Shown here: one piece after another, positions 1 through 64,000 of the stretch
Position numbering within the stretch: position 1 is the stretch's first letter
Layout: the number at the start of each line of letters is the position of its first letter
NCBI GenBank assembly: GCA_003963405.1
Contig: RXIY01000064.1
Span: 1-64,000, forward strand
Reading direction: 5' to 3'
Source of the DNA: Hyphomicrobiales bacterium
Lineage (GTDB): Bacteria > Pseudomonadota > Alphaproteobacteria > Rhizobiales > Beijerinckiaceae
Length of the DNA stretch: 64,000 nt
Notes under the pieces: generated by a model
The model's database searches: none
Told to the model about the DNA's origin: nothing
The model's input: the letters and a program-made list of their open reading frames with translations, nothing else
Translations under genes and position numbers: made by a program

Positions 1-811
1 TGTGCGGCATGGCCGAGGAGCCCTTCTGGCCGGCCGAGAAATATTCCTCGGCCTCCAGCACCTCGGTGCGCTGGAGATGGCGGATTTCGGTAGCGAGGCG
101 CTCCACCGAAGAGGCGACGACGGCGAGCGTCGCGAAGAAGGCCGCATGGCGGTCGCGCGGAATGACCTGGGTCGACACCGGCTCCGGGACGAGGCCCATC
201 TTGTGCGCGACATATTCCTCGACGCGGGGGTCGATATTGGCGAAGGTGCCGACGGCGCCCGAAATCGCGCAGGTGGCCACTTCCTTACGGGCCTGGACGA
301 GGCGCTCGCGGGCGCGGGTAAATTCCGCATAGGCCTGCGCCATCTTGAGGCCGAAAGTGGTGGGTTCGGCGTGGATGCCGTGCGAGCGGCCGATGGTCGG
401 CGTGAATTTGTGCTCGAAGGCGCGCTTCTTGATCGCGGCGAGCAGGGCGTCGACATCGGCGACGAGCAGATCGGCGGCGCGGGCGAGCTGCACAGCGAGG
501 CAGGTGTCGAGCACGTCGGACGACGTCATGCCCTGATGCACGAAGCGCGAGTCCGGCCCGATGAATTCGGCGAGATGGGTGAGGAAGGCGATGACGTCGT
601 GCTTGGTCACGCGCTCGATCTCGTCGATGCGCGCCACGTCGAATTTGACGAAATCCGCCTTGTCCCAGATGTTCCTGGCGCTTTCCTTCGGGATGACGCC
701 GAGCTCGGCGAGAGCGTCGCAGGCATAGGCCTCGATCTCGAACCAGATGCGAAAGCGCGTCTGCGGCTCCCAGATCGTCGTCATTTCGGGTCGGGAATAG
801 CGCGGGATCAT
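1..811 (-). CDS. purB: Adenylosuccinate lyase, 3' end outside window
   Basis: The minus-strand frame from ATG at 811 stays open to base 1, giving 270 residues with no stop, so the C-terminal part lies outside. It begins MIPRYSRPEMTTIWEPQ and contains GMTSSDVLDTC, GRSHGIHAEPT and, at the window edge, the lyase signature GQKGSSAMPH. These are typical of PurB, which splits SAICAR and adenylosuccinate to give fumarate in purine synthesis. A GAGG precedes the start only at moderate quality. The 185 bases upstream separate it from a divergent membrane-protein gene. Family assignment is firm; completeness of the remainder cannot be judged. Confidence 0.96.
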   Translation of the reverse strand, partial: MIPRYSRPEMTTIWEPQTRFRIWFEIEAYACDALAELGVIPKESARNIWDKADFVKFDVARIDEIERVTKHDVIAFLTHLAEFIGPDSRFVHQGMTSSDVLDTCLAVQLARAADLLVADVDALLAAIKKRAFEHKFTPTIGRSHGIHAEPTTFGLKMAQAYAEFTRARERLVQARKEVATCAISGAVGTFANIDPRVEEYVAHKMGLVPEPVSTQVIPRDRHAAFFATLAVVASSVERLATEIRHLQRTEVLEAEEYFSAGQKGSSAMPH

Positions 812-996
812 GGGGGCCTCGGGAACGCTCTTGAAGGAACTGAGCCGGCGGCCTGCCGGCCTTCGGCCCTCCGGTTCGCAAATTCGCGGCGCAGGGTCAA
901 TCCGGCGCGGCGTTCGGGCAGGCGACTTCCCTCGCCGGGCCCGAAGGCTGCATAAAGGCGGGCGTTGCTGGAAGACGAGAGGCCTCGGGGCGCATC

Positions 997-2208
997 ATGG
1001 TGACGGAAAAACTGGCGCGATTGCGGGCGGGGGCGGTCGAGGAGGGCAAGCGGCTCCTTGCGATCTTCCTCTACCTCTGGGTGATCCTCACCCTGCTGTC
1101 TCTCCATAAGGCGATCATCTTCAACGAGGATTTGCTCACCTACCAGCAGGGCTTCGCGCTGCTCAACGCCTTCGTTCTGGCCAAGGTCATCTTCTTCGGG
1201 CAGAAATTTCATCTCGGCGAGAGCCGCAAGGATGCGCCGGTCGCCCTGCCGGCCCTGATCAAGTCGGCGATCTTCGGCCTGCTGCTCGTCGCCTTTCACG
1301 TCGTCGAGGAGACGGTCATCGGCGTGATCCACGGCAAGCCGGCGCGGGAGGCGCTGCCGACGATCGGCGACGGCTCCTTGCAGGCCATCGTCATGACGGC
1401 GATCATCGCCTCGGTCGGGCTCATCCCCTTTTTCGCCTTCGTCGAGCTCGGGCGCGTGCTGGGAACCGAGGAGCTGCGCGCGCTGCTCTTTGGCCCGCCG
1501 CGCGCGAAAGGCGCGCCAGGGGAGCATGTCGAGCGGCACTTTCTGAACTCGCAGACCGTGCGCGACGTGGTCATCGGAATGGCGGACGGATTGACCGTGC
1601 CCTTCGCCCTTGCGGCGGGCATTTCGGCGGCGATCGCCTCGACCCGCATCGTGGTGACGGCGGGGCTCGCGGAGATCGTCGCGGGCGCAACGGCCATGGG
1701 GCTCGGCGGCTATCTCGCCGCGCGCAGCGACCACGAACATTTCCTCTCGGAGGAAAAGCGAGAATATGCGGAGGTCGAGAAGCTGCCCGAGCAGGAGCGC
1801 CGCGAGCTGCGCGAGATCTTCGCGGGATATGGGCTGGAGAAGCCGGAGGTCGACACGGTCGTCGCCTCGCTCTCCGCCGACAAGAAGCGCTGGGTCGATT
1901 TCATGATGCGCTTCGAGCTGGGGCTGGAGCGGCCGGACCCCAGGCGCGCGCCGGTCAGCGCGGCGACCATCGCCCTGGCCTACGCCATTGGCGGACTCAT
2001 TCCGCTCGCGCCCTACATCGTCGAGGACGACATCCGCCGCGCGCTCGTCCATTCGGCGATCCTCACCGGCGCGGCGCTGCTCATTTTCGGGGCGGTGAAG
2101 GGCCGGCTCACCGGGGTCGATCCGCTGAAGTCGGGCGCGCAGACCTTCCTCGTCGGCGGCCTCGCGGCGGGCGCGGCCTTTTATCTCGCCTCGCTGTTCG
2201 GCGGCTAG
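997..2208 (+). CDS. Two-part membrane protein with C-terminal VIT/CCC1-like metal transporter domain
   Basis: This 403-residue protein has two membrane modules. Residues 1 to about 175 hold roughly four hydrophobic segments and a His/Glu-bearing stretch (FHVVEETVIGVIHG); I recognise this only as an uncharacterised membrane module. From about residue 183 (HFLNSQTVRDVVIGMADG) it matches the VIT1/CCC1 iron or manganese transporter family, with the expected first-helix pattern, an AGATAMGLGGYLAARSD helix, a charged Glu-rich cytoplasmic loop (about 250-300) and later helices through IALAYAIGGLIPLAPY. Stand-alone VIT proteins are about 230 residues, so the N-terminal module is an addition. A role in vacuole-like Fe/Mn export is inferred from the family. 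The gene stands alone, divergent from purB. Confidence 0.8.
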   Translation: MVTEKLARLRAGAVEEGKRLLAIFLYLWVILTLLSLHKAIIFNEDLLTYQQGFALLNAFVLAKVIFFGQKFHLGESRKDAPVALPALIKSAIFGLLLVAFHVVEETVIGVIHGKPAREALPTIGDGSLQAIVMTAIIASVGLIPFFAFVELGRVLGTEELRALLFGPPRAKGAPGEHVERHFLNSQTVRDVVIGMADGLTVPFALAAGISAAIASTRIVVTAGLAEIVAGATAMGLGGYLAARSDHEHFLSEEKREYAEVEKLPEQERRELREIFAGYGLEKPEVDTVVASLSADKKRWVDFMMRFELGLERPDPRRAPVSAATIALAYAIGGLIPLAPYIVEDDIRRALVHSAILTGAALLIFGAVKGRLTGVDPLKSGAQTFLVGGLAAGAAFYLASLFGG

Positions 2209-2293
2209 CGTCCGGTTGCACGGAGCTTGCACCGGTCCCGCGAACTGGCGTCGCGCCCTCGCGCCGCCCATATGAAGAATCTCTGGAGGCCCC

Positions 2294-3535
2294 ATGCAGA
2301 CAGCGGATGCGATCGTTCTCGGCGCCGGCATGGTCGGCGTCTCGGCGGCGCTGCATCTTCAGGCGCGCGGGCGCGACGTCGTCCTCGTCGACAGGCGCGG
2401 CGCGGGTCTCGAGACGAGCTTCGGCAACGCCGGGCTCATCGAGCGCTCCTCGATCTTTCCCTATCTCTTCCCGCGCGACCCGAGGCGGCTCGTCAAATAC
2501 GCGCTGAACCTGCTCCCCGAAGCGCATTATCACCTGACCGCCGTGCCCTCGGTCGCGCCCTGGCTGATGCGCTACTGGCGGGCGAGCGCGCCCGAGCGCG
2601 TGCAAAAGAGCATCGCCGGCCGGCGCCCGCTGATCGAGCGCAGTCTCGTCGAGCACGAGGCGCTGATCCAGCAGGCGGGCGCGGGGCGGCTCATCCGCCA
2701 CACGGGCTGGATCAAGCTTTTTCGCAGCAAGGAGACGCTGGAGCATGGCGTCGCCGACGCGGAGAAGCTGCGCGCCTATGACCTCCATATCGACATTCTC
2801 GACGAGAAGGGCGTCGCCGCGCGCGAGCCGCATCTCGCAGCCGTCGCGGGCGGCGTGCATTACCGCGACACCGCCTCTGTGAGCGATCCCGGCGCGCTCG
2901 CCAAGGCCTATGCCGATCTCTTTCTCGCGCGCGGCGGGCGCTTCGTCGCGGCCGACGCGCTGACGCTCGAAGAGGAGCCGGACGGGCGCTGGAGCGTGAT
3001 GGGGCCGCAGGGGCGCATCGCCGCGCCGGACGCCGTTCTCGCGCTCGGCCCCTGGTCCGACCAGATTTTCCGCCGTTACGGCTACCAGATGCCCTTCGGC
3101 TTCAAGCGCGGCTACCACATGCATTACGCGCCGCAGCCGGGGGCGCGGCTCGAGCACCCGATTCTCGACGCCGACAATGGCTATCTTCTGGCCCCCATGG
3201 ACAGGGGGATCAGGCTGACGAGCGGCGCGGAATTCGCGCCGCGCGACGCGCCGCCGACGCCGGTGCAGATCGACCGCTGCGAGCCGATCGCCCGCGCGCT
3301 CTTCCCGCTCGGAGCCGCGCTCGACCGCGCGCCCTGGAAAGGCGCCCGCCCCTGCCTGCCGGACATGTTGCCGGTGCTGGGACCCGCGCCCCGCCACAAG
3401 GGACTGTGGTTCGACTTCGGCCACGCCCATCATGGCCTGACCCTCGGCCCCGTCTCCGGGCGCCTGCTCGCCGAAATGATGACCGGGGAGACGCCCTTCA
3501 CCGATCCCGCCCCCTATCGGGCCGACCGCTTCTAG
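2294..3535 (+). CDS. FAD-dependent oxidoreductase, DadA/D-amino-acid dehydrogenase family
   Basis: This 413-residue flavoprotein starts with a Rossmann dinucleotide site (AIVLGAGMVGVSAALHL, residues 7-23), followed by DRRGAGLETSFGNAGLI, which is the FAD-contact region of DadA-like amino-acid dehydrogenases. The C-terminal part carries GLWFDFGHAHHGLTLGP, the usual second FAD region. The start follows a GGAGG eight bases upstream. The family oxidises D-amino acids or related amines at the membrane and passes electrons to quinone; the substrate here cannot be told. The gene is flanked by unrelated genes with no overlaps, so it is probably monocistronic. Confidence 0.85.
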   Translation: MQTADAIVLGAGMVGVSAALHLQARGRDVVLVDRRGAGLETSFGNAGLIERSSIFPYLFPRDPRRLVKYALNLLPEAHYHLTAVPSVAPWLMRYWRASAPERVQKSIAGRRPLIERSLVEHEALIQQAGAGRLIRHTGWIKLFRSKETLEHGVADAEKLRAYDLHIDILDEKGVAAREPHLAAVAGGVHYRDTASVSDPGALAKAYADLFLARGGRFVAADALTLEEEPDGRWSVMGPQGRIAAPDAVLALGPWSDQIFRRYGYQMPFGFKRGYHMHYAPQPGARLEHPILDADNGYLLAPMDRGIRLTSGAEFAPRDAPPTPVQIDRCEPIARALFPLGAALDRAPWKGARPCLPDMLPVLGPAPRHKGLWFDFGHAHHGLTLGPVSGRLLAEMMTGETPFTDPAPYRADRF

Positions 3536-3620
3536 GGGGCGCAAGCTTCACATTGGCGTCATGATCTGAAACTGTCGGGCCTTGGCCCGAATCGCGCCCG
3601 ACGGCGCCCGTGGAAAGATC

Positions 3621-4733
3621 ATGCGCGCGGCGGAAAGACTAGCCTATATCGACGGATGGCGCGTCATCGCCATCCTTCTCGTTTTCGCTGACCATCTCGG
3701 CATGAACAGGGAGATCGGCGCCTTTTACGAAAGAAGCGCGTTCGGCGTCCTCTCCCAATATGGCGAGACCGGCGTCTTCATCTTCTTCTTCATCAGCGGC
3801 TATGTCGTCAGCCTGACCTCCTTGCGGGAGGTCGAGCGAACCGGCGGCTTTTCGGCTCCGGCCTTCTATGCGCGGCGGTTCTTCCGCATCGTCCCGCCCT
3901 TGATGCTCTATCTCGCGGCGCTGATGGGCCTCGCCCTTGCGGGCGTCATCGAGTTTTCGCCGGTAAACTTCGTCAGCGCGGCGCTATATCTGTGCAATTC
4001 CACGGCGCCCGGCGTCTCCTGCGACTGGTATGTCGGCCACACCTGGAGCCTCGCCTTCGAGGAGCAGTTCTACTGCCTCTTTCCAGCGGCCTTCGCCTGG
4101 ATGACGCTGGGGAAGGCCCCGCGTCCGACCCTGGCGGCGGCGGCGCTCGCCTTCGCCGCCCTGCCTTTCGTCTTCACCATCTGGTGGATCGGCAAGATCG
4201 GCTGCCTCATCGCCTATGCTCTGTTCTTCGCCGGCTACGCCGCCGCGGCGCGCGGCGCGGCGATCCAGCGCCTTTTCGCGGATGTGCGCCTGCCGGCGTT
4301 CACCGTCGCCGCCCTCGTCGTCTTCATGCCGAGGAGCGTCGTCGCCTCTTTCGGGGATGACGAGGCCATGCGGGCGGAGCTGATCGCGTGGTTCCGGCTG
4401 GCCTATGTCGGGGCCATTCCCGTCCTCGTCCTGCTGTCGGGCGCGGCGGAGAGTCCCTTGCGCAAGGCCCTGTCGATCGGCGCGCTCGCGGGGCTCGGCC
4501 GGGCGAGTTATTCCATTTATCTCTGGCAGCAGCTCTGCAACGGACCGGTCTTCAACGGTCTCGGCGTCGCCGCGCAATTCGCCCTGATCGGCGGCGCGAT
4601 CCTGTTTTGTCTCGGCCTGTTCCGCATCGAACTCAAGCTGATCGGCCTCGGGCAGGCGCTGTCCTCGCGCCTTCGGCGGCGCGGCGAAGAACAAGCGGCG
4701 GCGCCCGCTTTGGCGATGGACCCTGCGTCATGA
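3621..4733 (+). CDS. Membrane acyltransferase family 3 (OafA/YrhL-like)
   Basis: The protein has about 370 residues with some ten hydrophobic segments. Near the N terminus it shows IDGWRVIAILLVFADHL, the acyltransferase-3 pattern with the conserved His that ends the first helix, then an FFISGYVVS segment and the Arg-rich ARRFFRIVPPLML loop. Such enzymes O-acetylate or otherwise acylate surface sugars, lipids or peptidoglycan from the inner membrane. I chose ATG 3621, which has GGAAAG just upstream, over the in-frame TTG at 3582. The substrate is unknown. Its stop is shared with the edge of a terminator that reads mainly on the opposite strand. Confidence 0.82.
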   Translation: MRAAERLAYIDGWRVIAILLVFADHLGMNREIGAFYERSAFGVLSQYGETGVFIFFFISGYVVSLTSLREVERTGGFSAPAFYARRFFRIVPPLMLYLAALMGLALAGVIEFSPVNFVSAALYLCNSTAPGVSCDWYVGHTWSLAFEEQFYCLFPAAFAWMTLGKAPRPTLAAAALAFAALPFVFTIWWIGKIGCLIAYALFFAGYAAAARGAAIQRLFADVRLPAFTVAALVVFMPRSVVASFGDDEAMRAELIAWFRLAYVGAIPVLVLLSGAAESPLRKALSIGALAGLGRASYSIYLWQQLCNGPVFNGLGVAAQFALIGGAILFCLGLFRIELKLIGLGQALSSRLRRRGEEQAAAPALAMDPAS

Positions 4734-4734
4734 C

Positions 4735-4773
4735 AAAGAAAACCCGGCGGCCGGGAGAGCTGGAGCCGCCGGG
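4735..4773 (-). terminator. Rho-independent terminator of the 35-residue peptide gene
   Basis: On the minus strand a nine-base GC stem (4765-4773 pairing with 4743-4751) with a 13-base loop is followed by TTTTCTTT. It lies ten bases after the stop of the small minus-strand gene. The stem also sits just after the stop of the plus-strand acyltransferase gene, so it may limit transcription from both sides, but the U-tract supports only the minus direction. Confidence 0.8.
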
Positions 4774-4783
4774 ATTACTCGTC

Positions 4784-4891
4784 TTACCTGAACAATTGAG
4801 ACGCCTGATGCATCAAGACAAGAAAAAAGGCGAGCCCGCCAGCAATGAACATTGACGCTTTCAGCATCGACGCGCGGCTGTGCTGGATCAT
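4784..4891 (-). CDS. 35-residue single-span membrane peptide
   Basis: The reading frame runs from ATG 4891 to TAA 4784 and encodes 35 residues beginning MIQHSRASML. A hydrophobic span, ASMFIAGGLAFFLVLMHQA, covers about residues 12-30, between a basic N terminus and a short polar tail (SQLFR). AGGAG and GGAG sequences lie 5-17 bases upstream, and a strong intrinsic terminator begins ten bases downstream. That architecture supports a real small gene although it is far below normal gene-calling length. The topology suggests an inner-membrane peptide. I do not recognise a family and assign no function. Translation is inferred from signals only. Confidence 0.6.
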   Translation of the reverse strand: MIQHSRASMLKASMFIAGGLAFFLVLMHQASQLFR

Positions 4892-5114
4892 ATCTCCATG
4901 CTCCTTCGGTTTCCCTGTCAGAGCGCAGAGTAAACTCACTTCTGGCGCGTTGAAGCGCCAATTTGAGCAAAACCCACAAGTCCAGAACGATTATTTTGCT
5001 TGAACAGGATCGGCGCGCGGCGATCGCTCCGCGCGGCGCCCGGAGCGCCGCCTTTGCGCCGCGGCCCGCCCTGTGGCAATAACGCGCCCAAACATCTCTC
5101 TTCCGAGGATCACC

Positions 5115-5846
5115 ATGGCGGCGGACGTCACCTTTCCCGCAGCGGCGGCGGCGGGGCTCTTGTCTTTTCTCTCTCCCTGCGTGCTGCCGCTCGTGCCGCC
5201 CTATCTGACCTATCTCGCTGGCGTTTCGATGGAGGATCTCGAAATCGAGACCCGCTCGCAGGCCCGCCGCGACGTGCTGTTTTCGGCAGTGCTGTTCGTC
5301 CTCGGCTTCACGACGGTCTTCGTGGCGCTCGGCGCGACCGCCAGCGCCTTCGGCGCCGTGATTCGCGCCAATCTGCATATTCTCTCCTGGCTGGCGGGCG
5401 CGGTCATCATCCTGATGGGGCTGCATTTCGTCGGCGTGCTGAAGGTCGGCCTGCTCTATCGGGAGAAGCGCGCGGAGATCACCAAGCCCATGGGCCTCTT
5501 CGGCTCCTATGTGATGGGGCTGGCCTTCGCCTTCGGCTGGACGCCCTGCATCGGGCCGATTCTCGCGGCGATTCTCGCCGTCGCCGGCGCGCAGGAGACG
5601 GTCGCGCGCGGCGCCGCCCTGCTCGCCACCTATTCGCTGGGTCTTGGCCTGCCCTTCATCGTCGCGGGCCTGGCCCTCGGCCGCTTCCTCGCCTTCGTCG
5701 CGCGCTTTCGCAAGCATTTCGGCAAGGTGGAGAAAGTCGTCGGCGTCCTGCTGATCGTCACGGGCGTCGCCTTCCTCACCGGCGGCGTGCAGGAAATGTC
5801 TTTCTGGCTGCTGGAGATGTTCCCCGGCCTGGCGACGCTCGGATGA
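5115..5846 (+). CDS. ccdA: Cytochrome c biogenesis / thiol-disulfide membrane protein CcdA
   Basis: The 243-residue protein has six predicted helices and the two Cys motifs of CcdA: LSPCVLPLVPPYLTYLAG near residue 20 and FGWTPCIGP near residue 140. CcdA passes reducing equivalents from cytoplasmic thioredoxin across the membrane to periplasmic partners for cytochrome c maturation or protein repair. I chose ATG 5115 (GAGGATC upstream), which places the first helix at the N terminus; in-frame starts further upstream add an unlikely polar extension. Its stop overlaps the start of the next gene (ATGA), so the two are probably translated together. Confidence 0.9.
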   Translation: MAADVTFPAAAAAGLLSFLSPCVLPLVPPYLTYLAGVSMEDLEIETRSQARRDVLFSAVLFVLGFTTVFVALGATASAFGAVIRANLHILSWLAGAVIILMGLHFVGVLKVGLLYREKRAEITKPMGLFGSYVMGLAFAFGWTPCIGPILAAILAVAGAQETVARGAALLATYSLGLGLPFIVAGLALGRFLAFVARFRKHFGKVEKVVGVLLIVTGVAFLTGGVQEMSFWLLEMFPGLATLG

Positions 5847-7021
5847 CCGGGATGGCGGGCTGGGACCCCCGCCAGGATCCCCGTCTGCCCGAAATCGACC
5901 GGCTGCGCGGTCTCGTCATGGTCGTCATGGCGCTCGATCACATGCGCGATTTCTTCGACGCCGACGCCTTGCGCTTCAGCCCGACGGACCTCGAGCGCAC
6001 CTATCCATTTCTCTTCTTCACGCGCTTCGTCACTCATTTTTGCGCGCCGACCTTCGCCCTGCTCGCGGGCGTGGGCGCCTATCTCTATGGCGCGCGCCGC
6101 CGGGACCCCGAGACGCTCAGCCTCTTTCTCGCGACTCGCGGCGTCTGGCTGATCCTGCTCGACGCAGTGGCCATCAGCCCCGTCTGGGGCGGGCCGGGGC
6201 GGATCATGCTGGGCACGCTCTGGGCGATCGGTTGCGGGCTCGTCGCGCTCTCGCTGCTCTCGCGCCTCCCCGCCCGGCAGGTTCTCGCGATCGGCGCGGC
6301 GATCGTTCTCGGCCACAATCTGCTCGATGGCGTCCACGCGGCCGACCTCGGGGCGTTCGGCCCCTGGTGGCGGCTGTTGCACGAGAAAGGTCCCCTGCCC
6401 CTCGGCCTTCCCGGCGCGGTCTATTACGCCGCCTTGCCCTGGATCGGCGTCGTCGCGCTGGGCTACGGGATCGGACCCCTCTTCGAAAGGGCGCCGGCGG
6501 CGCGGGACGAGACGCTCCTGCGCGCCGGCCTTTGCGCCCTCGCAGCTTTCGCCGTGTTGCGGGCGACCAATTTCTACGGCGACCCCGCCCCCTGGACCGC
6601 GCAGCGGGAGGCGCTCTTCACCGCGCTTTCCTTTCTCAACGTCACCAAATATCCGCCCTCCCTGCTCTATCTGCTCGTGACGCTCGGGGGCGCGGCGCTG
6701 ATCCTGCCCGCGCTCGAACGCGTCAACGGCGCCGCCGGCCGCGTCCTCGCCGTCTTCGGCCGGACGCCGCTGCTTTTCTACGTCCTGCATCTCTATCTGG
6801 GGGCGGCGGCGGCGCTGGCGCTTCTCGCGGCGCAGGGCTATAGCTATGCCGACGTTGCAGGATTTCTGAAATCCGGCGGGCCGCCGGCCGGTCTCGGGAT
6901 CGGCCTCGCCGGGGCCTATGCGGCGTGGGTTCTCGTCGTGGCGGCGCTCTATCCAGCGTGCCGCTGGTTCGGGGGCGTCAAGCGCCGGCGGCGGGATCTA
7001 TGGTGGCTGAGTTATCTCTGA
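5843..7021 (+). CDS. DUF1624/heparan-alpha-glucosaminide N-acetyltransferase-like membrane protein
   Basis: This 392-residue polytopic protein overlaps ccdA by four bases. Near residue 20 it has DRLRGLVMVVMALDHMRDFF, followed by a helix with CAPTFALLAGVGAYLYG. This Arg-Gly/Asp-His pattern is typical of the DUF1624 family related to heparan-alpha-glucosaminide N-acetyltransferase. Bacterial members are thought to move acyl groups across the membrane, but substrates are not established. About ten hydrophobic segments follow, and the C terminus is basic (VKRRRRDL). Coupling to ccdA suggests co-expression rather than a shared pathway. The open frame extends far upstream of 5843 but that part overlaps ccdA and is not coding. 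Confidence 0.8.
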   Translation: MTGMAGWDPRQDPRLPEIDRLRGLVMVVMALDHMRDFFDADALRFSPTDLERTYPFLFFTRFVTHFCAPTFALLAGVGAYLYGARRRDPETLSLFLATRGVWLILLDAVAISPVWGGPGRIMLGTLWAIGCGLVALSLLSRLPARQVLAIGAAIVLGHNLLDGVHAADLGAFGPWWRLLHEKGPLPLGLPGAVYYAALPWIGVVALGYGIGPLFERAPAARDETLLRAGLCALAAFAVLRATNFYGDPAPWTAQREALFTALSFLNVTKYPPSLLYLLVTLGGAALILPALERVNGAAGRVLAVFGRTPLLFYVLHLYLGAAAALALLAAQGYSYADVAGFLKSGGPPAGLGIGLAGAYAAWVLVVAALYPACRWFGGVKRRRRDLWWLSYL

Positions 7022-7068
7022 ACCTTAACGCTTCAGCGCGATTTACCAGGCGGCCGCGGGCCGGCGGC

Positions 7069-7098
7069 TTGGTCGCGGCGCATGGCGCGCGGTATAGA
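7069..7098 (+). promoter_or_regulatory. Candidate sigma70 promoter for hpnN
   Basis: TTGGTC (7069-7074) and TATAGA (7093-7098) are separated by 18 bases and lie 43 bases before the hpnN start. Both hexamers resemble the housekeeping consensus. There is no other obvious signal in this 119-base gap. It is a pattern match only. Confidence 0.4.
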
Positions 7099-7140
7099 GG
7101 AACGTCGTTTTTGTCTCAACGCAGGTCCGGGGTTAGGTAG

Positions 7141-9738
7141 ATGCTCGAGAAACTGGTGGCCTTCTGTCTTCGTTGGCCCTGGACCGTTGTTCTTCTCACG
7201 CTCGCGTTGACCGCCGGGGGCGTTTACCTCACCGCCGAACGTTTCGCGATCGACACCGACACGGCGAATCTGTTCTCCCCCGACATGGGCTGGCGCAAGA
7301 ACCAGATGGCGCTCTACCGCGCCTTTCCGCAGCTCGAGAACACCATCGTCGCGGTCATCGACGGGCCCAACCCCGAAGCCGCCGAGGACGCCGCCGCCCG
7401 GCTCACCGCCGAGCTGAAGGGCCGGCCCCTGCTTCTCAGGGTGTGGCGCCCGGACGATCCGGCCTTTTTCGCCAAGAGCGGACTTCTTTATCTCGACCGT
7501 CCCGAACTCGAGCACACGGTCGGCACGCTCATCGGCCAGCGCGACGTGCTGACGCCCCTCGCCGAGGATCCGACCCTGCGCGGGCTTTCGAGCGTCCTCG
7601 TCGCCAACCAGAAGCGGGCGGCGGGCGGCGAGCGCGCCACCGCCATGTATCTTGCGGGCCTCGACCAGTTTTCTCAAGCCTTCGAGGCGACGCTCGCCGG
7701 ACAGACGGCCCGCGTGGATTGGGAGAAGCTGCTCGCGGGCGGCAAGGAGGCCGCGCCCGTCGGCCCGCCGCCCGAGACGCGGCGCATCGTCCTCATCAAT
7801 CCGGTCCTCGACTTCACGGCGCTTCAGCCGGGCGGCGAAGCCATCGGGGCGGTCCGCAAGGCCGCCGCCGCGCTCGGGATCGACAAGGAGAACGGCTACA
7901 CGTTTCGCCTCACGGGCGAGGTGCCGCTCGCCGACGAGGAATTCGCCACGCTCTCCGAGAATATGGCACTCAACACGGCCGGCACGCTGGTCGTCGTCTC
8001 GCTCATTCTCTTCGCCGCGCTGCGTTCGCCCAAGCTCATTCTGGCCGTGCTGGTCACGCTGCTGGCGGGCCTCGCCATCACCTCGGGCGCCGGCATTCTG
8101 CTCATCGGCCGGTTCAATCTGATTTCGGTCGCCTTCGCCGCCCTCTTCATCGGCCTCGGCGTCGATTTCGGCATTCAGTTCGCCACGCGCTATCGCGAGG
8201 AGCGGCACGGCCACGGCGACCTCGAGCCGGCGCTGCTCCATGCGACGCAGGGCATCGGCGGCTCGCTGACGTTGGCCGCGGTCTCGCTGCTCGCGGGCTT
8301 CTTCTGCTTCCTGCCGACCTCCTTTCTGGGCGTCGCGGAGCTCGGGCTCATCGCCGGCGTCGGCATGATCATCGCCTATCTGGCGACGCTGACCTTCCTG
8401 CCCGCGGCCATCAAGCTGCTGCATCCGCCGGCGGAGCACGTGCCGATCGCGACCCACTCGCTCGCCGTGGTGGATCACTGGATCGCCCACCACCGCCCGA
8501 TCGTGCTGCTCGGCACGGCGGCGGTCGTGCTCGCCGGCGTGCCGGCGCTGATGCGGCTGCACTTCGACTCCAATCCGATGAATCTGCGCGACCAGAAGGT
8601 CGAATCCGTCGCGACCTTCCTCGACCTCTCGAAGGACCCGAAGACGGCCCCCAACAAGATCGAGACGCTCGCGCCCTCGCTCGAGGCGGCGCAGGAGCTG
8701 ACCAGGAAGATCCTGGCGCTGCCGGAAGTCGACCACGTCGATTCGGTTTTTTCGCTCATTCCCAAGGATCAGGACGAAAAGCTGCCGCTGATCGCGCGCG
8801 CCGCGAGCGAGCTGCACGCCGCGCTCTATCCCAAGGTCAAGCCCGCGCCGACCGACGCGGAAACGGTCAAGGCGCTGACCGCCGCCGCCAAGGCGCTGCG
8901 CGCGGCCGTGGCGAAGAAGCCGCAGCCCGCGGTGACGCGTTTCGCGGCGACGCTCGACGCCCTCGCCAAGGCGAGCCCGGAGACGCGCGAAAAGGCCCGC
9001 GTCGCCGCCTTCGCGGGCTTCGAGCAGCTCATGGGCCAGCTGCGCGACGTCCTGCAGGCGCAGCGCGTGACGCCCGAAAATCTGCCGGAGGAATTGCGCT
9101 CGGACTGGATTTCCGCCGATGGCCTCGTCCGGCTCCAGACCACGCCCAAGGGCGACAGCAACGACCGCGTGGTCATGAGCCGATTCGCCGACGCCATGCT
9201 GGCCATCGCACCCGATTCGAGCGGCGCGCCGGTCATCATCTCGGAGGCCGGCAAGACGGTGACCCGCGCCTTTCTGGAGGCCGGCGTCTTCGCCTTCGTG
9301 GCGGTTTTCCTTATTCTTGCCGTAGCTCTGCGCAATGCAATCGATGTCGCGCTCACCCTCGGCCCGCTCGTGCTCGCCGGGATCATGAGCCTTCAGGCTG
9401 CGGAAATGCTCGGGGTGTCGCTGAATTTCGCCAATATCATCGCGCTGCCGCTGATGTTCGGCGTCGGCGTCGCCTTTCACATCTATTACGTGATCGCCTG
9501 GCGAAAGGGCGTCGTGGACATGCTGGCCTCGAGCCTCACCCGCGCGATCTTCTTCAGCTCGCTCACCACGGGCACCGCCTTCGGCAGCCTTTTCCTGTCG
9601 AGCCATCCGGGCACCGCCAGCATGGGCGAGCTTCTCACCATCTCGCTGTTTTTCACGCTACTTGCGGCCTTCATCATCGTGCCGGCCTTTCTCGGCCCGC
9701 CCCGCCATCCGGCGCCGGGCGCGTCCGACCCGGCTTGA
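7141..9738 (+). CDS. hpnN: Hopanoid transporter, RND/MMPL family
   Basis: The 865-residue protein begins with an N-terminal helix (about 15-32), a large periplasmic domain opening with IDTDTANLFSPDMGWRKNQ, then a five-helix block with LFIGLGVDFGIQFATRYREE (about 335-355). The arrangement repeats, ending with LPLMFGVGVAFHIYYVIAWR. This two-fold RND/MMPL layout and the opening motif are those of HpnN, which carries hopanoids from the inner to the outer membrane in Rhodopseudomonas and Methylobacterium relatives. The ribosome site is weak. hpnA lies about 44 kb away, so the hopanoid genes are dispersed. Whether the squalene-hopene cyclase genes exist elsewhere cannot be seen. Confidence 0.92.
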   Translation: MLEKLVAFCLRWPWTVVLLTLALTAGGVYLTAERFAIDTDTANLFSPDMGWRKNQMALYRAFPQLENTIVAVIDGPNPEAAEDAAARLTAELKGRPLLLRVWRPDDPAFFAKSGLLYLDRPELEHTVGTLIGQRDVLTPLAEDPTLRGLSSVLVANQKRAAGGERATAMYLAGLDQFSQAFEATLAGQTARVDWEKLLAGGKEAAPVGPPPETRRIVLINPVLDFTALQPGGEAIGAVRKAAAALGIDKENGYTFRLTGEVPLADEEFATLSENMALNTAGTLVVVSLILFAALRSPKLILAVLVTLLAGLAITSGAGILLIGRFNLISVAFAALFIGLGVDFGIQFATRYREERHGHGDLEPALLHATQGIGGSLTLAAVSLLAGFFCFLPTSFLGVAELGLIAGVGMIIAYLATLTFLPAAIKLLHPPAEHVPIATHSLAVVDHWIAHHRPIVLLGTAAVVLAGVPALMRLHFDSNPMNLRDQKVESVATFLDLSKDPKTAPNKIETLAPSLEAAQELTRKILALPEVDHVDSVFSLIPKDQDEKLPLIARAASELHAALYPKVKPAPTDAETVKALTAAAKALRAAVAKKPQPAVTRFAATLDALAKASPETREKARVAAFAGFEQLMGQLRDVLQAQRVTPENLPEELRSDWISADGLVRLQTTPKGDSNDRVVMSRFADAMLAIAPDSSGAPVIISEAGKTVTRAFLEAGVFAFVAVFLILAVALRNAIDVALTLGPLVLAGIMSLQAAEMLGVSLNFANIIALPLMFGVGVAFHIYYVIAWRKGVVDMLASSLTRAIFFSSLTTGTAFGSLFLSSHPGTASMGELLTISLFFTLLAAFIIVPAFLGPPRHPAPGASDPA

Positions 9739-9809
9739 CGAAAGGCAGCCTTCTGGATTTCGCTGCCAGGCGAAGGCCTTGGCCCACACAACTGGGGATA
9801 GACGGCGTC

Positions 9810-10460
9810 ATGAACAAATTTCTGCTGAGCATTGCCGCCGCCACGGCCCTCCTTGCGCCGATCGCCAGCGCGGCGGAGCAACCGATCTATGGCGTTTGGG
9901 TCCGCGAAGGCCACCCGACCGACAAGCTCGAATTCTACGACTGCTCTGGCAAGCTCTGCGCCAAGGGCGTGCTGCCCATGCTGGACGGCAGCCCGCCGCC
10001 GGTCGTGCTGCGCTCGGCCGCCAAGACCGGGCCGAACAGCTGGAAGGGCGATCTTTTCAACCCCGAGGACGGCAAGACCTATACGGGCAAGATCACCTAT
10101 GACTCGCCCACGCAGTTCACGCTGACGGGGTGCCTGATGGCCTTCCTGTGCCAGAGCGAAACCTGGACCCGCGTCTCCGGCCCGCCGAAGAAAGCCGAAC
10201 CGAAGCCCGAGGCGAAAGCCGAGGGCAAGAGCGACGGCAAGTCGGAGAGCAAGACGGAAGGCAAGGCCGAGAGCAAGGCTCCCGTCGCCGAACACGCCGA
10301 AAAGGCGCAGGCTGCGGCAAAGCCGACCGGCGAAAAGGCCGCGAAGCCGGCGGCTGATTCGGCGAAGACCGCGAAAGCCGCGAAGCCGGCGGAGGCGAAA
10401 TCCGCGGCGCCGAAGGCGCAGCCTTCGCATCCAAAGCCCGTTGAAGACGCCGACCAATAG
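9810..10460 (+). CDS. Exported DUF2147 protein with Lys/Ala/Glu-rich tail
   Basis: The 216-residue product has a signal peptide (MNKFLLSIAAATALLAPIAS, cleavage after ASA). A compact domain from about residue 25 to 125 contains IYGVWVREG, a Cys pair in YDCSGKLCAKG, and LTGCLMAFLCQSETWTRV; this resembles DUF2147, a lipocalin-like periplasmic domain of unknown ligand. From about residue 128 the protein is a repetitive tail built from short Lys/Glu/Ala/Pro blocks (AEGKSDGKSESKTEG type), likely disordered. It lies 71 bases after hpnN on the same strand and may be co-transcribed. A strong terminator follows. No function is assigned. Confidence 0.82.
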   Translation: MNKFLLSIAAATALLAPIASAAEQPIYGVWVREGHPTDKLEFYDCSGKLCAKGVLPMLDGSPPPVVLRSAAKTGPNSWKGDLFNPEDGKTYTGKITYDSPTQFTLTGCLMAFLCQSETWTRVSGPPKKAEPKPEAKAEGKSDGKSESKTEGKAESKAPVAEHAEKAQAAAKPTGEKAAKPAADSAKTAKAAKPAEAKSAAPKAQPSHPKPVEDADQ

Positions 10461-10508
10461 GCCTTTCCTCGCGCATGTGACAACAGGTTGAACTTGACGC
10501 CTCAGAGC

Positions 10509-10538
10509 CGGCGGGCCAGCTTGGCGCCCGCCGATTTT
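10509..10538 (+). terminator. Rho-independent terminator after the hpnN / DUF2147 unit
   Basis: An eight-base stem (10509-10516 with 10526-10533, CGGCGGGC/GCCCGCCG) with a nine-base loop is followed by ATTTT. It lies 49 bases after the DUF2147 stop and separates that unit from the efflux operon. Confidence 0.78.
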
Positions 10539-10651
10539 GCGCCTGCACGCCACTGGCTTAAGAACCGCCCCAGGACGGGCCCGGCGGGGCGCCGACGTTG
10601 GTCGCAGGACAGGCCGCGCCGGGCGGATGGCGCGTCGGCGGAAGAGAGGGA

Positions 10652-12214
10652 GTGAGCTTTTTGACGGCCGTCGGGGCGTTCCGGTTCCTGCCCTCTCCCT
10701 TGCTACTCGCGGCCGCGGCTGCGCTGCTTTCCGGCTGCGATCTCGACTGGGAGAAGCCGGACATCGCCGTTCCGCCGCCGCCGAAGTTCCGCGAGGCCAA
10801 GAGCGCAAACGCGACGCCCATCCCGCGCGGGCCGGATTTCGCCGCCAAATTCGGCTCCCGGGAGCTGACGGGTCTCGTCGAAGCGGCCGTGGGCGAAAAT
10901 CTCGACATTGCCGCCGCCGCGGCGCGCATCGCGCAAGTCGACGCGCAGGCGCGGGTCGCGAGCGCGGCGCTGTGGCCCAATATCTCGATGCAGGACATCG
11001 CCCGCACGACCCGCGTGCCGGGCACGACGACTAATGTCGCGTCCGCGGGGTCGAACATCACGCCCGCCTCGACATCGACGGGCTCGTCGCAGCAGACGCC
11101 GCTCACCGGCTTCCGGGCGCGGGAGTTCGGCTTCTTCCAGCTCGGCCTGACGGCGAGCTACGAGATCGACTTCTGGGGCAAGAACGAGGACGCCTCCTAC
11201 GCCGCACGGCTGCTCGCCAACGCCAGCCGCTTCAACCGGGATACGGTCGAGATTTCGACGATCGCCTCGGTGATCAACGCCTATTTCCAGGTGCTCACCG
11301 CGCAGGACCGGCTACGCATCGCCCACAATAACGTCGCCATCGCCGAGCGCGTCTTTCGCGCCATTCAGGCGCGCTTCGAGGTCGGCGTCGCGAGCGCCCT
11401 CGACACGGCGCAGCAGGAGAGCGTGCTGGCGCAGGCGCGGGCGACGATTCCGCCGCTCGAGCAGACCTTGCGGCAGACGAAGAATCAGCTCGCCGTTCTG
11501 GTCGGGCAGACGCCCGAAAGCGTGGAGATCAAGGGCGGATCGCTGACGAAGCTCACCTTCCCGCATGTTTCGCCGGGCTTGCCCTCGGAAGTGCTGCTGC
11601 GCCGTCCGGACGTGGCCGAGGCCGAGGCGCGGCTCGCGTCGCAGGAGTTTTCGGTGCTGCAAGCGCGCGCCGCCTTCTTCCCATCGATCACGCTCACCGG
11701 GCAATATGGCGTGCAGAGCGCGCTGCTGCACAATCTGCTGCGGCCCGAGGCGGTCGCCTGGCAGGCGGCGGCCAATCTCGCCCAGCCGATCTTCGACGGC
11801 TTCAACATTCAGGGCAATTACGAGAATCAGAAGGGCCGCTACGCCGAACTCGCCGCCCTCTACCGCAAGCAGATCCTGACGGCGCTGAGCGACGCCGAAA
11901 ACGCGCTGATCGCGGTGCGGGAGACCGCGGCCGCGCTGAAGGCCCAGACCGTGGCCGCCGCCGCCGCCGAGCGCGCGCTGACCGTGTCCGAGGTGCGGCT
12001 GCAGGAGGGAACGATCGACATCATCACCCTCTCGACGACGCAGACGACGCTTTTTCAGGCTCAGGATCAGCTCGCGGTGACGCGGCTCTCTTACTTTCAA
12101 GCTGCGACGAGCCTATATCAGGCGCTCGGCGGCGGATGGTCCCCCACGACGCGAGACGCCGAAATCGCTCAAGCCAACGCGGCCTATGAGGCCGACAAGG
12201 GAATCTTTCCATGA
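10652..12214 (+). CDS. Outer-membrane efflux lipoprotein, NodT/OprM family
   Basis: The protein has 520 residues. I start it at GTG 10652, preceded by GAGAGGGA; an earlier TTG at 10598 would place extra polar residues before the signal peptide. A lipoprotein signal ends in the lipobox LLSGC at about residue 28. The rest shows the duplicated OEP fold: LTGLVEAAVGENLDIAAAAA and, in the second half, LRRPDVAEAEARLASQEF, both characteristic of NodT-type outer-membrane factors. It forms the outer-membrane duct for the adaptor and two RND pumps encoded directly downstream, and its stop overlaps the adaptor start (ATGA). Confidence 0.92.
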   Translation: MSFLTAVGAFRFLPSPLLLAAAAALLSGCDLDWEKPDIAVPPPPKFREAKSANATPIPRGPDFAAKFGSRELTGLVEAAVGENLDIAAAAARIAQVDAQARVASAALWPNISMQDIARTTRVPGTTTNVASAGSNITPASTSTGSSQQTPLTGFRAREFGFFQLGLTASYEIDFWGKNEDASYAARLLANASRFNRDTVEISTIASVINAYFQVLTAQDRLRIAHNNVAIAERVFRAIQARFEVGVASALDTAQQESVLAQARATIPPLEQTLRQTKNQLAVLVGQTPESVEIKGGSLTKLTFPHVSPGLPSEVLLRRPDVAEAEARLASQEFSVLQARAAFFPSITLTGQYGVQSALLHNLLRPEAVAWQAAANLAQPIFDGFNIQGNYENQKGRYAELAALYRKQILTALSDAENALIAVRETAAALKAQTVAAAAAERALTVSEVRLQEGTIDIITLSTTQTTLFQAQDQLAVTRLSYFQAATSLYQALGGGWSPTTRDAEIAQANAAYEADKGIFP

Positions 12215-13542
12215 TCCGCGCCGATCGGCGTATCCTCATGGCCATTGGCGCGCTCGCGCTGGCGCTCGCCGCCGGCGGAGCGTGGCAGAGCGGCCTGAGG
12301 TTCGGCTCCGACGGCAAGCCGGCGGCGGAAAGCGCCACGGGCGGCGGAGGCAAGCGCCGGGACGAAGCCGTGAGCGTCGCGACCGCCAAGGCGCGGATCG
12401 AGAACGTTCCGGTGACGATCGACGCCGTGGGCACGGTGCAGGCGCTCAATACGGTGACGATCCGCACCCAGGTGGACGGGCGGCTCCTGCGCCTCGCCTT
12501 CACCGAAGGCCAGGACGTGAAGAAGGGCGACGTGCTCGCCGAGATCGACCCGGCCCTTTACAAGGCGCTCTACGATCAGGCCGTCGCCAAGAAGGCCCAG
12601 GACGAGGCCAACCTCGCCAACGCCCGCGTCGATCTCGCCCGCTACGAGAAGCTCGTCGCCGGCAAGTTCCTCTCGCAGCAGCAATATACGACGCAGAAGG
12701 CGCAGGTCTCGCAGCTCGAGGCGCAGGTGCGCGCCGATCAGGCGGCGATCGACAACGCCAAGACCACGCTCGACTACGCCACCATCCGCTCGCCGATCGA
12801 CGGACGCGTCGGCATCCGACTCGTGGACGTCGGCAATATTCTGCACCCCTCGGATGCGGGCGGCATCGTCGTCGTCACCCAGCTCAGGCCGATCTATGTC
12901 GTCTTCACTCTGCCCCAGCAGGCTTTGCCCGCGGTGCAGAAGGCGCAAGGCTCAGGCCCCGCGAAGGTCAGGGCGCTCGGCTCCGACAACGCCACGACGC
13001 TGGAGAGCGGCGAGCTCTCCGTCATCGACAACCAGATCGACCAGCTCACCGGCACGGTGAAGCTGAAGGCCATTTTCGCCAATCAGGATCTGGGACTGTG
13101 GCCGGGACAGTTCGTCAATGTGCGGCTGATGCTCGACACCATCAAGAACGCCGTCGTGACCCCGAGCCCGGCGGTCCAGCGCGGCCCCAACGGCGCCTTC
13201 GTCTATGTTTTGGGAGACGATGGCCGCGCCCATATGAAAACCGTCACGACAGGGCGGCAGGATGAGAATATCGTCGTCGTCACGTCGGGGCTGGAGCCCG
13301 GCGAGACCGTGGTGACAAGCGGATTCGCGCGGCTCTTCGACGGCGCAAAAGTGCATGTGGCCCACACCGAGGAGCCCGCCGCCGCGGCGACCGCGACCCC
13401 GTCGCAAGCGGAGCCGCAGAAGGAGCCTGTCGGCGGCCATCGGCGGCATGGCGCCAAAATGGACGGCTCCAAGAACGATAGCCCCAGGAGCGACGGCCCG
13501 AAGGGCGAGAATGCAAGGGGAGAAGGGTCTCCCGGAAGGTGA
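12211..13542 (+). CDS. Periplasmic adaptor (membrane fusion protein), MdtA-like
   Basis: This 443-residue HlyD/AcrA-type adaptor has an N-terminal membrane segment (about 8-24), a lipoyl half-motif (TIRTQVDGRLLRLAFTEGQD, about 88-107), a helical hairpin rich in Lys/Glu/Gln (about 120-175), and the second lipoyl half with TTLDYATIRSPIDGRVGIR (about 187-205). The C-terminal 70 residues are low-complexity Ala/Pro then polar. Sequence features fit MdtA, which links RND pumps to an outer-membrane factor. It overlaps the upstream OMF gene by four bases and is 11 bases before the first pump. Substrates are unknown. Confidence 0.92.
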   Translation: MIRADRRILMAIGALALALAAGGAWQSGLRFGSDGKPAAESATGGGGKRRDEAVSVATAKARIENVPVTIDAVGTVQALNTVTIRTQVDGRLLRLAFTEGQDVKKGDVLAEIDPALYKALYDQAVAKKAQDEANLANARVDLARYEKLVAGKFLSQQQYTTQKAQVSQLEAQVRADQAAIDNAKTTLDYATIRSPIDGRVGIRLVDVGNILHPSDAGGIVVVTQLRPIYVVFTLPQQALPAVQKAQGSGPAKVRALGSDNATTLESGELSVIDNQIDQLTGTVKLKAIFANQDLGLWPGQFVNVRLMLDTIKNAVVTPSPAVQRGPNGAFVYVLGDDGRAHMKTVTTGRQDENIVVVTSGLEPGETVVTSGFARLFDGAKVHVAHTEEPAAAATATPSQAEPQKEPVGGHRRHGAKMDGSKNDSPRSDGPKGENARGEGSPGR

Positions 13543-13553
13543 TCTGACTCGAG

Positions 13554-16500
13554 ATGAATGTTTCGGCGCCCTTCATCAAAAGGCCGGTGGCGACCTCGCT
13601 CATGGCCTTTGCGCTGCTGCTCTTTGGCGTTTTGGGCTACACGCGCCTCTCGATCTCGCCGCTGCCCCAGGTCGATTTTCCCACGATCCAGGTCACGACG
13701 CAGCTTCCCGGCGCCAATCCCGACACCATCGCCTCGCTGGTGACGGCCTCGCTCGAGCGGCAGTTCGGGCAAATTCCGTCGCTGACCAGCATGTCGTCGC
13801 AAAGCTCCTTCGGCCTCTCGCAGATCACGCTGCAATTCGATCTCGGCCGCGACATCGACGCCGCCGCCCAGGACGTTCAGGCCGCGATCAATTCCGCCGC
13901 CTCGACCCTGCCGCGCGACCTTCCCTATCCGCCGGTCTACGCCAAGGTGAACCCGGCCGACACGCCGGTCCTGACGCTCACCCTCGGCTCGAAGACCGCG
14001 ACGCTGCGCGATCTCTCCGACCTCGCCGACACGCTGATCGCGCCCCAGCTCGCGCAGGTTTCGGGGGTGGGCCGCGTTTCGGTGCAGGGCGGCGTGCGCC
14101 CGGCGATCCGCATCGAGGCGGACCTCGCGCGACTCGCGGCGAACCGCATCGGCATGGAGGATTTGCGTCAGGCGGTCGCGAGCGCCAACAACGCCGGCGC
14201 CAAGGGGTCGCTCGAAGGCCAGCGCCAGTCCTACACGCTGGAGGCCAACGACCAGATTCTGCAGGCCAAGCAATACGAGACGATCATCGTCGCCTGGCGC
14301 AACAAGGCGCCGGTGATGCTGCGCGACGTGGCGAAGGTCTCCGACGGGCTCGAAAACGCCCGCGTCGGCGGCTGGCACAATGGCGAGCAGGCGATCATCC
14401 TCGACGTGATGCGTCAGCCGGGCGCCAATATCATCGCCACGGTCGAGCGCGTGAAAGAGACGCTCCCCAAGCTGCGCGGCGAATTGCCGGCGGGCATGAG
14501 CCTCGACATCGTCAACGACCGCACCGACACGATCCGCGCCTCGATTCACGAGGTGCAGCTCACCCTCGTCATCGCCGCGGGTCTCGTCGTCGCCGTGGTG
14601 CTGATGTTCCTGCGCAGCTGGCGTGCGACGCTGATCGCCGGCGTCAGCCTGCCGCTCTCGATCATCGCCACCTTCTTCGTGATGTGGGCGGCGGGCTTCT
14701 CGCTCGACAATCTGTCGCTGATGGCGCTCACCATCGGCACGGGCTTCATCGTCGACGACGCCATCGTGATGATCGAGAACGTCTTCCGCAATATCGAGCA
14801 CGGCAAGACGCCGCTTCAGGCGGCGCTCGACGGCGCGCGCGAGATCGGCTTCACCGTCGTCTCGCTCACGGTCTCGCTCATCGCGGTCTTCATCCCGCTT
14901 CTGTTCATGACCGGCATCGTCGGCCGCATGTTCCGCGAATTCGCGCTGACGCTCTCGATCGCCGTCGTCATCTCGGCGGTCATCTCGCTGACGCTCACGC
15001 CCATGCTCTGCGCCGTGCTGCTGCGCGCCGCGCCGGAAAGCGGCGATTCCGCGTGGGAGAGAATGTCTCTCTGGCTCGACGAGAAATATTATCGCTCGCT
15101 CGACTGGGCGCTCGCCCATCAGCGATTCATGATGATCCTGACCGCCGGCACGCTGGCGCTCACCGTGGCGCTGTGGGCCTATATTCCGAAGGGCTTCCTG
15201 CCGCGGCAGGACACGGGCGTGCTCAGCGTCGTTCTGGAGGCTTCGCCCGACGCCTCCTTCGAGCGCATGAAGGCCCTGCAGGCGAAGGTGACCGATGTTT
15301 TCCGCAAGGACCGCGACGTCACGGGCGTGACCTCCGTGCTCGGCGTCGGGCCGCTCAACGCCACGACCAATGTCGGGCGTCTGACGGTGACGCTGAAGGA
15401 CCGCGACCTGCGCGACGCGAGCGCCGACGAGATCGCCGACCGGCTCAAGAAGGAAGGCGAGAGGATCGCCGGCGCAACGCTGTTCATCGAGCCCGTGCAG
15501 GACATCCAGATCACCACGCGGCCGAGCCGCTCGCAGTATCAATATACGCTGACCTCGGCGGACTCGGGCGAATTGCTGCGCTGGTCGAACCGCCTGCTCG
15601 ACCGGCTGCGCGCGACGCCCGGCCTGAAGAATGTCGCGGCTGAAACCCAGGACGGCGGCCTGCGCGCGCTCATGCGCATCGACCGCGACAAAATGGGCCG
15701 CCTCGGCATTTCGGCGCAGGACGTGGACAATGTCTTGAACGACGCCTTCGGCCAGCGCCAGATCTCGACCATCTACACCCAGTCGAACCAGTATCGCGTC
15801 ATTCTGGAGGCCGCGCCGCAATATCTGCGCGACATGTCCGCGCTCGAAAAGCTTTACGTGGCGCCGGTCGGCGGCGGTCCGCAGACGCCGCTCGCGACCT
15901 TCGTGCATATCGAGAATGTCGCGGCGCCGCTTTCCGTGGCGCATCAGGACCAGTTCCCGGCCTCGACCATCAGCTTCGACCTCGCCAAGCGCGTGGCGCT
16001 CGGCGAGGCGGTGAAGATGATCGCGGCAGCCGAGGCCGCGATCGGCATGCCGCCGACCATCACCGGCGTCTTCAGCGCCGACGCGGCCGAGTTCAACAAG
16101 TCGCTTGCGAGCGAGCCCTGGCTCATTCTCGCCGCCGTCATCGCCATCTATGTGGTTCTGGGCGTGCTCTACGAGAGCTTCGCCCATCCCTTCACCGTGC
16201 TCACGACGCTGCCCTCCGCGGGCGTCGGCGCCTTGCTCGCGCTGCTGGCGCTCGGCATCGACCTCTCGATCGTGGCGCTCATCGGCATCGTGCTGCTCAT
16301 GGGCATCGTGAAGAAGAATGCGATCATGATGATCGACTTCGCGCTCGAAGCCGAGCGGCTCGAAGGGCTTTCGCCGCAGGACTCCATCGTGCGCGCCGCG
16401 CAATTGCGTTTCCGCCCGATCATGATGACGACGCTCGCCGCGCTCTTTGGCGCCCTGCCGCTCGCCCTCGCCCATGGACCTGGCAGCGAGCTGCGCATTC

Positions 16501-16688
16501 CGCTGGGCGTCTCCATCATCGGCGGCCTGCTGATGAGCCAGGCGCTGACGCTCTATACGACGCCCGTCCTCTATCTACAGGTGGAGCGGCTGCGCGAGCG
16601 TCTTCTCGGCGCGAAGACCGAAGAGGCCGCCGACCAGGCGCCCGCCGAAGCGGAGGAGCCGCCGCACCGGCGCGAGGCGGCCGAATGA
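13554..16688 (+). CDS. RND efflux pump, MdtB-like (first of two)
   Basis: This 1044-residue HAE1-type RND transporter begins MNVSAPFIKRPVATSLMAF, the usual first helix. It has two large periplasmic loops and twelve helices. The proton-relay pair of helix 4 is present in GTGFIVDDAIVMIENVFRNIE (about 396-416), and the helix 10-11 Lys in LLMGIVKKNAIMMIDFALE. The short cytoplasmic tail (EEAADQAPAEAEEPPHRRE) is polar. Its stop overlaps the start of a second pump gene by four bases, as in mdtB-mdtC, so a heteromeric trimer like MdtBC is likely. Export substrates cannot be read from sequence. Confidence 0.93.
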   Translation: MNVSAPFIKRPVATSLMAFALLLFGVLGYTRLSISPLPQVDFPTIQVTTQLPGANPDTIASLVTASLERQFGQIPSLTSMSSQSSFGLSQITLQFDLGRDIDAAAQDVQAAINSAASTLPRDLPYPPVYAKVNPADTPVLTLTLGSKTATLRDLSDLADTLIAPQLAQVSGVGRVSVQGGVRPAIRIEADLARLAANRIGMEDLRQAVASANNAGAKGSLEGQRQSYTLEANDQILQAKQYETIIVAWRNKAPVMLRDVAKVSDGLENARVGGWHNGEQAIILDVMRQPGANIIATVERVKETLPKLRGELPAGMSLDIVNDRTDTIRASIHEVQLTLVIAAGLVVAVVLMFLRSWRATLIAGVSLPLSIIATFFVMWAAGFSLDNLSLMALTIGTGFIVDDAIVMIENVFRNIEHGKTPLQAALDGAREIGFTVVSLTVSLIAVFIPLLFMTGIVGRMFREFALTLSIAVVISAVISLTLTPMLCAVLLRAAPESGDSAWERMSLWLDEKYYRSLDWALAHQRFMMILTAGTLALTVALWAYIPKGFLPRQDTGVLSVVLEASPDASFERMKALQAKVTDVFRKDRDVTGVTSVLGVGPLNATTNVGRLTVTLKDRDLRDASADEIADRLKKEGERIAGATLFIEPVQDIQITTRPSRSQYQYTLTSADSGELLRWSNRLLDRLRATPGLKNVAAETQDGGLRALMRIDRDKMGRLGISAQDVDNVLNDAFGQRQISTIYTQSNQYRVILEAAPQYLRDMSALEKLYVAPVGGGPQTPLATFVHIENVAAPLSVAHQDQFPASTISFDLAKRVALGEAVKMIAAAEAAIGMPPTITGVFSADAAEFNKSLASEPWLILAAVIAIYVVLGVLYESFAHPFTVLTTLPSAGVGALLALLALGIDLSIVALIGIVLLMGIVKKNAIMMIDFALEAERLEGLSPQDSIVRAAQLRFRPIMMTTLAALFGALPLALAHGPGSELRIPLGVSIIGGLLMSQALTLYTTPVLYLQVERLRERLLGAKTEEAADQAPAEAEEPPHRREAAE

Positions 16689-19600
16689 ACGTCTCCGAGC
16701 CCTTCATCCGCCGGCCGGTCGGGACCACCCTGCTCGCCGCCGCGCTGTTCCTGCTCGGCGCCGTCGCCTATTTCTTCCTGCCCGTCGCGAGCCTGCCGGC
16801 CGTGGATTTTCCGGCGATCGGCATCAGCGCCTCGCGGCCCGGCGCCGATCCCGAGACCATGGCGGCCTCCGTCGCCGCGCCGCTGGAGCGCCGCCTCTCC
16901 GGCATCGCCGGCCTCAACGAATTGACCTCGACCAGTTCGCTCGGCGCGACGCAGATCATCGCCCAGTTCGACATCGACAAGAACATCGACGCCGCCGCGC
17001 GGGACGTGCAGGCGGCGATCAACGCCTCTCTCGTCGATCTGCCGAGCGACCTGCCCGTGGCGCCGAGCTTCCGCAAGGCGAGCCAGTCGACCATGCCGGT
17101 GCTGGTGCTGGCGCTGACCTCCGACACGCTGCCGACATCCGCCATTTTCGACGCGACCGACTCGATCATCGCCCAGCGCATTTCGCAGGTTCCGGGCGTC
17201 GCCGAAGCGCGCATCGCCGGCGCCGAACAGCCGGCGATCCGCGTGCAGGTCGATTCGGCGCGGCTCGCGGCGATGAATCTCGGCGTCAATGAAGTGGCGC
17301 GCGCGCTCTTTGCCGCCAATGCGCATTCGGCCGTCGGCGCGCTCGCCGGAACCACGCAGGAAATCACGCTCAGCGCGACCGATCAGCTCTCGACGCCCGA
17401 GGATTACCGCAACATCGTCGTCGCGTCGCGCAATGGCGCCGTGGTGAAGCTCGGCGATGTCGCAACCGTCGAGCGCAGCGTGCGCAACCGCATGTCGGCG
17501 GGCTGGTTCAACGGCAAACCGGCGGTGCTCGTCATCGTCACCAAGCAGCCCAGCGCCAATGTCATCGAGACCGTCGATCACATCAAGGCGCTGCTGCCGC
17601 AGCTCTCCGAGTGGATCCCCTCCGGCATCAAGATCGACGTGCTCTCGGACCGCACCCAGACGATCCGCGCCAGCATTCACGACATACAATTCACGCTCGC
17701 CATTTCGGTGGCGCTGGTGATGATGGTCGTCTTCGTTTTCCTGCGTCGCGCGACGCCGGTGATCGCGGCCGGCGTCACCGTGCCGCTCTCGCTCGTCGGC
17801 ACTTGCGCGGCCATGTGGCTCGCGGGCTTTTCGATCGACAATCTGTCGCTCATGGCGCTCACCATCTCGGTGGGCTTCGTCGTCGACGACGCCATCGTCA
17901 TGATCGAGAACATCGAGAGCAATCGCGAGAAGGGCCTCTCCCGCCTCGACGCGGCGCTCGTCGGCGCGCGGCAGATCGGCTTCACCGTGGTCTCGATCAG
18001 CCTCTCGCTGATCGCCGTCTTCATCCCGCTCCTCTTCATGGAAGGCGTGATGGGGCGGCTGCTGCGCGAATTCTCCGTCACGCTCACCTTCGCGATCCTC
18101 ATCTCGACGGTCGTCTCGCTCACGGTGACGCCCATGCTCTGCGCCTGGCTGCCGGCGCCGGAGAAGAAGCAGCCGAGCCGCTTCGACCGCCTGATCGAGG
18201 GCGGCCTCGAGCGTGTCGTCGAATTTTACACGCGAACGCTGCGCCCCGTCGTCGATCATCCCTGGATCACGCTCGTCGTCATTCTCGGCGCCATCGTATG
18301 GACCGTACAGCTCTACCGCACCATTCCGAAAGGAAACCTGCCGCAAGACGACATCGGCCTGATCAACGGCACGACGGAAGCCTCGGCCGACGTCTCCTTC
18401 GAGGAAATGGCGCGCCTGCAAAGACGGGCGACGGAAGTGCTGCTCGCGGACCCCGACGTCGCCAATGTCGGCTCCTTCATCGGCGCCGGGCCGCTCACGG
18501 CCGCAGGAAATCAGGGCCGCCTGTTCGTCGCGCTGAAGCCGATCGGCCAGCGCAAGGTCTCGAGCAAGGAGGTGATCAACCGGCTGCGCAAGGAATTCGC
18601 CAAGATCGCCGGGCTCAGCGTTTTCATGGTGCCCTCGCAGGATTTGCGCAGCGGCGGACGCGTCAGCAAGTCGCAATATCAGTTCACTCTCGCCGACGCC
18701 TCGCTCGAAGAGCTCGAGGAGTGGCGCGAGAAAGTGCTCGCGCGCATGAAGAAGCTGCCCGAGCTCGTGGACGTGACCTCGGACAAGGAGCAGGGCGGCC
18801 TGCGCGCCTCGGTCATCATCGACCGCAACGCCGCCTCGCGCATGAATGTGCCGATCGCCGCGATCAACGCCGCGCTCAACAGCGCCTTCGGCCAGCGGCA
18901 GGACACGATCATCTACACGCAACGCAATCAGTATCGCGTCGTCTTCGAGACGCCGCCCGCGCGCCAGCGCGACATTCGCGACCTCGCCGGCGTCTATGTG
19001 TCGAGCGCCTCGGGCGTTCAGATTCCTCTGACCTCGCTCGCGCGCATCGAGCGCGGCTCCTCGCCGCTCGTCGTCAATCACCAGGGCGTGCTGCCGGCGG
19101 TGACCCTGTCCTACAATGTCGCGCCGGGCTCCACGCTCGACGCCGCGACGGCGGCGATCGAGACGATGGTCGCCGAGCTCAATCCGCCGAGCAGCCTGCA
19201 CACCGGCTTCGCCGGCGACGCCGCCGATTTCCGCAAGATCGCGCGCGGCATGGCGGCGCTCATTCTCGCCGCGCTGCTCGCGGTCTACATCATCCTCGGC
19301 ATTCTCTACGAAAGCCTCCTGCATCCGATCACCATCATTTCGACCCTGCCTTCGGCGGGGCTCGGCGCACTGCTCTCGCTCGAGCTGTTTGGCGTCGAAT
19401 TCACGGTGATCGCCTTCATCGGCATCCTGCTGCTCATCGGCATCGTGAAGAAGAACGGCATCATGCTCGTCGACTTCGCGCTTTCAGCCGAACGCGAGGA
19501 AGGTCTTTCGATTCACGATGCGGCGCTCGAAGCCGCGAAGGAGCGCTTCCGACCCATTCTCATGACGACGCTCGCCGCCATGTTCGGCGCGCTGCCGCTC

Positions 19601-19783
19601 GCCTTCGCCTCCGGCATCGGCGCGGAACTGCGCCGCCCGCTCGGCATCACCATCATCGGCGGCCTGCTGCTGAGCCAGATTCTCACGCTCTACACGACGC
19701 CGGTGATTTATCTGCTCATGAGCAAATTGCGCCGCAAGCGCAAAGGCGCGACTGCGAGACAGGAGAGCGCGGCAGCCGCGTGA
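16685..19783 (+). CDS. RND efflux pump, MdtC-like (second of two)
   Basis: The 1032-residue pump is a diverged paralogue of its upstream neighbour. It opens MNVSEPFIRRPVGTTLLAAA, keeps the helix-4 acidic pair (SVGFVVDDAIVMIENIESN) and the helix-10/11 Lys (LLIGIVKKNGIMLVDFALS). All expected helices are present and the length is normal for HAE1 RND proteins. It is the last gene of the OMF-adaptor-pump-pump operon. Retention of the proton-relay residues in both pumps suggests that both are active, whereas in E. coli MdtB and MdtC have distinct roles in the trimer. A gene of opposite strand follows after 36 bases with no clear terminator. Confidence 0.93.
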   Translation: MNVSEPFIRRPVGTTLLAAALFLLGAVAYFFLPVASLPAVDFPAIGISASRPGADPETMAASVAAPLERRLSGIAGLNELTSTSSLGATQIIAQFDIDKNIDAAARDVQAAINASLVDLPSDLPVAPSFRKASQSTMPVLVLALTSDTLPTSAIFDATDSIIAQRISQVPGVAEARIAGAEQPAIRVQVDSARLAAMNLGVNEVARALFAANAHSAVGALAGTTQEITLSATDQLSTPEDYRNIVVASRNGAVVKLGDVATVERSVRNRMSAGWFNGKPAVLVIVTKQPSANVIETVDHIKALLPQLSEWIPSGIKIDVLSDRTQTIRASIHDIQFTLAISVALVMMVVFVFLRRATPVIAAGVTVPLSLVGTCAAMWLAGFSIDNLSLMALTISVGFVVDDAIVMIENIESNREKGLSRLDAALVGARQIGFTVVSISLSLIAVFIPLLFMEGVMGRLLREFSVTLTFAILISTVVSLTVTPMLCAWLPAPEKKQPSRFDRLIEGGLERVVEFYTRTLRPVVDHPWITLVVILGAIVWTVQLYRTIPKGNLPQDDIGLINGTTEASADVSFEEMARLQRRATEVLLADPDVANVGSFIGAGPLTAAGNQGRLFVALKPIGQRKVSSKEVINRLRKEFAKIAGLSVFMVPSQDLRSGGRVSKSQYQFTLADASLEELEEWREKVLARMKKLPELVDVTSDKEQGGLRASVIIDRNAASRMNVPIAAINAALNSAFGQRQDTIIYTQRNQYRVVFETPPARQRDIRDLAGVYVSSASGVQIPLTSLARIERGSSPLVVNHQGVLPAVTLSYNVAPGSTLDAATAAIETMVAELNPPSSLHTGFAGDAADFRKIARGMAALILAALLAVYIILGILYESLLHPITIISTLPSAGLGALLSLELFGVEFTVIAFIGILLLIGIVKKNGIMLVDFALSAEREEGLSIHDAALEAAKERFRPILMTTLAAMFGALPLAFASGIGAELRRPLGITIIGGLLLSQILTLYTTPVIYLLMSKLRRKRKGATARQESAAAA

Positions 19784-19819
19784 GGCGCGCCGCCAGGGCC
19801 GCCGAGAGGCGCAAGGAAG

Positions 19820-20113
19820 TTAATTCGCTCTCGCGTCGGGGTGTTCGAAGAAGAAGCGCAACACCTGCGCCTTGCCGCAATCCTCGATCGGCACGTGCCA
19901 GAACTTCGAGTCCATGTCGGGGAAGCGTTCCATCGGCAGATGGATTTCCGTCAGCCGCGCGCGATTGTCGAAGCCGCGCAGCATGGCGCTTTCGAGAAGC
20001 TTCAACAGCTCCTCCTCGCACTCCGGCACCTCCGTGACGGTCACGACGGTGTTGTTGGCAAGCAGGAAGGCTTTGTCGAAATATCGTTCGATGGTCGCCG
20101 GCGCCATGGTCAT
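19820..20113 (-). CDS. Conserved-looking hypothetical protein, 97 residues
   Basis: I do not recognise this protein. The frame from ATG 20113 (CGGAGACGC upstream) encodes 97 residues with no signal peptide and no membrane span. It begins MTMAPATIERYFDKAFLLAN and has a mixed alpha/beta look: a hydrophobic strand (NTVVTVTEV), an acidic helix (CEEELLKLLESAM), and a second part with FPDMDSKFWHVPIEDCG and FFFEHPD. An alternative TTG start at 20167 would add 18 residues but lacks a ribosome site. It stands between the efflux operon (convergent) and bluB (same strand, 140 bases away). Confidence 0.7.
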   Translation of the reverse strand: MTMAPATIERYFDKAFLLANNTVVTVTEVPECEEELLKLLESAMLRGFDNRARLTEIHLPMERFPDMDSKFWHVPIEDCGKAQVLRFFFEHPDARAN

Positions 20114-20253
20114 GCGTCTCCGCAGCTCCCGAAAACTTGGAGCGTCGCGATGATTCCCAATTGCCAACGCAACGGCAAACGTCTTCCTTTGCGACGCTTA
20201 AGATGGCGTTGACGATCGAGGAATTGCTCGCCGGTTGCTATTTGGTAAAGGAA

Positions 20254-22006
<1,753 letters not shown>

Positions 22007-22010
<4 letters not shown>

Positions 22011-23464
22011 CGAGCGATCTCCAGCAGCGCGTCGAGGTCGATGAAGCTTTCGCAATGGGCCGCGAGGGCGTCGAGCGTCTCCTCGATCGACGCCTCGAAG
22101 CGCAGCGGCGACGCCTCGGCGCCGATCGCCGCCAGAAAGGCGGCGCGCAGGGCGTCGTCGGCGAAGAGCCCGTGCACATAGGCGCCCATGACGAGGCCAT
22201 CCGTGGAGACGGCGCCGTCGAGGCGCCCGTCGTCGAACCGCAGCAGGGGCCGCGCGCAGGCCGCGCCCGAGGTTTCGCCGACATGCATCTCATAGCCGTG
22301 AAACGGCGCGTCGAAGGCGAGCCCGCGTCCGCTGACGGCGACGAGCGTCTTCGTGTCGGTCAGAACCGTTTCCATGTCGAGAAGGCCGAGCCCCTGCGCC
22401 TCGCGCACGGCGCCTTCCATGCCCAGAGGATCGCGAATGGCGCGCCCAAGCATCTGATGGCCGCCGCAAATGCCGAAGACCCGACCGCCGCGCCGGACAT
22501 GGGCGAGAATGTCGATGTCCCAGCCATGGGCGCGCAGCGCGGCGAGATCGGCGATCGTCGCCTTGGAGCCCGGCAGAACCACGAGCCGCGCCGCCGCCGG
22601 AACGGGATCGCCCGGCGCGATGAAGCGCAGATCGACGCCCGGCTCCGCCTTCAGCGGATCGAGATCGTCGAAATTGGCGATATGGGGCAGCAGCGGAACG
22701 GCGACGACGACGCCCTCCTTTTCCCTGGCTCGTACGCTTTTCAGGCCGAAGGCGTCCTCGGCCGGCAGACGCGCGGCGCGCTCGAAATAGGGCAGAAGCC
22801 CCAGCGCGCGCCAGCCGGTGCGCTCGGCCACGAAGCGCATCCCTTCGTCGAAAAGGGAGGCGTCGCCGCGAAATTTGTTGACGATGAAGCCTTCGATCAT
22901 CGCCGCGTCGTTCGCGTCGAGCACCGCCTTGCAGCCGACGAGCTGGGCGATGACGCCGCCGCGGTCGATGTCGCCGACGAGCACGACCGGCGCGTCCGCC
23001 GCGCGGGCGAAGCCCATGTTGGCAATGTCATTGGCGCGCAGATTGACTTCCGCCGCGCTCCCCGCGCCTTCGACGATGACGAGATCGGCTGTCGCGCAGA
23101 GGCGCGCGAAGCTTTCCATCACGGCGGGCATGAGTTTGGGCTTCCAGCTCTGATAGTCGCGCGCCGTCGCCTGTCCGGCGATCCGGCCGCGCACCACCAC
23201 CTGCGACCCATTGGCGCCCTGCGGCTTGAGAAGGACCGGGTTCATGTCGACGCTCGCGGCAAGCCGCGCGGCGCGCGCCTGCAAGGCCTGGGCGCGGCCG
23301 ATCTCGCCGCCGTCTTCCGTCACGGCGGCGTTGTTCGACATATTCTGCGGCTTGAAGGGCGCGACCCGCAGGCCGCGATTGACGAAGGCGCGCGCGAGGC
23401 CCGCGACGACGAGCGACTTGCCCACGTCCGACCCCGTGCCCTGAATCATCAGCTTGCGGCTCAT
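22007..23464 (-). CDS. cobQ: Cobyric acid synthase
   Basis: The 485-residue amidotransferase begins with the P-loop region [20 protein letters not shown] and the partner motif [10 protein letters not shown]. The glutaminase half contains [16 protein letters not shown] with the catalytic Cys (about residue 333) and the later His region. CobQ amidates four side chains of adenosylcobyrinic a,c-diamide using glutamine and ATP. Both halves are complete, and the length is normal. It overlaps cobK and cobC by four bases each, consistent with a tightly coupled operon. Confidence 0.96.
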
Positions 23465-24285
23465 GACGCCAGAAAGGCCAGAACGGCGTCGATGTCCTGC
23501 GCGACCGCGACGCCTTCGCGCGGGGGCGGCGCGATCATGACGACGGGAAGCCCGAGCGCCCGCGCCGCCTCGATCTTGGCGTAGGTGAGGGCGCCGCCGC
23601 TGTTCTTGCTCACGACAATCTCGATCCGCCGCGCGCGCATGAGGGCGATTTCATCCTCGCGCGCGAAAGGGCCGCGCGCGGCGACGAGTTCACAGCTTGG
23701 CGGCAGGTCCTTCGGGTCGGGTCGCTCGATCACGCGCAGCACATAATCATGCTGCGGCGCGGCGCGAAAGTCTGCAACGCCCTGACGGCCGATCGTGAGA
23801 AAGACCCGGCGCGGCGTTTCGCCCAATGCGGCGGCCGCGGCGGCGTTGTCCTTGACCTCGATCCACCAGTCGCCGGGCTCGGGCGCCCAGGGTGCGCGCG
23901 CATGGGCGATGAGCGGCAAGTCGAGCGCCGCGCAGGCCGCGCGGGCGTTTGCAGAGATCTGCGCCGCGAAGGGATGGGTGGCGTCGACGACATGGGTGAA
24001 GCGCCCCTCGGCGAGATAGCGCGCGAGCCCCTCGGCGCCGCCGAAGCCGCCGACGCGCGTCGGCAGCGCCTGCGCCAGCGGCGCGCTGGTGCGGCCGGCG
24101 AGCGAAACGACGCCCTCGACGCCGCGCGCGGCCAGACGCGCGGCGAGCGCGCGGCCTTCGCTCGCGCCGCCGAGCAGCAGCACGCGCACGCCCTTGCCTT
24201 GCGCAGGTCCTGTCTCCGCTGGGGAGAGGGTCGGAGCGACTGCATCGCCCCGGCGCGTCGCCCCGCCGCCTGGATGCCGGATCAT
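23461..24285 (-). CDS. cobK: Precorrin-6A reductase
   Basis: The body matches CobK/Cbi[21 protein letters not shown] at the nucleotide-binding start, [27 protein letters not shown] and [20 protein letters not shown]. The enzyme reduces precorrin-6A with NADPH in the aerobic corrin pathway. Three starts are possible: GTG 24300, which overlaps the upstream oxidoreductase stop (GTGA); ATG 24285, chosen here; or a GTG directly before VRVLLLGG. The first two add about 30-35 residues of Gly/Ala/Pro-rich sequence that is not part of the fold and overlaps a short palindrome of intergenic type, so the shortest version may be the native one. Family assignment is firm, the start is not. Confidence 0.88.
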
Positions 24286-24296
24286 TGCCGCGACGC

Positions 24297-27200
24297 TCAC
24301 TCCGCCGCGAGCTTCACGGCCGCCGGGCTGCGGAACTCGGCCATGAGACGCGCCCGCTCGATCTCGGCCGCCGCGATGTGGCGGCCCTTGATATGGCCGA
24401 AGCCGCGGATCTTTTCGGGAAGCCGCGCCAGCGCCACGGCGGCGGCGTGATTGTCGGGCGTGAGCGAGACGAGGATGTCGTCGAGCAGCGCCTCGTAATC
24501 CGCCAGAAGCTTGCGCTCGACGATCCGGTCGTTGTTGAAGCGCGTCACGTCGAACCAGCGGCCGCGAATCCATTTGAGCCGGGCCAGAACCTTCATGACC
24601 GAAAACATCCACGGCCCGAAGGTGATCTTGCGCGAGCCGCCGAAGTCGGTTTTGCGCTGAAGGAAGGGAATGGGCGGCGCGAGATGCAGTTCGAGGCGAA
24701 GATCGCCTTCGAACGTCTCGGCGAGCTGGCGCTGGAACGCTTCGCTCGTATAGAGCCGCGAGACTTCGAACTCGTCCTTGAAAGCCATCAGCTTGAAGAG
24801 ATAGCGGGCGGCCGCCTCGGTCAGTTCGGTCGAGCCGGGAGCGCGCGCCGTCTCGACCCGCGCAATGGCCTCGACGCGGGCGCGATAATGCGCGCTATAG
24901 GCTTCGTTCTGATAATCGACGAGGAAAGCGGCGCGCCGCTCGATGACGTCCTCGAGCGTCTTCGAGCGCTGCTTCGCCTCCGTCGGACGGCGCAGCGATT
25001 GCACGACCGCCTCGACGCTCTTCATGTCATGCGCGGCGCGGCGGCCCCAGAGAAAGGCCGAATGATTCATCGGCACGGATTCGCCGTTGAGCTCGATGGC
25101 GCGCAGGATCGCCGCCTCGGAGAGCGGCAGATAACCTTTCTGCCAGGCGTAGCCGAGGATGAAGATATTGGCGGCGATGGAGTCGCCGAGCAGCGCCTGG
25201 GCGAGCGCGGTCGTGTCGATGAAGATCGACTCCGGCCCGGCGGCGCGGCGGATCGCCTGCTTGATCTCTTCCGACGGCAGGACGAAATCCGGATTGCGCT
25301 CGATGTCGCCGGGAAAGACTTCGGCGCTGTTGACGAGCACGGCCGTCTTGCCCTGCTCCACCGCGGCGAGCACCTGCCTCGCGCCGGCCACGACGAGATC
25401 GCAGCCGAGCAGCAGATTCGCTTCGCCTGCGGCGATGCGGATCGCGTGAACGTCGGCCGGCGCGCGGCCGATCTTCACATGGCAATAGACGGCGCCGCCC
25501 TTCTGCGCGAGGCCGGCCATGTCGATGACGCCGACGCCCTTGCCCTCGAGATGCGCGGCCATGCCGAGAATGGCGGAAACCGTCACGACGCCCGTGCCGC
25601 CGAGGCCCGCGATCAGAACCCCATAGGGCGTCGCGCCGATCTCAGCGATCTTGGGCTCGGGCAGCGCGGGCTGGCCGTTGGCGTCCTCCTTCGTGGGCAG
25701 CGGCGCCTTTTTCATGCGGGCGCCGTGCACGGTCACGAAGCTCGGGCAGAAGCCCTCGAGGCAGGAGAAATCCTTGTTGCAGGCCGACTGGTCGATGCGG
25801 CGCTTGCGGCCGAATTCGGTCTCGACCGGCTGCACCGCGACGCAGTTCGACGCCGTGCCGCAGTCGCCGCAGCCTTCGCACACGAGTTCGTTGATGATGA
25901 TGCGCGCGTCCGGATCGGGCATCAGGCCGCGCTTGCGCAGACGGCGCTTTTCGGTCGCGCAGGTCTGGTCGTAGATGAGGACGGTGACGCCTTCCGTCTC
26001 CGACAGCTCGCGCTGCACCTCGTTGATGACGTTGCGGTGGTGAATGGTGAGGCCCGGCGGCCAGGCGATGGTCGGCGGATATTTGCCGGGCTCGTCCGAG
26101 ACGAGCGCGATCTTCTGCACGCCCTCGGCCGCGACCTGCCGCACGATGGCTTCGACGCTGAGGCCGCCCTCGTGCTTCTGGCCGCCCGTCATGGCGACGA
26201 CGCCATTGTAGAGAATCTTGAAGGTGATGTTGGTCCCGGCCGCGACGGCGAAGCGGATGGCGAGCGAGCCGGAATGATTATAGGTGCCGTCGCCGAGGTT
26301 CTGGAACATGTGCCGGCGCGTGGAGAAGGGCGCCTCGCCGATCCAGTTGGCGCCCTCGCCGCCCATATGGGTGTAGCCCTCCGTCGAGCGGCCCATCCAT
26401 TGCGCCATGTAATGACAGCCGATGCCCGTATAGGCGCGCGCGCCCTCCGGCACATGGGTCGAGGTCGAATGCGGGCAGCCGGCGCAGAAATGCGGCACGC
26501 GCACGGTGACGTCGGTCATCGTCTTGCGCCGGTCCTGCAGACGCTCCAGCCGGCGCACGCGCGCTTCGAGCTCCTCCGAGCCGTGGTATTTCAGCAGGCG
26601 CCGGCCGATGGCGATGGCGATGTCATTGGCGTCGAGCGCGCCCTTCGCGGGAAAGAGCCAGTCGCCGCGCTCGTCCGTCTTGCCGATGCAGACCGGCTGA
26701 TGCGGCGCGCCATAGAGCGTCTCGCGCAGCTGGGATTCGATCAGCGAACGCTTCTCCTCGACCACCATGATGAGATCGAGGCCGCGCGCGAAGTCGAGAA
26801 CGCCCTTCGGCTCCAGCGGCCAGGGCGCGCCGATCTTGTAGAGGCGCAGGCCGAGATCATTGGCGCGCGTCTCGTCTATGCCGAGATCGTCGAGCGCCTG
26901 GCGCACGTCGAGATAGGACTTGCCGACGGTGATGACGCCGATCTTCGGGCTGGCGCCGCCCGAGGTGATGGTCCGGTTGAGGCGATTGGCGCGGATGAAG
27001 GCGAGCATGGCGTCGCGCTTGCTCTCCTGCAGCCGCTCCTCCTGCGCGAGCACCGGATCGCTCGGGCGAATGTTGAGCCCGCCCGGCGGCATGACGAAAT
27101 CATGAGGGATGACGGGACGCACGCGCTCGAGCGAACCGTCGATCGAGGCGGTCGACTCGACCGTGTCCTTCAGAAGCTTCAGCCCGACCCAGACCCCGGC

Positions 27201-27812
27201 GAAACGCGACAAGGCGAAGCCGTAGAGGCCGTAATCGAGAATTTCCTGCACGCCCGCGGGCGACAGGATCGGCATCATCACATCGACGAAATGGAAGTCG
27301 GACTGATGCGCGGTCGTCGAGGATTCCGCCGTATGGTCGTCGCCCATCAGCGCGAGCGCGCCGCCATGGGGCGACGTGCCGGCGAGGTTCACATGGCGCA
27401 GGGCGTCGCCGCTGCGGTCGACGCCCGGCCCCTTGCCGTACCAGATGGAGAAGACGCCGTCATATCTGCCTTCGCCGCGCATCTCCGCCTGCTGGGCGCC
27501 CCAGATGGCGGTGGCGGCGAGATCCTCGTTCAGGCCCGGCAGGAAGAGAATGTCGTTTTGGTCGAAGAGCGGCTTCGCCTTGTGCATCTGGGCGTCGACG
27601 CCGCCCAGCGGCGAGCCGCGATAGCCGGTGATGAAGCCCGCCGTATTAAGCCCCGCGCGCCTGTCCCGCTCCTTCTGCATCAGCAGCAGGCGCACGATCG
27701 CCTGCGTGCCCGTGATCAGCACGCGATCGCGGGACAAGTCGAAGCGATCGGAAAGCCTTGCCTCGCCGAAGGCGGAGCCGGGGGTGACGTCGCCGGCGAC
27801 GATATCCGCCAT
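24297..27812 (-). CDS. Indolepyruvate:ferredoxin oxidoreductase, fused alpha-gamma form
   Basis: This 1171-residue protein is the single-chain form of indolepyruvate/2-ketoacid ferredoxin oxidoreductase. In order it has a pyrimidine-binding domain (GFITGYRGSPLGGVDAQM, about 60-80), a TPP-binding domain with FCAGCPHSTSTH (about 445) and GIGCHYMAQWM, a Cys-rich segment ELVCEGCGDCG plus CNKDFSCLEGFCPSF (about 640-690), and the gamma domain with LIAGLGGTGVVTVSAILG (about 730). It decarboxylates 2-keto acids from aromatic or branched amino acids to acyl-CoA, reducing ferredoxin. AGGAG stands nine bases before the start. The cobalamin genes follow it with overlapping starts, an unusual partnership. 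Confidence 0.92.
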   Translation of the reverse strand: MADIVAGDVTPGSAFGEARLSDRFDLSRDRVLITGTQAIVRLLLMQKERDRRAGLNTAGFITGYRGSPLGGVDAQMHKAKPLFDQNDILFLPGLNEDLAATAIWGAQQAEMRGEGRYDGVFSIWYGKGPGVDRSGDALRHVNLAGTSPHGGALALMGDDHTAESSTTAHQSDFHFVDVMMPILSPAGVQEILDYGLYGFALSRFAGVWVGLKLLKDTVESTASIDGSLERVRPVIPHDFVMPPGGLNIRPSDPVLAQEERLQESKRDAMLAFIRANRLNRTITSGGASPKIGVITVGKSYLDVRQALDDLGIDETRANDLGLRLYKIGAPWPLEPKGVLDFARGLDLIMVVEEKRSLIESQLRETLYGAPHQPVCIGKTDERGDWLFPAKGALDANDIAIAIGRRLLKYHGSEELEARVRRLERLQDRRKTMTDVTVRVPHFCAGCPHSTSTHVPEGARAYTGIGCHYMAQWMGRSTEGYTHMGGEGANWIGEAPFSTRRHMFQNLGDGTYNHSGSLAIRFAVAAGTNITFKILYNGVVAMTGGQKHEGGLSVEAIVRQVAAEGVQKIALVSDEPGKYPPTIAWPPGLTIHHRNVINEVQRELSETEGVTVLIYDQTCATEKRRLRKRGLMPDPDARIIINELVCEGCGDCGTASNCVAVQPVETEFGRKRRIDQSACNKDFSCLEGFCPSFVTVHGARMKKAPLPTKEDANGQPALPEPKIAEIGATPYGVLIAGLGGTGVVTVSAILGMAAHLEGKGVGVIDMAGLAQKGGAVYCHVKIGRAPADVHAIRIAAGEANLLLGCDLVVAGARQVLAAVEQGKTAVLVNSAEVFPGDIERNPDFVLPSEEIKQAIRRAAGPESIFIDTTALAQALLGDSIAANIFILGYAWQKGYLPLSEAAILRAIELNGESVPMNHSAFLWGRRAAHDMKSVEAVVQSLRRPTEAKQRSKTLEDVIERRAAFLVDYQNEAYSAHYRARVEAIARVETARAPGSTELTEAAARYLFKLMAFKDEFEVSRLYTSEAFQRQLAETFEGDLRLELHLAPPIPFLQRKTDFGGSRKITFGPWMFSVMKVLARLKWIRGRWFDVTRFNNDRIVERKLLADYEALLDDILVSLTPDNHAAAVALARLPEKIRGFGHIKGRHIAAAEIERARLMAEFRSPAAVKLAAE

Positions 27813-27997
27813 TCAACAACTCTCCTGCGCGAAAACGGCGATGCGCGCTTCGGTTGTGCGCCAGAACGCAAAGACGACCAGGAACAACGAGCCGGGATCG
27901 GGCCCGAACGCATGAAGATCGCCGCTTTACGCCCTCGCCGTCGGCGCGATCCCTTCGCCCGGCTCGCCCATTGGGGCGCGGCTCTTGTCATTTCCGT

Positions 27998-28027
27998 AGT
28001 CTAGGCCAGAGCGAATGTCGTTTTCAA
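27998..28027 (-). promoter_or_regulatory. Candidate sigma70 promoter for the oxidoreductase-cobalamin operon
   Basis: On the minus strand TTGAAA (28027-28022) and TAGACT (28003-27998) are 18 bases apart in the 301-base divergent gap 27813-28113. This would give a leader of about 180 bases. I searched the leader for a cobalamin riboswitch B12 box and saw none. Pattern match only. Confidence 0.35.
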
Positions 28028-28038
28028 GAACCCTTGAA
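28023..28038. promoter_or_regulatory. Inverted repeat TTCAAG-N4-CTTGAA, possible operator
   Basis: A perfect six-base inverted repeat with a four-base spacer overlaps the -35 hexamer of the candidate minus-strand promoter in the divergent gap. The position fits a repressor or activator site for the oxidoreductase-cobalamin operon, for the DUF1007/NicO pair, or both. No regulator gene is adjacent. The rest of the 301-base gap shows no gene. Confidence 0.35.
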
Positions 28039-28113
28039 TGTAAGATACACAGGCTTTCGGCGCGGGGCCCGACGCCCTGTTTTCGCCGATTTCCGACCCT
28101 AGGCGGGAGGGAC

Positions 28114-28755
28114 ATGAGCTTCTGGAGCCTTTTGATCGGCCTGCTCCTGACCCTCGCCGGCCTGGCCGGGGCGCAGGCCCATCCCCATGTCTGGGTCGCC
28201 GTGCGCAGCGAGGTCGTCTTCGGCCCCGAGGGGCGGATTCTCGGGGTGCGCCACGCCTGGGAGTTCGACGAGATGTACTCCGCCTTCGCCGTTCAGGGCC
28301 TCGGCAAGAATGGCAAGCCGCCGACGCGCGACGAGCTCGCGCCGCTCGCAAAGACCAACGTCGAGTCCCTCGCCGAATTCGACTATTTCACTTATGCCAA
28401 GCAAAACAACGCCAAGGCGGCCTTCAAGGCCCCGGAGGACGTCTATCTCGAAGCAAACGACAAGAAGATCGTGACGCTGCACTTCTTCCTGCCGCTCGAG
28501 ACCCCGGCGCCGGCGCGAAAGCCGTTCTCCTTCCAGGTCTATGACCCGACCTATTTCGTCTCCTTCGGCCTCGAGAAGAAGGACCCCGTCAAGCTCGCTG
28601 GGGCGCCGGCCGGCTGCTCGGTCAGCCTCGTCGAGCCCGCGCCGCTCGTCGCCACCGACAATCAGAAGCTGAGCGAAGCCTTCTTCCAGAACATGTCGCC
28701 GGGGGCCGATTTCGGCGTGAAGCTCGCAACCCGCGCCGTCGTGGCCTGTCCGTGA
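28114..28755 (+). CDS. Periplasmic DUF1007 metal-handling protein, ZevA-like
   Basis: The 213-residue protein has a signal peptide (FWSLLIGLLLTLAGLAGAQA) followed at once by HPHVWV, the His motif that opens DUF1007 proteins. Further conserved features are AWEFDEMYSAFAVQG and YDPTYFVSFGL. The Haemophilus member, ZevA, works with the NicO-like membrane protein ZevB in zinc acquisition; here the next gene is of the NicO family and overlaps by four bases (GTGA). I start at ATG 28114 behind GGGAGG; an open frame 99 bases longer lacks a signal. Zinc, nickel or cobalt cannot be distinguished from sequence. Confidence 0.85.
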   Translation: MSFWSLLIGLLLTLAGLAGAQAHPHVWVAVRSEVVFGPEGRILGVRHAWEFDEMYSAFAVQGLGKNGKPPTRDELAPLAKTNVESLAEFDYFTYAKQNNAKAAFKAPEDVYLEANDKKIVTLHFFLPLETPAPARKPFSFQVYDPTYFVSFGLEKKDPVKLAGAPAGCSVSLVEPAPLVATDNQKLSEAFFQNMSPGADFGVKLATRAVVACP

Positions 28756-29753
28756 CGCGCAGGCGGCTCGGGGCGCTCGCGGCCGCCGCCGCGGGCCTCC
28801 TTCTTCTCCTTCACGATCCCGCGCTGGCCCAGCGCCATCCCTTCGCCGTCGGTGGGCAGGAAGCCATGGGCGCGGCGGGCGGGCTCGCCGGCCTCATTCT
28901 GGCCTGGCAGAACAAGTTTCACGCCGAGCTTCAGGCGGCGGCGCGCGCGCTCGGCAGCGGCCCGCGCGCCGTCTTCACGCTGGCGGCGGCGAGCTTCGCC
29001 TATGGGGTCTTTCACGCCGCTGGGCCGGGCCATGGCAAGGCGGTGCTCGCCTCTTACATGGTGGCGAACGAAATCCAGCTCAGGCGCGGCCTTCTGCTCG
29101 CGGCGCTCGCCGCCCTGCTGCAGGGGCTCGTCGCCATCGCCCTCGTGGCCGTCGCGGCGCTCGTCTTTGACGCCACCGCCGGGCAGATGACCGGCGCGGC
29201 GCAAATCGTCGAGACTGCGAGCTATGTCGCCATCGCCGCGCTCGGCGCGCGGCTGGTCTGGACCAAGGGACGGGGCCTCCTCGCCCTTCTGCGCGCCCCC
29301 GCGCCGGCCGGCTCCGGGCGGTTCGTCTGCGAGGCGATCGACGATCCGGCCCATATCCATGGCCCCGGCTGCGGCCATGCCCACGCCCCCGACCCCGCGC
29401 AGCTCTCCGGCGCGCGTTTCCGCTGGAGCGACGCTTTCGCCACGGTCGTCGCCGCGGGGCTCAGGCCCTGTTCTGGGGCCATTCTGGTTCTGGTCTTCAC
29501 CCTGTCGCAGGGCATGTTCGCCGCCGGCGCCGGCGCCGTCATGGCCATGTCGGCCGGCACGGCGCTGACCACGGGCGCCCTCGCCGCCCTCGCCGTCCAC
29601 GCCAAAAGCCTGGCGCTGCGCCTGACGGGCGACGGCGCGCGCCGAACCGCGCTTTTCGCCCGCATGGCCGAGTTTGGCGCGGCGCTTCTGGTGCTGGGCC
29701 TCGGCCTCACTTTGCTTCTCGGCCTCGGCCTGTCGCGCGGCGGCGCGGCCTAG
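28752..29753 (+). CDS. NicO-family nickel/cobalt/zinc membrane transporter, ZevB/RcnA-like
   Basis: The 333-residue protein starts at GTG inside the DUF1007 stop. It has six to seven helices, the NicO motif FHAAGPGHGKAVLASYM (about 93-109) and, in the second half, GLRPCSGAILVLVF. Between the halves lies a metal-binding loop rich in His: DDPAHIHGPGCGHAHAP (about 197-213). An N-terminal cleavable segment (LLLLLHDPALAQ) precedes the first conserved helix. These features place it among RcnA/ZevB-type transporters. Proximity to B12 genes makes cobalt possible, but the DUF1007 partner points at least equally to zinc. Direction of transport is not determined. Confidence 0.87.
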   Translation: MTRRRLGALAAAAAGLLLLLHDPALAQRHPFAVGGQEAMGAAGGLAGLILAWQNKFHAELQAAARALGSGPRAVFTLAAASFAYGVFHAAGPGHGKAVLASYMVANEIQLRRGLLLAALAALLQGLVAIALVAVAALVFDATAGQMTGAAQIVETASYVAIAALGARLVWTKGRGLLALLRAPAPAGSGRFVCEAIDDPAHIHGPGCGHAHAPDPAQLSGARFRWSDAFATVVAAGLRPCSGAILVLVFTLSQGMFAAGAGAVMAMSAGTALTTGALAALAVHAKSLALRLTGDGARRTALFARMAEFGAALLVLGLGLTLLLGLGLSRGGAA

Positions 29754-29870
29754 TTATCGCGCCGCAACAAAACTCGCGCGCGCCGATTGCGCCGCACGCC
29801 GCTCTGTCGCTCTATCTTCACCAGCAAAAGCGATTCGGTTTCTTCGAGACTTTCCAGCGAGGCGCCCAAG

Positions 29871-31643
29871 ATGACGAGCCCGGAGCGACAGCAGGACCCT
29901 TATGCGGCGCGGCCCTGGCTCGCCTCCTATCCGCCGGGCGTGCCTGCGGATATCGACCCCGACGCCTGCTCGACGGCGGTCGGCGTCTTCCGCAGGAGCG
30001 CGGCGGAATATGCCGAGCGGCCGGCGATGGAGAGCTTTGGCGCGCGGCTGAGCTATCGGGAGTTCGAACAGGCCGCCGACCGCGTCGCCGCCTGGCTCCA
30101 GACGCAGGGGCTCCAAAAGGGCGACCGCGTCGCGATCATGTCGCCCAATGTGCTCGCCTATCCGGTCATTCTGTTTGGCGTGCTGATCGCCGGCGGCGTC
30201 GTGGTGAACGTCAACCCGCTCTATACGCCGGGCGAGCTCGAGCATCAGCTCAACGACGCGGGCGCCCGCTTTCTCTTCGTCTTCGAGAACTTCGCCCATA
30301 CCGCCGAACGCGCCTGGCCGCGCATGAAGATCGAGCGCGCCATCATCGTCACGGCGGGCGATCTGATGGGCGTGAAGGGCCTCGTCGTGAATTTCGTGGC
30401 CCGCCACGTGAAGAAGATGGTCCCGGCCTACAGCCTGCCGGGCGCCCTGCCCTTTGCGCAGGTGCTGAAGACGCCGGCGGAAAAGCGCAGCCCCGTCGAG
30501 GTCGCGCCGGACGACGTCGCCTTTCTGCAATATACGGGCGGCACGACGGGCGTCGCCAAGGGCGCGGTTCTGCTCCATCGCAACATCGCGGCGAATGTGG
30601 CGCAGTCCTGGGCCTGGCTCGAATGGTATCTCGAGCCGCGCGGGCCGCATGTGATGGTGACGGCGCTGCCGCTCTATCACATCTTCGCGCTCACGGCCTG
30701 CTGCATCCTTCTGATCCGTACGGGCGGCTGCTGCCTGCTGATCGCCAATCCGCGCGATCTCGACGGCCTTGTCGCGACGATGCGGAAGTCGCGCTTCACG
30801 CTGTTTTCGGGCGTGAACACGCTCTATTCCGCGCTGGCCGACCATCGCGACATCGGCAAGGTGGATTTCTCCCCTCTCGTCATGAACATCTCCGGCGGCA
30901 TGGCCACGCAGGAGGTCGTCGCGCAGAAATGGAAGGCTCTGACCGGCAAGCCGATCATCGAGGGCTACGGCCTCTCCGAAACCTCGCCCATCGTCACCGT
31001 CAACCGTCCGGACATTACGGAATTCACGGGCGGAATCGGCTATCCGCAGCCCTCGACCGAAATCTCGATCCGCAGCACGGACGACGCCATCGCGCCGCTG
31101 GGCGAGCGCGGCGAGCTCTGGGTGCGCGGGCCGCAGGTGATGCCGGGCTATTGGCGCCGCCCCGACGAGACCGCCAAGGCCATGACTCCCGACGGCTATT
31201 TCAAGACCGGCGACATCGCCATCATGGAGCCGGACGGCATGCTGAAAATCGTCGACCGGCTGAAGGACATGATCCTCGTTTCCGGATTCAACGTCTATCC
31301 CAATGAAGTCGAGGCCGCGCTCATCGAACATCCGAAGGTGAAGGAGGTCGCGGTCATTGGCGTTCCCTTCGCCCATTCGGGCGAGGCGCCGATGGCCTTT
31401 GTCGTGCCGCGCGACAAGAGCCTCACGACCGAAGAACTGCGCCGCTTCGCACATGAGCGCCTCACGGGCTACAAGGCGCCGCGCTTCTACGAATTCCGCG
31501 ACAGCCTGCCGAAAACCAACGTCGGCAAGATCCTGCGCCGAGCCCTCAAGGAGGAGTTCGACGCGCGCAACGACCCGCACAATGACGAGGGCCGCGGGCG
31601 CTCGGTGAAGACGGAAATTCAGCGCGCGCGCGAAGCGAACTGA
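29871..31643 (+). CDS. fadD: Long-chain fatty acid-CoA ligase
   Basis: The 590-residue adenylate-forming enzyme shows the P-loop YTGGTTGVAKGAVLLHRN (about 221-238), GYGLSETSPIVTVN (A5 region, about 365), the hinge YFKTGDIAIMEPDG (about 443), and the catalytic Lys near the C terminus in LPKTNVGKILRRALK. This is the FadD type, which activates long-chain fatty acids for oxidation or lipid synthesis. I start at ATG 29871 with GAGG upstream; a longer in-frame start only adds polar residues. Its last 25 bases overlap the end of bioA on the opposite strand. Confidence 0.92.
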   Translation: MTSPERQQDPYAARPWLASYPPGVPADIDPDACSTAVGVFRRSAAEYAERPAMESFGARLSYREFEQAADRVAAWLQTQGLQKGDRVAIMSPNVLAYPVILFGVLIAGGVVVNVNPLYTPGELEHQLNDAGARFLFVFENFAHTAERAWPRMKIERAIIVTAGDLMGVKGLVVNFVARHVKKMVPAYSLPGALPFAQVLKTPAEKRSPVEVAPDDVAFLQYTGGTTGVAKGAVLLHRNIAANVAQSWAWLEWYLEPRGPHVMVTALPLYHIFALTACCILLIRTGGCCLLIANPRDLDGLVATMRKSRFTLFSGVNTLYSALADHRDIGKVDFSPLVMNISGGMATQEVVAQKWKALTGKPIIEGYGLSETSPIVTVNRPDITEFTGGIGYPQPSTEISIRSTDDAIAPLGERGELWVRGPQVMPGYWRRPDETAKAMTPDGYFKTGDIAIMEPDGMLKIVDRLKDMILVSGFNVYPNEVEAALIEHPKVKEVAVIGVPFAHSGEAPMAFVVPRDKSLTTEELRRFAHERLTGYKAPRFYEFRDSLPKTNVGKILRRALKEEFDARNDPHNDEGRGRSVKTEIQRAREAN

Positions 31644-32893
31644 TCGGCGGCCTCGTCGATCGCGTCATAGGCGAGATCGAGCTCCTCGCCCGTGACGCAA
31701 TAGGGCGGCAGCACATAGACCGTCGCGCCGAGCGGCCGCATCAGCAGGCCGCGCGCGTTGAAGACGCGCATGAGATCGAGGCCGAGCGTCGCGGCATAGC
31801 CGCTTTCGGCGACCTGGAGATCGAGCGCCACGATCGCGCCGAGATGGCGGACCTCGCTGAAACGAGGGTCCTTTGCCAAGCGCGCCGCGCGTTCGGCCTG
31901 CATGGCGGAAACATTCGCGAGGCGCGCGCGCGCGTCCGATTGCTCCCATATGTCGAGATTGGCAAGCGCCGCCGCGCATCCGATCGGATTGGCGGTGAAG
32001 GAGCTCGAATGGAAAAAGGCGCGCGCGCGGTCCGGCGCGTAATGCGCCTCGAAAATCTCCCGGCGGCACATGGTGACGGCGAGCGGGACCGCGCCGCCGG
32101 TCAGCCCCTTCGAATAGCAGGCGATGTCGGGAACGATTCCGGCCTGCTCGCAGGCGAAGAGCGATCCCGTGCGGCCGAAGCCGGTCATGACTTCATCGGC
32201 GATGAAGAGCGCGCCATGGCGCTCGCAGACGCGCTTCATCTCCGCGAGCGTCTGCGCGCCATAGGTCAACATGCCGCCCGCGCCGAGAATGAGCGGCTCC
32301 ACGATGAAGGCCGCCGCGCCGGCGCGGCACTGCGCTTCGAGCGCGTCGAGCGTCTCCTGCTCGGCGCCCAAACGAGGGAAGGGAAGGCGCGCCACGTCGA
32401 AGAGCAATGGCTCATAGGGCGCATTGAACACCGAGCGGGCGCCCGCCGACATCGTGCCGACCGTATCGCCGTGATAGGCGTGCTCCAGCGCGACGATGCG
32501 CCGGCGATCCACGCCGCGGTTGCGCCAGAAGCCCAGCGCCATCTTGATCGCGACCTCGACGGCCGTCGAACCGCTGTCGGAGTAGAAGACGTAATCGAGG
32601 CCCGGCTGCGTCATCTCCACCAGACGGCGCGCGAGCGCCTCGGCGGGCTCATGCGTGAAGCCGGCGAAGATGATCTGGTCGAGCGTCTCCGTCTGGCGGC
32701 GGATCGCCGCCATGATCTCGGGCCGGCGATGGCCATGGGTGATGACCCACCAGGAGGAGATGGCGTCGAGAAAGCGCGTTCCGTCTTCGGCGGTGAGCCA
32801 GGCGCCTTCGGCATGGACGATCTTATAGGCGCCGGGCTGGAGCGCATGTTGCGTGAAGGGGCGCCAGACGGGCGAGTCCGTGACGAGGCTCAT
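31619..32893 (-). CDS. bioA: Adenosylmethionine-8-amino-7-oxononanoate aminotransferase
   Basis: The 424-residue class III aminotransferase has the BioA-specific SVW start region (DSPVWRPFTQHALQPG), ISSWWVITHGHRRPEI, YSDSGSTAVEVAIKMAL, LFIADEVMTGFGRTG and the PLP Lys in YSKGLTGGAVPLAVT. It converts KAPA to DAPA in biotin synthesis with S-adenosylmethionine as amino donor. The start at 32893 overlaps the bioD stop (ATGA), giving a coupled bioF-bioD-bioA order. The 3' end overlaps fadD in a convergent arrangement, leaving no room for an intergenic terminator. Confidence 0.95.
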   Translation of the reverse strand: MSLVTDSPVWRPFTQHALQPGAYKIVHAEGAWLTAEDGTRFLDAISSWWVITHGHRRPEIMAAIRRQTETLDQIIFAGFTHEPAEALARRLVEMTQPGLDYVFYSDSGSTAVEVAIKMALGFWRNRGVDRRRIVALEHAYHGDTVGTMSAGARSVFNAPYEPLLFDVARLPFPRLGAEQETLDALEAQCRAGAAAFIVEPLILGAGGMLTYGAQTLAEMKRVCERHGALFIADEVMTGFGRTGSLFACEQAGIVPDIACYSKGLTGGAVPLAVTMCRREIFEAHYAPDRARAFFHSSSFTANPIGCAAALANLDIWEQSDARARLANVSAMQAERAARLAKDPRFSEVRHLGAIVALDLQVAESGYAATLGLDLMRVFNARGLLMRPLGATVYVLPPYCVTGEELDLAYDAIDEAADQFASRAR

Positions 32894-33516
32894 GCGAAAT
32901 CCTGACGCGAGAACGCCTGATCGAAGGCCGCGCGCAGCGTCTCCTTGTCGAGCGGCGCGAGGCGGGGCAGGCGTCCGAGCCCGCGCGTCCCGCCCTTGCG
33001 AATGATCGTCTCCTGCGGGGCTTTCTCTTCGTCGCCCATGAAGGCGACGCCGTGAATCGGAATGTCGCGCCGGCGCAGCGCCTCGATGGTCAAAAGGCTG
33101 TGATTGATCGTGCCGAGCGCCGTGCGCGCCACGAGAATGACCGGCAGGCGCCAGCGCGCGAGCACCTCGATCGTCAGAACGTCGTCGGTGAGCGGCGCCA
33201 TAACGCCGCCCGCCGTCTCGATGACGAGCGGCCCCTCGACCTCGGGAACGACGAGCGTCTCCGGATCGATCTCGACGCCCTCGGCGCGCGCCGAAATATG
33301 CGGCGAGGCCGGAAGCTTCAGCCGCCACGCCTCGGGGAGAATATAATCGGGCGCGACGCCGGAGAGGCGCAGGACGGTCTCGGAATCGGTTTCCTCCTCG
33401 AGGCCCGATTGCACGGGCTTCCAGTAATGGGCGCCGAGCGCGCCGACGAGCCCGGCGGAGAAACAGGTTTTTCCCACGCCTGTGTCGGTCCCGACGATGA
33501 CGAATGCGCGTCTCAT
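32890..33516 (-). CDS. bioD: Dethiobiotin synthetase
   Basis: The 208-residue protein begins MRRAFVIVGTDTGVGKTCFS, the BioD P-loop, followed by WKPVQSGLEEETD and the catalytic-region VIETAGGVMAPLTDD. It closes the ureido ring of dethiobiotin from DAPA and carbon dioxide with ATP. Start ATG 33516 overlaps the bioF stop by four bases and its stop overlaps the bioA start. A longer open frame upstream belongs to the bioF region and is not used. Confidence 0.95.
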   Translation of the reverse strand: MRRAFVIVGTDTGVGKTCFSAGLVGALGAHYWKPVQSGLEEETDSETVLRLSGVAPDYILPEAWRLKLPASPHISARAEGVEIDPETLVVPEVEGPLVIETAGGVMAPLTDDVLTIEVLARWRLPVILVARTALGTINHSLLTIEALRRRDIPIHGVAFMGDEEKAPQETIIRKGGTRGLGRLPRLAPLDKETLRAAFDQAFSRQDFA

Positions 33517-34667
33517 GCGATGGCGCCGAGCTCCTGTGAAAGATCCCCGATCATGCGCGCGATATGCGCTTCGTCCACATTGAGCGTCAGCGACAGACGC
33601 AGCCGCGCCGTTCCCTCGGGCACGGTCGGCGGACGGATGGCGCGTATGTCGTAGCCGCGCGCCTGCATCGCCGCCGCAAGCGCCATGGCGCGCGCGTCCG
33701 TCCCGACGACGACGGGCTGCACCTGCGTGCCCGACGGTGCGACGCCGCACAATGCTTGCAGCTTTTCCCCGGCGAGGGAGACGCGGGACTGCAAGGCGGC
33801 GCGGCGGTCGTCGGCCGTCTCGCAGATGGCGAGCGCCGCCCGCACGCAGGCGGCGACGAGCGGCGAGGGCGCGGTGGCGAAAATGAAATTGCGGCAGCGG
33901 TTGACGAGGAAATCGCGCAGCGGCCGCGCGAGACAGACGAGCGCCCCGGACACGCCGAGCGCCTTGCCGCAGGTGTGCACGGTGACGACATTCTCGCGCC
34001 CCTCGAAACGCGCCGCGAGGCCGCGCCCGCCGGCGCCGAGAACCCCCGTCGCATGAGCTTCGTCGACGAGCAGAAAGGCGTCGTGGCGCTCGGCCGCCCG
34101 CATCAGATCGTCGAGCGGCGCCATGTCGCCGTCCATGCTGTAAAGGCTCTCGACGACGATCCAGGCGCGCCCTGCCCCGCCCGTCCGGCGCCAGGCGGCG
34201 AGCGCGGAGTCGAGCACGTCAATGTCATTGTGCGGGAAGGACGCGCGCGGCGCCCGCGACAGCCGCATGCCGTCATGGGCGCTGGCGTGAACGAGCGCGT
34301 CGTGGAAAATGAGATCCTCGCGCTGCGGCAGCGTCGAGAGCAGCGCCTCGTTGGCCGAGAAGCCCGCGCCGAAGAAGAGCGCGCTTTCGGCGCGAAAGAA
34401 ACGCGCCGCCTCGGCCTCGAGCGCCTCGTGCTCCGGATGATTGCCGCGCAGAAGCCGCGAGCCGCCGGCGCCGACGGGCGCGCCGCGCGCCAGCGCCGCC
34501 GCCGCGGCCGCGGCGAGTTCGCGCGACTCGGCGAGGCCGAGATAATCGTTCGAGGCGAAGTCGAGCCCCAGGCGCGGCGCGAGCGACCGCAGCCGGTCGC
34601 GCGCGGCGAGGCCGGCGAGATCCGCCTGGAACCGCTCGAGCATGGAAGCCACGGGTCTCTCCGACAT
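33513..34667 (-). CDS. bioF: 8-amino-7-oxononanoate synthase
   Basis: The 384-residue alpha-oxoamine synthase carries LDFASNDYLGLAESREL, GGSRLLRGNHPEHEALE, VDEAHATGVLGAGGRG and the PLP Lys in VHTCGKALGVSGALV. It condenses an acyl donor with alanine to KAPA and heads the bioF-bioD-bioA set. Two starts are possible: ATG 34667, or ATG 34643 (MLERFQADLAG) with GGAGAG about 12 bases upstream. bioB and bioC are not in the window. In the 112 bases upstream I see no TTATAGATAA-like BioR site. Confidence 0.94.
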   Translation of the reverse strand: MSERPVASMLERFQADLAGLAARDRLRSLAPRLGLDFASNDYLGLAESRELAAAAAAALARGAPVGAGGSRLLRGNHPEHEALEAEAARFFRAESALFFGAGFSANEALLSTLPQREDLIFHDALVHASAHDGMRLSRAPRASFPHNDIDVLDSALAAWRRTGGAGRAWIVVESLYSMDGDMAPLDDLMRAAERHDAFLLVDEAHATGVLGAGGRGLAARFEGRENVVTVHTCGKALGVSGALVCLARPLRDFLVNRCRNFIFATAPSPLVAACVRAALAICETADDRRAALQSRVSLAGEKLQALCGVAPSGTQVQPVVVGTDARAMALAAAMQARGYDIRAIRPPTVPEGTARLRLSLTLNVDEAHIARMIGDLSQELGAIA

Positions 34668-34779
34668 GGATGCGCGTCTGGTAACGGCGGGCGCACGCGC
34701 AAGTCAATGCGCAAGCTCGGCCAGCGGGTTGAAAAATAGCGCGCCGATCGCGATCTTGGAGCGTAACGGAGTCCTCGTC

Positions 34780-35262
34780 ATGACCGCACCGGAAACCGAC
34801 GCGCCGCCCGCGCGCATCCCCTGGCCGCCTCTGCTGATCCTTGGCGCGCTCCTCGTCGGGCGCGCGCTCGATTGGGCTGCGGGCGGCGCCCTCGCGGGGC
34901 TCGTCGCCTTCCCCGGCGCGCCGCTTCTCGGCGGCCTGATCGTGGCGCTCGCGCTCGCAAACGACGCCTGGTGCGCTGCGACCTTCGCGCGGGCGAAGAC
35001 GACCATCCTGCCGCATCGCGCGGCCTCGCATCTTGCGACAGGCGGCCCGTTCCGTTTCTCGCGCAATCCGATCTATGTCTCGCATGTCGCCGTCGTGCTC
35101 GGGCTCGGCCTTCTTCTCGCCTCGCCCTTCACCGTGCTGCTGACGCCGCTGCTGGCCTTCGCCTTGCAGAAACTGTCGATCGAGCCGGAGGAGCGGCATC
35201 TTCGCGCGAAATTCGGCGCGGACTACCGCGCCTATGTGGCGCGCACGCGCCGATGGCTTTAG
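34780..35262 (+). CDS. Isoprenylcysteine carboxyl methyltransferase-like membrane protein
   Basis: The 160-residue protein has four hydrophobic segments and the family end motif: GGPFRFSRNPIYVSH (about 88-102), then EPEERHLRAKFGADYRAY, which forms the SAM-binding site in ICMT/PEMT-type methyltransferases. Bacterial members methylate small or lipid substrates that are mostly unknown. ATG 34780 follows GGAG at nine bases. It lies 39 bases before copA on the same strand; an ICMT-like gene beside heavy-metal ATPases is seen in other bacteria, but a functional link is not established. Confidence 0.82.
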   Translation: MTAPETDAPPARIPWPPLLILGALLVGRALDWAAGGALAGLVAFPGAPLLGGLIVALALANDAWCAATFARAKTTILPHRAASHLATGGPFRFSRNPIYVSHVAVVLGLGLLLASPFTVLLTPLLAFALQKLSIEPEERHLRAKFGADYRAYVARTRRWL

Positions 35263-35301
35263 GTTTCGCTCGAGAAGAAGAAATCCAGTCGGGGGCTCGG
35301 C

Positions 35302-38052
35302 ATGGGCGCGGAAACACATCTCGATTTCAATGTGCGCGGCATGACCTGCGCCTCCTGCGTCTCGCATGTCGAGAAGGCGCTCGAGGGAACGCCGGGGGTC
35401 GAATCGGCCAGCGTCAATCTCGCGACCGAACGCGTCGACGTGTCGCTCGCGCCGGGCGCCGATCCGGCCGCGCTCGTGAAGTCAGTGGCCGACGCGGGCT
35501 ATGAGCCCGTCGTCGAGACGATCGAGCTCGGCGTCGGGGGCATGACCTGCGCCTCCTGCGTCGCCCATGTGGAAAAGGCGCTGAAAGCCGTGCCGGGCGT
35601 CCTTTCGGCCAGCGTCAATCTGGCGACCGAGCGCGCGAGCGTGCGCGCGCTCTCCGGCCCCGGCCTCGCCGACAGGCTGCGCCGCGCCGTCTCGGAGGCG
35701 GGCTACGAGCCGCGAAAGATCGAGGCCGACGCCGGCGGCGCCGACCGCGAGCGCGCGCGGCGCGAGGAGGAGATGCGCCGTCTGCGCTTCAACCTCATCG
35801 TCTCGGCCGTCTTCACGGCGCCGGTCTTCATCCTGGAGATGGGCGGCCATCTGATTCCGGCCTTTCATCACTGGGCCATGGCGACGATCGGCGAAGAGCT
35901 GATCCGCCAGTTCTCCTTCCTCTTCGCCACGCTCGTTCTCTTCGGGCCCGGCCTCGTCTTCTTCCAGAAAGGCCTCCCCGCGCTGTTTCGGCGGCAGCCG
36001 GACATGAACGCGCTCGTCGCGGTCGGCACGCTCAGCGCCTATCTCTATTCGCTCGTCGCGACCTTCCTGCCGCAGTGGCTGCCGGCCGACGCCGTGCATG
36101 TCTATTACGAAGCCGCGGTCGTCATCGTCACGCTCATCCTCTTCGGCCGCTTTCTCGAAGCGCGCGCCAAGGGCCGCACCTCGGAAGCGATCCGCGCGCT
36201 TGCGAAATTGCAGCCCAGGACGGCGCGCGTCGAGCGCAAGGGCGAGACCGTCGACGTGGATATCGACGACGTGCATGTCGGCGACATCGTGCTGGTGCGG
36301 CCGGGCGAGCGCGTGCCCACGGACGGCGTCGTCACTGCGGGCGCGTCTTATGTCGACGAATCCATGGTGACGGGCGAGCCTGCGCCGGTCGCCAAGGGCG
36401 TCGGCGCGACGGTCACGGGCGCGACGGTCAACGGTTCGGGCGCCTTCTCCTTCCGGGCCACGCGCGTCGGCGCCGACACCACGCTCGCCGGCATCATCCG
36501 CATGGTCGAGCAGGCGCAGGGCGCGAAGCTTCCCATTCAGGCGATGGTCGACCGCGTCACCGCCGTCTTTGTCCCGGCGATCTTCGCGGTGGCGGCGGCG
36601 ACCTTTGTGATCTGGATGCTGATCGGCCCCGAGCCGCGCCTCACCCATGCGCTGGTGAGCGCCGTCGCCGTGCTGATCATCGCCTGCCCCTGCGCCATGG
36701 GGCTCGCGACGCCCGCCGCCATCATGACCGGCACCGGGCGCGCCGCCGAGCTCGGCGTGCTGTTTCGCAAGGGCGAGGCCCTGCAGACGCTGCAGGAGGT
36801 CACGCTCATCGCCTTCGACAAGACCGGCACGCTGACCTTCGGCAAGCCGAGACTGACCGACCTCGTTCCGGCGCCGGGCCAAAAGGCCGACGACGTTCTG
36901 CGGCTCGCGGCGGCCGTCGAGGCGCAGTCCGAACATCCGGTGGCCGCGGCCATCGTGTCGCGCGCGAAGGAGCAGGGTCTCGCCATTCCGCCCGTCACGG
37001 ATTTTCAGTCCGTCTCCGGCATGGGCGTGGCAGGCTCGGTCGAGCGCCACAAGGTCGCGATCGGCGCCCTGCGCTACATGGACTCGCTCGGCTTCGACGC
37101 GAGCGCCTTCGCCGACAGCGCCGCCGCCCTTTCGGACGAGGGCAAGACGCCCTTTTATGTCGCGGTCGACGGCAAGGTCCGCGCCATTGTTTGCGTCGCC
37201 GACGAACTCAAGCCGACGACGAAGCCCGCGATCGACGCGCTGCATGCGATCGGCGTGAAGACCGCCATGATCACCGGCGACGAGGCGCGCACGGCCAACG
37301 CCATCGCCAGGCGCCTCGGCATCGACGAAGTCGTCGCCGGCGTGATGCCCGACGGCAAGGTGGCGACGCTCGAGCGGCTGCGCGAGGGTCGGAGGATCGC
37401 CTTCGTCGGCGACGGCGTGAACGATGCCCCCGCGCTCGCCGCGGCGGATGCGGGCATCGCCATCGGCACGGGGACCGATATTGCGATCGAAGCCGCCGAC
37501 GTCGTGCTGATGTCGGGCGATCTCGCCAAGGTGCCGGCGGCGCTGGCGCTCTCGCGCGCCACCATGCGCAACATCCAGCAAAATCTGTTCTGGGCCTTCG
37601 GCTATAATGCGCTGCTCGTTCCGGTCGCCGCCGGCGCGCTCTATCCGGTCAACGGCATGCAGCTCTCGCCCATGCTGGGCGCGGGCGCCATGGCTTTGTC
37701 GAGCGTCTTCGTTTTGACCAACGCCCTGCGTCTGCGCCGCTTCCAGCCGCCTGTCATCGCCGAGGCGGCGCTCCCGCCGGCGGCGCATGAAACCACCGCG
37801 CCCGCGGCAGCGGCCGCGCCCTCGACCGAGAACCCCAAGGAGGACACGATGACGACGTTCAATGTGAAGGATATGACCTGCGGCATGTGCGTGAAGCACG
37901 TCACCAAGGCCGTGCAGTCGGTGGAGCCGGGCGCGGAAGTGAAGGTCGATCTCGCGACCGGCAAAGTGGACGTGTCGCCCACGCCGAAAGACCCGGCGGC
38001 GCTGGCCAAGGTCATCACCGAAGCGGGCTATCCGGCGCAGGTCGCCGCCTGA
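35302..38052 (+). CDS. copA: Copper-exporting P1B ATPase with a C-terminal CopZ-like domain
   Basis: The 916-residue protein has two N-terminal heavy-metal domains (GMTCASC at Cys16/19 and Cys83/86) and eight helices. It has the transmembrane CPC (Cys462-Pro-Cys464), the phosphorylation loop DKTGT at Asp506, an HP motif (EHPVAAAI) and [11 protein letters not shown]. These identify a Cu(I) export ATPase. After a Pro/Ala linker a third metal-binding domain with MTCGMC (Cys860/863) occupies the last 67 residues, which is unusual because CopA proteins normally end shortly after the last helix. The junction retains a ribosome site and ATG (see the overlapping entry). A terminator follows 85 bases downstream. 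Confidence 0.95.
37849..38052 (+). CDS. CopZ-like copper chaperone, possible internal translation product of copA
   Basis: In frame within copA, AAGGAGG (37837-37843) stands five bases before ATG 37849. Translation from there gives 67 residues, the normal size of a free CopZ chaperone, with MTCGMC near the N terminus and a complete babbaB-type heavy-metal domain. The perfect Shine-Dalgarno inside a coding region suggests that the cell makes both the fused ATPase and a free chaperone. An alternative is that copZ was once separate and the fusion is recent, leaving the signal as a relic. Production of the short form is inferred, not shown. Confidence 0.45.
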
Positions 38053-38137
38053 CGGCGTTGTGGTGAACAGCGTGGCGCAAGGCGCGCCGCGCTCTTTCTC
38101 ATCCATGCGCCCTTAGCCTGGCGCGCCGCACGAACGC

Positions 38138-38156
38138 CGGCCGCAGGCCGTTTTTT
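38138..38156 (+). terminator. Intrinsic terminator after copA
   Basis: A five-base stem CGGCC/GGCCG (38138-38142 with 38146-38150) with loop GCA is followed by six T residues. It lies just before the ribosome site of the next gene (AAGGAG at 38159), so read-through would feed directly into that gene. The stem is short, so strength is uncertain. Confidence 0.6.
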
Positions 38157-38171
38157 GCAAGGAGAAGGCCA

Positions 38172-39047
38172 ATGTCGGGATCGCTGCGAGGCAAGACGCT
38201 CTTCATCACCGGCGCCAGCCGCGGCATCGGCCTCGCCATCGCCAAGCGTGCGGCGCGCGACGGCGCGAATATCGCCGTGGCGGCGAAAAGCGTGACCGAA
38301 AACCCGAAAATTCCTGGCACGATCTTCACGGCCGCGGCGGAAATCGAGGCGGCGGGCGGCAAGGCGCTGGCGCTCTCCTGCGACATCCGCTTCGACGATC
38401 AGGTCGAGGCGGCCATGGCGAAGACGGCCGAAGTCTTCGGCGGCGTCGATATTCTGATCAACAACGCCAGCGCCATCGACCTGCGCGGCGTCGATCAGCT
38501 CGAGATGAAGCGCTTCGATCTGATGCAGCAGATCAATGCGCGCGGGACCTATCTCTGCGCCAAGCTCGCCTTGCCCTTCCTGCGCAAGGCGGAGAATCCG
38601 CATATTCTTACCCTGTCGCCGCCCATCGACCTCGACCCGAAATGGTTCTCGCCCAATCTCGCCTATACGATGGCGAAATATGGCATGAGCCTCGTAACGC
38701 TGGGTCTGGCGCGGGATTTGGCGAAGGATGGCGTCGCCGTGAATTCGCTCTGGCCCGAGACGGCGATCGCCACCGCCGCCGTCGGCAATCTGCTCGGCGG
38801 CGAGGAAGTGATCCGCCGCTCACGCAAGCCGGAGATCGTCGCCGACGCCGCGCACGCCATTCTCACCCGCCCGTCGCGCGTCTGCACGGGCAATTTCTTC
38901 ATCGACGTGCGTGTGCTCGCCGAGGACGGCGTCACGGACTTCGCGCCTTACTCGGTCGATCCCACGAAGGAGGCCGTGCTCGATTTCTTCCTGGAAGAGC
39001 CGATCAGCCCCAATGTGCGCAAGATGAGCTTCCACGCCGGAAAGTGA
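38172..39047 (+). CDS. Short-chain dehydrogenase, HSDL2-like
   Basis: The 291-residue SDR has the cofactor motif ITGASRGIGLAIAKRAA (about 12-28), ILINNASAIDLRG (about 96-108) and the catalytic YxxxK in LAYTMAKYGMS, with a Ser in LTLSPPI. The sequence around KSVTENPKIPGTIFTAA is typical of the hydroxysteroid-dehydrogenase-like 2 (HSDL2) group found in many alphaproteobacteria; bacterial substrates are not known, though lipid metabolism is often suggested. AAGGAGA lies eight bases before the ATG. It converges with the adenylate cyclase gene, seven bases apart. Confidence 0.88.
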   Translation: MSGSLRGKTLFITGASRGIGLAIAKRAARDGANIAVAAKSVTENPKIPGTIFTAAAEIEAAGGKALALSCDIRFDDQVEAAMAKTAEVFGGVDILINNASAIDLRGVDQLEMKRFDLMQQINARGTYLCAKLALPFLRKAENPHILTLSPPIDLDPKWFSPNLAYTMAKYGMSLVTLGLARDLAKDGVAVNSLWPETAIATAAVGNLLGGEEVIRRSRKPEIVADAAHAILTRPSRVCTGNFFIDVRVLAEDGVTDFAPYSVDPTKEAVLDFFLEEPISPNVRKMSFHAGK

Positions 39048-39054
39048 CGGAGAT

Positions 39055-40716
39055 CTATTTGCCGCCGTCGGCCTCGCGGGCCGTGGCGGCCTGCTGCTTG
39101 CGGAACTCGACCACCCCGGCGAGCTCCTTCTTCTTGCCGAGGAGATAGTAAGAGGCCGTAACGCCCTTGCCCTTGAGGTCGACCGTGCCCGCGTCCTGAA
39201 AGATGAAATCGTCGGAAAGACGCACGCGCACCGACTCGGAGACGTGGATCCGGTCGGTCAGCGAGGTCGATTCGAAGCGGCTCGCGACATTCACCACATC
39301 GCCCCAGAGATCATAGGAAAATTTCTTCCGGCCCAGCACGCCGGCGGCGACAGTGCCGGTATGGATGCCCATCCGCATCTGAATGGGAAAGGGATAGGTG
39401 TCGGAGAAGGCGCGGACGAAGCCGATGGCTTCGAGCGCGAATTCCGCGACATGCTGGCAGTGCAGGGGATCGCGATTGGGAACGCCGCCGACGACCATAT
39501 AGCTGTCGCCGATCGTCTTGATCTTCTCGACGCCATGCTTCTCCACGAGCTCGTCGAATTTTTCGAAGAGCATGTTGAGCAGATTGACGGTCTCGTGCGG
39601 GCCGAGCTTGGCGGAGAGATCCGTGAAGCCGACGATGTCCGAGAAAAAGACCGTCACCTCGGGATAGACTTCCGCAATCACCGCCTCGCCGCCCTGGAGG
39701 CGCTGCGCGATGGTGGCCGGCAGAATGTTGTGCAGAAGCTTCTCGGAGCGCAGACGCTCATTGTCGAGTTCGACCGCCGTTCGCTCCGAGACGAGCGCGC
39801 GCTCCTCCAGCTTTTCGAAAGCCTTGCTCAAATTGCCGGCCATCGACCCGACCGCTTCCGCGAGCTCCGCGATTTCGTCGCGCCCCGAGAGGCCGATTTC
39901 CGTGTCCAGTTTCCCGGCGCTGATTTCCGTGACGGCGTCCATCAGCTTCCGCATCCGGACCATGAAGCGGCTGCGCATCAGAAGAAGATAAAGGAGAATG
40001 GTCGCGAAAAGGCCTGTCGCGAGATAGATATTCAGGCGCACGAGCAGCGTCGCATAATCCTCCTGCGCGCGCAAAATCGTCTCGTAGCGGCCTTTCACCT
40101 TCTCGGTGAAGTCGTAGACGAGCTTGGCGAGGTCGGCGTTCTGCTTGACGTAATTCTCGCTGTAGAGCAGCCGGTCGGCCAGGGCCGGATCGGGCTTGCC
40201 CCTTTTCGAGAAAGCGCCCGTCCCGTCGTCGAACTCTCCGTTGATGGCGTGCATGGCGATGCGTTCGGAAGTCGCCAATTTGAGGAGAAGCTCCTCGGCT
40301 TTCTTGAGCAGATTGAACTCTTCGACAGTCAGGTTCAGTTGCAAGAACTGATTTTCGAGAGAGAGCCCTTTGACGCTCGAATCGGGCTCGGGCAGGAGTC
40401 CGCCGGAGACGAGATCCCAATATTCGACCCCATACCCCTCGGGGCGCGCAATGGCGCCCTCCAGAATGCCGACGACTTCATTGTGCCATCGCAGCCGTCT
40501 GGGGTCCCTGGTCGCGACATAGCCGCGAGCGAAGCGCGTCGCAAATTGTGAGGAGATGACGAGATCCTCGGAAAGCGAAGTGATCTTGTCCTTCTGCCGC
40601 TCGGACTGGATCCGGGCGTCGTCCGCCTTCTCCAAGAGGACGCCGAGCGCCACATTGGCGCCCGCGAAGACCGTCAGGACGAAAAAGAAGAAGAGAAAGA
40701 AAGTTCGAAGCTTCAT
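39055..40716 (-). CDS. Membrane-bound class III adenylate cyclase with HAMP domain
   Basis: The 553-residue protein has an N-terminal membrane helix (about 5-26), a periplasmic helical sensor region of about 200 residues, a second membrane helix (about 235-253), a HAMP segment with DEIAELAEAVGSMAGNLSKAF, and a C-terminal class III cyclase domain. The metal Asp residues are in FFSDIVGFTDL and IKTIGDSYMV. The purine-selecting Lys (EKIKTIG) and Asp (YDLWGDVVN) match ATP rather than GTP, and Asn/Arg in VNVASRF complete the site. It should make cAMP in response to an unknown periplasmic or membrane signal. It follows ubiB after a 126-base gap containing a long inverted repeat. Confidence 0.92.
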   Translation of the reverse strand: MKLRTFFLFFFFVLTVFAGANVALGVLLEKADDARIQSERQKDKITSLSEDLVISSQFATRFARGYVATRDPRRLRWHNEVVGILEGAIARPEGYGVEYWDLVSGGLLPEPDSSVKGLSLENQFLQLNLTVEEFNLLKKAEELLLKLATSERIAMHAINGEFDDGTGAFSKRGKPDPALADRLLYSENYVKQNADLAKLVYDFTEKVKGRYETILRAQEDYATLLVRLNIYLATGLFATILLYLLLMRSRFMVRMRKLMDAVTEISAGKLDTEIGLSGRDEIAELAEAVGSMAGNLSKAFEKLEERALVSERTAVELDNERLRSEKLLHNILPATIAQRLQGGEAVIAEVYPEVTVFFSDIVGFTDLSAKLGPHETVNLLNMLFEKFDELVEKHGVEKIKTIGDSYMVVGGVPNRDPLHCQHVAEFALEAIGFVRAFSDTYPFPIQMRMGIHTGTVAAGVLGRKKFSYDLWGDVVNVASRFESTSLTDRIHVSESVRVRLSDDFIFQDAGTVDLKGKGVTASYYLLGKKKELAGVVEFRKQQAATAREADGGK

Positions 40717-40796
40717 CCTGGCCGCCTCCGAGGCGCCTGCCTCATAACGAGAGCCCCGCCCGATCCGAAAGGATCGAGGCTCCAGCTTGTTTCGTT

Positions 40797-40841
40797 GCGC
40801 TTTCTACCGCCGAACCGGTTCCCCGCTTCGGCGGAAAGCGC
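40797..40841. repeat. Long inverted repeat, first copy of an 8-bp-arm palindrome
   Basis: Two nested stems are visible: GCGCTTT at 40797-40803 pairs with AAAGCGC at 40835-40841, and CCGCCGAA (40807-40814) pairs with TTCGGCGG (40827-40834). It lies two bases after the ubiB stop and could end ubiB transcripts, but no U-tract follows. A second element with the same inner arms is at 61047-61071. A separate small hairpin, CGATCC-GAAA-GGATCG, lies nearby at 40761-40776. Confidence 0.6.
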
Positions 40842-40842
40842 G

Positions 40843-42405
40843 CTAGCCGAACAGCCAGGCGGCGAAGAGCGTCAGCGCCGTCAGACCGAGAAGCAGCCGC
40901 ATGTCCGAGCGACGCCGCGTCTCGGCCAGCGTCTCGAGCGAGAGAGGCGACAGATCGACGCCCTGCTCCGCCATGCTGGACACGCGGGAGATCGCGATTT
41001 CGGCCTCTGCGAGCGTCTTGGGCAGATGGGAGGCGAGCCGCGCGAGCTCCGCGATATTCCTGCCCGCGTCCTCGATCTTGGCCTTCGGCCCGAGATTTTC
41101 CTCGATCCAGGATCGCACGACGGGGTCGCAGGTCTTCCAGATGTCGAGCCTGGGATCGAGCGTGCGGGCGACCCCTTCCGCGACCACCATCGTCTTTTGC
41201 AGGAGCACCAGCTCGGTGCGGGTGCGCATGTCGAAGAGCGCCGTCACCTCGAAGAGCAGCGTCAGCAGCCGCGCCATGGAAATTTCCGACGCGTTGATCG
41301 TGTGCAGCGGCTCGCCGATGGCGCGCAGCGCCTGCGAGAACTCCTCGATCGAATGTTTGGCCGGCACATAGCCCGCCTCGAAATGCACCTCGGCGACGCG
41401 CCGGTAGTCGCGCGTGATGAAGCCATAGAGGATTTCGGCCAGAAAACGCCGCTCCTTCTCGCCGAGCCGGCCCATGATGCCGAAGTCGATGGCGACGAGC
41501 CGGCCCTGCCGGTCGACGAACAGATTGCCCTGATGCATGTCGGCGTGGAAGAAGCCGTCGCGCATGGCGTGACGCAGGAAGGACTGCAGCACATGGGCGC
41601 CGAGCTTCTTGAGGTCGTGGCCTTCCGCCGCGACGCGCTCGAGATCGGACAGCGGCGCGCCGTCGATCCATTCGAGCGTCAGCACCTCGCGCGCCGTGCG
41701 GTCCCAGTCCACATGCGGCACGCGGATGTCCGGGTCCTTGGCGACGTTCTCGGCGAATTCGGACGCCGCCGCCGCCTCGAGGCGGAAGTCGGTCTCGAGC
41801 TTCACGGTGCGCGCGAGCGTGTCCACCACCTCGATCAGCCGCAGGCGGCGGCCTTCCGCCGACCAGCGTTCGGCCACGCGGGCCACGAGATACATGTCGC
41901 GCAGATCGCGGGCGAACTGGCCCTCGACGCCGGGGCGCAGCACCTTGACCGCGACCCTGCGCTCCTTCCCCTCATACATGGCCGTGGCCATGTGCACCTG
42001 CGCCACCGAGGCGGCCGCGACGGGCTCGCCGAAGGAGGTGAACATCTCGTCGATCGACCGTCCGAGCGACCTTTCGATGATCTCCACCGCCTTGACCTGG
42101 CCGAAGGGCGCCATGCGATCCTGAAGCGCCGTGAGCGCGTCGGCGATCTCGCCGCCCACCACGTCGGGGCGCGTCGCCAGAAACTGCCCGAGCTTCACAT
42201 AGGAGGGACCGATCTGCGACAGCGCCCGAACGAGCGCCGCCCCGGCGTTCTCGCCCTTGCCCCGCGCGAAGAGATTGGCGAGGCGCACGAGCGGAACCGC
42301 CGCGGGCGGCAGCAGATTGGGATCGAGCGAGGTGAAGACGCCTTCGCGCGCCAGAATATAGCCGGCGCGCGCCAGTCGCAGGAAATTGCCCGTCTGGAGA
42401 AACAA
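40843..42405 (-). CDS. ubiB: UbiB-family kinase-like ubiquinone biosynthesis protein
   Basis: The 520-residue protein has the KxGQ motif (SYVKLGQFLATRPD, about 69-82), the Ala-rich loop PVAAASVAQVH, VAVKVLRPGV, GFFHADMHQGNLFVDRQG and VAIDFGIMGRL, all features of the UbiB/ADCK atypical kinase family. Two C-terminal hydrophobic stretches, the last LLLGLTALTLFAAWLFG, would anchor it. It supports aerobic ubiquinone synthesis. The first usable start is TTG 42405, with AGGACG eight bases upstream and no nearby ATG. ubiE lies 16 bases upstream on the same strand, so the pair is an operon. Confidence 0.94.
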   Translation of the reverse strand: MFLQTGNFLRLARAGYILAREGVFTSLDPNLLPPAAVPLVRLANLFARGKGENAGAALVRALSQIGPSYVKLGQFLATRPDVVGGEIADALTALQDRMAPFGQVKAVEIIERSLGRSIDEMFTSFGEPVAAASVAQVHMATAMYEGKERRVAVKVLRPGVEGQFARDLRDMYLVARVAERWSAEGRRLRLIEVVDTLARTVKLETDFRLEAAAASEFAENVAKDPDIRVPHVDWDRTAREVLTLEWIDGAPLSDLERVAAEGHDLKKLGAHVLQSFLRHAMRDGFFHADMHQGNLFVDRQGRLVAIDFGIMGRLGEKERRFLAEILYGFITRDYRRVAEVHFEAGYVPAKHSIEEFSQALRAIGEPLHTINASEISMARLLTLLFEVTALFDMRTRTELVLLQKTMVVAEGVARTLDPRLDIWKTCDPVVRSWIEENLGPKAKIEDAGRNIAELARLASHLPKTLAEAEIAISRVSSMAEQGVDLSPLSLETLAETRRRSDMRLLLGLTALTLFAAWLFG

Positions 42406-42421
42406 GGAAGCGTCCTGCCCG

Positions 42422-43192
42422 TTAGAATTTCCAGCCGGAATGGATCGCGACGACGCCGCCGGTGAGGCGCTCGTAGCCGGTACGGCGGAAGCCCGCCTTG
42501 CGGATCATGCGCTCGAAATCGTCGGCCGCCGGGAATTTGCGGATCGACTCGACGAGGTAACGATAGGGCTCGCCATCGCCCGCGACGAGCTTGCCGACGG
42601 CGGGAATCACGTTGAAGGAATAGGCCTCGTAGATCTTGTCCAGCCCCGGTACGTTCACCTGCGAGAATTCGAGGCACAGGAAACGGCCGCCGGGCTTGAG
42701 CACGCGATAGGCTTCCTCGAGCGCGGTCTGGATGCGCGGCACGTTGCGGATGCCGAAGGCGATCGTATAGGCGTCGAAATGATTGTCCGGAAAGGGCAGC
42801 GACTCGGCGTTGGCCTGCACGAAGTCGAGCTTCTCGCCAATTCCTTTCTCGCGGGCGCGGTCGCGGCCGACCTCCAGCATGTCGCCATTGATGTCGAGGA
42901 CCACGATCTCGGCGTCCGGGGGAGACTGCCGCGCGATGCGGAAGGCCACGTCGCCAGTGCCGCCCGCGACGTCCAGATGCCTGAATTCCTTGCGGTTGCG
43001 CGCGTTGACCTTGCCGGCGAAGGTGTCCTTCCAGAGCCGGTGCAGGCCCGCGGACATCAGATCGTTCATCACGTCATAGCGGCGGGCGACCTTGTGAAAG
43101 ACATCGTCCACGAGATGCTGCTTCTCGGAAAGCGGCACCTCGGAATAGCCGAAATGGGTCGAGCCCTCTCGATCGGAATGGGAATCGGTCAT
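42422..43192 (-). CDS. ubiE: Ubiquinone/menaquinone C-methyltransferase
   Basis: The 256-residue SAM methyltransferase contains [22 protein letters not shown] in its first part, the SAM motif [15 protein letters not shown] (about 73-87), [18 protein letters not shown] and the YxxxxxSIRKFP region near the end. UbiE methylates the ring of demethoxyubiquinol-type intermediates. It is followed by ubiB and is divergent from mutM, an order familiar from Rhizobiales chromosomes near the replication origin, although dnaA and rpsT are not in this window. Confidence 0.95.
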
Positions 43193-43267
43193 TTAACGCT
43201 CGCCTGACAGGGGAAGACGGGGGAGGGTATAGCCGCTCCCGGCCGGGATGGCTACGGGCGCCCCGTT

Positions 43268-43408
43268 CTAGCCCTGGCGCGACACAAGCCGCCGCCCGGC
43301 GTTGCGCGGCCCGGCCTCGCCGCTGGCGATGCTGCCGAAGAGATAGATCGCCATCGCGTCGGGCAGGCGCACGCGCAGCGCCCCCACGATTTGGGCCTCG
43401 ATCTTCAT
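43268..43408 (-). pseudogene. Truncated MNT-type nucleotidyltransferase remnant
   Basis: From ATG 43408 (GAGAGGCGG upstream) to TAG 43268 the frame encodes 46 residues. Residues 21-34 read [14 protein letters not shown], which matches the start of minimal nucleotidyltransferase domains (normally LFGSRARGEAGPxSDIDL). The Arg of the motif is replaced by Ile-Ala-Ser and the metal-binding SDxD pair is missing; the protein stops shortly after. I read it as a decayed antitoxin-type nucleotidyltransferase, possibly once part of a HEPN/MNT pair. It could instead be a short expressed peptide, since its ribosome site is good. Confidence 0.45.
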
Positions 43409-43416
43409 CCGCCTCT

Positions 43417-43433
43417 CGCCATTTGCTATGGCG
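43417..43433. promoter_or_regulatory. Inverted repeat CGCCAT-N5-ATGGCG
   Basis: A perfect six-base inverted repeat with a five-base spacer lies nine bases upstream of the nucleotidyltransferase remnant and 53 bases upstream of mutM. It is placed like an operator for either gene. No regulator is known from the sequence. Confidence 0.3.
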
Positions 43434-43485
43434 ATTTATAGCGCGGCGCGCGCCGGCGACGAAAGCGCGCCACCCGGAGCCTTTG

Positions 43486-44355
43486 ATGCCCGAATTGCCC
43501 GAAGTCGAAACCGTGCGCCGGGGCCTCGCGCCCACGCTCGAAGGCGCGCGCTTCGCCCGCGTCGAGCAGCGGCGCGCGGATTTGCGCTTCCCCTTCCCGC
43601 CCGATTTCGCGCGACGGCTCGCGGGACGGCGCGTGCTCGCGCTGCGGCGGCGGGCAAAATATCTCCTCGCCGAACTCGACGGGGCCGAGACGCTCGTCAT
43701 GCATCTCGGCATGAGCGGCTCCTTCCGGATCGACGGCGCGGTCGCGGGCGTCTTTCACCATCCGCGCGACAAGAGCGCGGCGCATGATCATGTCGTCTTC
43801 CACATGGAGAGCGGCGCCCGCGTCACCTACAACGACCCTCGCCGCTTCGGCTTCATGCTGCTCGTCGAAACGCGCGACCTCGAGGGCCACAAGCTGTTTC
43901 GCGGCCTCGGGACCGAGCCTTTGGGCGGCGGCCTCGACGCGGCCTTTCTCGCGCGGGCCTTTCGCGGCCGCGCCGCGCCGGTCAAGGCGCTGCTGCTCGA
44001 TCAGCGGCTGATCGCTGGGCTCGGCAACATCTATGTCTGCGAGGCGCTGCATCGGGCGGGTATTTCGCCGCTCGCCGCCGGCGGCAGGCTGGTGACAGCC
44101 GCCGGAAAGCCGACGGCCGCGCTGGCGCGCCTTCCGGGCGCCATCCGCGAGGTGCTCGACGCGGCGCTCGCGGCCGGCGGGTCGTCGCTGCGCGACCATC
44201 GGCAGGCGGATGGCTCGCTCGGCTATTTCCAGCATTCCTTCCGGGTCTACGACCGCGAAGGCGCGGCCTGCCCCACGCCGTCCTGCCCCGGAACGATCCT
44301 GCGCAGCGTGCAGTCGGGCCGCTCGACCTTTCATTGCCCGCGCTGCCAGAAGTGA
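43486..44355 (+). CDS. mutM: Formamidopyrimidine-DNA glycosylase
   Basis: The 289-residue enzyme begins [16 protein letters not shown], with the catalytic Pro2 and Glu3 exposed after Met removal, which fixes the start at ATG 43486 (GGAG seven bases upstream). The conserved KYLLAEL Lys, the void-filling [10 protein letters not shown] region, [20 protein letters not shown] (helix-two-turn-helix) and a C-terminal zinc finger (CPTPSC and CPRC) are all present. It removes oxidised purines such as 8-oxoguanine. The gene diverges from ubiE and is followed by a short tandem repeat and an ABC transporter operon. Confidence 0.97.
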
Positions 44356-44356
44356 C

Positions 44357-44406
44357 GCGCCCTTGCCGGAGTCAGGCGCCCTTGCCGGAGTGAGGCGCCC
44401 TTGCCG
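44357..44406. repeat. 19-bp tandem repeat, about 2.6 copies
   Basis: A 19-base unit with core GCGCCCTTGCCGGAGT occurs at 44357-44374, 44375-44393 and partly from 44394, starting just after the mutM stop and ending about 30 bases before the ABC transporter start. The first two copies differ by two bases in 19; the third diverges after CTTGCCG. It occupies most of the 81-base gap and is probably a replication-slippage product. Confidence 0.75.
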
Positions 44407-44436
44407 CGGCCGCCTCGAACAGCCATAACCCACGTC

Positions 44437-45189
44437 ATGTCCCCTTCAATGAGCGAACCGGCGCTCTCGGTTCACGGTCTTTGCAAGAGCTACGGCCAGC
44501 GCAGCGTCGTCGGACCCCTCGATTTCTCCCTGCCCCCCGGCTCCGTCACGGCCCTCCTCGGCGGCAATGGCGCGGGCAAGACGACGACCATCGGCATGGT
44601 GATGGGCCTGATCGAGCCCACCGCCGGAACGATCCGCGTCTTCGGCCACGACCTGCTGCGCGAGCGCTACGAGGTGCTCGGCCGCATGAATTTCGAGAGC
44701 CCCTATGTCGATCTGCCGCACCGGCTCACCGTGCGGCAGAATCTGCGCGTCTTCGGCCTCCTCTATGGCGTCTCCGACATAGAGGCGAAGATCGAGGAGC
44801 TTGCCGACGCCCTGGCGCTCAAGGACTTTCTCGACCGCCAGACCGGCCGGCTCTCCGCCGGACAGAAGACGCGCGTCGCCATCGCCAAGGCGCTCGTCAA
44901 CGATCCGCAGCTTCTGCTGCTCGACGAGCCCACCGCCTCGCTCGATCCCGACACGGCCGACTGGGTGCGCGCGCGGCTCGAGGCGCATCGCGCCACGCAT
45001 AATTGCGCGATCCTGCTCGCCTCGCACAATATGGGCGAGGTCGAGCGCCTGTGCGACCGCGTGATGATGCTCAAGGAAGGCGTCGTCGTCGACGACGACT
45101 CGCCGGCGCGGCTCATCGCGCGCTACGGCCGCGCCAATCTCGAGGAAGTCTTTCTCGACGTGGCGCGCGGCCGCGCGGGAGCGGCCTGA
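44437..45189 (+). CDS. ABC transporter ATP-binding protein
   Basis: The 250-residue ATPase shows Walker A (LLGGNGAGKTTTIG, about 44-57), the signature LSAGQKTRVAIAKAL (about 139-153), Walker B LLLLDEPTASLD and the switch His in LLASHNMGEVERL. It most resembles CcmA/NatA/NodI-type subunits of ABC-2 exporters. ATG 44437 is chosen, but ATG 44449 (MSEPALSV) is equally possible because neither has a strong ribosome site. Its stop overlaps the permease start (TGATG). Cargo is unknown; drug or polysaccharide export are typical for the family. Confidence 0.92.
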   Translation: MSPSMSEPALSVHGLCKSYGQRSVVGPLDFSLPPGSVTALLGGNGAGKTTTIGMVMGLIEPTAGTIRVFGHDLLRERYEVLGRMNFESPYVDLPHRLTVRQNLRVFGLLYGVSDIEAKIEELADALALKDFLDRQTGRLSAGQKTRVAIAKALVNDPQLLLLDEPTASLDPDTADWVRARLEAHRATHNCAILLASHNMGEVERLCDRVMMLKEGVVVDDDSPARLIARYGRANLEEVFLDVARGRAGAA

Positions 45190-46007
45190 TGGGAGGCGTT
45201 TTTTCGCTCCGGCGCGTCGGCGCCATGGTTTTGCGCTACAGCTATCTGCTGCGCGCCTCCTATACGCGCGTCCTCGACATCATCTACTGGCCGTTCCTGC
45301 AGATGCTGACCTGGGGCTTTCTGCAGACCTATCTCGTCAAGGCGGGCGCGCTTCAGGCGCCTGGCGGCGCGGCGCAGGCCGCCGGCACGCTGATCGGCGC
45401 GATTCTCCTGTGGGACATTCTGCTGCGCGGCCAGCAGGGCTTCTCCTTTTCCTTCATCGAGGAAATGTGGTCGCGTAATCTGCCCAACATTCTCATGAGC
45501 CCGCTGCGGCCGGCGGAATTCGTCGTCTCGCTCATCGTCATGAGCCTCGTGCGGCTCATGGTCGGCGTGCTGCCGGTGACGCTGCTCGCCATCGTCTTTT
45601 TCGGCTTCAATCTCTGGGGGCTCGGCGTCGCCTTCGGCGCCTTTTTCGTCGTGCTGATGTTCTTCGCCTGGAGCATCGGCCTCTTCGTCTCGGGCCTGTT
45701 GCTGCGGCTCGGGCTCGGCGCCGAAAATCTCGTCTGGTCGCTGATGTTCTTCGTGCAGCCGCTCGGCGCCGTTTATTATCCGGTCTCGACATTGCCCAAC
45801 TGGCTTCAACCCGTCTCCTGGACGCTGCCGCCGACCTATGTCTTCGAGGGGCTGCGCGCGCTGCTCATCGACCATGTGATCCGCTGGGATCTTCTGGCGC
45901 AGGGGCTTGCGATCGACGCGCTGCTCTTCTCCCTCGCCTGCTTCGCCTTCGGCAAGCTTTTGAACAGCGCGCGCCGGGCAGGCACGCTTTTGCAAGCGGG
46001 GGAATGA
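45189..46007 (+). CDS. ABC-2 type transporter permease
   Basis: The 272-residue membrane protein has six hydrophobic segments, starting with an amphipathic N terminus (MGGVFSLRRVGAMVLRYSY) and containing SRNLPNILMSPLRPAEFVVS, the cytoplasmic coupling-helix region, and a C-terminal helix pair around TLPPTYVFEGLRALL. This is the ABC-2 permease layout. It is joined to the ATPase gene by a one-base overlap and to tlyA by a four-base overlap (ATGA), so all three are probably one transcript. Confidence 0.9.
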   Translation: MGGVFSLRRVGAMVLRYSYLLRASYTRVLDIIYWPFLQMLTWGFLQTYLVKAGALQAPGGAAQAAGTLIGAILLWDILLRGQQGFSFSFIEEMWSRNLPNILMSPLRPAEFVVSLIVMSLVRLMVGVLPVTLLAIVFFGFNLWGLGVAFGAFFVVLMFFAWSIGLFVSGLLLRLGLGAENLVWSLMFFVQPLGAVYYPVSTLPNWLQPVSWTLPPTYVFEGLRALLIDHVIRWDLLAQGLAIDALLFSLACFAFGKLLNSARRAGTLLQAGE

Positions 46008-46741
46008 TGGGGGCGAAACGCGCGGATGCGGCGCTTTGCGAACGCGGCTTCTTCGAAAGCCGCGCCAAGGCGCGCGAGGCGATCGAGGCGGGCCTCGTCA
46101 CCGTCGACGGGCGCCGCGTGACGAAGCCCGCGACGCCGATCGCGGAAGGGGCGGAGATCGTCGCCTCGGCCCCCTACCCCTGGGTCTCGCGCGGCGGCGT
46201 CAAGCTCGTGCACGCGCTCGACGTTTTCGGCGTCGATCCCGCGGGCCTCTCCTGCCTCGATGTCGGCGCCTCGACGGGGGGCTTTACCGACGTGCTGCTC
46301 GCGCGCGGCGCCCGCCATGTCGCGGCGGTCGATGTGGGCCATGATCAATTGCACGAACGGCTGCGGCGCGATCCGCGCGTGACCTCCATGGAGGGCCAGG
46401 ACGCGCGCAGCTTGAGTCTTTCCCAACTCGCCGAGGCCCCGGCCGTCATCGTGATGGATGCGAGCTTCATCTCGCTCTCGGCGCTGTTGCCGAATGTGTT
46501 GTCGCTCGCGGCGCCCGGCGCCACGCTCGTCGCGCTCATCAAGCCGCAGTTCGAGGCCGGACGCGCGGCGGTCAGAAAAGGCATCGTGCGGGACGAAGCG
46601 GCGCACGCCGAAGTTTGCGCCCGTACGCGCCGCGAGATCGAGGGCCTCGGCTGGCGGGTCGCCGGCGTGACGCCCTCGCCGATCGCCGGCGGCGACGGCA
46701 ACCGGGAGTTTCTCGTCTGCGCTCGTCGCTCCGAGGGGTGA
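46004..46741 (+). CDS. tlyA: TlyA-family rRNA 2'-O-methyltransferase
   Basis: The 245-residue protein has an N-terminal S4 RNA-binding domain (RADAALCERGFFESRAKARE onward, about 6-60) and a C-terminal FtsJ-like methyltransferase domain starting WVSRGGVKLVHALDVF, with the SAM motif LDVGASTGGFTDVLLARGA (about 84-102) and later LIKPQFEAGR, containing the catalytic Lys of the K-D-K-E set. Family members methylate ribose in 16S and/or 23S rRNA and have often been labelled hemolysins by mistake. It overlaps the ABC permease by four bases. Confidence 0.93.
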   Translation: MMGAKRADAALCERGFFESRAKAREAIEAGLVTVDGRRVTKPATPIAEGAEIVASAPYPWVSRGGVKLVHALDVFGVDPAGLSCLDVGASTGGFTDVLLARGARHVAAVDVGHDQLHERLRRDPRVTSMEGQDARSLSLSQLAEAPAVIVMDASFISLSALLPNVLSLAAPGATLVALIKPQFEAGRAAVRKGIVRDEAAHAEVCARTRREIEGLGWRVAGVTPSPIAGGDGNREFLVCARRSEG

Positions 46742-46790
46742 GACATGACCATGCCGAAGCGCCTACAAGCGATCCACGCAAGCGCCGCGC

Positions 46791-46850
46791 CTCCCTCCCT
46801 CCCCTTTACGGGGAGGGTGGCCCGCAACGCGGGCCGGGTGGGGTTGGGCC
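46791..46850. repeat. Intergenic palindromic element with two hairpins
   Basis: The 128-base gap between tlyA and the next gene holds a compact element. CCTCCCC (46798-46804) pairs with GGGGAGG (46810-46816), and a second stem CCCG/CGGG follows around 46821-46834, then a GGTGGGG tail. Such CTCCCC-loop-GGGGAG palindromes are a familiar interspersed type in Rhizobiales genomes. The element is only weakly placed as a terminator because no U-tract follows. Confidence 0.6.
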
Positions 46851-46869
46851 AACAAACGGGCGCCGCCCA

Positions 46870-48132
46870 ATGAAAGAATTGCGCATCGAACGTCTCGGCC
46901 ATCGCGGCGAAGGCGTCGCCCATGACGGCGGCGCGCGGGTCTTCGCGCCCTATGCGCTTCCCGGCGAGACGATTCTTGCGGAAGTCGAGGGCGAACAGGC
47001 GCGGGTCGTGGAGATCGTCGACGCCTCGCCAGACCGCATCGCGCCCATTTGTCCGCATTACGCCCATTGCGGCGGCTGCGCCGTGCAGGCTTTGCGCCCG
47101 GAGCGTTACGACGAATGGAAGCGCGGCCTCGTCGCGACGGCGCTCGCCAACGCCGGCCTCTCGTTGCCAGTGGCGCCGCTCGTCCATGCGCATGGGGCGG
47201 GACGCCGGCGCGTCACCTTTCACGCCCGCATGGATCGCGGCAAGGCCCGCGTCGGCTTCATGGCGGCGCGCTCGCACGAGATCGTCGAGATCGACGCCTG
47301 CCCCTTGCTCGCGCCCAGCCTTTCCGGGGCGCTCCCGGCCGCCCGCGCCATCGCGCAGATCCTCGCCACCCGCGGCAAGCCGCTCGATATCGCCATCACC
47401 GCCACGCGCGAGGGGATGGATGTCGATCTGCGCGGCGCGGGACCGCTCGACGCCAAGGAGGTCGGCGCGCTGACCGAGGCGGCGCAGGCGCATGATCTCG
47501 CCCGCCTGACGAATCATGGCCGGCTCGTCGCGCTGCGTCGGACGCCGCATGTCGCGGTCGGCTCCGCCAGCGTGCCGCTGCCGCCGGGCTCCTTTCTCCA
47601 GGCGACGCAGGCCGGCGAAGAGGCGCTCGCCGCGCGCGTGCTGGAGGCGACGCGCGGAGCGAGGAAGGTCGCGGATCTCTTTTGCGGCGTCGGCGCCTTC
47701 GCGCTGCGCCTGGCGGAACAGGCGAAAGTCTCGGCCTATGACAGCGCCGCCGGCGCGGTCGAGGCCATGCGCGCGGGCGCCCGCGCCGCCCCCGGCCTCA
47801 AGCCGCTCGAAGGGGAGGTCCGCGACCTGTTCGCCCGGCCGCTGTCCGCGCGGGAGCTTTCGCCCTTCGACGCGGTCGTTTTCGATCCGCCCCGCGCCGG
47901 CGCCCTGGCCCAGGCGACGGAAATCGCGGCGTCGGACGTTCCTCTCGCGGTCGCGGTTTCCTGCAATGCACAAAGTTTCGCGCGCGACGCCGCGCTTTTG
48001 ATCAGCGGCGGTTTCGAGGTGAAGGGAATCACCCCGGTTGACCAGTTCCGCTACGCACCCCATGTCGAGATCGTTGCGGTTTTTTCGCGCAGCTCGGGCC
48101 AGAAAAGGGCAAAACGCAGCCTTTTAGGGTGA
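46870..48132 (+). CDS. 23S rRNA (uracil-5)-methyltransferase family protein, RlmD-like
   Basis: The 420-residue protein begins with a TRAM-like beta domain (about 1-50). It continues with an iron-sulfur ligand cluster (CPHYAHCGGC, about 59-68, plus a later Cys in DACPLL). The SAM domain has VADLFCGVGAFALRLAE (about 267-283), VVFDPPRAGA and the catalytic Cys in AVSCNAQSFARD. This matches the TrmA/RlmC/RlmD family; the [4Fe-4S] Cys set favours an RlmD-type rRNA enzyme over tRNA TrmA. I start at ATG 46870; the reading frame upstream runs through the palindromic element and is not coding. Confidence 0.88.
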   Translation: MKELRIERLGHRGEGVAHDGGARVFAPYALPGETILAEVEGEQARVVEIVDASPDRIAPICPHYAHCGGCAVQALRPERYDEWKRGLVATALANAGLSLPVAPLVHAHGAGRRRVTFHARMDRGKARVGFMAARSHEIVEIDACPLLAPSLSGALPAARAIAQILATRGKPLDIAITATREGMDVDLRGAGPLDAKEVGALTEAAQAHDLARLTNHGRLVALRRTPHVAVGSASVPLPPGSFLQATQAGEEALAARVLEATRGARKVADLFCGVGAFALRLAEQAKVSAYDSAAGAVEAMRAGARAAPGLKPLEGEVRDLFARPLSARELSPFDAVVFDPPRAGALAQATEIAASDVPLAVAVSCNAQSFARDAALLISGGFEVKGITPVDQFRYAPHVEIVAVFSRSSGQKRAKRSLLG

Positions 48133-48224
48133 ATCCCTTAATTTTCGGGCAATGGTTCTGTGTCGAGAATGTCTCAACGGAGGGAAATCGAGATCAAATT
48201 TGGCCGCGCCTACAGCAAAGCCCG

Positions 48225-48253
48225 TTGCCGCAGAAAAAAATCAGGCATAGGAT
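48225..48253 (+). promoter_or_regulatory. Sigma70-type promoter for the small exported peptide
   Basis: TTGCCG (48225-48230) and TAGGAT (48248-48253) are exactly 17 bases apart, with an A-rich spacer that stands out in this GC-rich region. A leader of about 55 bases would follow, containing a six-base hairpin around 48278-48295 and a strong ribosome site (AAGGAGAT) before ATG 48315. Confidence 0.65.
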
Positions 48254-48314
48254 TTGCGAGATGGTCCGGTGCAGGCGGGGACCCGATGGTCTCCGGAACT
48301 GGAAGGAGATAGTC

Positions 48315-48437
48315 ATGATGAATGCGCTTATCGCCGCAGCATTGTGTAGTGTCGTCCTCGCAAGCGCGCCCAGCGCCGCGCGCGCTTACGTCTACGCCCG
48401 CAGGAAAGACGCGAGAGCACGCCGTCCCCGTTACTGA
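48315..48437 (+). CDS. 40-residue exported basic peptide
   Basis: The frame has tandem ATG codons (48315 and 48318) seven bases after AAGGAG. The product is 40 residues: a clear signal peptide MMNALIAAALCSVVLASAPS ending AARA, then a mature tail of about 16 residues, rich in Arg/Lys/Tyr (YVYARRKDARARR). A good promoter lies just upstream. I do not recognise it. The architecture suggests a secreted or periplasmic cationic peptide with its own expression signals. The mature part may bind nucleic acid, lipid or other anionic polymers, but that is only inference from charge. Confidence 0.6.
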   Translation: MMNALIAAALCSVVLASAPSAARAYVYARRKDARARRPRY

Positions 48438-48541
48438 CGGCCTGCTCCACAACGAAAAGGGCGCCTTCTCTGTCTCAGAGCGCTTGGTTTGACGCGCCCG
48501 ATCTCTGCGATCGCCTCAGGGCGATCGTCGGATCTTCCGCC

Positions 48542-49897
48542 GTGGCGGCCGAAGCGGCGGAGATGGACGCTTACCTCTCCGAACCGCGCGACCTTTATCG
48601 CGGCCGCGCAATGTGCGTCGTCAAGCCCTCGGACGCCGAGCAGGTCTCCAGCGTTCTCTCGCTTTGCAACGCGCATGGGGTGGCAATCGTTCCACAGGGC
48701 GGCAATACGGGCCTCGTCGGCGGCCAGACGCCGGATGCGAGCGGCCGGCAGGTCGTCCTCTCCCTGTCGAGACTGAACCGCATCCGCGAAGTCGATCCGG
48801 CCTCCGACGCCATGACGCTCGAAGCGGGCGTGACGCTGGCGCGGGCGCAGGAGGTTGCGGAAGCGGCGGATCGCTATTTCCCGCTCTCGCTCGCCTCGGA
48901 AGGCAGTTGCACCATCGGCGGCAATCTCGCGACCAATGCGGGCGGCGTTCATGTGCTCGCCTATGGGGCGGCGCGCGATCTGGCGCTCGGGCTCGAAGTC
49001 GCGCTGGCCGACGGCCGCCTGCTTTCGACGCTCGGCAAATTGCGCAAGGACAATACGGGCTACAATCTCACCCAGCTCTTCATCGGCTCGGAGGGCACGC
49101 TCGGCGTCATCACCGCCGCGACCCTCAAGCTCTTTCCGCGCCCGCGCTCGAAGGCGGTCGCCTTTCTCGGGCTCGAAAGCCCCGAAAACGCCCTGGCGCT
49201 GCTCAATTTCATGAAGGGCCGCGCAGGGCCTGCCCTTCAGGCCTTCGAACTCCTGCCGCGCCTCGGACTCGACCTCGTTTCGCGCCACATTCCCGGCGCG
49301 CGCGACCCGCTCGGCGCGCCCGCGCCCTGGTACGTGCTGTTCGAAATCGCCGGCTTTTCAGACGGCGAGGCCGAGCGCATCGCGGATGCGGCGCTCGCCG
49401 AGGCGCTGGAGGCGGAATTGATTCTGGACGCGACGCGCGCTCAGTCGCTGGATCAGGCGGCGGCGCTGTGGCGGCTGCGCGAGAGCATGTCGGAAGCGCA
49501 AAAGCGCGAGGGCGGCTCCATCAAGCACGATATTTCCGTGCCCATCGAACGCATCCCGGAGTTCATCGTCGAGGCCGGGCGGCGCATCGCCGCGCGCTTT
49601 CCGCAGGCGCGGCCCGTGCCGTTCGGCCATATGGGCGACGGCAATCTCCACTATAACGTCTCGCAGCCGGCGGGCGCCGACAAAGCCGCCTTTCTCGCGC
49701 AATGGGACGAGATGAACGCGCTCGTTCACGGGCTCGTGGACGAATTCGGCGGCTCGATTTCCGCCGAGCACGGGATCGGCCAATTGAAGCGGTCGCTGCT
49801 CACGCAGGTCAAGAGCCCGGTCGCGCTCGATGTGATGCGCGCCCTCAAGAACGCGCTCGATCCCAAGGGCGTGCTCAACCCCGGCAAGCTCCTGTAA
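48542..49897 (+). CDS. FAD-linked 2-hydroxyacid dehydrogenase, GlcD/D2HGDH-like
   Basis: The flavoenzyme has the VAO-type FAD site PQGGNTGLVGGQTPD (about 51-65), SEGSCTIGGNLATNAGGVHV, GSEGTLGVITAATLKLF and the C-terminal FGHMGDGNLHYN and EHGIGQLKR, all typical of D-lactate / D-2-hydroxyglutarate dehydrogenases. From GTG 48542 it is 451 residues. Upstream the same frame stays coding-like for about 24 codons (DLCDRLRAIVGSSAV), matching the usual N terminus of the family, but contains no ATG, GTG or TTG. A CTG at 48470 with AAAAGGG upstream is therefore a possible true start. The substrate is not determined. Confidence 0.9.
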   Translation: MAAEAAEMDAYLSEPRDLYRGRAMCVVKPSDAEQVSSVLSLCNAHGVAIVPQGGNTGLVGGQTPDASGRQVVLSLSRLNRIREVDPASDAMTLEAGVTLARAQEVAEAADRYFPLSLASEGSCTIGGNLATNAGGVHVLAYGAARDLALGLEVALADGRLLSTLGKLRKDNTGYNLTQLFIGSEGTLGVITAATLKLFPRPRSKAVAFLGLESPENALALLNFMKGRAGPALQAFELLPRLGLDLVSRHIPGARDPLGAPAPWYVLFEIAGFSDGEAERIADAALAEALEAELILDATRAQSLDQAAALWRLRESMSEAQKREGGSIKHDISVPIERIPEFIVEAGRRIAARFPQARPVPFGHMGDGNLHYNVSQPAGADKAAFLAQWDEMNALVHGLVDEFGGSISAEHGIGQLKRSLLTQVKSPVALDVMRALKNALDPKGVLNPGKLL

Positions 49898-49900
49898 TGT

Positions 49901-50602
49901 TCACAAGAGCGTCGGGGCCAGCGGCTCCTGCAGTTTCGCGCCCTCGCTCGTCGCCTTGTTGATCTCCGGGCCGATCTCGAAAAACTCCAGCGCATCGTCG
50001 GCGGCGGGCTTCAAAAGCGCCGCGGCCTCCTCGACGCGCGTTTCGTCGCAGTCGAGCCAGCGGGCGAAATCCTTGGGCTCGATGATCGCCGGCATGCGGT
50101 CGTGAATGGCCGCCGTCGCGCCGCTGGCGTCGGTCGTGAGAATGCAGGCCGTGTCGATTTCCGCGCCATCGGCGCCGGCGTAGGTCTCCCACACTCCGGC
50201 GAGGCCCATGGGCGCGCCGTCGGCCCGGCGGAAGAGATAGGGCTTGCGCAGGATCCGGCCGCCGGCGGGCAGTTTCAGCCATTCGTAATAGGCGTCGGCG
50301 GGCACGAGGCAGCGGCGCCGCTTCATCGCGGCGCGAAAGCTCGCCTTGTCGACGACCGTCTCGGCGCGGGCGTTGATGATCAAGGGAAAGTCGCGCGGGT
50401 CCTTCACGAAGCCCGGCACGAAACCCCAGCGCGCCAGCATGAAACGCCGCACGGGTCCCTGCGCGCCCCGCTCGGTCGTGACGACGGCGATCGGCTGAGT
50501 CGGCGCGATATTGTAGCGCGGCGGGAAGTTCGGCGTCTCCGCATAGCCGAAGAGCTGGCGGATCGCCTCCGGCGCAGAGGTCAGGGAGTAACGCCCGCAC
50601 AT
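49901..50602 (-). CDS. SRAP-family DNA-protein crosslink shield (YedK/HMCES-like)
   Basis: The 233-residue protein begins MCGRYSLT, so Cys2 becomes the N-terminal catalytic residue that crosslinks abasic sites in single-stranded DNA; this fixes the start at ATG 50602 over an upstream in-frame codon. Other SRAP motifs are RYNIAPTQPIAVV, RWGFVPG, INARAETV, RRCLVPADAYYEW and the C-terminal IHDRMPAII with its catalytic His. It protects abasic sites during replication. It converges with the flavoenzyme gene three bases away and has no clear operon partner. Confidence 0.93.
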   Translation of the reverse strand: MCGRYSLTSAPEAIRQLFGYAETPNFPPRYNIAPTQPIAVVTTERGAQGPVRRFMLARWGFVPGFVKDPRDFPLIINARAETVVDKASFRAAMKRRRCLVPADAYYEWLKLPAGGRILRKPYLFRRADGAPMGLAGVWETYAGADGAEIDTACILTTDASGATAAIHDRMPAIIEPKDFARWLDCDETRVEEAAALLKPAADDALEFFEIGPEINKATSEGAKLQEPLAPTLL

Positions 50603-50649
50603 TGAAACCAGCCGCCTCCTCATCAGCTCCGGGGACTCGCAGATAAGCT

Positions 50650-51396
50650 CTATTTCCGCGCGAAAAAGGCCGCGAGCCGCGCCCGCGTCTCATTCGACGC
50701 GAGCGCCTCGGCGAAGAGCCGGGCCTCCGCGTCGATGCGGGCCAGCAGGTCGGCCGGGTCGCCGCGCAGCAGGCGCCGGGAGGCGACGAGCGCCTCGGCG
50801 GGCTTCGCCGCCAGCGCCTGCGCCGCCATCATGGCGGCCTCCAACACGCCCTCGGACGGAGCCAGCGCGTTGACGAGGCCGAGGCGATGCGCCTCCTCGC
50901 CAGAAAAAGGTTCCCCCAGAAGCAGATATTGCGCGGCTCTGGCCATGCCGAACCGTTGCGGGACCAGAAGGCTCGCCCCCGCCTCCGGCACGAGGCCGAG
51001 GTCGATGAAGGGCATGCGCAGGCGCGCCTGCGGGGCGGCGTACACGAGGTCGCAATGGAAGAGCATCGTCGCCCCGACGCCGATCGCGTCCCCCTTCACC
51101 GCCGCCACCATGGGCTTCTCAAAGGCCGCGAGCGCGCGCACGAACTGCAAGGCCGGAAAATTCTCCAGGCTCTCCGAGAGGAAATTGCGGAAGTCGGCAA
51201 GATCGTTGCCGGCCGTGAAATCCTCCCCCGCGCCCGCGAACACGACCGCGCGCACCGCGGCGTCCCGCTGCGCCGCGTCGAGCGCCGCGATCAGCGCCCG
51301 ATAGGCGTCCCGGTCGAGCGCGTTCTTCTTTTCCGGCCGGTTGAAGACGAGACGCAGAACGGCGCCGACGCGAGAGAGATGAATCTTTTCGGACAT
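50650..51396 (-). CDS. Enoyl-CoA hydratase/isomerase family protein
   Basis: The 248-residue crotonase-fold protein has VLRLVFNRPEKKNALDRDAYRAL (residues 13-35 in part), the CoA/oxyanion segment FAGAGEDFTAGNDLADFRNF (about 53-72), VAAVKGDAIGVGATMLFHCDL and PFIDLGLVPEAGASLL. One of the two hydratase acidic residues (Asp in KGDAIG rather than Glu-Gly) and Glu in VPEAG fit isomerase or other crotonase activities as well as hydration, so I leave the activity open. A long open frame continues upstream but overlaps hpnA antisense and is not coding. The gene diverges from hpnA. Confidence 0.87.
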   Translation of the reverse strand: MSEKIHLSRVGAVLRLVFNRPEKKNALDRDAYRALIAALDAAQRDAAVRAVVFAGAGEDFTAGNDLADFRNFLSESLENFPALQFVRALAAFEKPMVAAVKGDAIGVGATMLFHCDLVYAAPQARLRMPFIDLGLVPEAGASLLVPQRFGMARAAQYLLLGEPFSGEEAHRLGLVNALAPSEGVLEAAMMAAQALAAKPAEALVASRRLLRGDPADLLARIDAEARLFAEALASNETRARLAAFFARK

Positions 51397-51630
51397 GCCT
51401 GCCCTCTTGCCGCAGCGAGGCGTTCGATGCGAAGACCCGAGCCGGAGGGCTTCGGGCTTCGCGAGCGTATCGGCCAGGCGGATACGCAGCAACCGGAGAC
51501 GAATTCTCAACGGTTTGCGCGCGTCTCCTGAATGGCGACGCTCGCAAAGCGGGACGTGGCTTTGTAGAGTCGATTCGGCTCTGGTGTCTCTCACGGCGCC
51601 TTGATCGGATGTAGCTTGGCGCTCGAAAGC

Positions 51631-52665
51631 ATGGATAGAGACGATCTTGTTCTGGTGACGGGCGCGAGCGGTTTTATCGGCGGCGCCGTCGTCCGGCTTC
51701 TCATGGCGAGAGGCGCTCGCGTTCGCGCGCTGGCGCGCCCCGAGAGTTCGCGGGAGAACATCCCGCCGGGCTGCGAGGTCGCAGAGGGCGACATCACCGA
51801 TCTCGAAAGCGTCCGCGCCGCAATGACAGGCGTGCGCCGGCTTTTCCATGTCGCGGCGAATTACCGGCTCTGGGCGCCGGCCCCGGAGACCCTGTTTCAC
51901 GTCAATGTGCGGGGCTCCGGAATCGTGATGCGCGAAGCCCAGCGCGCAGGGGTCGAGCGCATCGTCTATACGAGCAGCGTGGCGACGCTCGCCGCCGCCA
52001 ATGGCCGCCTCAGCGCCGAAAGCGACCGGCTTCCGCCCGAAAAGGCGATCGGCGCCTATAAGCAAAGCAAGATCGTCGCGGAGCGCCTGGTCGAGCGCAT
52101 GATCGCCGAAGAGGGACTGCCCGCCGTCATCGTCTGCCCGGCGGCGCCGCTCGGGCCGGGCGACCTCAAGCCGACGCCCACGGGCCGCCTCGTCAAGGAA
52201 GCCGTGCGCGGCGCCATGCCCGCCTATGTCGAGACGGGCCTCAACATCGTGCATGTCGACGACGTGGCCGCGGGCCATCTCGCGGCCATGGAGCGGGGCG
52301 CGATCGGCGAACGCTACATCCTCGGCGGCGAAAATCTGACGCTCTGCGAGTTGCTGACCGAGATCGCCCGTCTGACCGGCCGCGCGCCGCCGCGCTTTCG
52401 ACTGCCGCCCGGACCGCTCATGCCGCTCGCCTATGTGAATGAATGGGGCGCGCGCCTCCTCGGCTACGAGCCCTTCCTGCATTGCGACAGCCTGAGAATG
52501 TCGCGCACGCGCATGTTCTTCGACGACGCCAAGGCGCGCCGCGAACTCGGCTACGAGACGCGCCCCGCGCGTCTCGCCGTGAGAGATGCGGTCGACTGGT
52601 TCAGCGGGACGGCGCCCGCCCACGGATCGCAAACGATCACGGCCCCATCCTCGCGGGGAGGATGA
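51631..52665 (+). CDS. hpnA: Hopanoid-associated sugar epimerase
   Basis: The 344-residue extended SDR begins MDRDDLVLVTGASGFIGGAV with the TGxxGxxG cofactor motif. It carries LFHVAANYRLWAP, VYTSSVATLAAANGRL and the catalytic YxxxK (IGAYKQSKIVAE). The overall pattern is that of HpnA, the sugar epimerase associated with hopanoid gene clusters, thought to act on the bacteriohopane side chain. I start at ATG 51631; a TTG at 51601 in frame is less likely. Together with hpnN it shows that this organism uses hopanoids. Neighbouring genes are not hopanoid genes. Confidence 0.88.
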   Translation: MDRDDLVLVTGASGFIGGAVVRLLMARGARVRALARPESSRENIPPGCEVAEGDITDLESVRAAMTGVRRLFHVAANYRLWAPAPETLFHVNVRGSGIVMREAQRAGVERIVYTSSVATLAAANGRLSAESDRLPPEKAIGAYKQSKIVAERLVERMIAEEGLPAVIVCPAAPLGPGDLKPTPTGRLVKEAVRGAMPAYVETGLNIVHVDDVAAGHLAAMERGAIGERYILGGENLTLCELLTEIARLTGRAPPRFRLPPGPLMPLAYVNEWGARLLGYEPFLHCDSLRMSRTRMFFDDAKARRELGYETRPARLAVRDAVDWFSGTAPAHGSQTITAPSSRGG

Positions 52666-52689
52666 GGCCGTGAGAGGCGCCGCACGGGT

Positions 52690-53193
52690 CTAATGCCGGC
52701 CGCGCCCGTTCGTCATCGCATTCACCAGACGCGAGGCCACCATCAGGCCGAGCCCCGCGCCGAGAAGCAGGGGCAGATTGCGCGGCGCCTCCCGCAGCGC
52801 GACGCGCGCCGCGTTCTTCGCCGCGACGGGCGCCGCGCTTTTGGCGAGGTCCATGAGCGCCTGCGTCGCATTGGAGGAGTTGATGGCGCGCGACAGGGCC
52901 GTGAACGGTGAAGCCGCAGTCAGCGCGGCGAGCTCTTCGCTCGCGCGCGCCTGTCGAACCGCCTCGCGCCGACGCGCATAGGCGTAGACGAAAAGCGAGA
53001 TCGCCAGAAATGCGCCCGCGACGGCCAGATTGCCGAAGAGCGTCCCCAGGCTCTGGGTCGCCCAATAGTCCGCCGCCGCGGTTGCGAATCCGAAGGCAAT
53101 CAGCAACGGAACCGCCGCCATGGCATTTCCGGACAGGCGGGTGATCGTGGCGCCGACCGCGTTTTCGGCCCTCTTGATGATCGGCTCGAACAT
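52690..53193 (-). CDS. Small membrane protein of a stress-type operon
   Basis: The 167-residue protein starts MFEPIIKRAENAVGATITR and has two adjacent membrane segments (about 23-40 and 50-70), a charged linker YARRREAVRQARASEEL, an Ala/Ser-rich helix and a final hydrophobic stretch LLLGAGLGLMVASRL. I do not recognise a named family; the layout resembles membrane-linked proteins found with DUF883/ElaB-like genes. It lies 29 bases after such a gene and should be co-transcribed from the EcfG-type promoter at 53573-53597. The longer open frame upstream covers the neighbouring gene in another frame. Confidence 0.72.
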   Translation of the reverse strand: MFEPIIKRAENAVGATITRLSGNAMAAVPLLIAFGFATAAADYWATQSLGTLFGNLAVAGAFLAISLFVYAYARRREAVRQARASEELAALTAASPFTALSRAINSSNATQALMDLAKSAAPVAAKNAARVALREAPRNLPLLLGAGLGLMVASRLVNAMTNGRGRH

Positions 53194-53222
53194 TGACGTC
53201 AACTCGAGGCTGGAGGAACGAT

Positions 53223-53540
53223 CTACCGGCCCATCCTCCAGAACGCGCCGAAGATGAAGCCCGCAAACGCCGCCAGGGCCACCGTCGTCGTCGGCTGCGA
53301 CCGCGCCGAGGTCTCGATCGCCGAGCGGAAATTGCCCAAAACCTCGCCGGTGCGCTCCGCCGCCCGGCCGCTCCGCTCCGTCACGGCGTTCAGCGCCGCA
53401 TTGGCCCGGCCCATGCCCTGCTGAACGGCGCGGCCCACCTGCTCGCTCGCCGCGGACGCCTGGTCGGCGATCGCGCCGCTCATGTCGCTCGCGCCATGAC
53501 CATTGTGCTGCTGGCGCTGAATGTTTCGTTCCTCGGCCAT
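53223..53540 (-). CDS. DUF883/ElaB-YqjD-like membrane-anchored stress protein
   Basis: The 105-residue protein begins MAEERNIQRQQHNGHG, followed by a long Ala/Gln/Glu-rich amphipathic helix (about 20-80, SAASEQVGRAVQQGMGRANA) and one C-terminal membrane span TVALAAFAGFIFGAFW ending in RMGR. This is the layout of ElaB/YqjD/DUF883 proteins, which in E. coli are tail-anchored, stress-induced and linked to ribosome binding. GGAGG lies five bases before ATG 53540. A textbook EcfG promoter stands 33 bases upstream, which supports a general-stress role. Confidence 0.8.
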   Translation of the reverse strand: MAEERNIQRQQHNGHGASDMSGAIADQASAASEQVGRAVQQGMGRANAALNAVTERSGRAAERTGEVLGNFRSAIETSARSQPTTTVALAAFAGFIFGAFWRMGR

Positions 53541-53572
53541 TGCCGCCTCCAAGGGTAAGCAAGTGGCGAGTT

Positions 53573-53597
53573 AACGCGACGCGCATGGAGTTGTTCC
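53573..53597 (-). promoter_or_regulatory. EcfG-type general stress promoter (GGAAC-N16-CGTT)
   Basis: On the minus strand GGAAC (53597-53593) and CGTT (53576-53573) are separated by 16 bases. This matches the alphaproteobacterial EcfG consensus exactly. It stands 33 bases before the start of the DUF883-like gene, with only a ribosome site between. Confidence 0.72.
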
Positions 53598-53598
53598 T

Positions 53599-53650
53599 GG
53601 CCCAAGCGGCTTGCCCAAGCCGCTGGCCCAAGCGGCTGGCCCAAGCGTCT
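53599..53650. repeat. 13-bp tandem repeat, four exact-period copies
   Basis: Four 13-base units (consensus GGCCCAAGCGGCT, with one to two mismatches in copies 2 and 4) run without interruption between folE and the EcfG promoter. Copies 1 and 2 form an eight-base hairpin AGCGGCTT-GCCC-AAGCCGCT. The array abuts the -35 element of the promoter by one base. Confidence 0.8.
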
Positions 53651-53679
53651 GGCCGGCGCGCTGGCGGCGGCGCGGCGCG

Positions 53680-54252
53680 TCAGGCGCCGCGCACCATCAT
53701 CAGGAATTCCTCCCGCGTGCGCGCATCGTCGCGGATGACGCCGAGCAGGCGGCTCGTCGTCAGCGACGAGCCGGGCGTGTTCACGCCGCGCAGCGTCATG
53801 CAATTGTGCTCGGCCTCGATCACCACGCCCACGCCGGCCGGTTGCAGGATGTCCTGAATCGCCTCGGCGATCTCGGCGGTGAGCTTTTCCTGGATTTGCA
53901 GGCGCCTGGCGAAGCCGTGCACGACGCGCGCGAGCTTCGAGATGCCGACCACGCGATTCGTCGGCAAATAGCCCACATGGGCGCGGCCCAGCACCGGCAA
54001 CATGTGATGTTCGCAAAAGCTGGTGACGCGGATGTTCTTCAGGATCACGAGCTCGTCATAGCCGCCGACTTCCTCGAACGTGCGCTTGAGATAGTCGCGG
54101 GGGTCGATCTCATAGCCCGAGAACAGCTCGCGATAGGAGCGCGCCACGCGCGACGGCGTGTCGATCAGCCCCTCGCGGTCCGGGTCGTCTCCCGCCCATT
54201 CGATCAGGACGCGGACGGCCGCTTCTGCGTCGGCCTGGGTCGGCTTCGCCAT
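53680..54252 (-). CDS. folE: GTP cyclohydrolase I, type IA
   Basis: The 190-residue enzyme contains [18 protein letters not shown], the zinc-binding [21 protein letters not shown] region (Cys/His ligands, split here), and CMTLRGV with the second Cys. It opens the imidazole ring of GTP to start tetrahydrofolate synthesis. The zinc ligands mark the FolE1A type rather than the zinc-independent IB type. GGAG lies seven bases before the ATG. Only 8-10 residues of variable N terminus precede the fold, so the start is secure. The folate genes are not clustered here. Confidence 0.96.
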
Positions 54253-54420
54253 GCGCTGCTCCGAAACTCTGTCGAACGCGCCGGCTCAGGAGGTGCGGGG
54301 CGGGAATCAAGAGCCGGACGCATTCGCGCGCCCCGTCCTGCATAACTTGCGACGGGGCGGCGCGTTTGGCAAACCGGGAGCGCTACGGTCGAGGAGAGCG
54401 CCCTTTTGGAGCGCCCTTCT

Positions 54421-55617
54421 TTAGGGGATGACGGCCCGGCCGATGTTGCCGATCGTCGAGCCCACGGAATTGACCGTGCGCTTGACGAGGCCGAAGGCGC
54501 CGCCGGTCTCGGCGGGAGCCTGCGGCGGCGGCGGCGCGGGGGGCGGGGCCGGAAGCGCGACCTCCGCCGCCGGCGCGGGCGTCTCGGTCGCCGGCTTCGG
54601 GGGCTTGGCGGCCGTCTGCTGGGAACCCTGGGGCTTGGGCTTCGCCGTTTTCGCCGGGGGCTTGGCGGCCGGCTTTGCGGCAGGCTTCGCCACTGGCTTG
54701 GCCGACTCGCTTGCCGGAGCCTCTGACTCGGCTGGAGCCGCCGCAGGTTGCAGCGCCGCCGTCGTGGCGGCGGGCGCGGGCTTCGCCGGCGCCGGCAGGG
54801 GAGCGGTCACGGCGGGTTCAGACGCCGATGCGACAGGCTTGGCTGGCGGGGCCGCAGGCTTGGCTGCCGCCGCAGGCCTGGCCGACGTCGCGTCAGATTT
54901 GGCCGCAGCGGCCACAGGCTTGGCCGGCGGCGCGACAGCATCCTGATTCTCCACCGGAACAACCGGAAGCGGAACAGCCGTAGTCGAGACGTTGGCGGGG
55001 GCCGCCTCCGGCGCCGCATCCGTCCTGGCGGCGGGCTGGGGCGCGGCGGCCGGCTCGCTTGCCTCCACCTTTTCGGCAGGCGGAGCCACGCCGGAGTCTG
55101 GATCGGGAGCCTCGAGCGACGCTTCATCGGCTTCCGGCGCGAGCGGGGCGGGCTCTTCCGGCGGCGCGATCCTGGCGATCGCCGGCTCCTCGCCGACGCG
55201 GGGGCCTTTGGCGATCGTCCAGCCGAGCCCCGCAAGGCCGGCGGCGATGATCGCCACGGAAAGATAGACGAGCTTGCGGCGGCGGGCGCTCTCGGCCTCC
55301 CCGGCCTCGAACGCCTCGGGGCCGTCGGCGCGGGGCCTCTCGCGCGCAGGGATCGCGTCGGGCGCAGGGATCGCGTCGGGCGCGAAGGATGGGAGCGACG
55401 CCGCGCGAGGCCGCGCCTCCGACCGGCGCGCATGGAATTCGGGCGCCTGGCCATGTGATCCGGGAGCGGCGCCCTGCTTGCGGCCGGCGTCGAACCGCGG
55501 CTCGAGACTGACCTCGGGCGCCGGAGACGCGCCGACCGGCTCTGTTTCCCGCCGCAGGAGTTCCTTGAACTCCGCGAAAGCGGCCTTGAGTTCCTCGTCG
55601 TCGCCTCGTTGATTCAT
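54421..55617 (-). CDS. Pro/Ala-rich single-span membrane protein
   Basis: This 398-residue protein has an acidic helical N terminus (MNQRGDDEELKAAFAEFKEL), a polar linker, one membrane span (about 115-133, LVYLSVAIIAAGLAGLGW) preceded by a basic stretch (ARRRK), and about 250 residues of Pro/Ala/Lys-rich low-complexity sequence in the periplasm. It ends in a short hydrophobic helix (VNSVGSTIGNIGRAVIP). The layout resembles TonB- or SPOR-like spacers, but no end domain is recognisable. It may bridge the inner membrane to the cell wall. Function is unknown; low complexity makes the frame the best evidence that it is coding. Confidence 0.7.
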   Translation of the reverse strand: MNQRGDDEELKAAFAEFKELLRRETEPVGASPAPEVSLEPRFDAGRKQGAAPGSHGQAPEFHARRSEARPRAASLPSFAPDAIPAPDAIPARERPRADGPEAFEAGEAESARRRKLVYLSVAIIAAGLAGLGWTIAKGPRVGEEPAIARIAPPEEPAPLAPEADEASLEAPDPDSGVAPPAEKVEASEPAAAPQPAARTDAAPEAAPANVSTTAVPLPVVPVENQDAVAPPAKPVAAAAKSDATSARPAAAAKPAAPPAKPVASASEPAVTAPLPAPAKPAPAATTAALQPAAAPAESEAPASESAKPVAKPAAKPAAKPPAKTAKPKPQGSQQTAAKPPKPATETPAPAAEVALPAPPPAPPPPQAPAETGGAFGLVKRTVNSVGSTIGNIGRAVIP

Positions 55618-55775
55618 GCCTACTCACTCATGCTGGCGTGCGGGCCGCCCAAATGGGACGGATCGGGGGACGCCGCGTCGCGGCCGCACCCGGGCCGGAT
55701 TCTCCCGGCGAAGTCGGCGCCATGAAAAATCGAAATTGTGGCGGTACTTCGCCTGCGCAAAAGCGGCCCCGCGGC

Positions 55776-55800
55776 GGAACAAGCGGGCGAAGCCCGCGTT
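55776..55800 (+). promoter_or_regulatory. EcfG-type general stress promoter for csbD
   Basis: GGAAC (55776-55780) and CGTT (55797-55800) are 16 bases apart, 55 bases before the csbD start. The spacer contains the palindrome GCGGGC-GAA-GCCCGC. CsbD proteins belong to the general stress regulon in many alphaproteobacteria, which agrees with this promoter type. Confidence 0.75.
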
Positions 55801-55855
55801 CTAACGCGCATTGGGCGGGCGGCTCACGCTCCCCGCCAAACGTCAGGAGGCCGCT

Positions 55856-56056
55856 ATGGACTGGAACCGCGTGGAAGGCAACTGGAAACAGTTCAAAGGC
55901 AAGATCAAGGAGAAATGGGGCCAGCTCACCGACGACGACATCGATCGTATGGAAGGCAGCCGCGAGCAGTTCGAAGGCAAGATTCAGGAGAGATATGGCA
56001 TCGGCAAGGACCAGGCCAAGCAGAACGTCGACGACTGGCTGAAAAATCTCCAGTAA
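55856..56056 (+). CDS. csbD: CsbD-family general stress protein
   Basis: The 66-residue protein, MDWNRVEGNWKQFKGKIKEK onward, matches CsbD, with two similar helical halves: WNRVEGNWKQFKGKIKEKWG and REQFEGKIQERYGIGKDQAK. It is hydrophilic and helical, of unknown biochemical role but induced by general stress. AGGAGG lies five bases before ATG 55856; an in-frame start 45 bases upstream is not supported by a ribosome site. A strong terminator follows. The EcfG promoter upstream supports stress control. Confidence 0.92.
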   Translation: MDWNRVEGNWKQFKGKIKEKWGQLTDDDIDRMEGSREQFEGKIQERYGIGKDQAKQNVDDWLKNLQ

Positions 56057-56105
56057 AAGTCGGGACCCGACGCGCTTTTCTCACGAGGCGCCCTGCGCCT
56101 GCATG

Positions 56106-56137
56106 CCCCCGCCCTCCCGAGGCGGGGGTTTTGTTTT
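56106..56137 (+). terminator. Rho-independent terminator of csbD
   Basis: An eight-base stem CCCCCGCC/GGCGGGGG (56106-56113 with 56121-56128) with a seven-base loop is followed by TTTTGTTTT. Confidence 0.85.
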
Positions 56138-56146
56138 GCCCTGGCC

Positions 56147-56185
56147 AAAAAAGAAACCCCAGCCGGCGCGGGTGCGCGGCTGGGG
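56147..56185 (-). terminator. Rho-independent terminator of the rpsF-rpsR operon
   Basis: On the minus strand an eight-base stem CCCCAGCC/GGCTGGGG (56185-56178 with 56164-56157) with a 13-base loop is followed by TTTCTTTTTT. It lies about 60 bases after rpsR and faces the csbD terminator, so the two transcripts end back to back. Confidence 0.85.
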
Positions 56186-56243
56186 TCGAAAGCCTGGCGC
56201 CGCCCCTCGTTTCAAAGGCGCGGCGCGTCTTCGCGGCGATCTT

Positions 56244-56480
56244 CTAGCGGATCACGTAAGGCAACAGGCCCAGGAAGCGGGCGCGCTTGATGGCCTGGGC
56301 CAGTTCGCGCTGCTTCTTGGCCGAAACCGCGGTGATGCGCGACGGCACGATCTTGCCGCGCTCCGAGATGTAGCGGGAGAGCAGGCGCGTGTCCTTGTAG
56401 TCGATCTTGGGCGCATTGGCGCCCGAGAAGGGGCAGGACTTCCGGCGGCGGAAGAAGGGGCGGCGGGGCGCTGTGCTCAT
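56244..56480 (-). CDS. rpsR: 30S ribosomal protein S18
   Basis: The 78-residue protein has [39 protein letters not shown] and RFLGLLPYV, the S18 signature. It overlaps rpsF by four bases (ATGA). The expected third gene of the set, rplI (L9), does not follow; a strong terminator does, so L9 must be encoded elsewhere. Confidence 0.97.
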
Positions 56481-56899
56481 TCGGCTTCTCCTTCGGCGCG
56501 GCCTTCCTCACGGCGCGGGCGACGGTCGCCACGCGGGCCGCCCGGACCGCCGCGACGCTCGCCGCGGTCGTCGTCATCGCGCTTGCGCAGCTGCGCCGAC
56601 GGGCCTTCCTCCAGCTCCTCGACGCGCAGCGTCAGGACGCGGAGAATGTCTTCGTTGATGCTCTGCTGGCGCTCCAGCTCGGCGATGGCCGCCGGCGGGG
56701 CGTCGATGTTCATGAGCGTGAAGTGGGCCTTGCGGTTCTTCTTGATCCGATAGGCCAGCGACTTGACGCCCCAATATTCGGTCTTGCCGACCGTGCCGCC
56801 GAGCGACGCGACGACATTCTTGAACTGCCCGGTCAGAGTCTCCACCTGCTGGGGAGAAATATCCTGACGGGCGAGATAGACATGCTCGTAAAGAGGCAT
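56477..56899 (-). CDS. rpsF: 30S ribosomal protein S6
   Basis: The 140-residue protein starts [20 protein letters not shown] and continues with [19 protein letters not shown] and [10 protein letters not shown], typical of S6. The C-terminal 35 residues are charged and Gly/Arg-rich ([20 protein letters not shown]), as in many alphaproteobacteria. I start at ATG 56899 behind AAAGG; a longer start is not supported. A sigma70 promoter and a leader of about 165 bases with a hairpin precede it, which may carry S6:S18 autoregulation. Confidence 0.96.
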
Positions 56900-57071
56900 G
56901 ATTTTTCGCCTTTCCGTTGCCGCGAGCCGTTCCGGCGCCAAGCCCTTCGAGCCAATGGGAAAGGCTCGAGAGGAAATGAGATCGAAGGCGGAGACACGGG
57001 AAGGCGGGAGATCCCTCGCCCCGTCGGGGCGCTTCCGTTCAGCCCCCGGCCGGGAACCTCGCGATGCGCGC

Positions 57072-57099
57072 CTTATACGCGCCTTTGCGCAGGATGCAA
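57072..57099 (-). promoter_or_regulatory. Sigma70 promoter of rpsF-rpsR
   Basis: On the minus strand TTGCAT (57099-57094) and TATAAG (57077-57072) are 16 bases apart, giving a leader of about 165 bases. In the leader CGAGCC/GGCTCG (56948-56953 and 56963-56968) form a hairpin with a nine-base loop, followed by CCG-containing sequence, which may relate to the known S6:S18 autoregulatory motif. Confidence 0.6.
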
Positions 57100-57119
57100 G
57101 CGATCGCGTCGCCCCGTTC

Positions 57120-57148
57120 TTGTCGGCGCCCGCGCGCTTGGGCTATGT
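57120..57148 (+). promoter_or_regulatory. Sigma70-type promoter of the small lipoprotein gene
   Basis: TTGTCG (57120-57125) and CTATGT (57143-57148) are 17 bases apart and 28 bases before ATG 57177. The promoter is divergent from that of rpsF, 21 bases away. Confidence 0.5.
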
Positions 57149-57176
57149 TCCGCGCGCACTGGCCGCGGGGGAGCGC

Positions 57177-57314
57177 ATGAAAATCAGTCTGGCGAAGGTT
57201 CTGGCGTTGATTGGCCTCGCCCTCGCGCTCTCGGCCTGCGACAAATGCGGCGGATTCGAGGAAATCCGCATCCCCGGCCAGCCCCACGCCTGCCGGAGCG
57301 GGGCCGCGCAATAG
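57177..57314 (+). CDS. 45-residue lipoprotein
   Basis: The product is 45 residues: a lipoprotein signal (MKISLAKVLALIGLALALSA) with lipobox LSAC, so Cys21 would be lipidated, then a mature part of about 24 residues with another Cys (DKCGGFEEIRIPGQPHACRS) and a third Cys near the end. Short lipoproteins of this kind with paired Cys are common in alphaproteobacteria but have no known role. GGGGGAG lies close to the ATG and a promoter is visible upstream. panB follows after 67 bases. Confidence 0.72.
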   Translation: MKISLAKVLALIGLALALSACDKCGGFEEIRIPGQPHACRSGAAQ

Positions 57315-57381
57315 AGCCGAAGCCCTGGGAGGCGCGTCGCCGCCCGGCTGCGCGCAGCACAAACGACAGCGGGAGCCCTGC

Positions 57382-58194
57382 GTGTCGAAAGCCGACCTTT
57401 TGCTGGAAAAGAAACGACGCGGCGAGAAGATCGTCGTCGTCACCTCCTATGACGCGCCTACCGCCCGCATCGAGGCCGAGGCGGGCGTCGACGTCATCCT
57501 CGTGGGCGACAGCGTCGGCGTCAATGTGCTGGGCTACGCCCACGAGCGCGAGGTCACGCTCTCCGACATGGCCCATCACATCGCGGCCGTGCGGCGCGGC
57601 GCGCCGGACATCTACATCATGGGCGATCTCCCCTACGCGACCTATGACACGCCCGAGCAGGCGCTCGCCAGTTCTCGCCTCCTGCGCGACGCGGGCGCGG
57701 ATTGCGTCAAGTTCGAAGGCGCGCAGCCCGAGATCGTCGCCGCCCTGACGGCGGCGGGCTTCGATGTCTGCGGCCATCTGGGGCTCGAGTCGCAGCATCA
57801 AGAAATAAAGCGGCGCCAGGGCAAGACCGCCGCCGCCGCCGCCAAGCTCTATGACGACGCGCTCGAAGCCGATGCGGCGGGGCAGAAATTCCTGGTGCTG
57901 GAGCTCGTGCCGCAGGAGCTCGCCGCGCGCATCACGCGAAGAGTGAAGGCGGCGACGATCGGCATCGGCGCGGGGCCCCAAACCGACGGGCAAGTGCTCG
58001 TCGTCAATGATCTCGCCGGCGTGACGGCGCGTGACTTCAAGCATAACCGGCGCTATGGAGACATCGGCGCGGCTTTGCGCGCCGCCGTCGGCGCCTATGC
58101 CGCCGAGGTGCGCGCGGGCGTCTTTCCGGGGCCGGAGCAGAGCTTCCACATGGCCGAGGAGGAACGCGCCGCTTTCGAGAGGATGCGCCCGTGA
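57382..58194 (+). CDS. panB: 3-methyl-2-oxobutanoate hydroxymethyltransferase
   Basis: The 270-residue enzyme shows VVVTSYDAPTARIEAEAGVD, VILVGDSVGVNVLGY (metal-site Asp-Ser region), VKFEGAQPEIVAALTAAG, CGHLGLESQH and IGIGAGPQTDGQVLV. It adds a hydroxymethyl group from methylene-THF to ketoisovalerate in pantothenate synthesis. The start is GTG 57382 with GGGAG seven bases upstream; the frame is open further 5' but overlaps the lipoprotein region. It overlaps hemH by four bases (GTGA). panC is not in the window. Confidence 0.95.
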   Translation: MSKADLLLEKKRRGEKIVVVTSYDAPTARIEAEAGVDVILVGDSVGVNVLGYAHEREVTLSDMAHHIAAVRRGAPDIYIMGDLPYATYDTPEQALASSRLLRDAGADCVKFEGAQPEIVAALTAAGFDVCGHLGLESQHQEIKRRQGKTAAAAAKLYDDALEADAAGQKFLVLELVPQELAARITRRVKAATIGIGAGPQTDGQVLVVNDLAGVTARDFKHNRRYGDIGAALRAAVGAYAAEVRAGVFPGPEQSFHMAEEERAAFERMRP

Positions 58195-59192
58195 CGTCGC
58201 TTGATTCGCCTGTCGGACTTCTGCTCGTCAATCTCGGCACGCCCGACGCGCCAGATGCGCCCGCAGTGCGCCGCTATCTGGCGCAATTCCTGTCCGACCC
58301 CCGCGTCGTCGATCTGCCGCGCCTGCTCTGGCTCCCCGTTCTTTACGGCGTTGTGCTGAACACGCGGCCGAAGAAATCCGCCCATGCCTATCAATCGATC
58401 TGGAACCACGACATCGGCGAGGGGCCGCTGAAGACCATCACCCGGCGGCAGGCGGAAAAGCTCGCGGCGCGCGGGCTCGACGGCAAGGCGCCGGTCATCG
58501 TCGATTACGCCCTGCGCTACGGCTCGCCCTCGCTTCCGTCGCGCATCGAGGCGCTGATGGCCAAAGGCTGCGAGCGGATCGTCCTTCTACCGCTTTACCC
58601 GCAATATGCGGCCTCGACCAGCGCCTCCGTGGCCGACGACGCCTTCGCCGCGCTGATGCGGATGCGCAAGCAGCCGGCGCTGCGCATCGGCGCGCCCTAT
58701 TACGACGATCCGGCCTATATAGAGGCGCTCGCCGCGAGCGTGAGGCGCGAACTCGCCGCGCTCGATTTCGAGCCCGAGGTCGTGCTCGCCTCCTTCCACG
58801 GCCTGCCGCAGGCGCAGGTCGATCGCGGCGATCCCTATCGGGGCCATTGCGAAGCGACCTGGCGCCTGCTGCGCGAGGCGCTCGGCATGTCCGAGGACAG
58901 GCTGCGCCTTTCCTTCCAGTCGCGTTTCGGACCGGCGAAATGGATAGGCCCCTATACGAGCGACGTGGTCGCCGAGCTTGCGCAAGGCGGGGTGAAACGC
59001 CTCGCCATCGTCGCGCCGGGCTTTTCCGCCGACTGTCTCGAAACCATCGAGGAGCTGGGCGTCGAAATCCGCGATCTCTTCCTCGAAAAGGGGGGCGAGA
59101 AATTCGCCCGGCTTCCCTGCCTCAACGACGGCGACGAGAGCATGGCGCTCATCGAGACGCTGGCGCGGCGGGAAATCGCCGGCTGGGTCTAG
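58191..59192 (+). CDS. hemH: Ferrochelatase
   Basis: The 333-residue protein contains GLLLVNLGTPDAPDAPAVRRYL, VDYALRYGSPSLPSRIEAL, LLPLYPQYAASTSASVADD, the catalytic His in VLASFHGLPQAQV, SFQSRFGPAKWIGPYT and VAPGFSADCLETIEE with the conserved Glu. It inserts iron into protoporphyrin IX at the membrane. It begins at GTG overlapping the panB stop, an uncommon pair that should be co-translated. Length and all active-site motifs are normal. Confidence 0.96.
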   Translation: MTSLDSPVGLLLVNLGTPDAPDAPAVRRYLAQFLSDPRVVDLPRLLWLPVLYGVVLNTRPKKSAHAYQSIWNHDIGEGPLKTITRRQAEKLAARGLDGKAPVIVDYALRYGSPSLPSRIEALMAKGCERIVLLPLYPQYAASTSASVADDAFAALMRMRKQPALRIGAPYYDDPAYIEALAASVRRELAALDFEPEVVLASFHGLPQAQVDRGDPYRGHCEATWRLLREALGMSEDRLRLSFQSRFGPAKWIGPYTSDVVAELAQGGVKRLAIVAPGFSADCLETIEELGVEIRDLFLEKGGEKFARLPCLNDGDESMALIETLARREIAGWV

Positions 59193-59235
59193 GGTTCTCC
59201 CCGCTCCCGCCAAAATCTTGCTGCTCAATGGACCA

Positions 59236-59550
59236 ATGACCGGATTTCGTTACACGCTCGTCGCCGCCCTTTTGACCCTCGCCGGCGCGGCGCAGGCGCA
59301 GGAGGCGGCGCCCGCGACGGGCGGCCAGCTGATCGGAGGGATTGTCGAGGCGCTCGGCATCCGCAAGCCGCCGCCGGCGGCGCCGGATTTCGTGCGTGAG
59401 TCGCGCCCCGAACAGATGGACTATCTGCCGATGACGCCGAGGCCCGAAAAACGCAAGACCGCCGCCGAGTTGCAGGCCGCGGGCGCCGAGCTCGAGCGCG
59501 CGGCGGCCGAAAATCGTCGCCGGGGCGCTCGTGTGAAGGTTCCAGACTGA
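59236..59550 (+). CDS. Small exported hypothetical protein
   Basis: This 104-residue product has a signal peptide (MTGFRYTLVAALLTLAGAAQ, cleavage after AQA) and a hydrophilic mature part with a Gly/Pro-rich start (GGQLIGGIVEALGIRKPPPA), a central DYLPMTPRPEKRKTAAEL and a coil-forming AAGAELERAAAEN. I do not recognise a family. ATG 59236 is chosen over TTG 59218 because it begins the signal peptide. It follows hemH by 43 bases and converges with a small membrane-protein pair. Confidence 0.72.
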   Translation: MTGFRYTLVAALLTLAGAAQAQEAAPATGGQLIGGIVEALGIRKPPPAAPDFVRESRPEQMDYLPMTPRPEKRKTAAELQAAGAELERAAAENRRRGARVKVPD

Positions 59551-59559
59551 CTTCGCCCG

Positions 59560-59862
59560 TTACGCGCCGAAATAGAAGCGCGCGAGATAGGCCGCGATCA
59601 TCAGAAGGGCGAAGATCAGCGAATAGGCGATCCAGACCTTGAAGGCGCGCCGCTCCTCCGTCAGATCAGACCGCTTCTTGACCGCGCGCACATAGACGCC
59701 GGCGAGGAAGATGGCGACGAAGCAAATATAGAGGGAAATGAGCGCGGTGAGCTGCGCGCTATAGGCTTCGGCAGCCTCCCGCGTCGGCGCGCCGTTGAAG
59801 ACGGCGGAAATCAGATCGCCGAGCGACGCCCGCGCGGCGACCGGCGCGCCGTCGTCAGTCAT
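59560..59862 (-). CDS. Small membrane protein with two spans
   Basis: The 100-residue protein has a polar N terminus (MTDDGAPVAARASLGDLIS), a first span (about 38-58, LTALISLYICFVAIFLAGVY), a basic loop (RAVKKRSDLTEERRAFK) and a second span (about 75-95). ATG 59862 has GGGGGAGGGG upstream; a TTG at 59898 overlapping the previous stop is an alternative. It is the second gene of a pair of membrane proteins. No family is recognised. Confidence 0.7.
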   Translation of the reverse strand: MTDDGAPVAARASLGDLISAVFNGAPTREAAEAYSAQLTALISLYICFVAIFLAGVYVRAVKKRSDLTEERRAFKVWIAYSLIFALLMIAAYLARFYFGA

Positions 59863-59894
59863 GAGCCCCCTCCCCCGGACAATCCCTCTCTCCG

Positions 59895-60173
59895 TCAATC
59901 AATGAACGGTCCGACAGCGCCTGAAAAGCTGAAGCCCGCCTCCGCGACATACCAGGCGCCGATGACGGCGAGGCCGAGATAGGCGAAGCGCCCCGCGTAA
60001 GGGATGATGCTGACGACGAAGACGCCGAGCAGAGCGAGCGGCCAGGAGATCGCAAACCAGCGCATCACGGTCACGACGCTCAGCGGAACGGCGAGGAGCG
60101 AGAACAGCAACAAGGCCCAGCCGAGCGTCAGGCCGATCGGTTTGAGAAGCGGCGGCGGCAATTTTTCGAGCAT
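59895..60173 (-). CDS. Small membrane protein with three spans
   Basis: The 92-residue protein, MLEKLPPPLLKPIGLTLGWA onward, has three hydrophobic segments covering most of its length (LLLFSLLAVPLSVVTVM, ISWPLALLGVFVVSIIPYAG, FAYLGLAVIGAWYVAEAG). GGAAAGG lies just before ATG 60173. It is 32 bases before the next membrane-protein gene and the two are probably co-transcribed. I cannot assign a function. The 259-base gap to the PilZ-like gene upstream holds no other gene; a T-rich stretch at 60307-60319 may contain the promoter. Confidence 0.72.
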   Translation of the reverse strand: MLEKLPPPLLKPIGLTLGWALLLFSLLAVPLSVVTVMRWFAISWPLALLGVFVVSIIPYAGRFAYLGLAVIGAWYVAEAGFSFSGAVGPFID

Positions 60174-60432
60174 GGCCTTTCCCTCTTTCTTTTCTCGGGC
60201 GAGCATAGGCGAGCCGAAAGAGGCGCGGAAGCCGCGCGCGCCGCCGGTCGGCGGCGAAAACTCGCCAGCGGCGCGGCCTTTGCAATCTGCGCCTTGCCTA
60301 CAATTTTAATGTCCTTTTTTGAGGGATCGGCACGCCTGCGGTGCAAAAAGGGCGTGCGGGCGGCTGCGGACGACAGCGAAGCATTCGCGGTCTTTCGTCG
60401 TGCCCGCGTTCGAGGATGCGGACAAGACATTC

Positions 60433-61038
60433 ATGGCGTCGACAATGCACATTTCTCTTTCTCCCGCCGCCGGTCACATGGAAACTGGCGACCCGGCGCG
60501 CGTGCCGCTCTCCCTGACCGGCAGATACCTGCTGGTCGGATCGGTTCACGAATATGACTGCCGCACGCATGAAATCTCGGCCGATGCGGTTTCGCTCTTC
60601 GCGCCGGTCGTCTCGACCCCCGGCGAAAAGGTCGTGCTCTATCTGGACGAGCTCGGCCGGTTGACGGGCTCGATCTCACGGGTCACGCAGATCGGCTTCG
60701 ATATGCGCCTCGAACTGACGGCGCGGCGCCGCGAGAAGCTCGAAAGCCAACTCGCCTGGCGCGCAGGCTCCGAGACGCCCGGCGCCCGCCAGCGCGAGCA
60801 TCTCACGCCCGAGAACGGCGTCGCCATCTTGCGGCGGGGGAACGGTCGCGAGCATTTCGTGCGCATTCGCAGCCTTTCCGTGTCAGACGTGGCGCTCGAG
60901 ACCGATCAGCGCGTGCTTCTCGGCGAAGAGGTCCTCGTCGGCGCCACGCCCGCGAAAGTCGTGCGCGTTCAGGACGGCCAGGTGGCGTGCGAATTTCTGC
61001 GGCCCTTCGAACAGATCGACCGGTCGACGCGGCTGTAG
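60433..61038 (+). CDS. PilZ-like domain protein, two degenerate halves
   Basis: The 201-residue protein has two halves of similar beta-barrel pattern. The first (about 18-105) contains YDCRTHEISADAVSLFAPV and LDELGRLTGSISRV; the second (about 120-195) contains HFVRIRSLSVSDVALETD. These resemble PilZ barrels, but neither shows the RxxxR and D/NxSxxG motifs cleanly, so c-di-GMP binding is doubtful. Start ATG 60433 is preferred; an in-frame start further upstream adds Arg-rich residues. The gene converges with the VOC protein gene and shares a palindrome at its 3' end. Confidence 0.75.
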   Translation: MASTMHISLSPAAGHMETGDPARVPLSLTGRYLLVGSVHEYDCRTHEISADAVSLFAPVVSTPGEKVVLYLDELGRLTGSISRVTQIGFDMRLELTARRREKLESQLAWRAGSETPGARQREHLTPENGVAILRRGNGREHFVRIRSLSVSDVALETDQRVLLGEEVLVGATPAKVVRVQDGQVACEFLRPFEQIDRSTRL

Positions 61039-61046
61039 ATATTCTC

Positions 61047-61071
61047 CCGCCGAAGCGGCGCCCTTCGGCGG
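61047..61071. repeat. Inverted repeat, second copy of the palindrome at 40797-40841
   Basis: CCGCCGAA (61047-61054) pairs with TTCGGCGG (61064-61071) across a nine-base loop, and the flank AAAGCGC continues after the right arm as in the first copy. The two copies share 15 bases across the right arm and flank. This copy lies between two convergent gene ends, the other at the 3' end of ubiB. Confidence 0.6.
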
Positions 61072-61079
61072 AAAGCGCC

Positions 61080-61475
61080 TCAAGCGGCGGGGCGCGGCGT
61101 CATCCAGGCGACGACCGCGCCGCCCGGCTCGGCGAGCACGGCCATGCGGCCGACGCCCGGAATGTCGAAAGCGTCCTTGCAGATCTTCGCGCCCGCCGCC
61201 GCGGCTTTGGCGAGGCGGGCGTCGATGTCGTCGACCGCGATATAGGTGAGCCAATGTTCGGGAACGCCGTCGAAGGCCGCGCCCTTCATTTCGAACATGC
61301 CGCCGACGCGGGCCTCCCCACAGCAGATGATCCAATAGGTCATGTCCGGCATGGTCATGGGCTCGAAACGCCAGCCGAGGGTCTCGGCGTAGAATGTCTG
61401 CGCGCGCGCGACATCGTGGACGGCGAGTTCGCTCCAGCACACGACGCCATGCGGCGCCTGCGGATCAGCGGCCAT
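61080..61475 (-). CDS. VOC-superfamily (glyoxalase-like) protein
   Basis: The 131-residue protein has one vicinal-oxygen-chelate module pair: GVVCWSELAVHDVARAQTFY (about 10-29) with ETLGWRFEPM, then HWLTYIAVDDIDARLAKAA and AVLAEPGGAVVAWM with the Glu ligand. His/Glu metal residues are only partly conserved. VOC proteins cover glyoxalases, dioxygenases and antibiotic-binding proteins, so the reaction is open. GGGAGAG lies before the ATG. It overlaps the upstream SDR gene by 11 bases and is the last gene of the thiamin-linked operon. Confidence 0.85.
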   Translation of the reverse strand: MAADPQAPHGVVCWSELAVHDVARAQTFYAETLGWRFEPMTMPDMTYWIICCGEARVGGMFEMKGAAFDGVPEHWLTYIAVDDIDARLAKAAAAGAKICKDAFDIPGVGRMAVLAEPGGAVVAWMTPRPAA

Positions 61476-62376
61476 TCTTCTCTCCCGTGGTAGAGGCGCC
61501 GAGCGCCTTGCGTATGTCGTGGAAGCCGAGCCGCCAGGCCGTCAGCCAATCGACGAGCCGCGCCGGCAAAAGGCCGATGAGTTCGCCGAGGGGCGAGCCC
61601 GTGCGCACGGGAATGCGCGCGGGCGGCCGCGACGCGGTGAGCGCCCGCAGCACGGCCTCGGCGACCTTTTCGGGGCCGGGCGCGGCGCGGCCGCCCTCGA
61701 CCACCCATTTCTGCACGCGGCGCGCGGCCGGGCCATAGACCGTGTCGTCGAAGGCGCTGAAATCGGCGCGCTTCGCCTTGTCCCAGATCGGCGTTGAGAT
61801 CATGCCGGGCTGAATCAGGATGAGATCGATTCCATAAACCGTCAGTTCGCGCCGCAGCGCGTCCGACATGCCTTCGAGCCCGAATTTGGACGCGTTGTAC
61901 GCGCCCAGAAACGGCGCCGCCCGGCGCCCCGCCACCGAACTCATATTGACGATGCGGCCGGGCGGTCCGCCCTGCGGGCGGCGCGCGCCGAGTAGCGGCG
62001 CGAAAGCCTGGATGACGCGCAATTGCCCCGTGAGATTGGTCTCGACCTGACGCTCGAAATCCGCGATCGGCAGATGCAGCAGCGGCCCCGGCACGGCGAC
62101 GCCGGCATTGTTGACGAGGCCAAAGAGCGTCGCGCCGGAGAGCCATTGCCCGACCTCGCGCGCGGCGCGGGCGATGGCCTCGCCGTCGGTCACGTCGAAG
62201 AGCAGGGCCGCGAAATTTTGTGGCCCGAAACGGGCCGTGAGCCGCTCGGCGTCCGCGTCTTTGCGCACCGAGCCGAAGACGAAAAAGCCCTTCTCGACCA
62301 GCAGCGCAACGCAGGCCTCGCCGATCCCCGTCGAGGCGCCGGTGACGACGACCGCGCGCTTTTGCTCACCCCCCAT
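61465..62376 (-). CDS. Short-chain dehydrogenase/reductase
   Basis: The 303-residue classical SDR has VVVTGASTGIGEACVALLVE (about 9-28), LFGLVNNAGVAVPGPLL, the Ser in NMSSVAGRRAAPFLG and the YxxxK catalytic pair in YNASKFGLEGM. The C terminus is extended (about 40 residues) and hydrophobic in LLPARLVDWLTAWRLG. The substrate is not known; such SDRs often act on retinol-like or fatty substrates. Start ATG 62376 overlaps the end of the thiE-amidase gene by 11 bases, and its own end overlaps the VOC gene by 11 bases. Confidence 0.88.
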   Translation of the reverse strand: MGGEQKRAVVVTGASTGIGEACVALLVEKGFFVFGSVRKDADAERLTARFGPQNFAALLFDVTDGEAIARAAREVGQWLSGATLFGLVNNAGVAVPGPLLHLPIADFERQVETNLTGQLRVIQAFAPLLGARRPQGGPPGRIVNMSSVAGRRAAPFLGAYNASKFGLEGMSDALRRELTVYGIDLILIQPGMISTPIWDKAKRADFSAFDDTVYGPAARRVQKWVVEGGRAAPGPEKVAEAVLRALTASRPPARIPVRTGSPLGELIGLLPARLVDWLTAWRLGFHDIRKALGASTTGEKNGR

Positions 62377-63784
62377 GCCCGGCTCCCGACAGATCGAGAA
62401 GACGGGCCAGCGCGTCGAGGGTGGAGGCGTCGGCGCGGCCGTCGACGCGCGCGCGGCGGAAGTGACGCTGAAAGGCCGAAACGGCGGCTGCGGTCTCCTC
62501 GTCATAGACGCCGGTTTCCGCCGTCTTGTAGCCGAAGGCGGCGAGCCGCCGCTGCACCTGCGAGACGGCGGGGCCGGCCATGTCGAGTTCGAGCGCCCCA
62601 TCCGCGTCCGCGTCCGGCGCGGGCGCCGCGACGTCGAGACCCACGCCCGCCGCGGCGAGCGCGTCCCAGGGAAAGAATTCGCCGGGGTCGATCTTGCGGC
62701 GCGGCGCAATGTCGGAATGGGCGAGAACGCGCTGTGGGGGGATGCCGCGGCGCGCGCAAATGTCCCGGCACAGCGCGACGAGCGCCTCGATCTGCGCGGC
62801 CGGATAGGGGTGCGGGTCGATATGGCCGGGATGGACGATTTCGACGCCGATCGAGGCGGAATTCATGTCGGTTTCGCCCGCCCAGAAACTCACGCCCGCG
62901 TGCCAGGCCCGGCGCGCCTCGGGCACGAGCTGCAGGACGCGCCCATCCTCCTCGACGACGTAATGCGCGGAGACTTCCTGGATGGGGGAGCACAGAAGCT
63001 CGAGCGCGCCCTCCGCGCTCGGCATGCCGGTGTAATGCAGGACGAGCGCCGAAACGGGGCGCAGCCGCGGGCCATGGTTGGGAGAGGGCAGAACGCTCGC
63101 GCCCGCGTGATCGGGCGGGAAGGGATCGACCAGTTCGCCCGCCTCGCGCCAGGGCGCGGTGGCCGCGATCCATTCCACCGTGCGCGATTCGGGATCGGGG
63201 GCGCGCAGAATATCCGTCACCACGCAGGCGCTGTCGGCGCCCGAGGCGAGAGCGAGGCAGGCGCGGCCCGGCGTCAACCCGCCGATGGCGACGAGCGGAA
63301 CTTCGCCCGCGCGCTTCTTCCAGTCGGCGAGCCGGTCGAGCCCCTGCGGCGCGAAGGCCATCTGTTTGAGCAGCGTCGGCCAGACCGGCCCGAGCGCGAC
63401 ATAATCCGGCGCGAGCGCGAGGGCGCGCTCGAGCTCGGCGTCGTCATGCGTCGAGACGCCGAACCGCAGGCCGTGGCGGCGCAGCACGGCAATATCGGCC
63501 GTGTCGAGGTCGCTCTGCCCGAGATGGACGAAATCGCAGCCGAGTTCGATCGCGAGCCGCCAGTAATCATTGACGACGAGCTGCGCCCCCGCCGCCCGGC
63601 ACAGATCGCGGGCGCGCGCGATCTCCGCGCGAAGCTCGTCCTCGGGACGATCCTTCACGCGCAGCTGCACGAGCTTGACGCCCAGCGGCAACAGACGCGT
63701 CAGCCAGTCGGAATGATCGACGATGAGATAGAAGGGATCGAGGCTCCAGGCGGTCAAAGGCGGCTCCTTGTCGGGGCAAGCCAT
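62366..63784 (-). CDS. Thiamin-phosphate synthase fused to AmpD/AmiD-type amidase and peptidoglycan-binding domain
   Basis: This continuous 472-residue frame combines two enzymes. Residues about 15-215 are ThiE-like: VQLRVKD (40-45), VNDYWRLAIELGCDFVHLGQ (71-90), YVALGPVWPT and VAIGGLTPGRA. A linker (about 216-240) leads into an Amidase_2 domain. Its zinc ligands are His250 (LHYTGM), His356 and Asp366, with Lys364 and Glu315 (IGVEIVHPGH), the same set as AmpD/AmiD. Residues about 400-462 form a peptidoglycan-binding repeat (VSQVQRRLAAFGYKTAETGV). There is no ATG near the junction and no signal peptide. The amidase should cleave the lactyl bond of muropeptides, and the synthase should join thiazole and pyrimidine. 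I know no such fusion; lost stop or sequence error is possible. Confidence 0.85.
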   Translation of the reverse strand: MACPDKEPPLTAWSLDPFYLIVDHSDWLTRLLPLGVKLVQLRVKDRPEDELRAEIARARDLCRAAGAQLVVNDYWRLAIELGCDFVHLGQSDLDTADIAVLRRHGLRFGVSTHDDAELERALALAPDYVALGPVWPTLLKQMAFAPQGLDRLADWKKRAGEVPLVAIGGLTPGRACLALASGADSACVVTDILRAPDPESRTVEWIAATAPWREAGELVDPFPPDHAGASVLPSPNHGPRLRPVSALVLHYTGMPSAEGALELLCSPIQEVSAHYVVEEDGRVLQLVPEARRAWHAGVSFWAGETDMNSASIGVEIVHPGHIDPHPYPAAQIEALVALCRDICARRGIPPQRVLAHSDIAPRRKIDPGEFFPWDALAAAGVGLDVAAPAPDADADGALELDMAGPAVSQVQRRLAAFGYKTAETGVYDEETAAAVSAFQRHFRRARVDGRADASTLDALARLLDLSGAGHGG

Positions 63785-63809
63785 AGACGAGCCCGCCGGC
63801 CCGGTCCAT

Positions 63810-64000
63810 TCACGCCACGTCGCCGAAAGGCCGGCCGAGCACGGGCGTCGAGGGCTCCGCCATGTCGCGGGGCGTCATGGGCCTGGAGAGGAAAGCGAGG
63901 CGCCCCGCCTGCGTCGCCAGGCCGAAGGCCCGCGCCATGCCGACGGGATCGCCCGCGCGCGACACCGCCGTGTTGAGCAACACCGCGTCATAGCCCATTT
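63810..64000 (-). CDS. thiG: Thiazole synthase, C-terminal part (5' end outside window)
   Basis: The frame is open to the window edge and ends at TGA/TAA-type stop 63810. The visible 62 residues, [20 protein letters not shown] and [19 protein letters not shown] followed by STPVLGRPF, match the C terminus of ThiG, which makes the thiazole ring of thiamin. It lies 25 bases before the thiE-amidase gene on the same strand, so the two form part of a thiamin operon. Its start and any TPP riboswitch are outside the window. Confidence 0.9.

Follow-up and report, generated by a model that had tools for sequence, protein, structure and literature searches.

A single open reading frame that joins a complete thiamine phosphate synthase (ThiE) to an AmpD-type cell-wall amidase was found in the 64,000-nucleotide stretch of DNA analysed here (the window), and the same one-frame arrangement was observed in 33 of 39 Methylocystis genomes, namely that of the window, G101 (another assembly of its species) and 31 more. 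We take the genus of the window to be Methylocystis from its named relatives, which include M. rosea, M. silviterrae and M. suflitae. By its sequence this is a genuine clade-wide fusion and a new domain pairing of two known enzymes. We regard as probable an explanation in which the fusion arose once and gives a single polypeptide in the cytoplasm whose two activities are independent of each other, those of thiamine phosphate synthase and of a 1,6-anhydro-muropeptide L-alanine amidase like Agrobacterium AmpD and Caulobacter AmiR, and in which the consequence for the cell is most likely regulatory. Neither allostery nor channelling would be required by this explanation.

The fused thiE-ampD frame occupies positions 62366..63784 on the minus strand and runs for 472 codons from an ATG at 63784 without an internal stop. 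Three complete domains were identified in it with Pfam, all of them far above their cut-offs. These are a ThiE (TMP-TENI) domain at residues 24-192 (63209..63715, minus strand; 156 bits against a cut-off of 27), an Amidase_2 domain at residues 242-369 (62678..63061, minus strand; 137 bits) and a PG_binding_1 domain at residues 404-459 (62408..62575, minus strand; 60 bits). The Pfam and NCBIfam scores thus bear out an earlier sequence-only reading of this DNA, which had described a complete ThiE domain, an Amidase_2 domain and a peptidoglycan-binding repeat in one frame. The junction between ThiE and the amidase lies at about residues 212-222 (63119..63151, minus strand), as placed by eye against the separate genes of strain KS32 and genome G025.

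The same reading had given the protein 472 residues; the frame of that length is present and uninterrupted, but its first nine residues are probably untranslated. The start is probably the TTG at 63757-63755 and not the ATG at 63784, which would give a protein of 463 residues. An AAGGAG at 63769-63764 is located 6 nt before this TTG, and the closest other species (G021, whose fusion is 86% identical) has a TTG at the matching position with a stop just upstream of it. Residues 1-11, with the exception of residue 4, were also predicted with pLDDT below 50 by AlphaFold2. In addition, a 622-codon antisense open frame was observed on the plus strand (62108-63976), which is probably a shadow frame of the G+C-rich DNA.

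The fused proteins were found to be 67-86% identical to the window copy, the same-species G101 aside, and their carriers include named isolates and large contigs. G101 has the same frame, 100% identical after rounding, on a contig of 3.6 Mb. Stops that were reported in four of the fused matches are at the alignment ends, outside the proteins' own starts or stops. A search for the joined protein in related genomes, which the sequence-only reading had proposed as a check, therefore recovered the same fusion across most of the genus. That reading had also raised a sequence error or the loss of a stop codon as alternatives. A sequencing or assembly error, a frameshift or a recently lost stop in the window strain now has a negligible probability, since the 33 genomes with the fusion include named isolates, large contigs and the second assembly of the species; nothing was found in favour of such an error.

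Separate thiE and ampD genes were observed in four of the 39 genomes (G007, G025, G033, which is strain KS32, and G034), where G034 was counted as separate with its thiE cut by contig ends and its ampD standing alone. The fusion locus was not found in one Methylocystis MAG (G028). In another MAG (G017) a frame-breaking deletion is located at the ThiE-amidase junction and both halves are apparently kept as overlapping frames. At L110:6000-6100 (MAG X3_MetaBAT.1, the same genome as L053), where a frame-breaking deletion is located at this junction, an ATG within the end of thiE might serve as start of the amidase frame; either this lineage has perhaps separated the genes again, or the assembly is in error.

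Outside the genus, a scan of the family (397 genomes in 43 genera, the 39 Methylocystis genomes included) gave no match that spans both domain cores among the matches listed, which are the stronger ones and among which a true fusion would rank high. A pattern scan of 84,980 species genomes gave 79 loci from the best 80 matches, and the 22 of these loci that are fused all belong to Methylocystis, Methylocystaceae or alphaproteobacterial MAGs. An apparent thiE-ampD adjacency outside the genus (G332) was rejected because the match overran a stop into unrelated DNA.

The fused group formed one clade with support of 100/100 in a tree of the RpoB/RpoC region (3084 columns, 28 genomes, G064 excluded), in which 17 of its members were sampled (15 of the 33 genomes in which the fusion was seen, together with G017 and G028). 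The four separate-gene Methylocystis genomes were placed as sister to this clade and the Methylosinus-type genomes outside. Such a single clade makes one origin of the fusion the most likely history. The gene tree of thiE and ampD grouped the KS32-type genes with one of the two fused subclades (support 95), which first suggested independent origins; however, a single fused clade is not rejected for these genes (AU p 0.517) and the RpoB/RpoC tree shows one clade, and independent origins were therefore discarded.

The genes around the fusion suggest how it was formed. Fused loci with enough flanking DNA have the order thiO-(thiS)-thiG-[thiE-ampD]-SDR, with ispG next in the M. rosea group. In the window, the SDR (short-chain dehydrogenase) gene (61465..62376, minus strand) shares 11 nt with the end of the fusion frame and is followed in the run by a glyoxalase/VOC-family gene (61080..61475, minus strand). 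The separate ampD is also followed by SDR and ispG in KS32, G025, Methylosinus sporium, Methylosinus sp. Ce-a6 and MAG FeB_33, while Methylosinus sp. Sm6 has SDR alone and MAG NC_groundwater_59 has ispG alone. Neither gene was found by the separate ampD of G007 and G034 within the available flanking DNA. These common right-hand neighbours suggest that ampD most likely kept its right side and that the thi operon arrived on its left. As judged from the relatives, a chromosomal rearrangement would have set thiOSGE directly upstream of ampD, probably joining a near-last codon of thiE to the start of ampD; the stop codon of thiE and the start codon of ampD would have been lost, and almost nothing else of either enzyme. 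For example, the separate ThiE of KS32 ends in ...EWLHATAEWRR and its separate AmpD begins with MSFVPDYKSARVVPSPNHG, and M. rosea reads ...EWLSATQPCRDGEGFFAPDYADARVCPSPNHG across the fusion junction. Taking the KS32 sequences as the ancestral ends (ThiE ...WRx and AmpD MSFxPDY), about 2-8 residues beyond these ends, counted by eye, separate the two complete enzymes. A clean reciprocal breakpoint, with fabB or moeA as the lost partner, was looked for in 10 fused and 3 separate-gene genomes, and none was found. The thiE-fabA and moeA-ampD neighbourhoods were observed only in KS32 and G025.

The N-terminal half scores above the curated NCBIfam cut-off for thiamine phosphate synthase (NF000734, 316 against 252 bits) and also exceeds that of TIGR00693 (149.9 against 145.1 bits). 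Its nearest solved structure by sequence is the thiamin phosphate synthase of B. subtilis (PDB 2TPS and 1G4T), and a Foldseek search with the AlphaFold2 model concurs. The two have the fold and conserved residues in common, although the B. subtilis enzyme is a single-domain protein and the fusion is multidomain. Residues Q40, R42, N72, D73, D92 and K140, which we take to be the substrate and catalytic residues of ThiE, were aligned to the B. subtilis enzyme 1G4T and found to be identical in all 32 fused sequences. Only one other TMP-TENI match above the cut-off was observed in the window genome, a weak one of 52.6 bits; it belongs to a diverged ThiE/TenI-like gene (L198:3973-4587, contig C47) located away from the thi operon.

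In the amidase half, residues H250, E315, H356, K364 and D366 were likewise identical in all 32 fused sequences examined, a set without G101, and the zinc and catalytic residues named in the sequence-only reading are thus intact. With roles assumed from AmpD, H250, H356 and D366 are presumably the zinc ligands, and K364 and E315 are conserved. Both active sites look intact, which predicts two working enzymes, and two independent, tethered enzymes would be the simplest reading of the protein.

The nearest solved structures to the amidase half are P. aeruginosa AmpDh2 (4BJ4, E 1e-45) and E. coli AmiD (2BH7, E 1e-34), and AmpDh2/AmiD structures also took Foldseek ranks 1-6 with the AlphaFold2 model. 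AmpDh2 and AmiD are envelope enzymes. An export signal is not expected in the fusion because ThiE leads, and by domain layout its amidase is of the AmpD/AmiR type, as in Agrobacterium and Caulobacter. The relatives nearest to it among studied proteins are AmiR of C. crescentus (CCNA_02650) and AmpD of A. tumefaciens (Atu2113), which act on anhydro-muropeptides in peptidoglycan recycling. Both are described in PMC13046382 and PMC9238390 as an Amidase_2 domain with a C-terminal PG-binding domain, a domain layout to which we liken the fusion. AmiR and Atu2113 are stand-alone proteins, whereas the Methylocystis amidase is fused behind ThiE in a thiamin gene run. AmiR was reported to cleave anhydro-muropeptides in vitro (PMC13046382), and the loss of Atu2113 to cause a build-up of muropeptides in the cytoplasm (PMC9790009) and derepression of the AmpC beta-lactamase (PMC9238390). 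By analogy, the Methylocystis amidase would correspond to the enzyme by which a related bacterium clears its AmpR-type signal of cell-wall damage.

The fusion missed the AmpD equivalog cut-off (NCBIfam PRK11789, 104 against 143 bits), and two separate alphaproteobacterial relatives were also below it (101 and 111 bits). The separate ampD products of KS32 and G025 begin with MSFxxDY and have no signal-like stretch by eye, and the N-terminus of the fusion is ThiE. The cytoplasmic, AmpD-like role that had been proposed earlier is consistent with this N-terminus and with the layout of AmiR and Atu2113, from which it is deduced.

In a profile search the fusion was the sole Amidase_2 match in the window genome. 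No further Amidase_2 match was found in 18 of the 33 fused genomes and at least one in the other 15, some of the genomes being incomplete. The M. rosea group, for example, has a second Amidase_2 gene of about 200 codons without a PG-binding domain (L197:2606-3211), and another short Amidase_2 gene without this domain (L201, G016) has neighbours that, judged by eye, resemble phage genes. NagZ is present in the window genome, and no match to the muropeptide importer AmpG above the cut-off was found in the three genomes tested, the window genome included. Outside the window, about 8 kb from the fusion (contig C40:71530-73524, L130:16531-18525), a gene for a solute-binding protein of family 5 was noticed (SBP_bac_5, 217 bits). 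According to PMC9790009, muropeptide import in Rhizobiales uses the solute-binding protein YepA.

An open junction is by itself weak evidence of a fusion, since in such G+C-rich DNA the 60 codons around it would lack a stop by chance with a probability of about 42%. The weight of the evidence is in its conservation, that is, in the 33 of 39 genomes and in the dN/dS of the junction. Over residues 203-233, a stretch into which both ancestral proteins extend with their ends, pooled dN/dS was 0.11-0.28 in four groups of relatives (16, 4, 4 and 2 sequences, 26 of the 32), which indicates purifying selection. Elsewhere the values were 0.10-0.18 in ThiE, 0.06-0.12 in the amidase, 0.09-0.20 in the PG-binding domain and 0.12-0.54 in the hinge before it. 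The only indel in the body of the fused proteins is one of three codons at 219-221, and the hinge and both ends vary in length.

AlphaFold2 predicted the fusion with a pLDDT of 89.6 and a pTM of 0.88, and the junction appears ordered (block means of pLDDT 90-97 over residues 201-240), which is no proof of an interface. The short junction of about 2-8 residues by eye, its predicted order and the pTM would suit a coupling at the protein level, in which the location, stability or activity of one domain would depend on the other; the amidase might, for instance, sense muropeptides and alter ThiE, or thiamin ligands might alter the amidase. However, the overall pTM proves no real interface and the pathways offer no rationale. 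No evidence was found to support the earlier suggestion that the thiamin domain is a partner or tether of the amidase, and we consider a coupling of this kind improbable.

We also think it unlikely that two proteins are made, whether by a separate amidase start within the frame or by cleavage of the finished chain. Start-like codons do recur within the fused frames (TTG at residue 193 in 23, GTG at 248 in 24 and ATG at 254 in 31 of the 32 sequences), and only three of the 32 are free of them over residues 205-249. Nine of the 32 have one near the SPNHG motif (five at -3, two at +5, one at -16 and one at -6), and the other 23 have none from -20 to +5 codons around it. However, the window has neither TTG 193 nor GTG 248; after a GTG at residue 203, the next ATG, GTG or TTG comes only at residue 254, which is past the first zinc ligand H250. 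A Shine-Dalgarno-like stretch of at least 4 bases was not found upstream of sites 193, 248 or 254 in any of the 32 sequences. Furthermore, residue 248 is inside a strand predicted by AlphaFold2, and we know of no protease site. The lack of an internal start codon and of a Shine-Dalgarno-like stretch makes a separate amidase start unlikely in the window genome; relatives may have one, and the amidase could conceivably be expressed from a promoter within thiE or be freed by proteolysis.

The fusion gene comes after thiO-thiS-thiG and a TPP-riboswitch-like leader. The window holds the 3' end of thiG (63810..64000, minus strand; the whole gene is at 63810-64610 of the contig), and thiS, thiO and then the TPP-riboswitch-like element (contig 65812-65971, minus strand) are located outside it, the element being 16 nt upstream of the thiO frame. 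This element matches RF00059 with 37.3 bits against an Rfam gathering score of 54.3 and has a long insert in one stem. Four other fused loci gave 38-52 bits, and G017, with 54.4 bits, is just over the gathering score and is the only fused-group locus scanned that passes it. All 22 fused loci whose upstream DNA is long enough have the TPP core motif (CTGAGA, then GAACCTGAT, then AGGGA), two more, L032 and L040, being too short upstream to judge. The motif precedes thiO in several separate-gene relatives too, with a different last block in G034, and it was not found in four more distant thiE loci. Its presence before thiO in separate-gene relatives suggests that the thi operon kept its switch and that ampD acquired it.

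The position of the amidase in a gene run with such a leader makes vitamin B1-dependent amidase synthesis the main predicted consequence of the fusion. The sole Amidase_2 domain of the window genome would now be on an mRNA with a TPP-riboswitch-like leader, and thiamin-replete cells would have less amidase. We hold tentatively, at somewhat less than even odds, that the riboswitch controls the muropeptide amidase, so that B1 status would set cell-wall recycling and damage signalling and the two activities would be kept at a fixed 1:1 ratio.

Nearly an even chance is given to a neutral accident, in which the merged genes are tolerated and both the tether and the riboswitch control are immaterial to the cell, a possibility that does not conflict with both enzymes working in a single polypeptide. 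A neutral fusion would persist only because a stop, a ribosome site and a start would all have to be gained at once to split it again. The domains and the junction evolve at ordinary rates, and the G017 junction was broken by a deletion, yet both of its halves seem to be kept. We also know of no metabolic link between the thiamin and muropeptide pathways. That 33 of the 39 genomes retain the fusion, with proteins diverged to as little as 67% identity, speaks against an accident, although short indels at the junction, such as that of three residues, are tolerated.

Automatic annotation, we presume, might name only one of the two fused enzymes. Three known fusions of ThiE or a ThiE-like domain have no cell-wall partner: fungal THI6 (PDB 3NL2 and others) joins ThiE to a second thiamin-metabolism enzyme, the multifunctional ThiE/kinase (PRK09517) joins thiamin-metabolism enzymes, and PRK08999 is a Nudix hydrolase with a ThiE-like part. 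Nothing on a ThiE-amidase fusion or on a link between B1 and cell-wall recycling was found among the matches listed from the open-licence PubMed Central literature, and the excerpt of a fusion survey (PMC4921024) gives no description of a ThiE-amidase fusion.

The Methylocystis gene is a clear natural example of a stable fusion of enzymes from unrelated pathways, with the separate and fused states both alive in sister groups, which makes the assumption that fused genes share a function testable. If the riboswitch controls the amidase, a vitamin would be wired to cell-wall recycling in these methane-oxidising bacteria.
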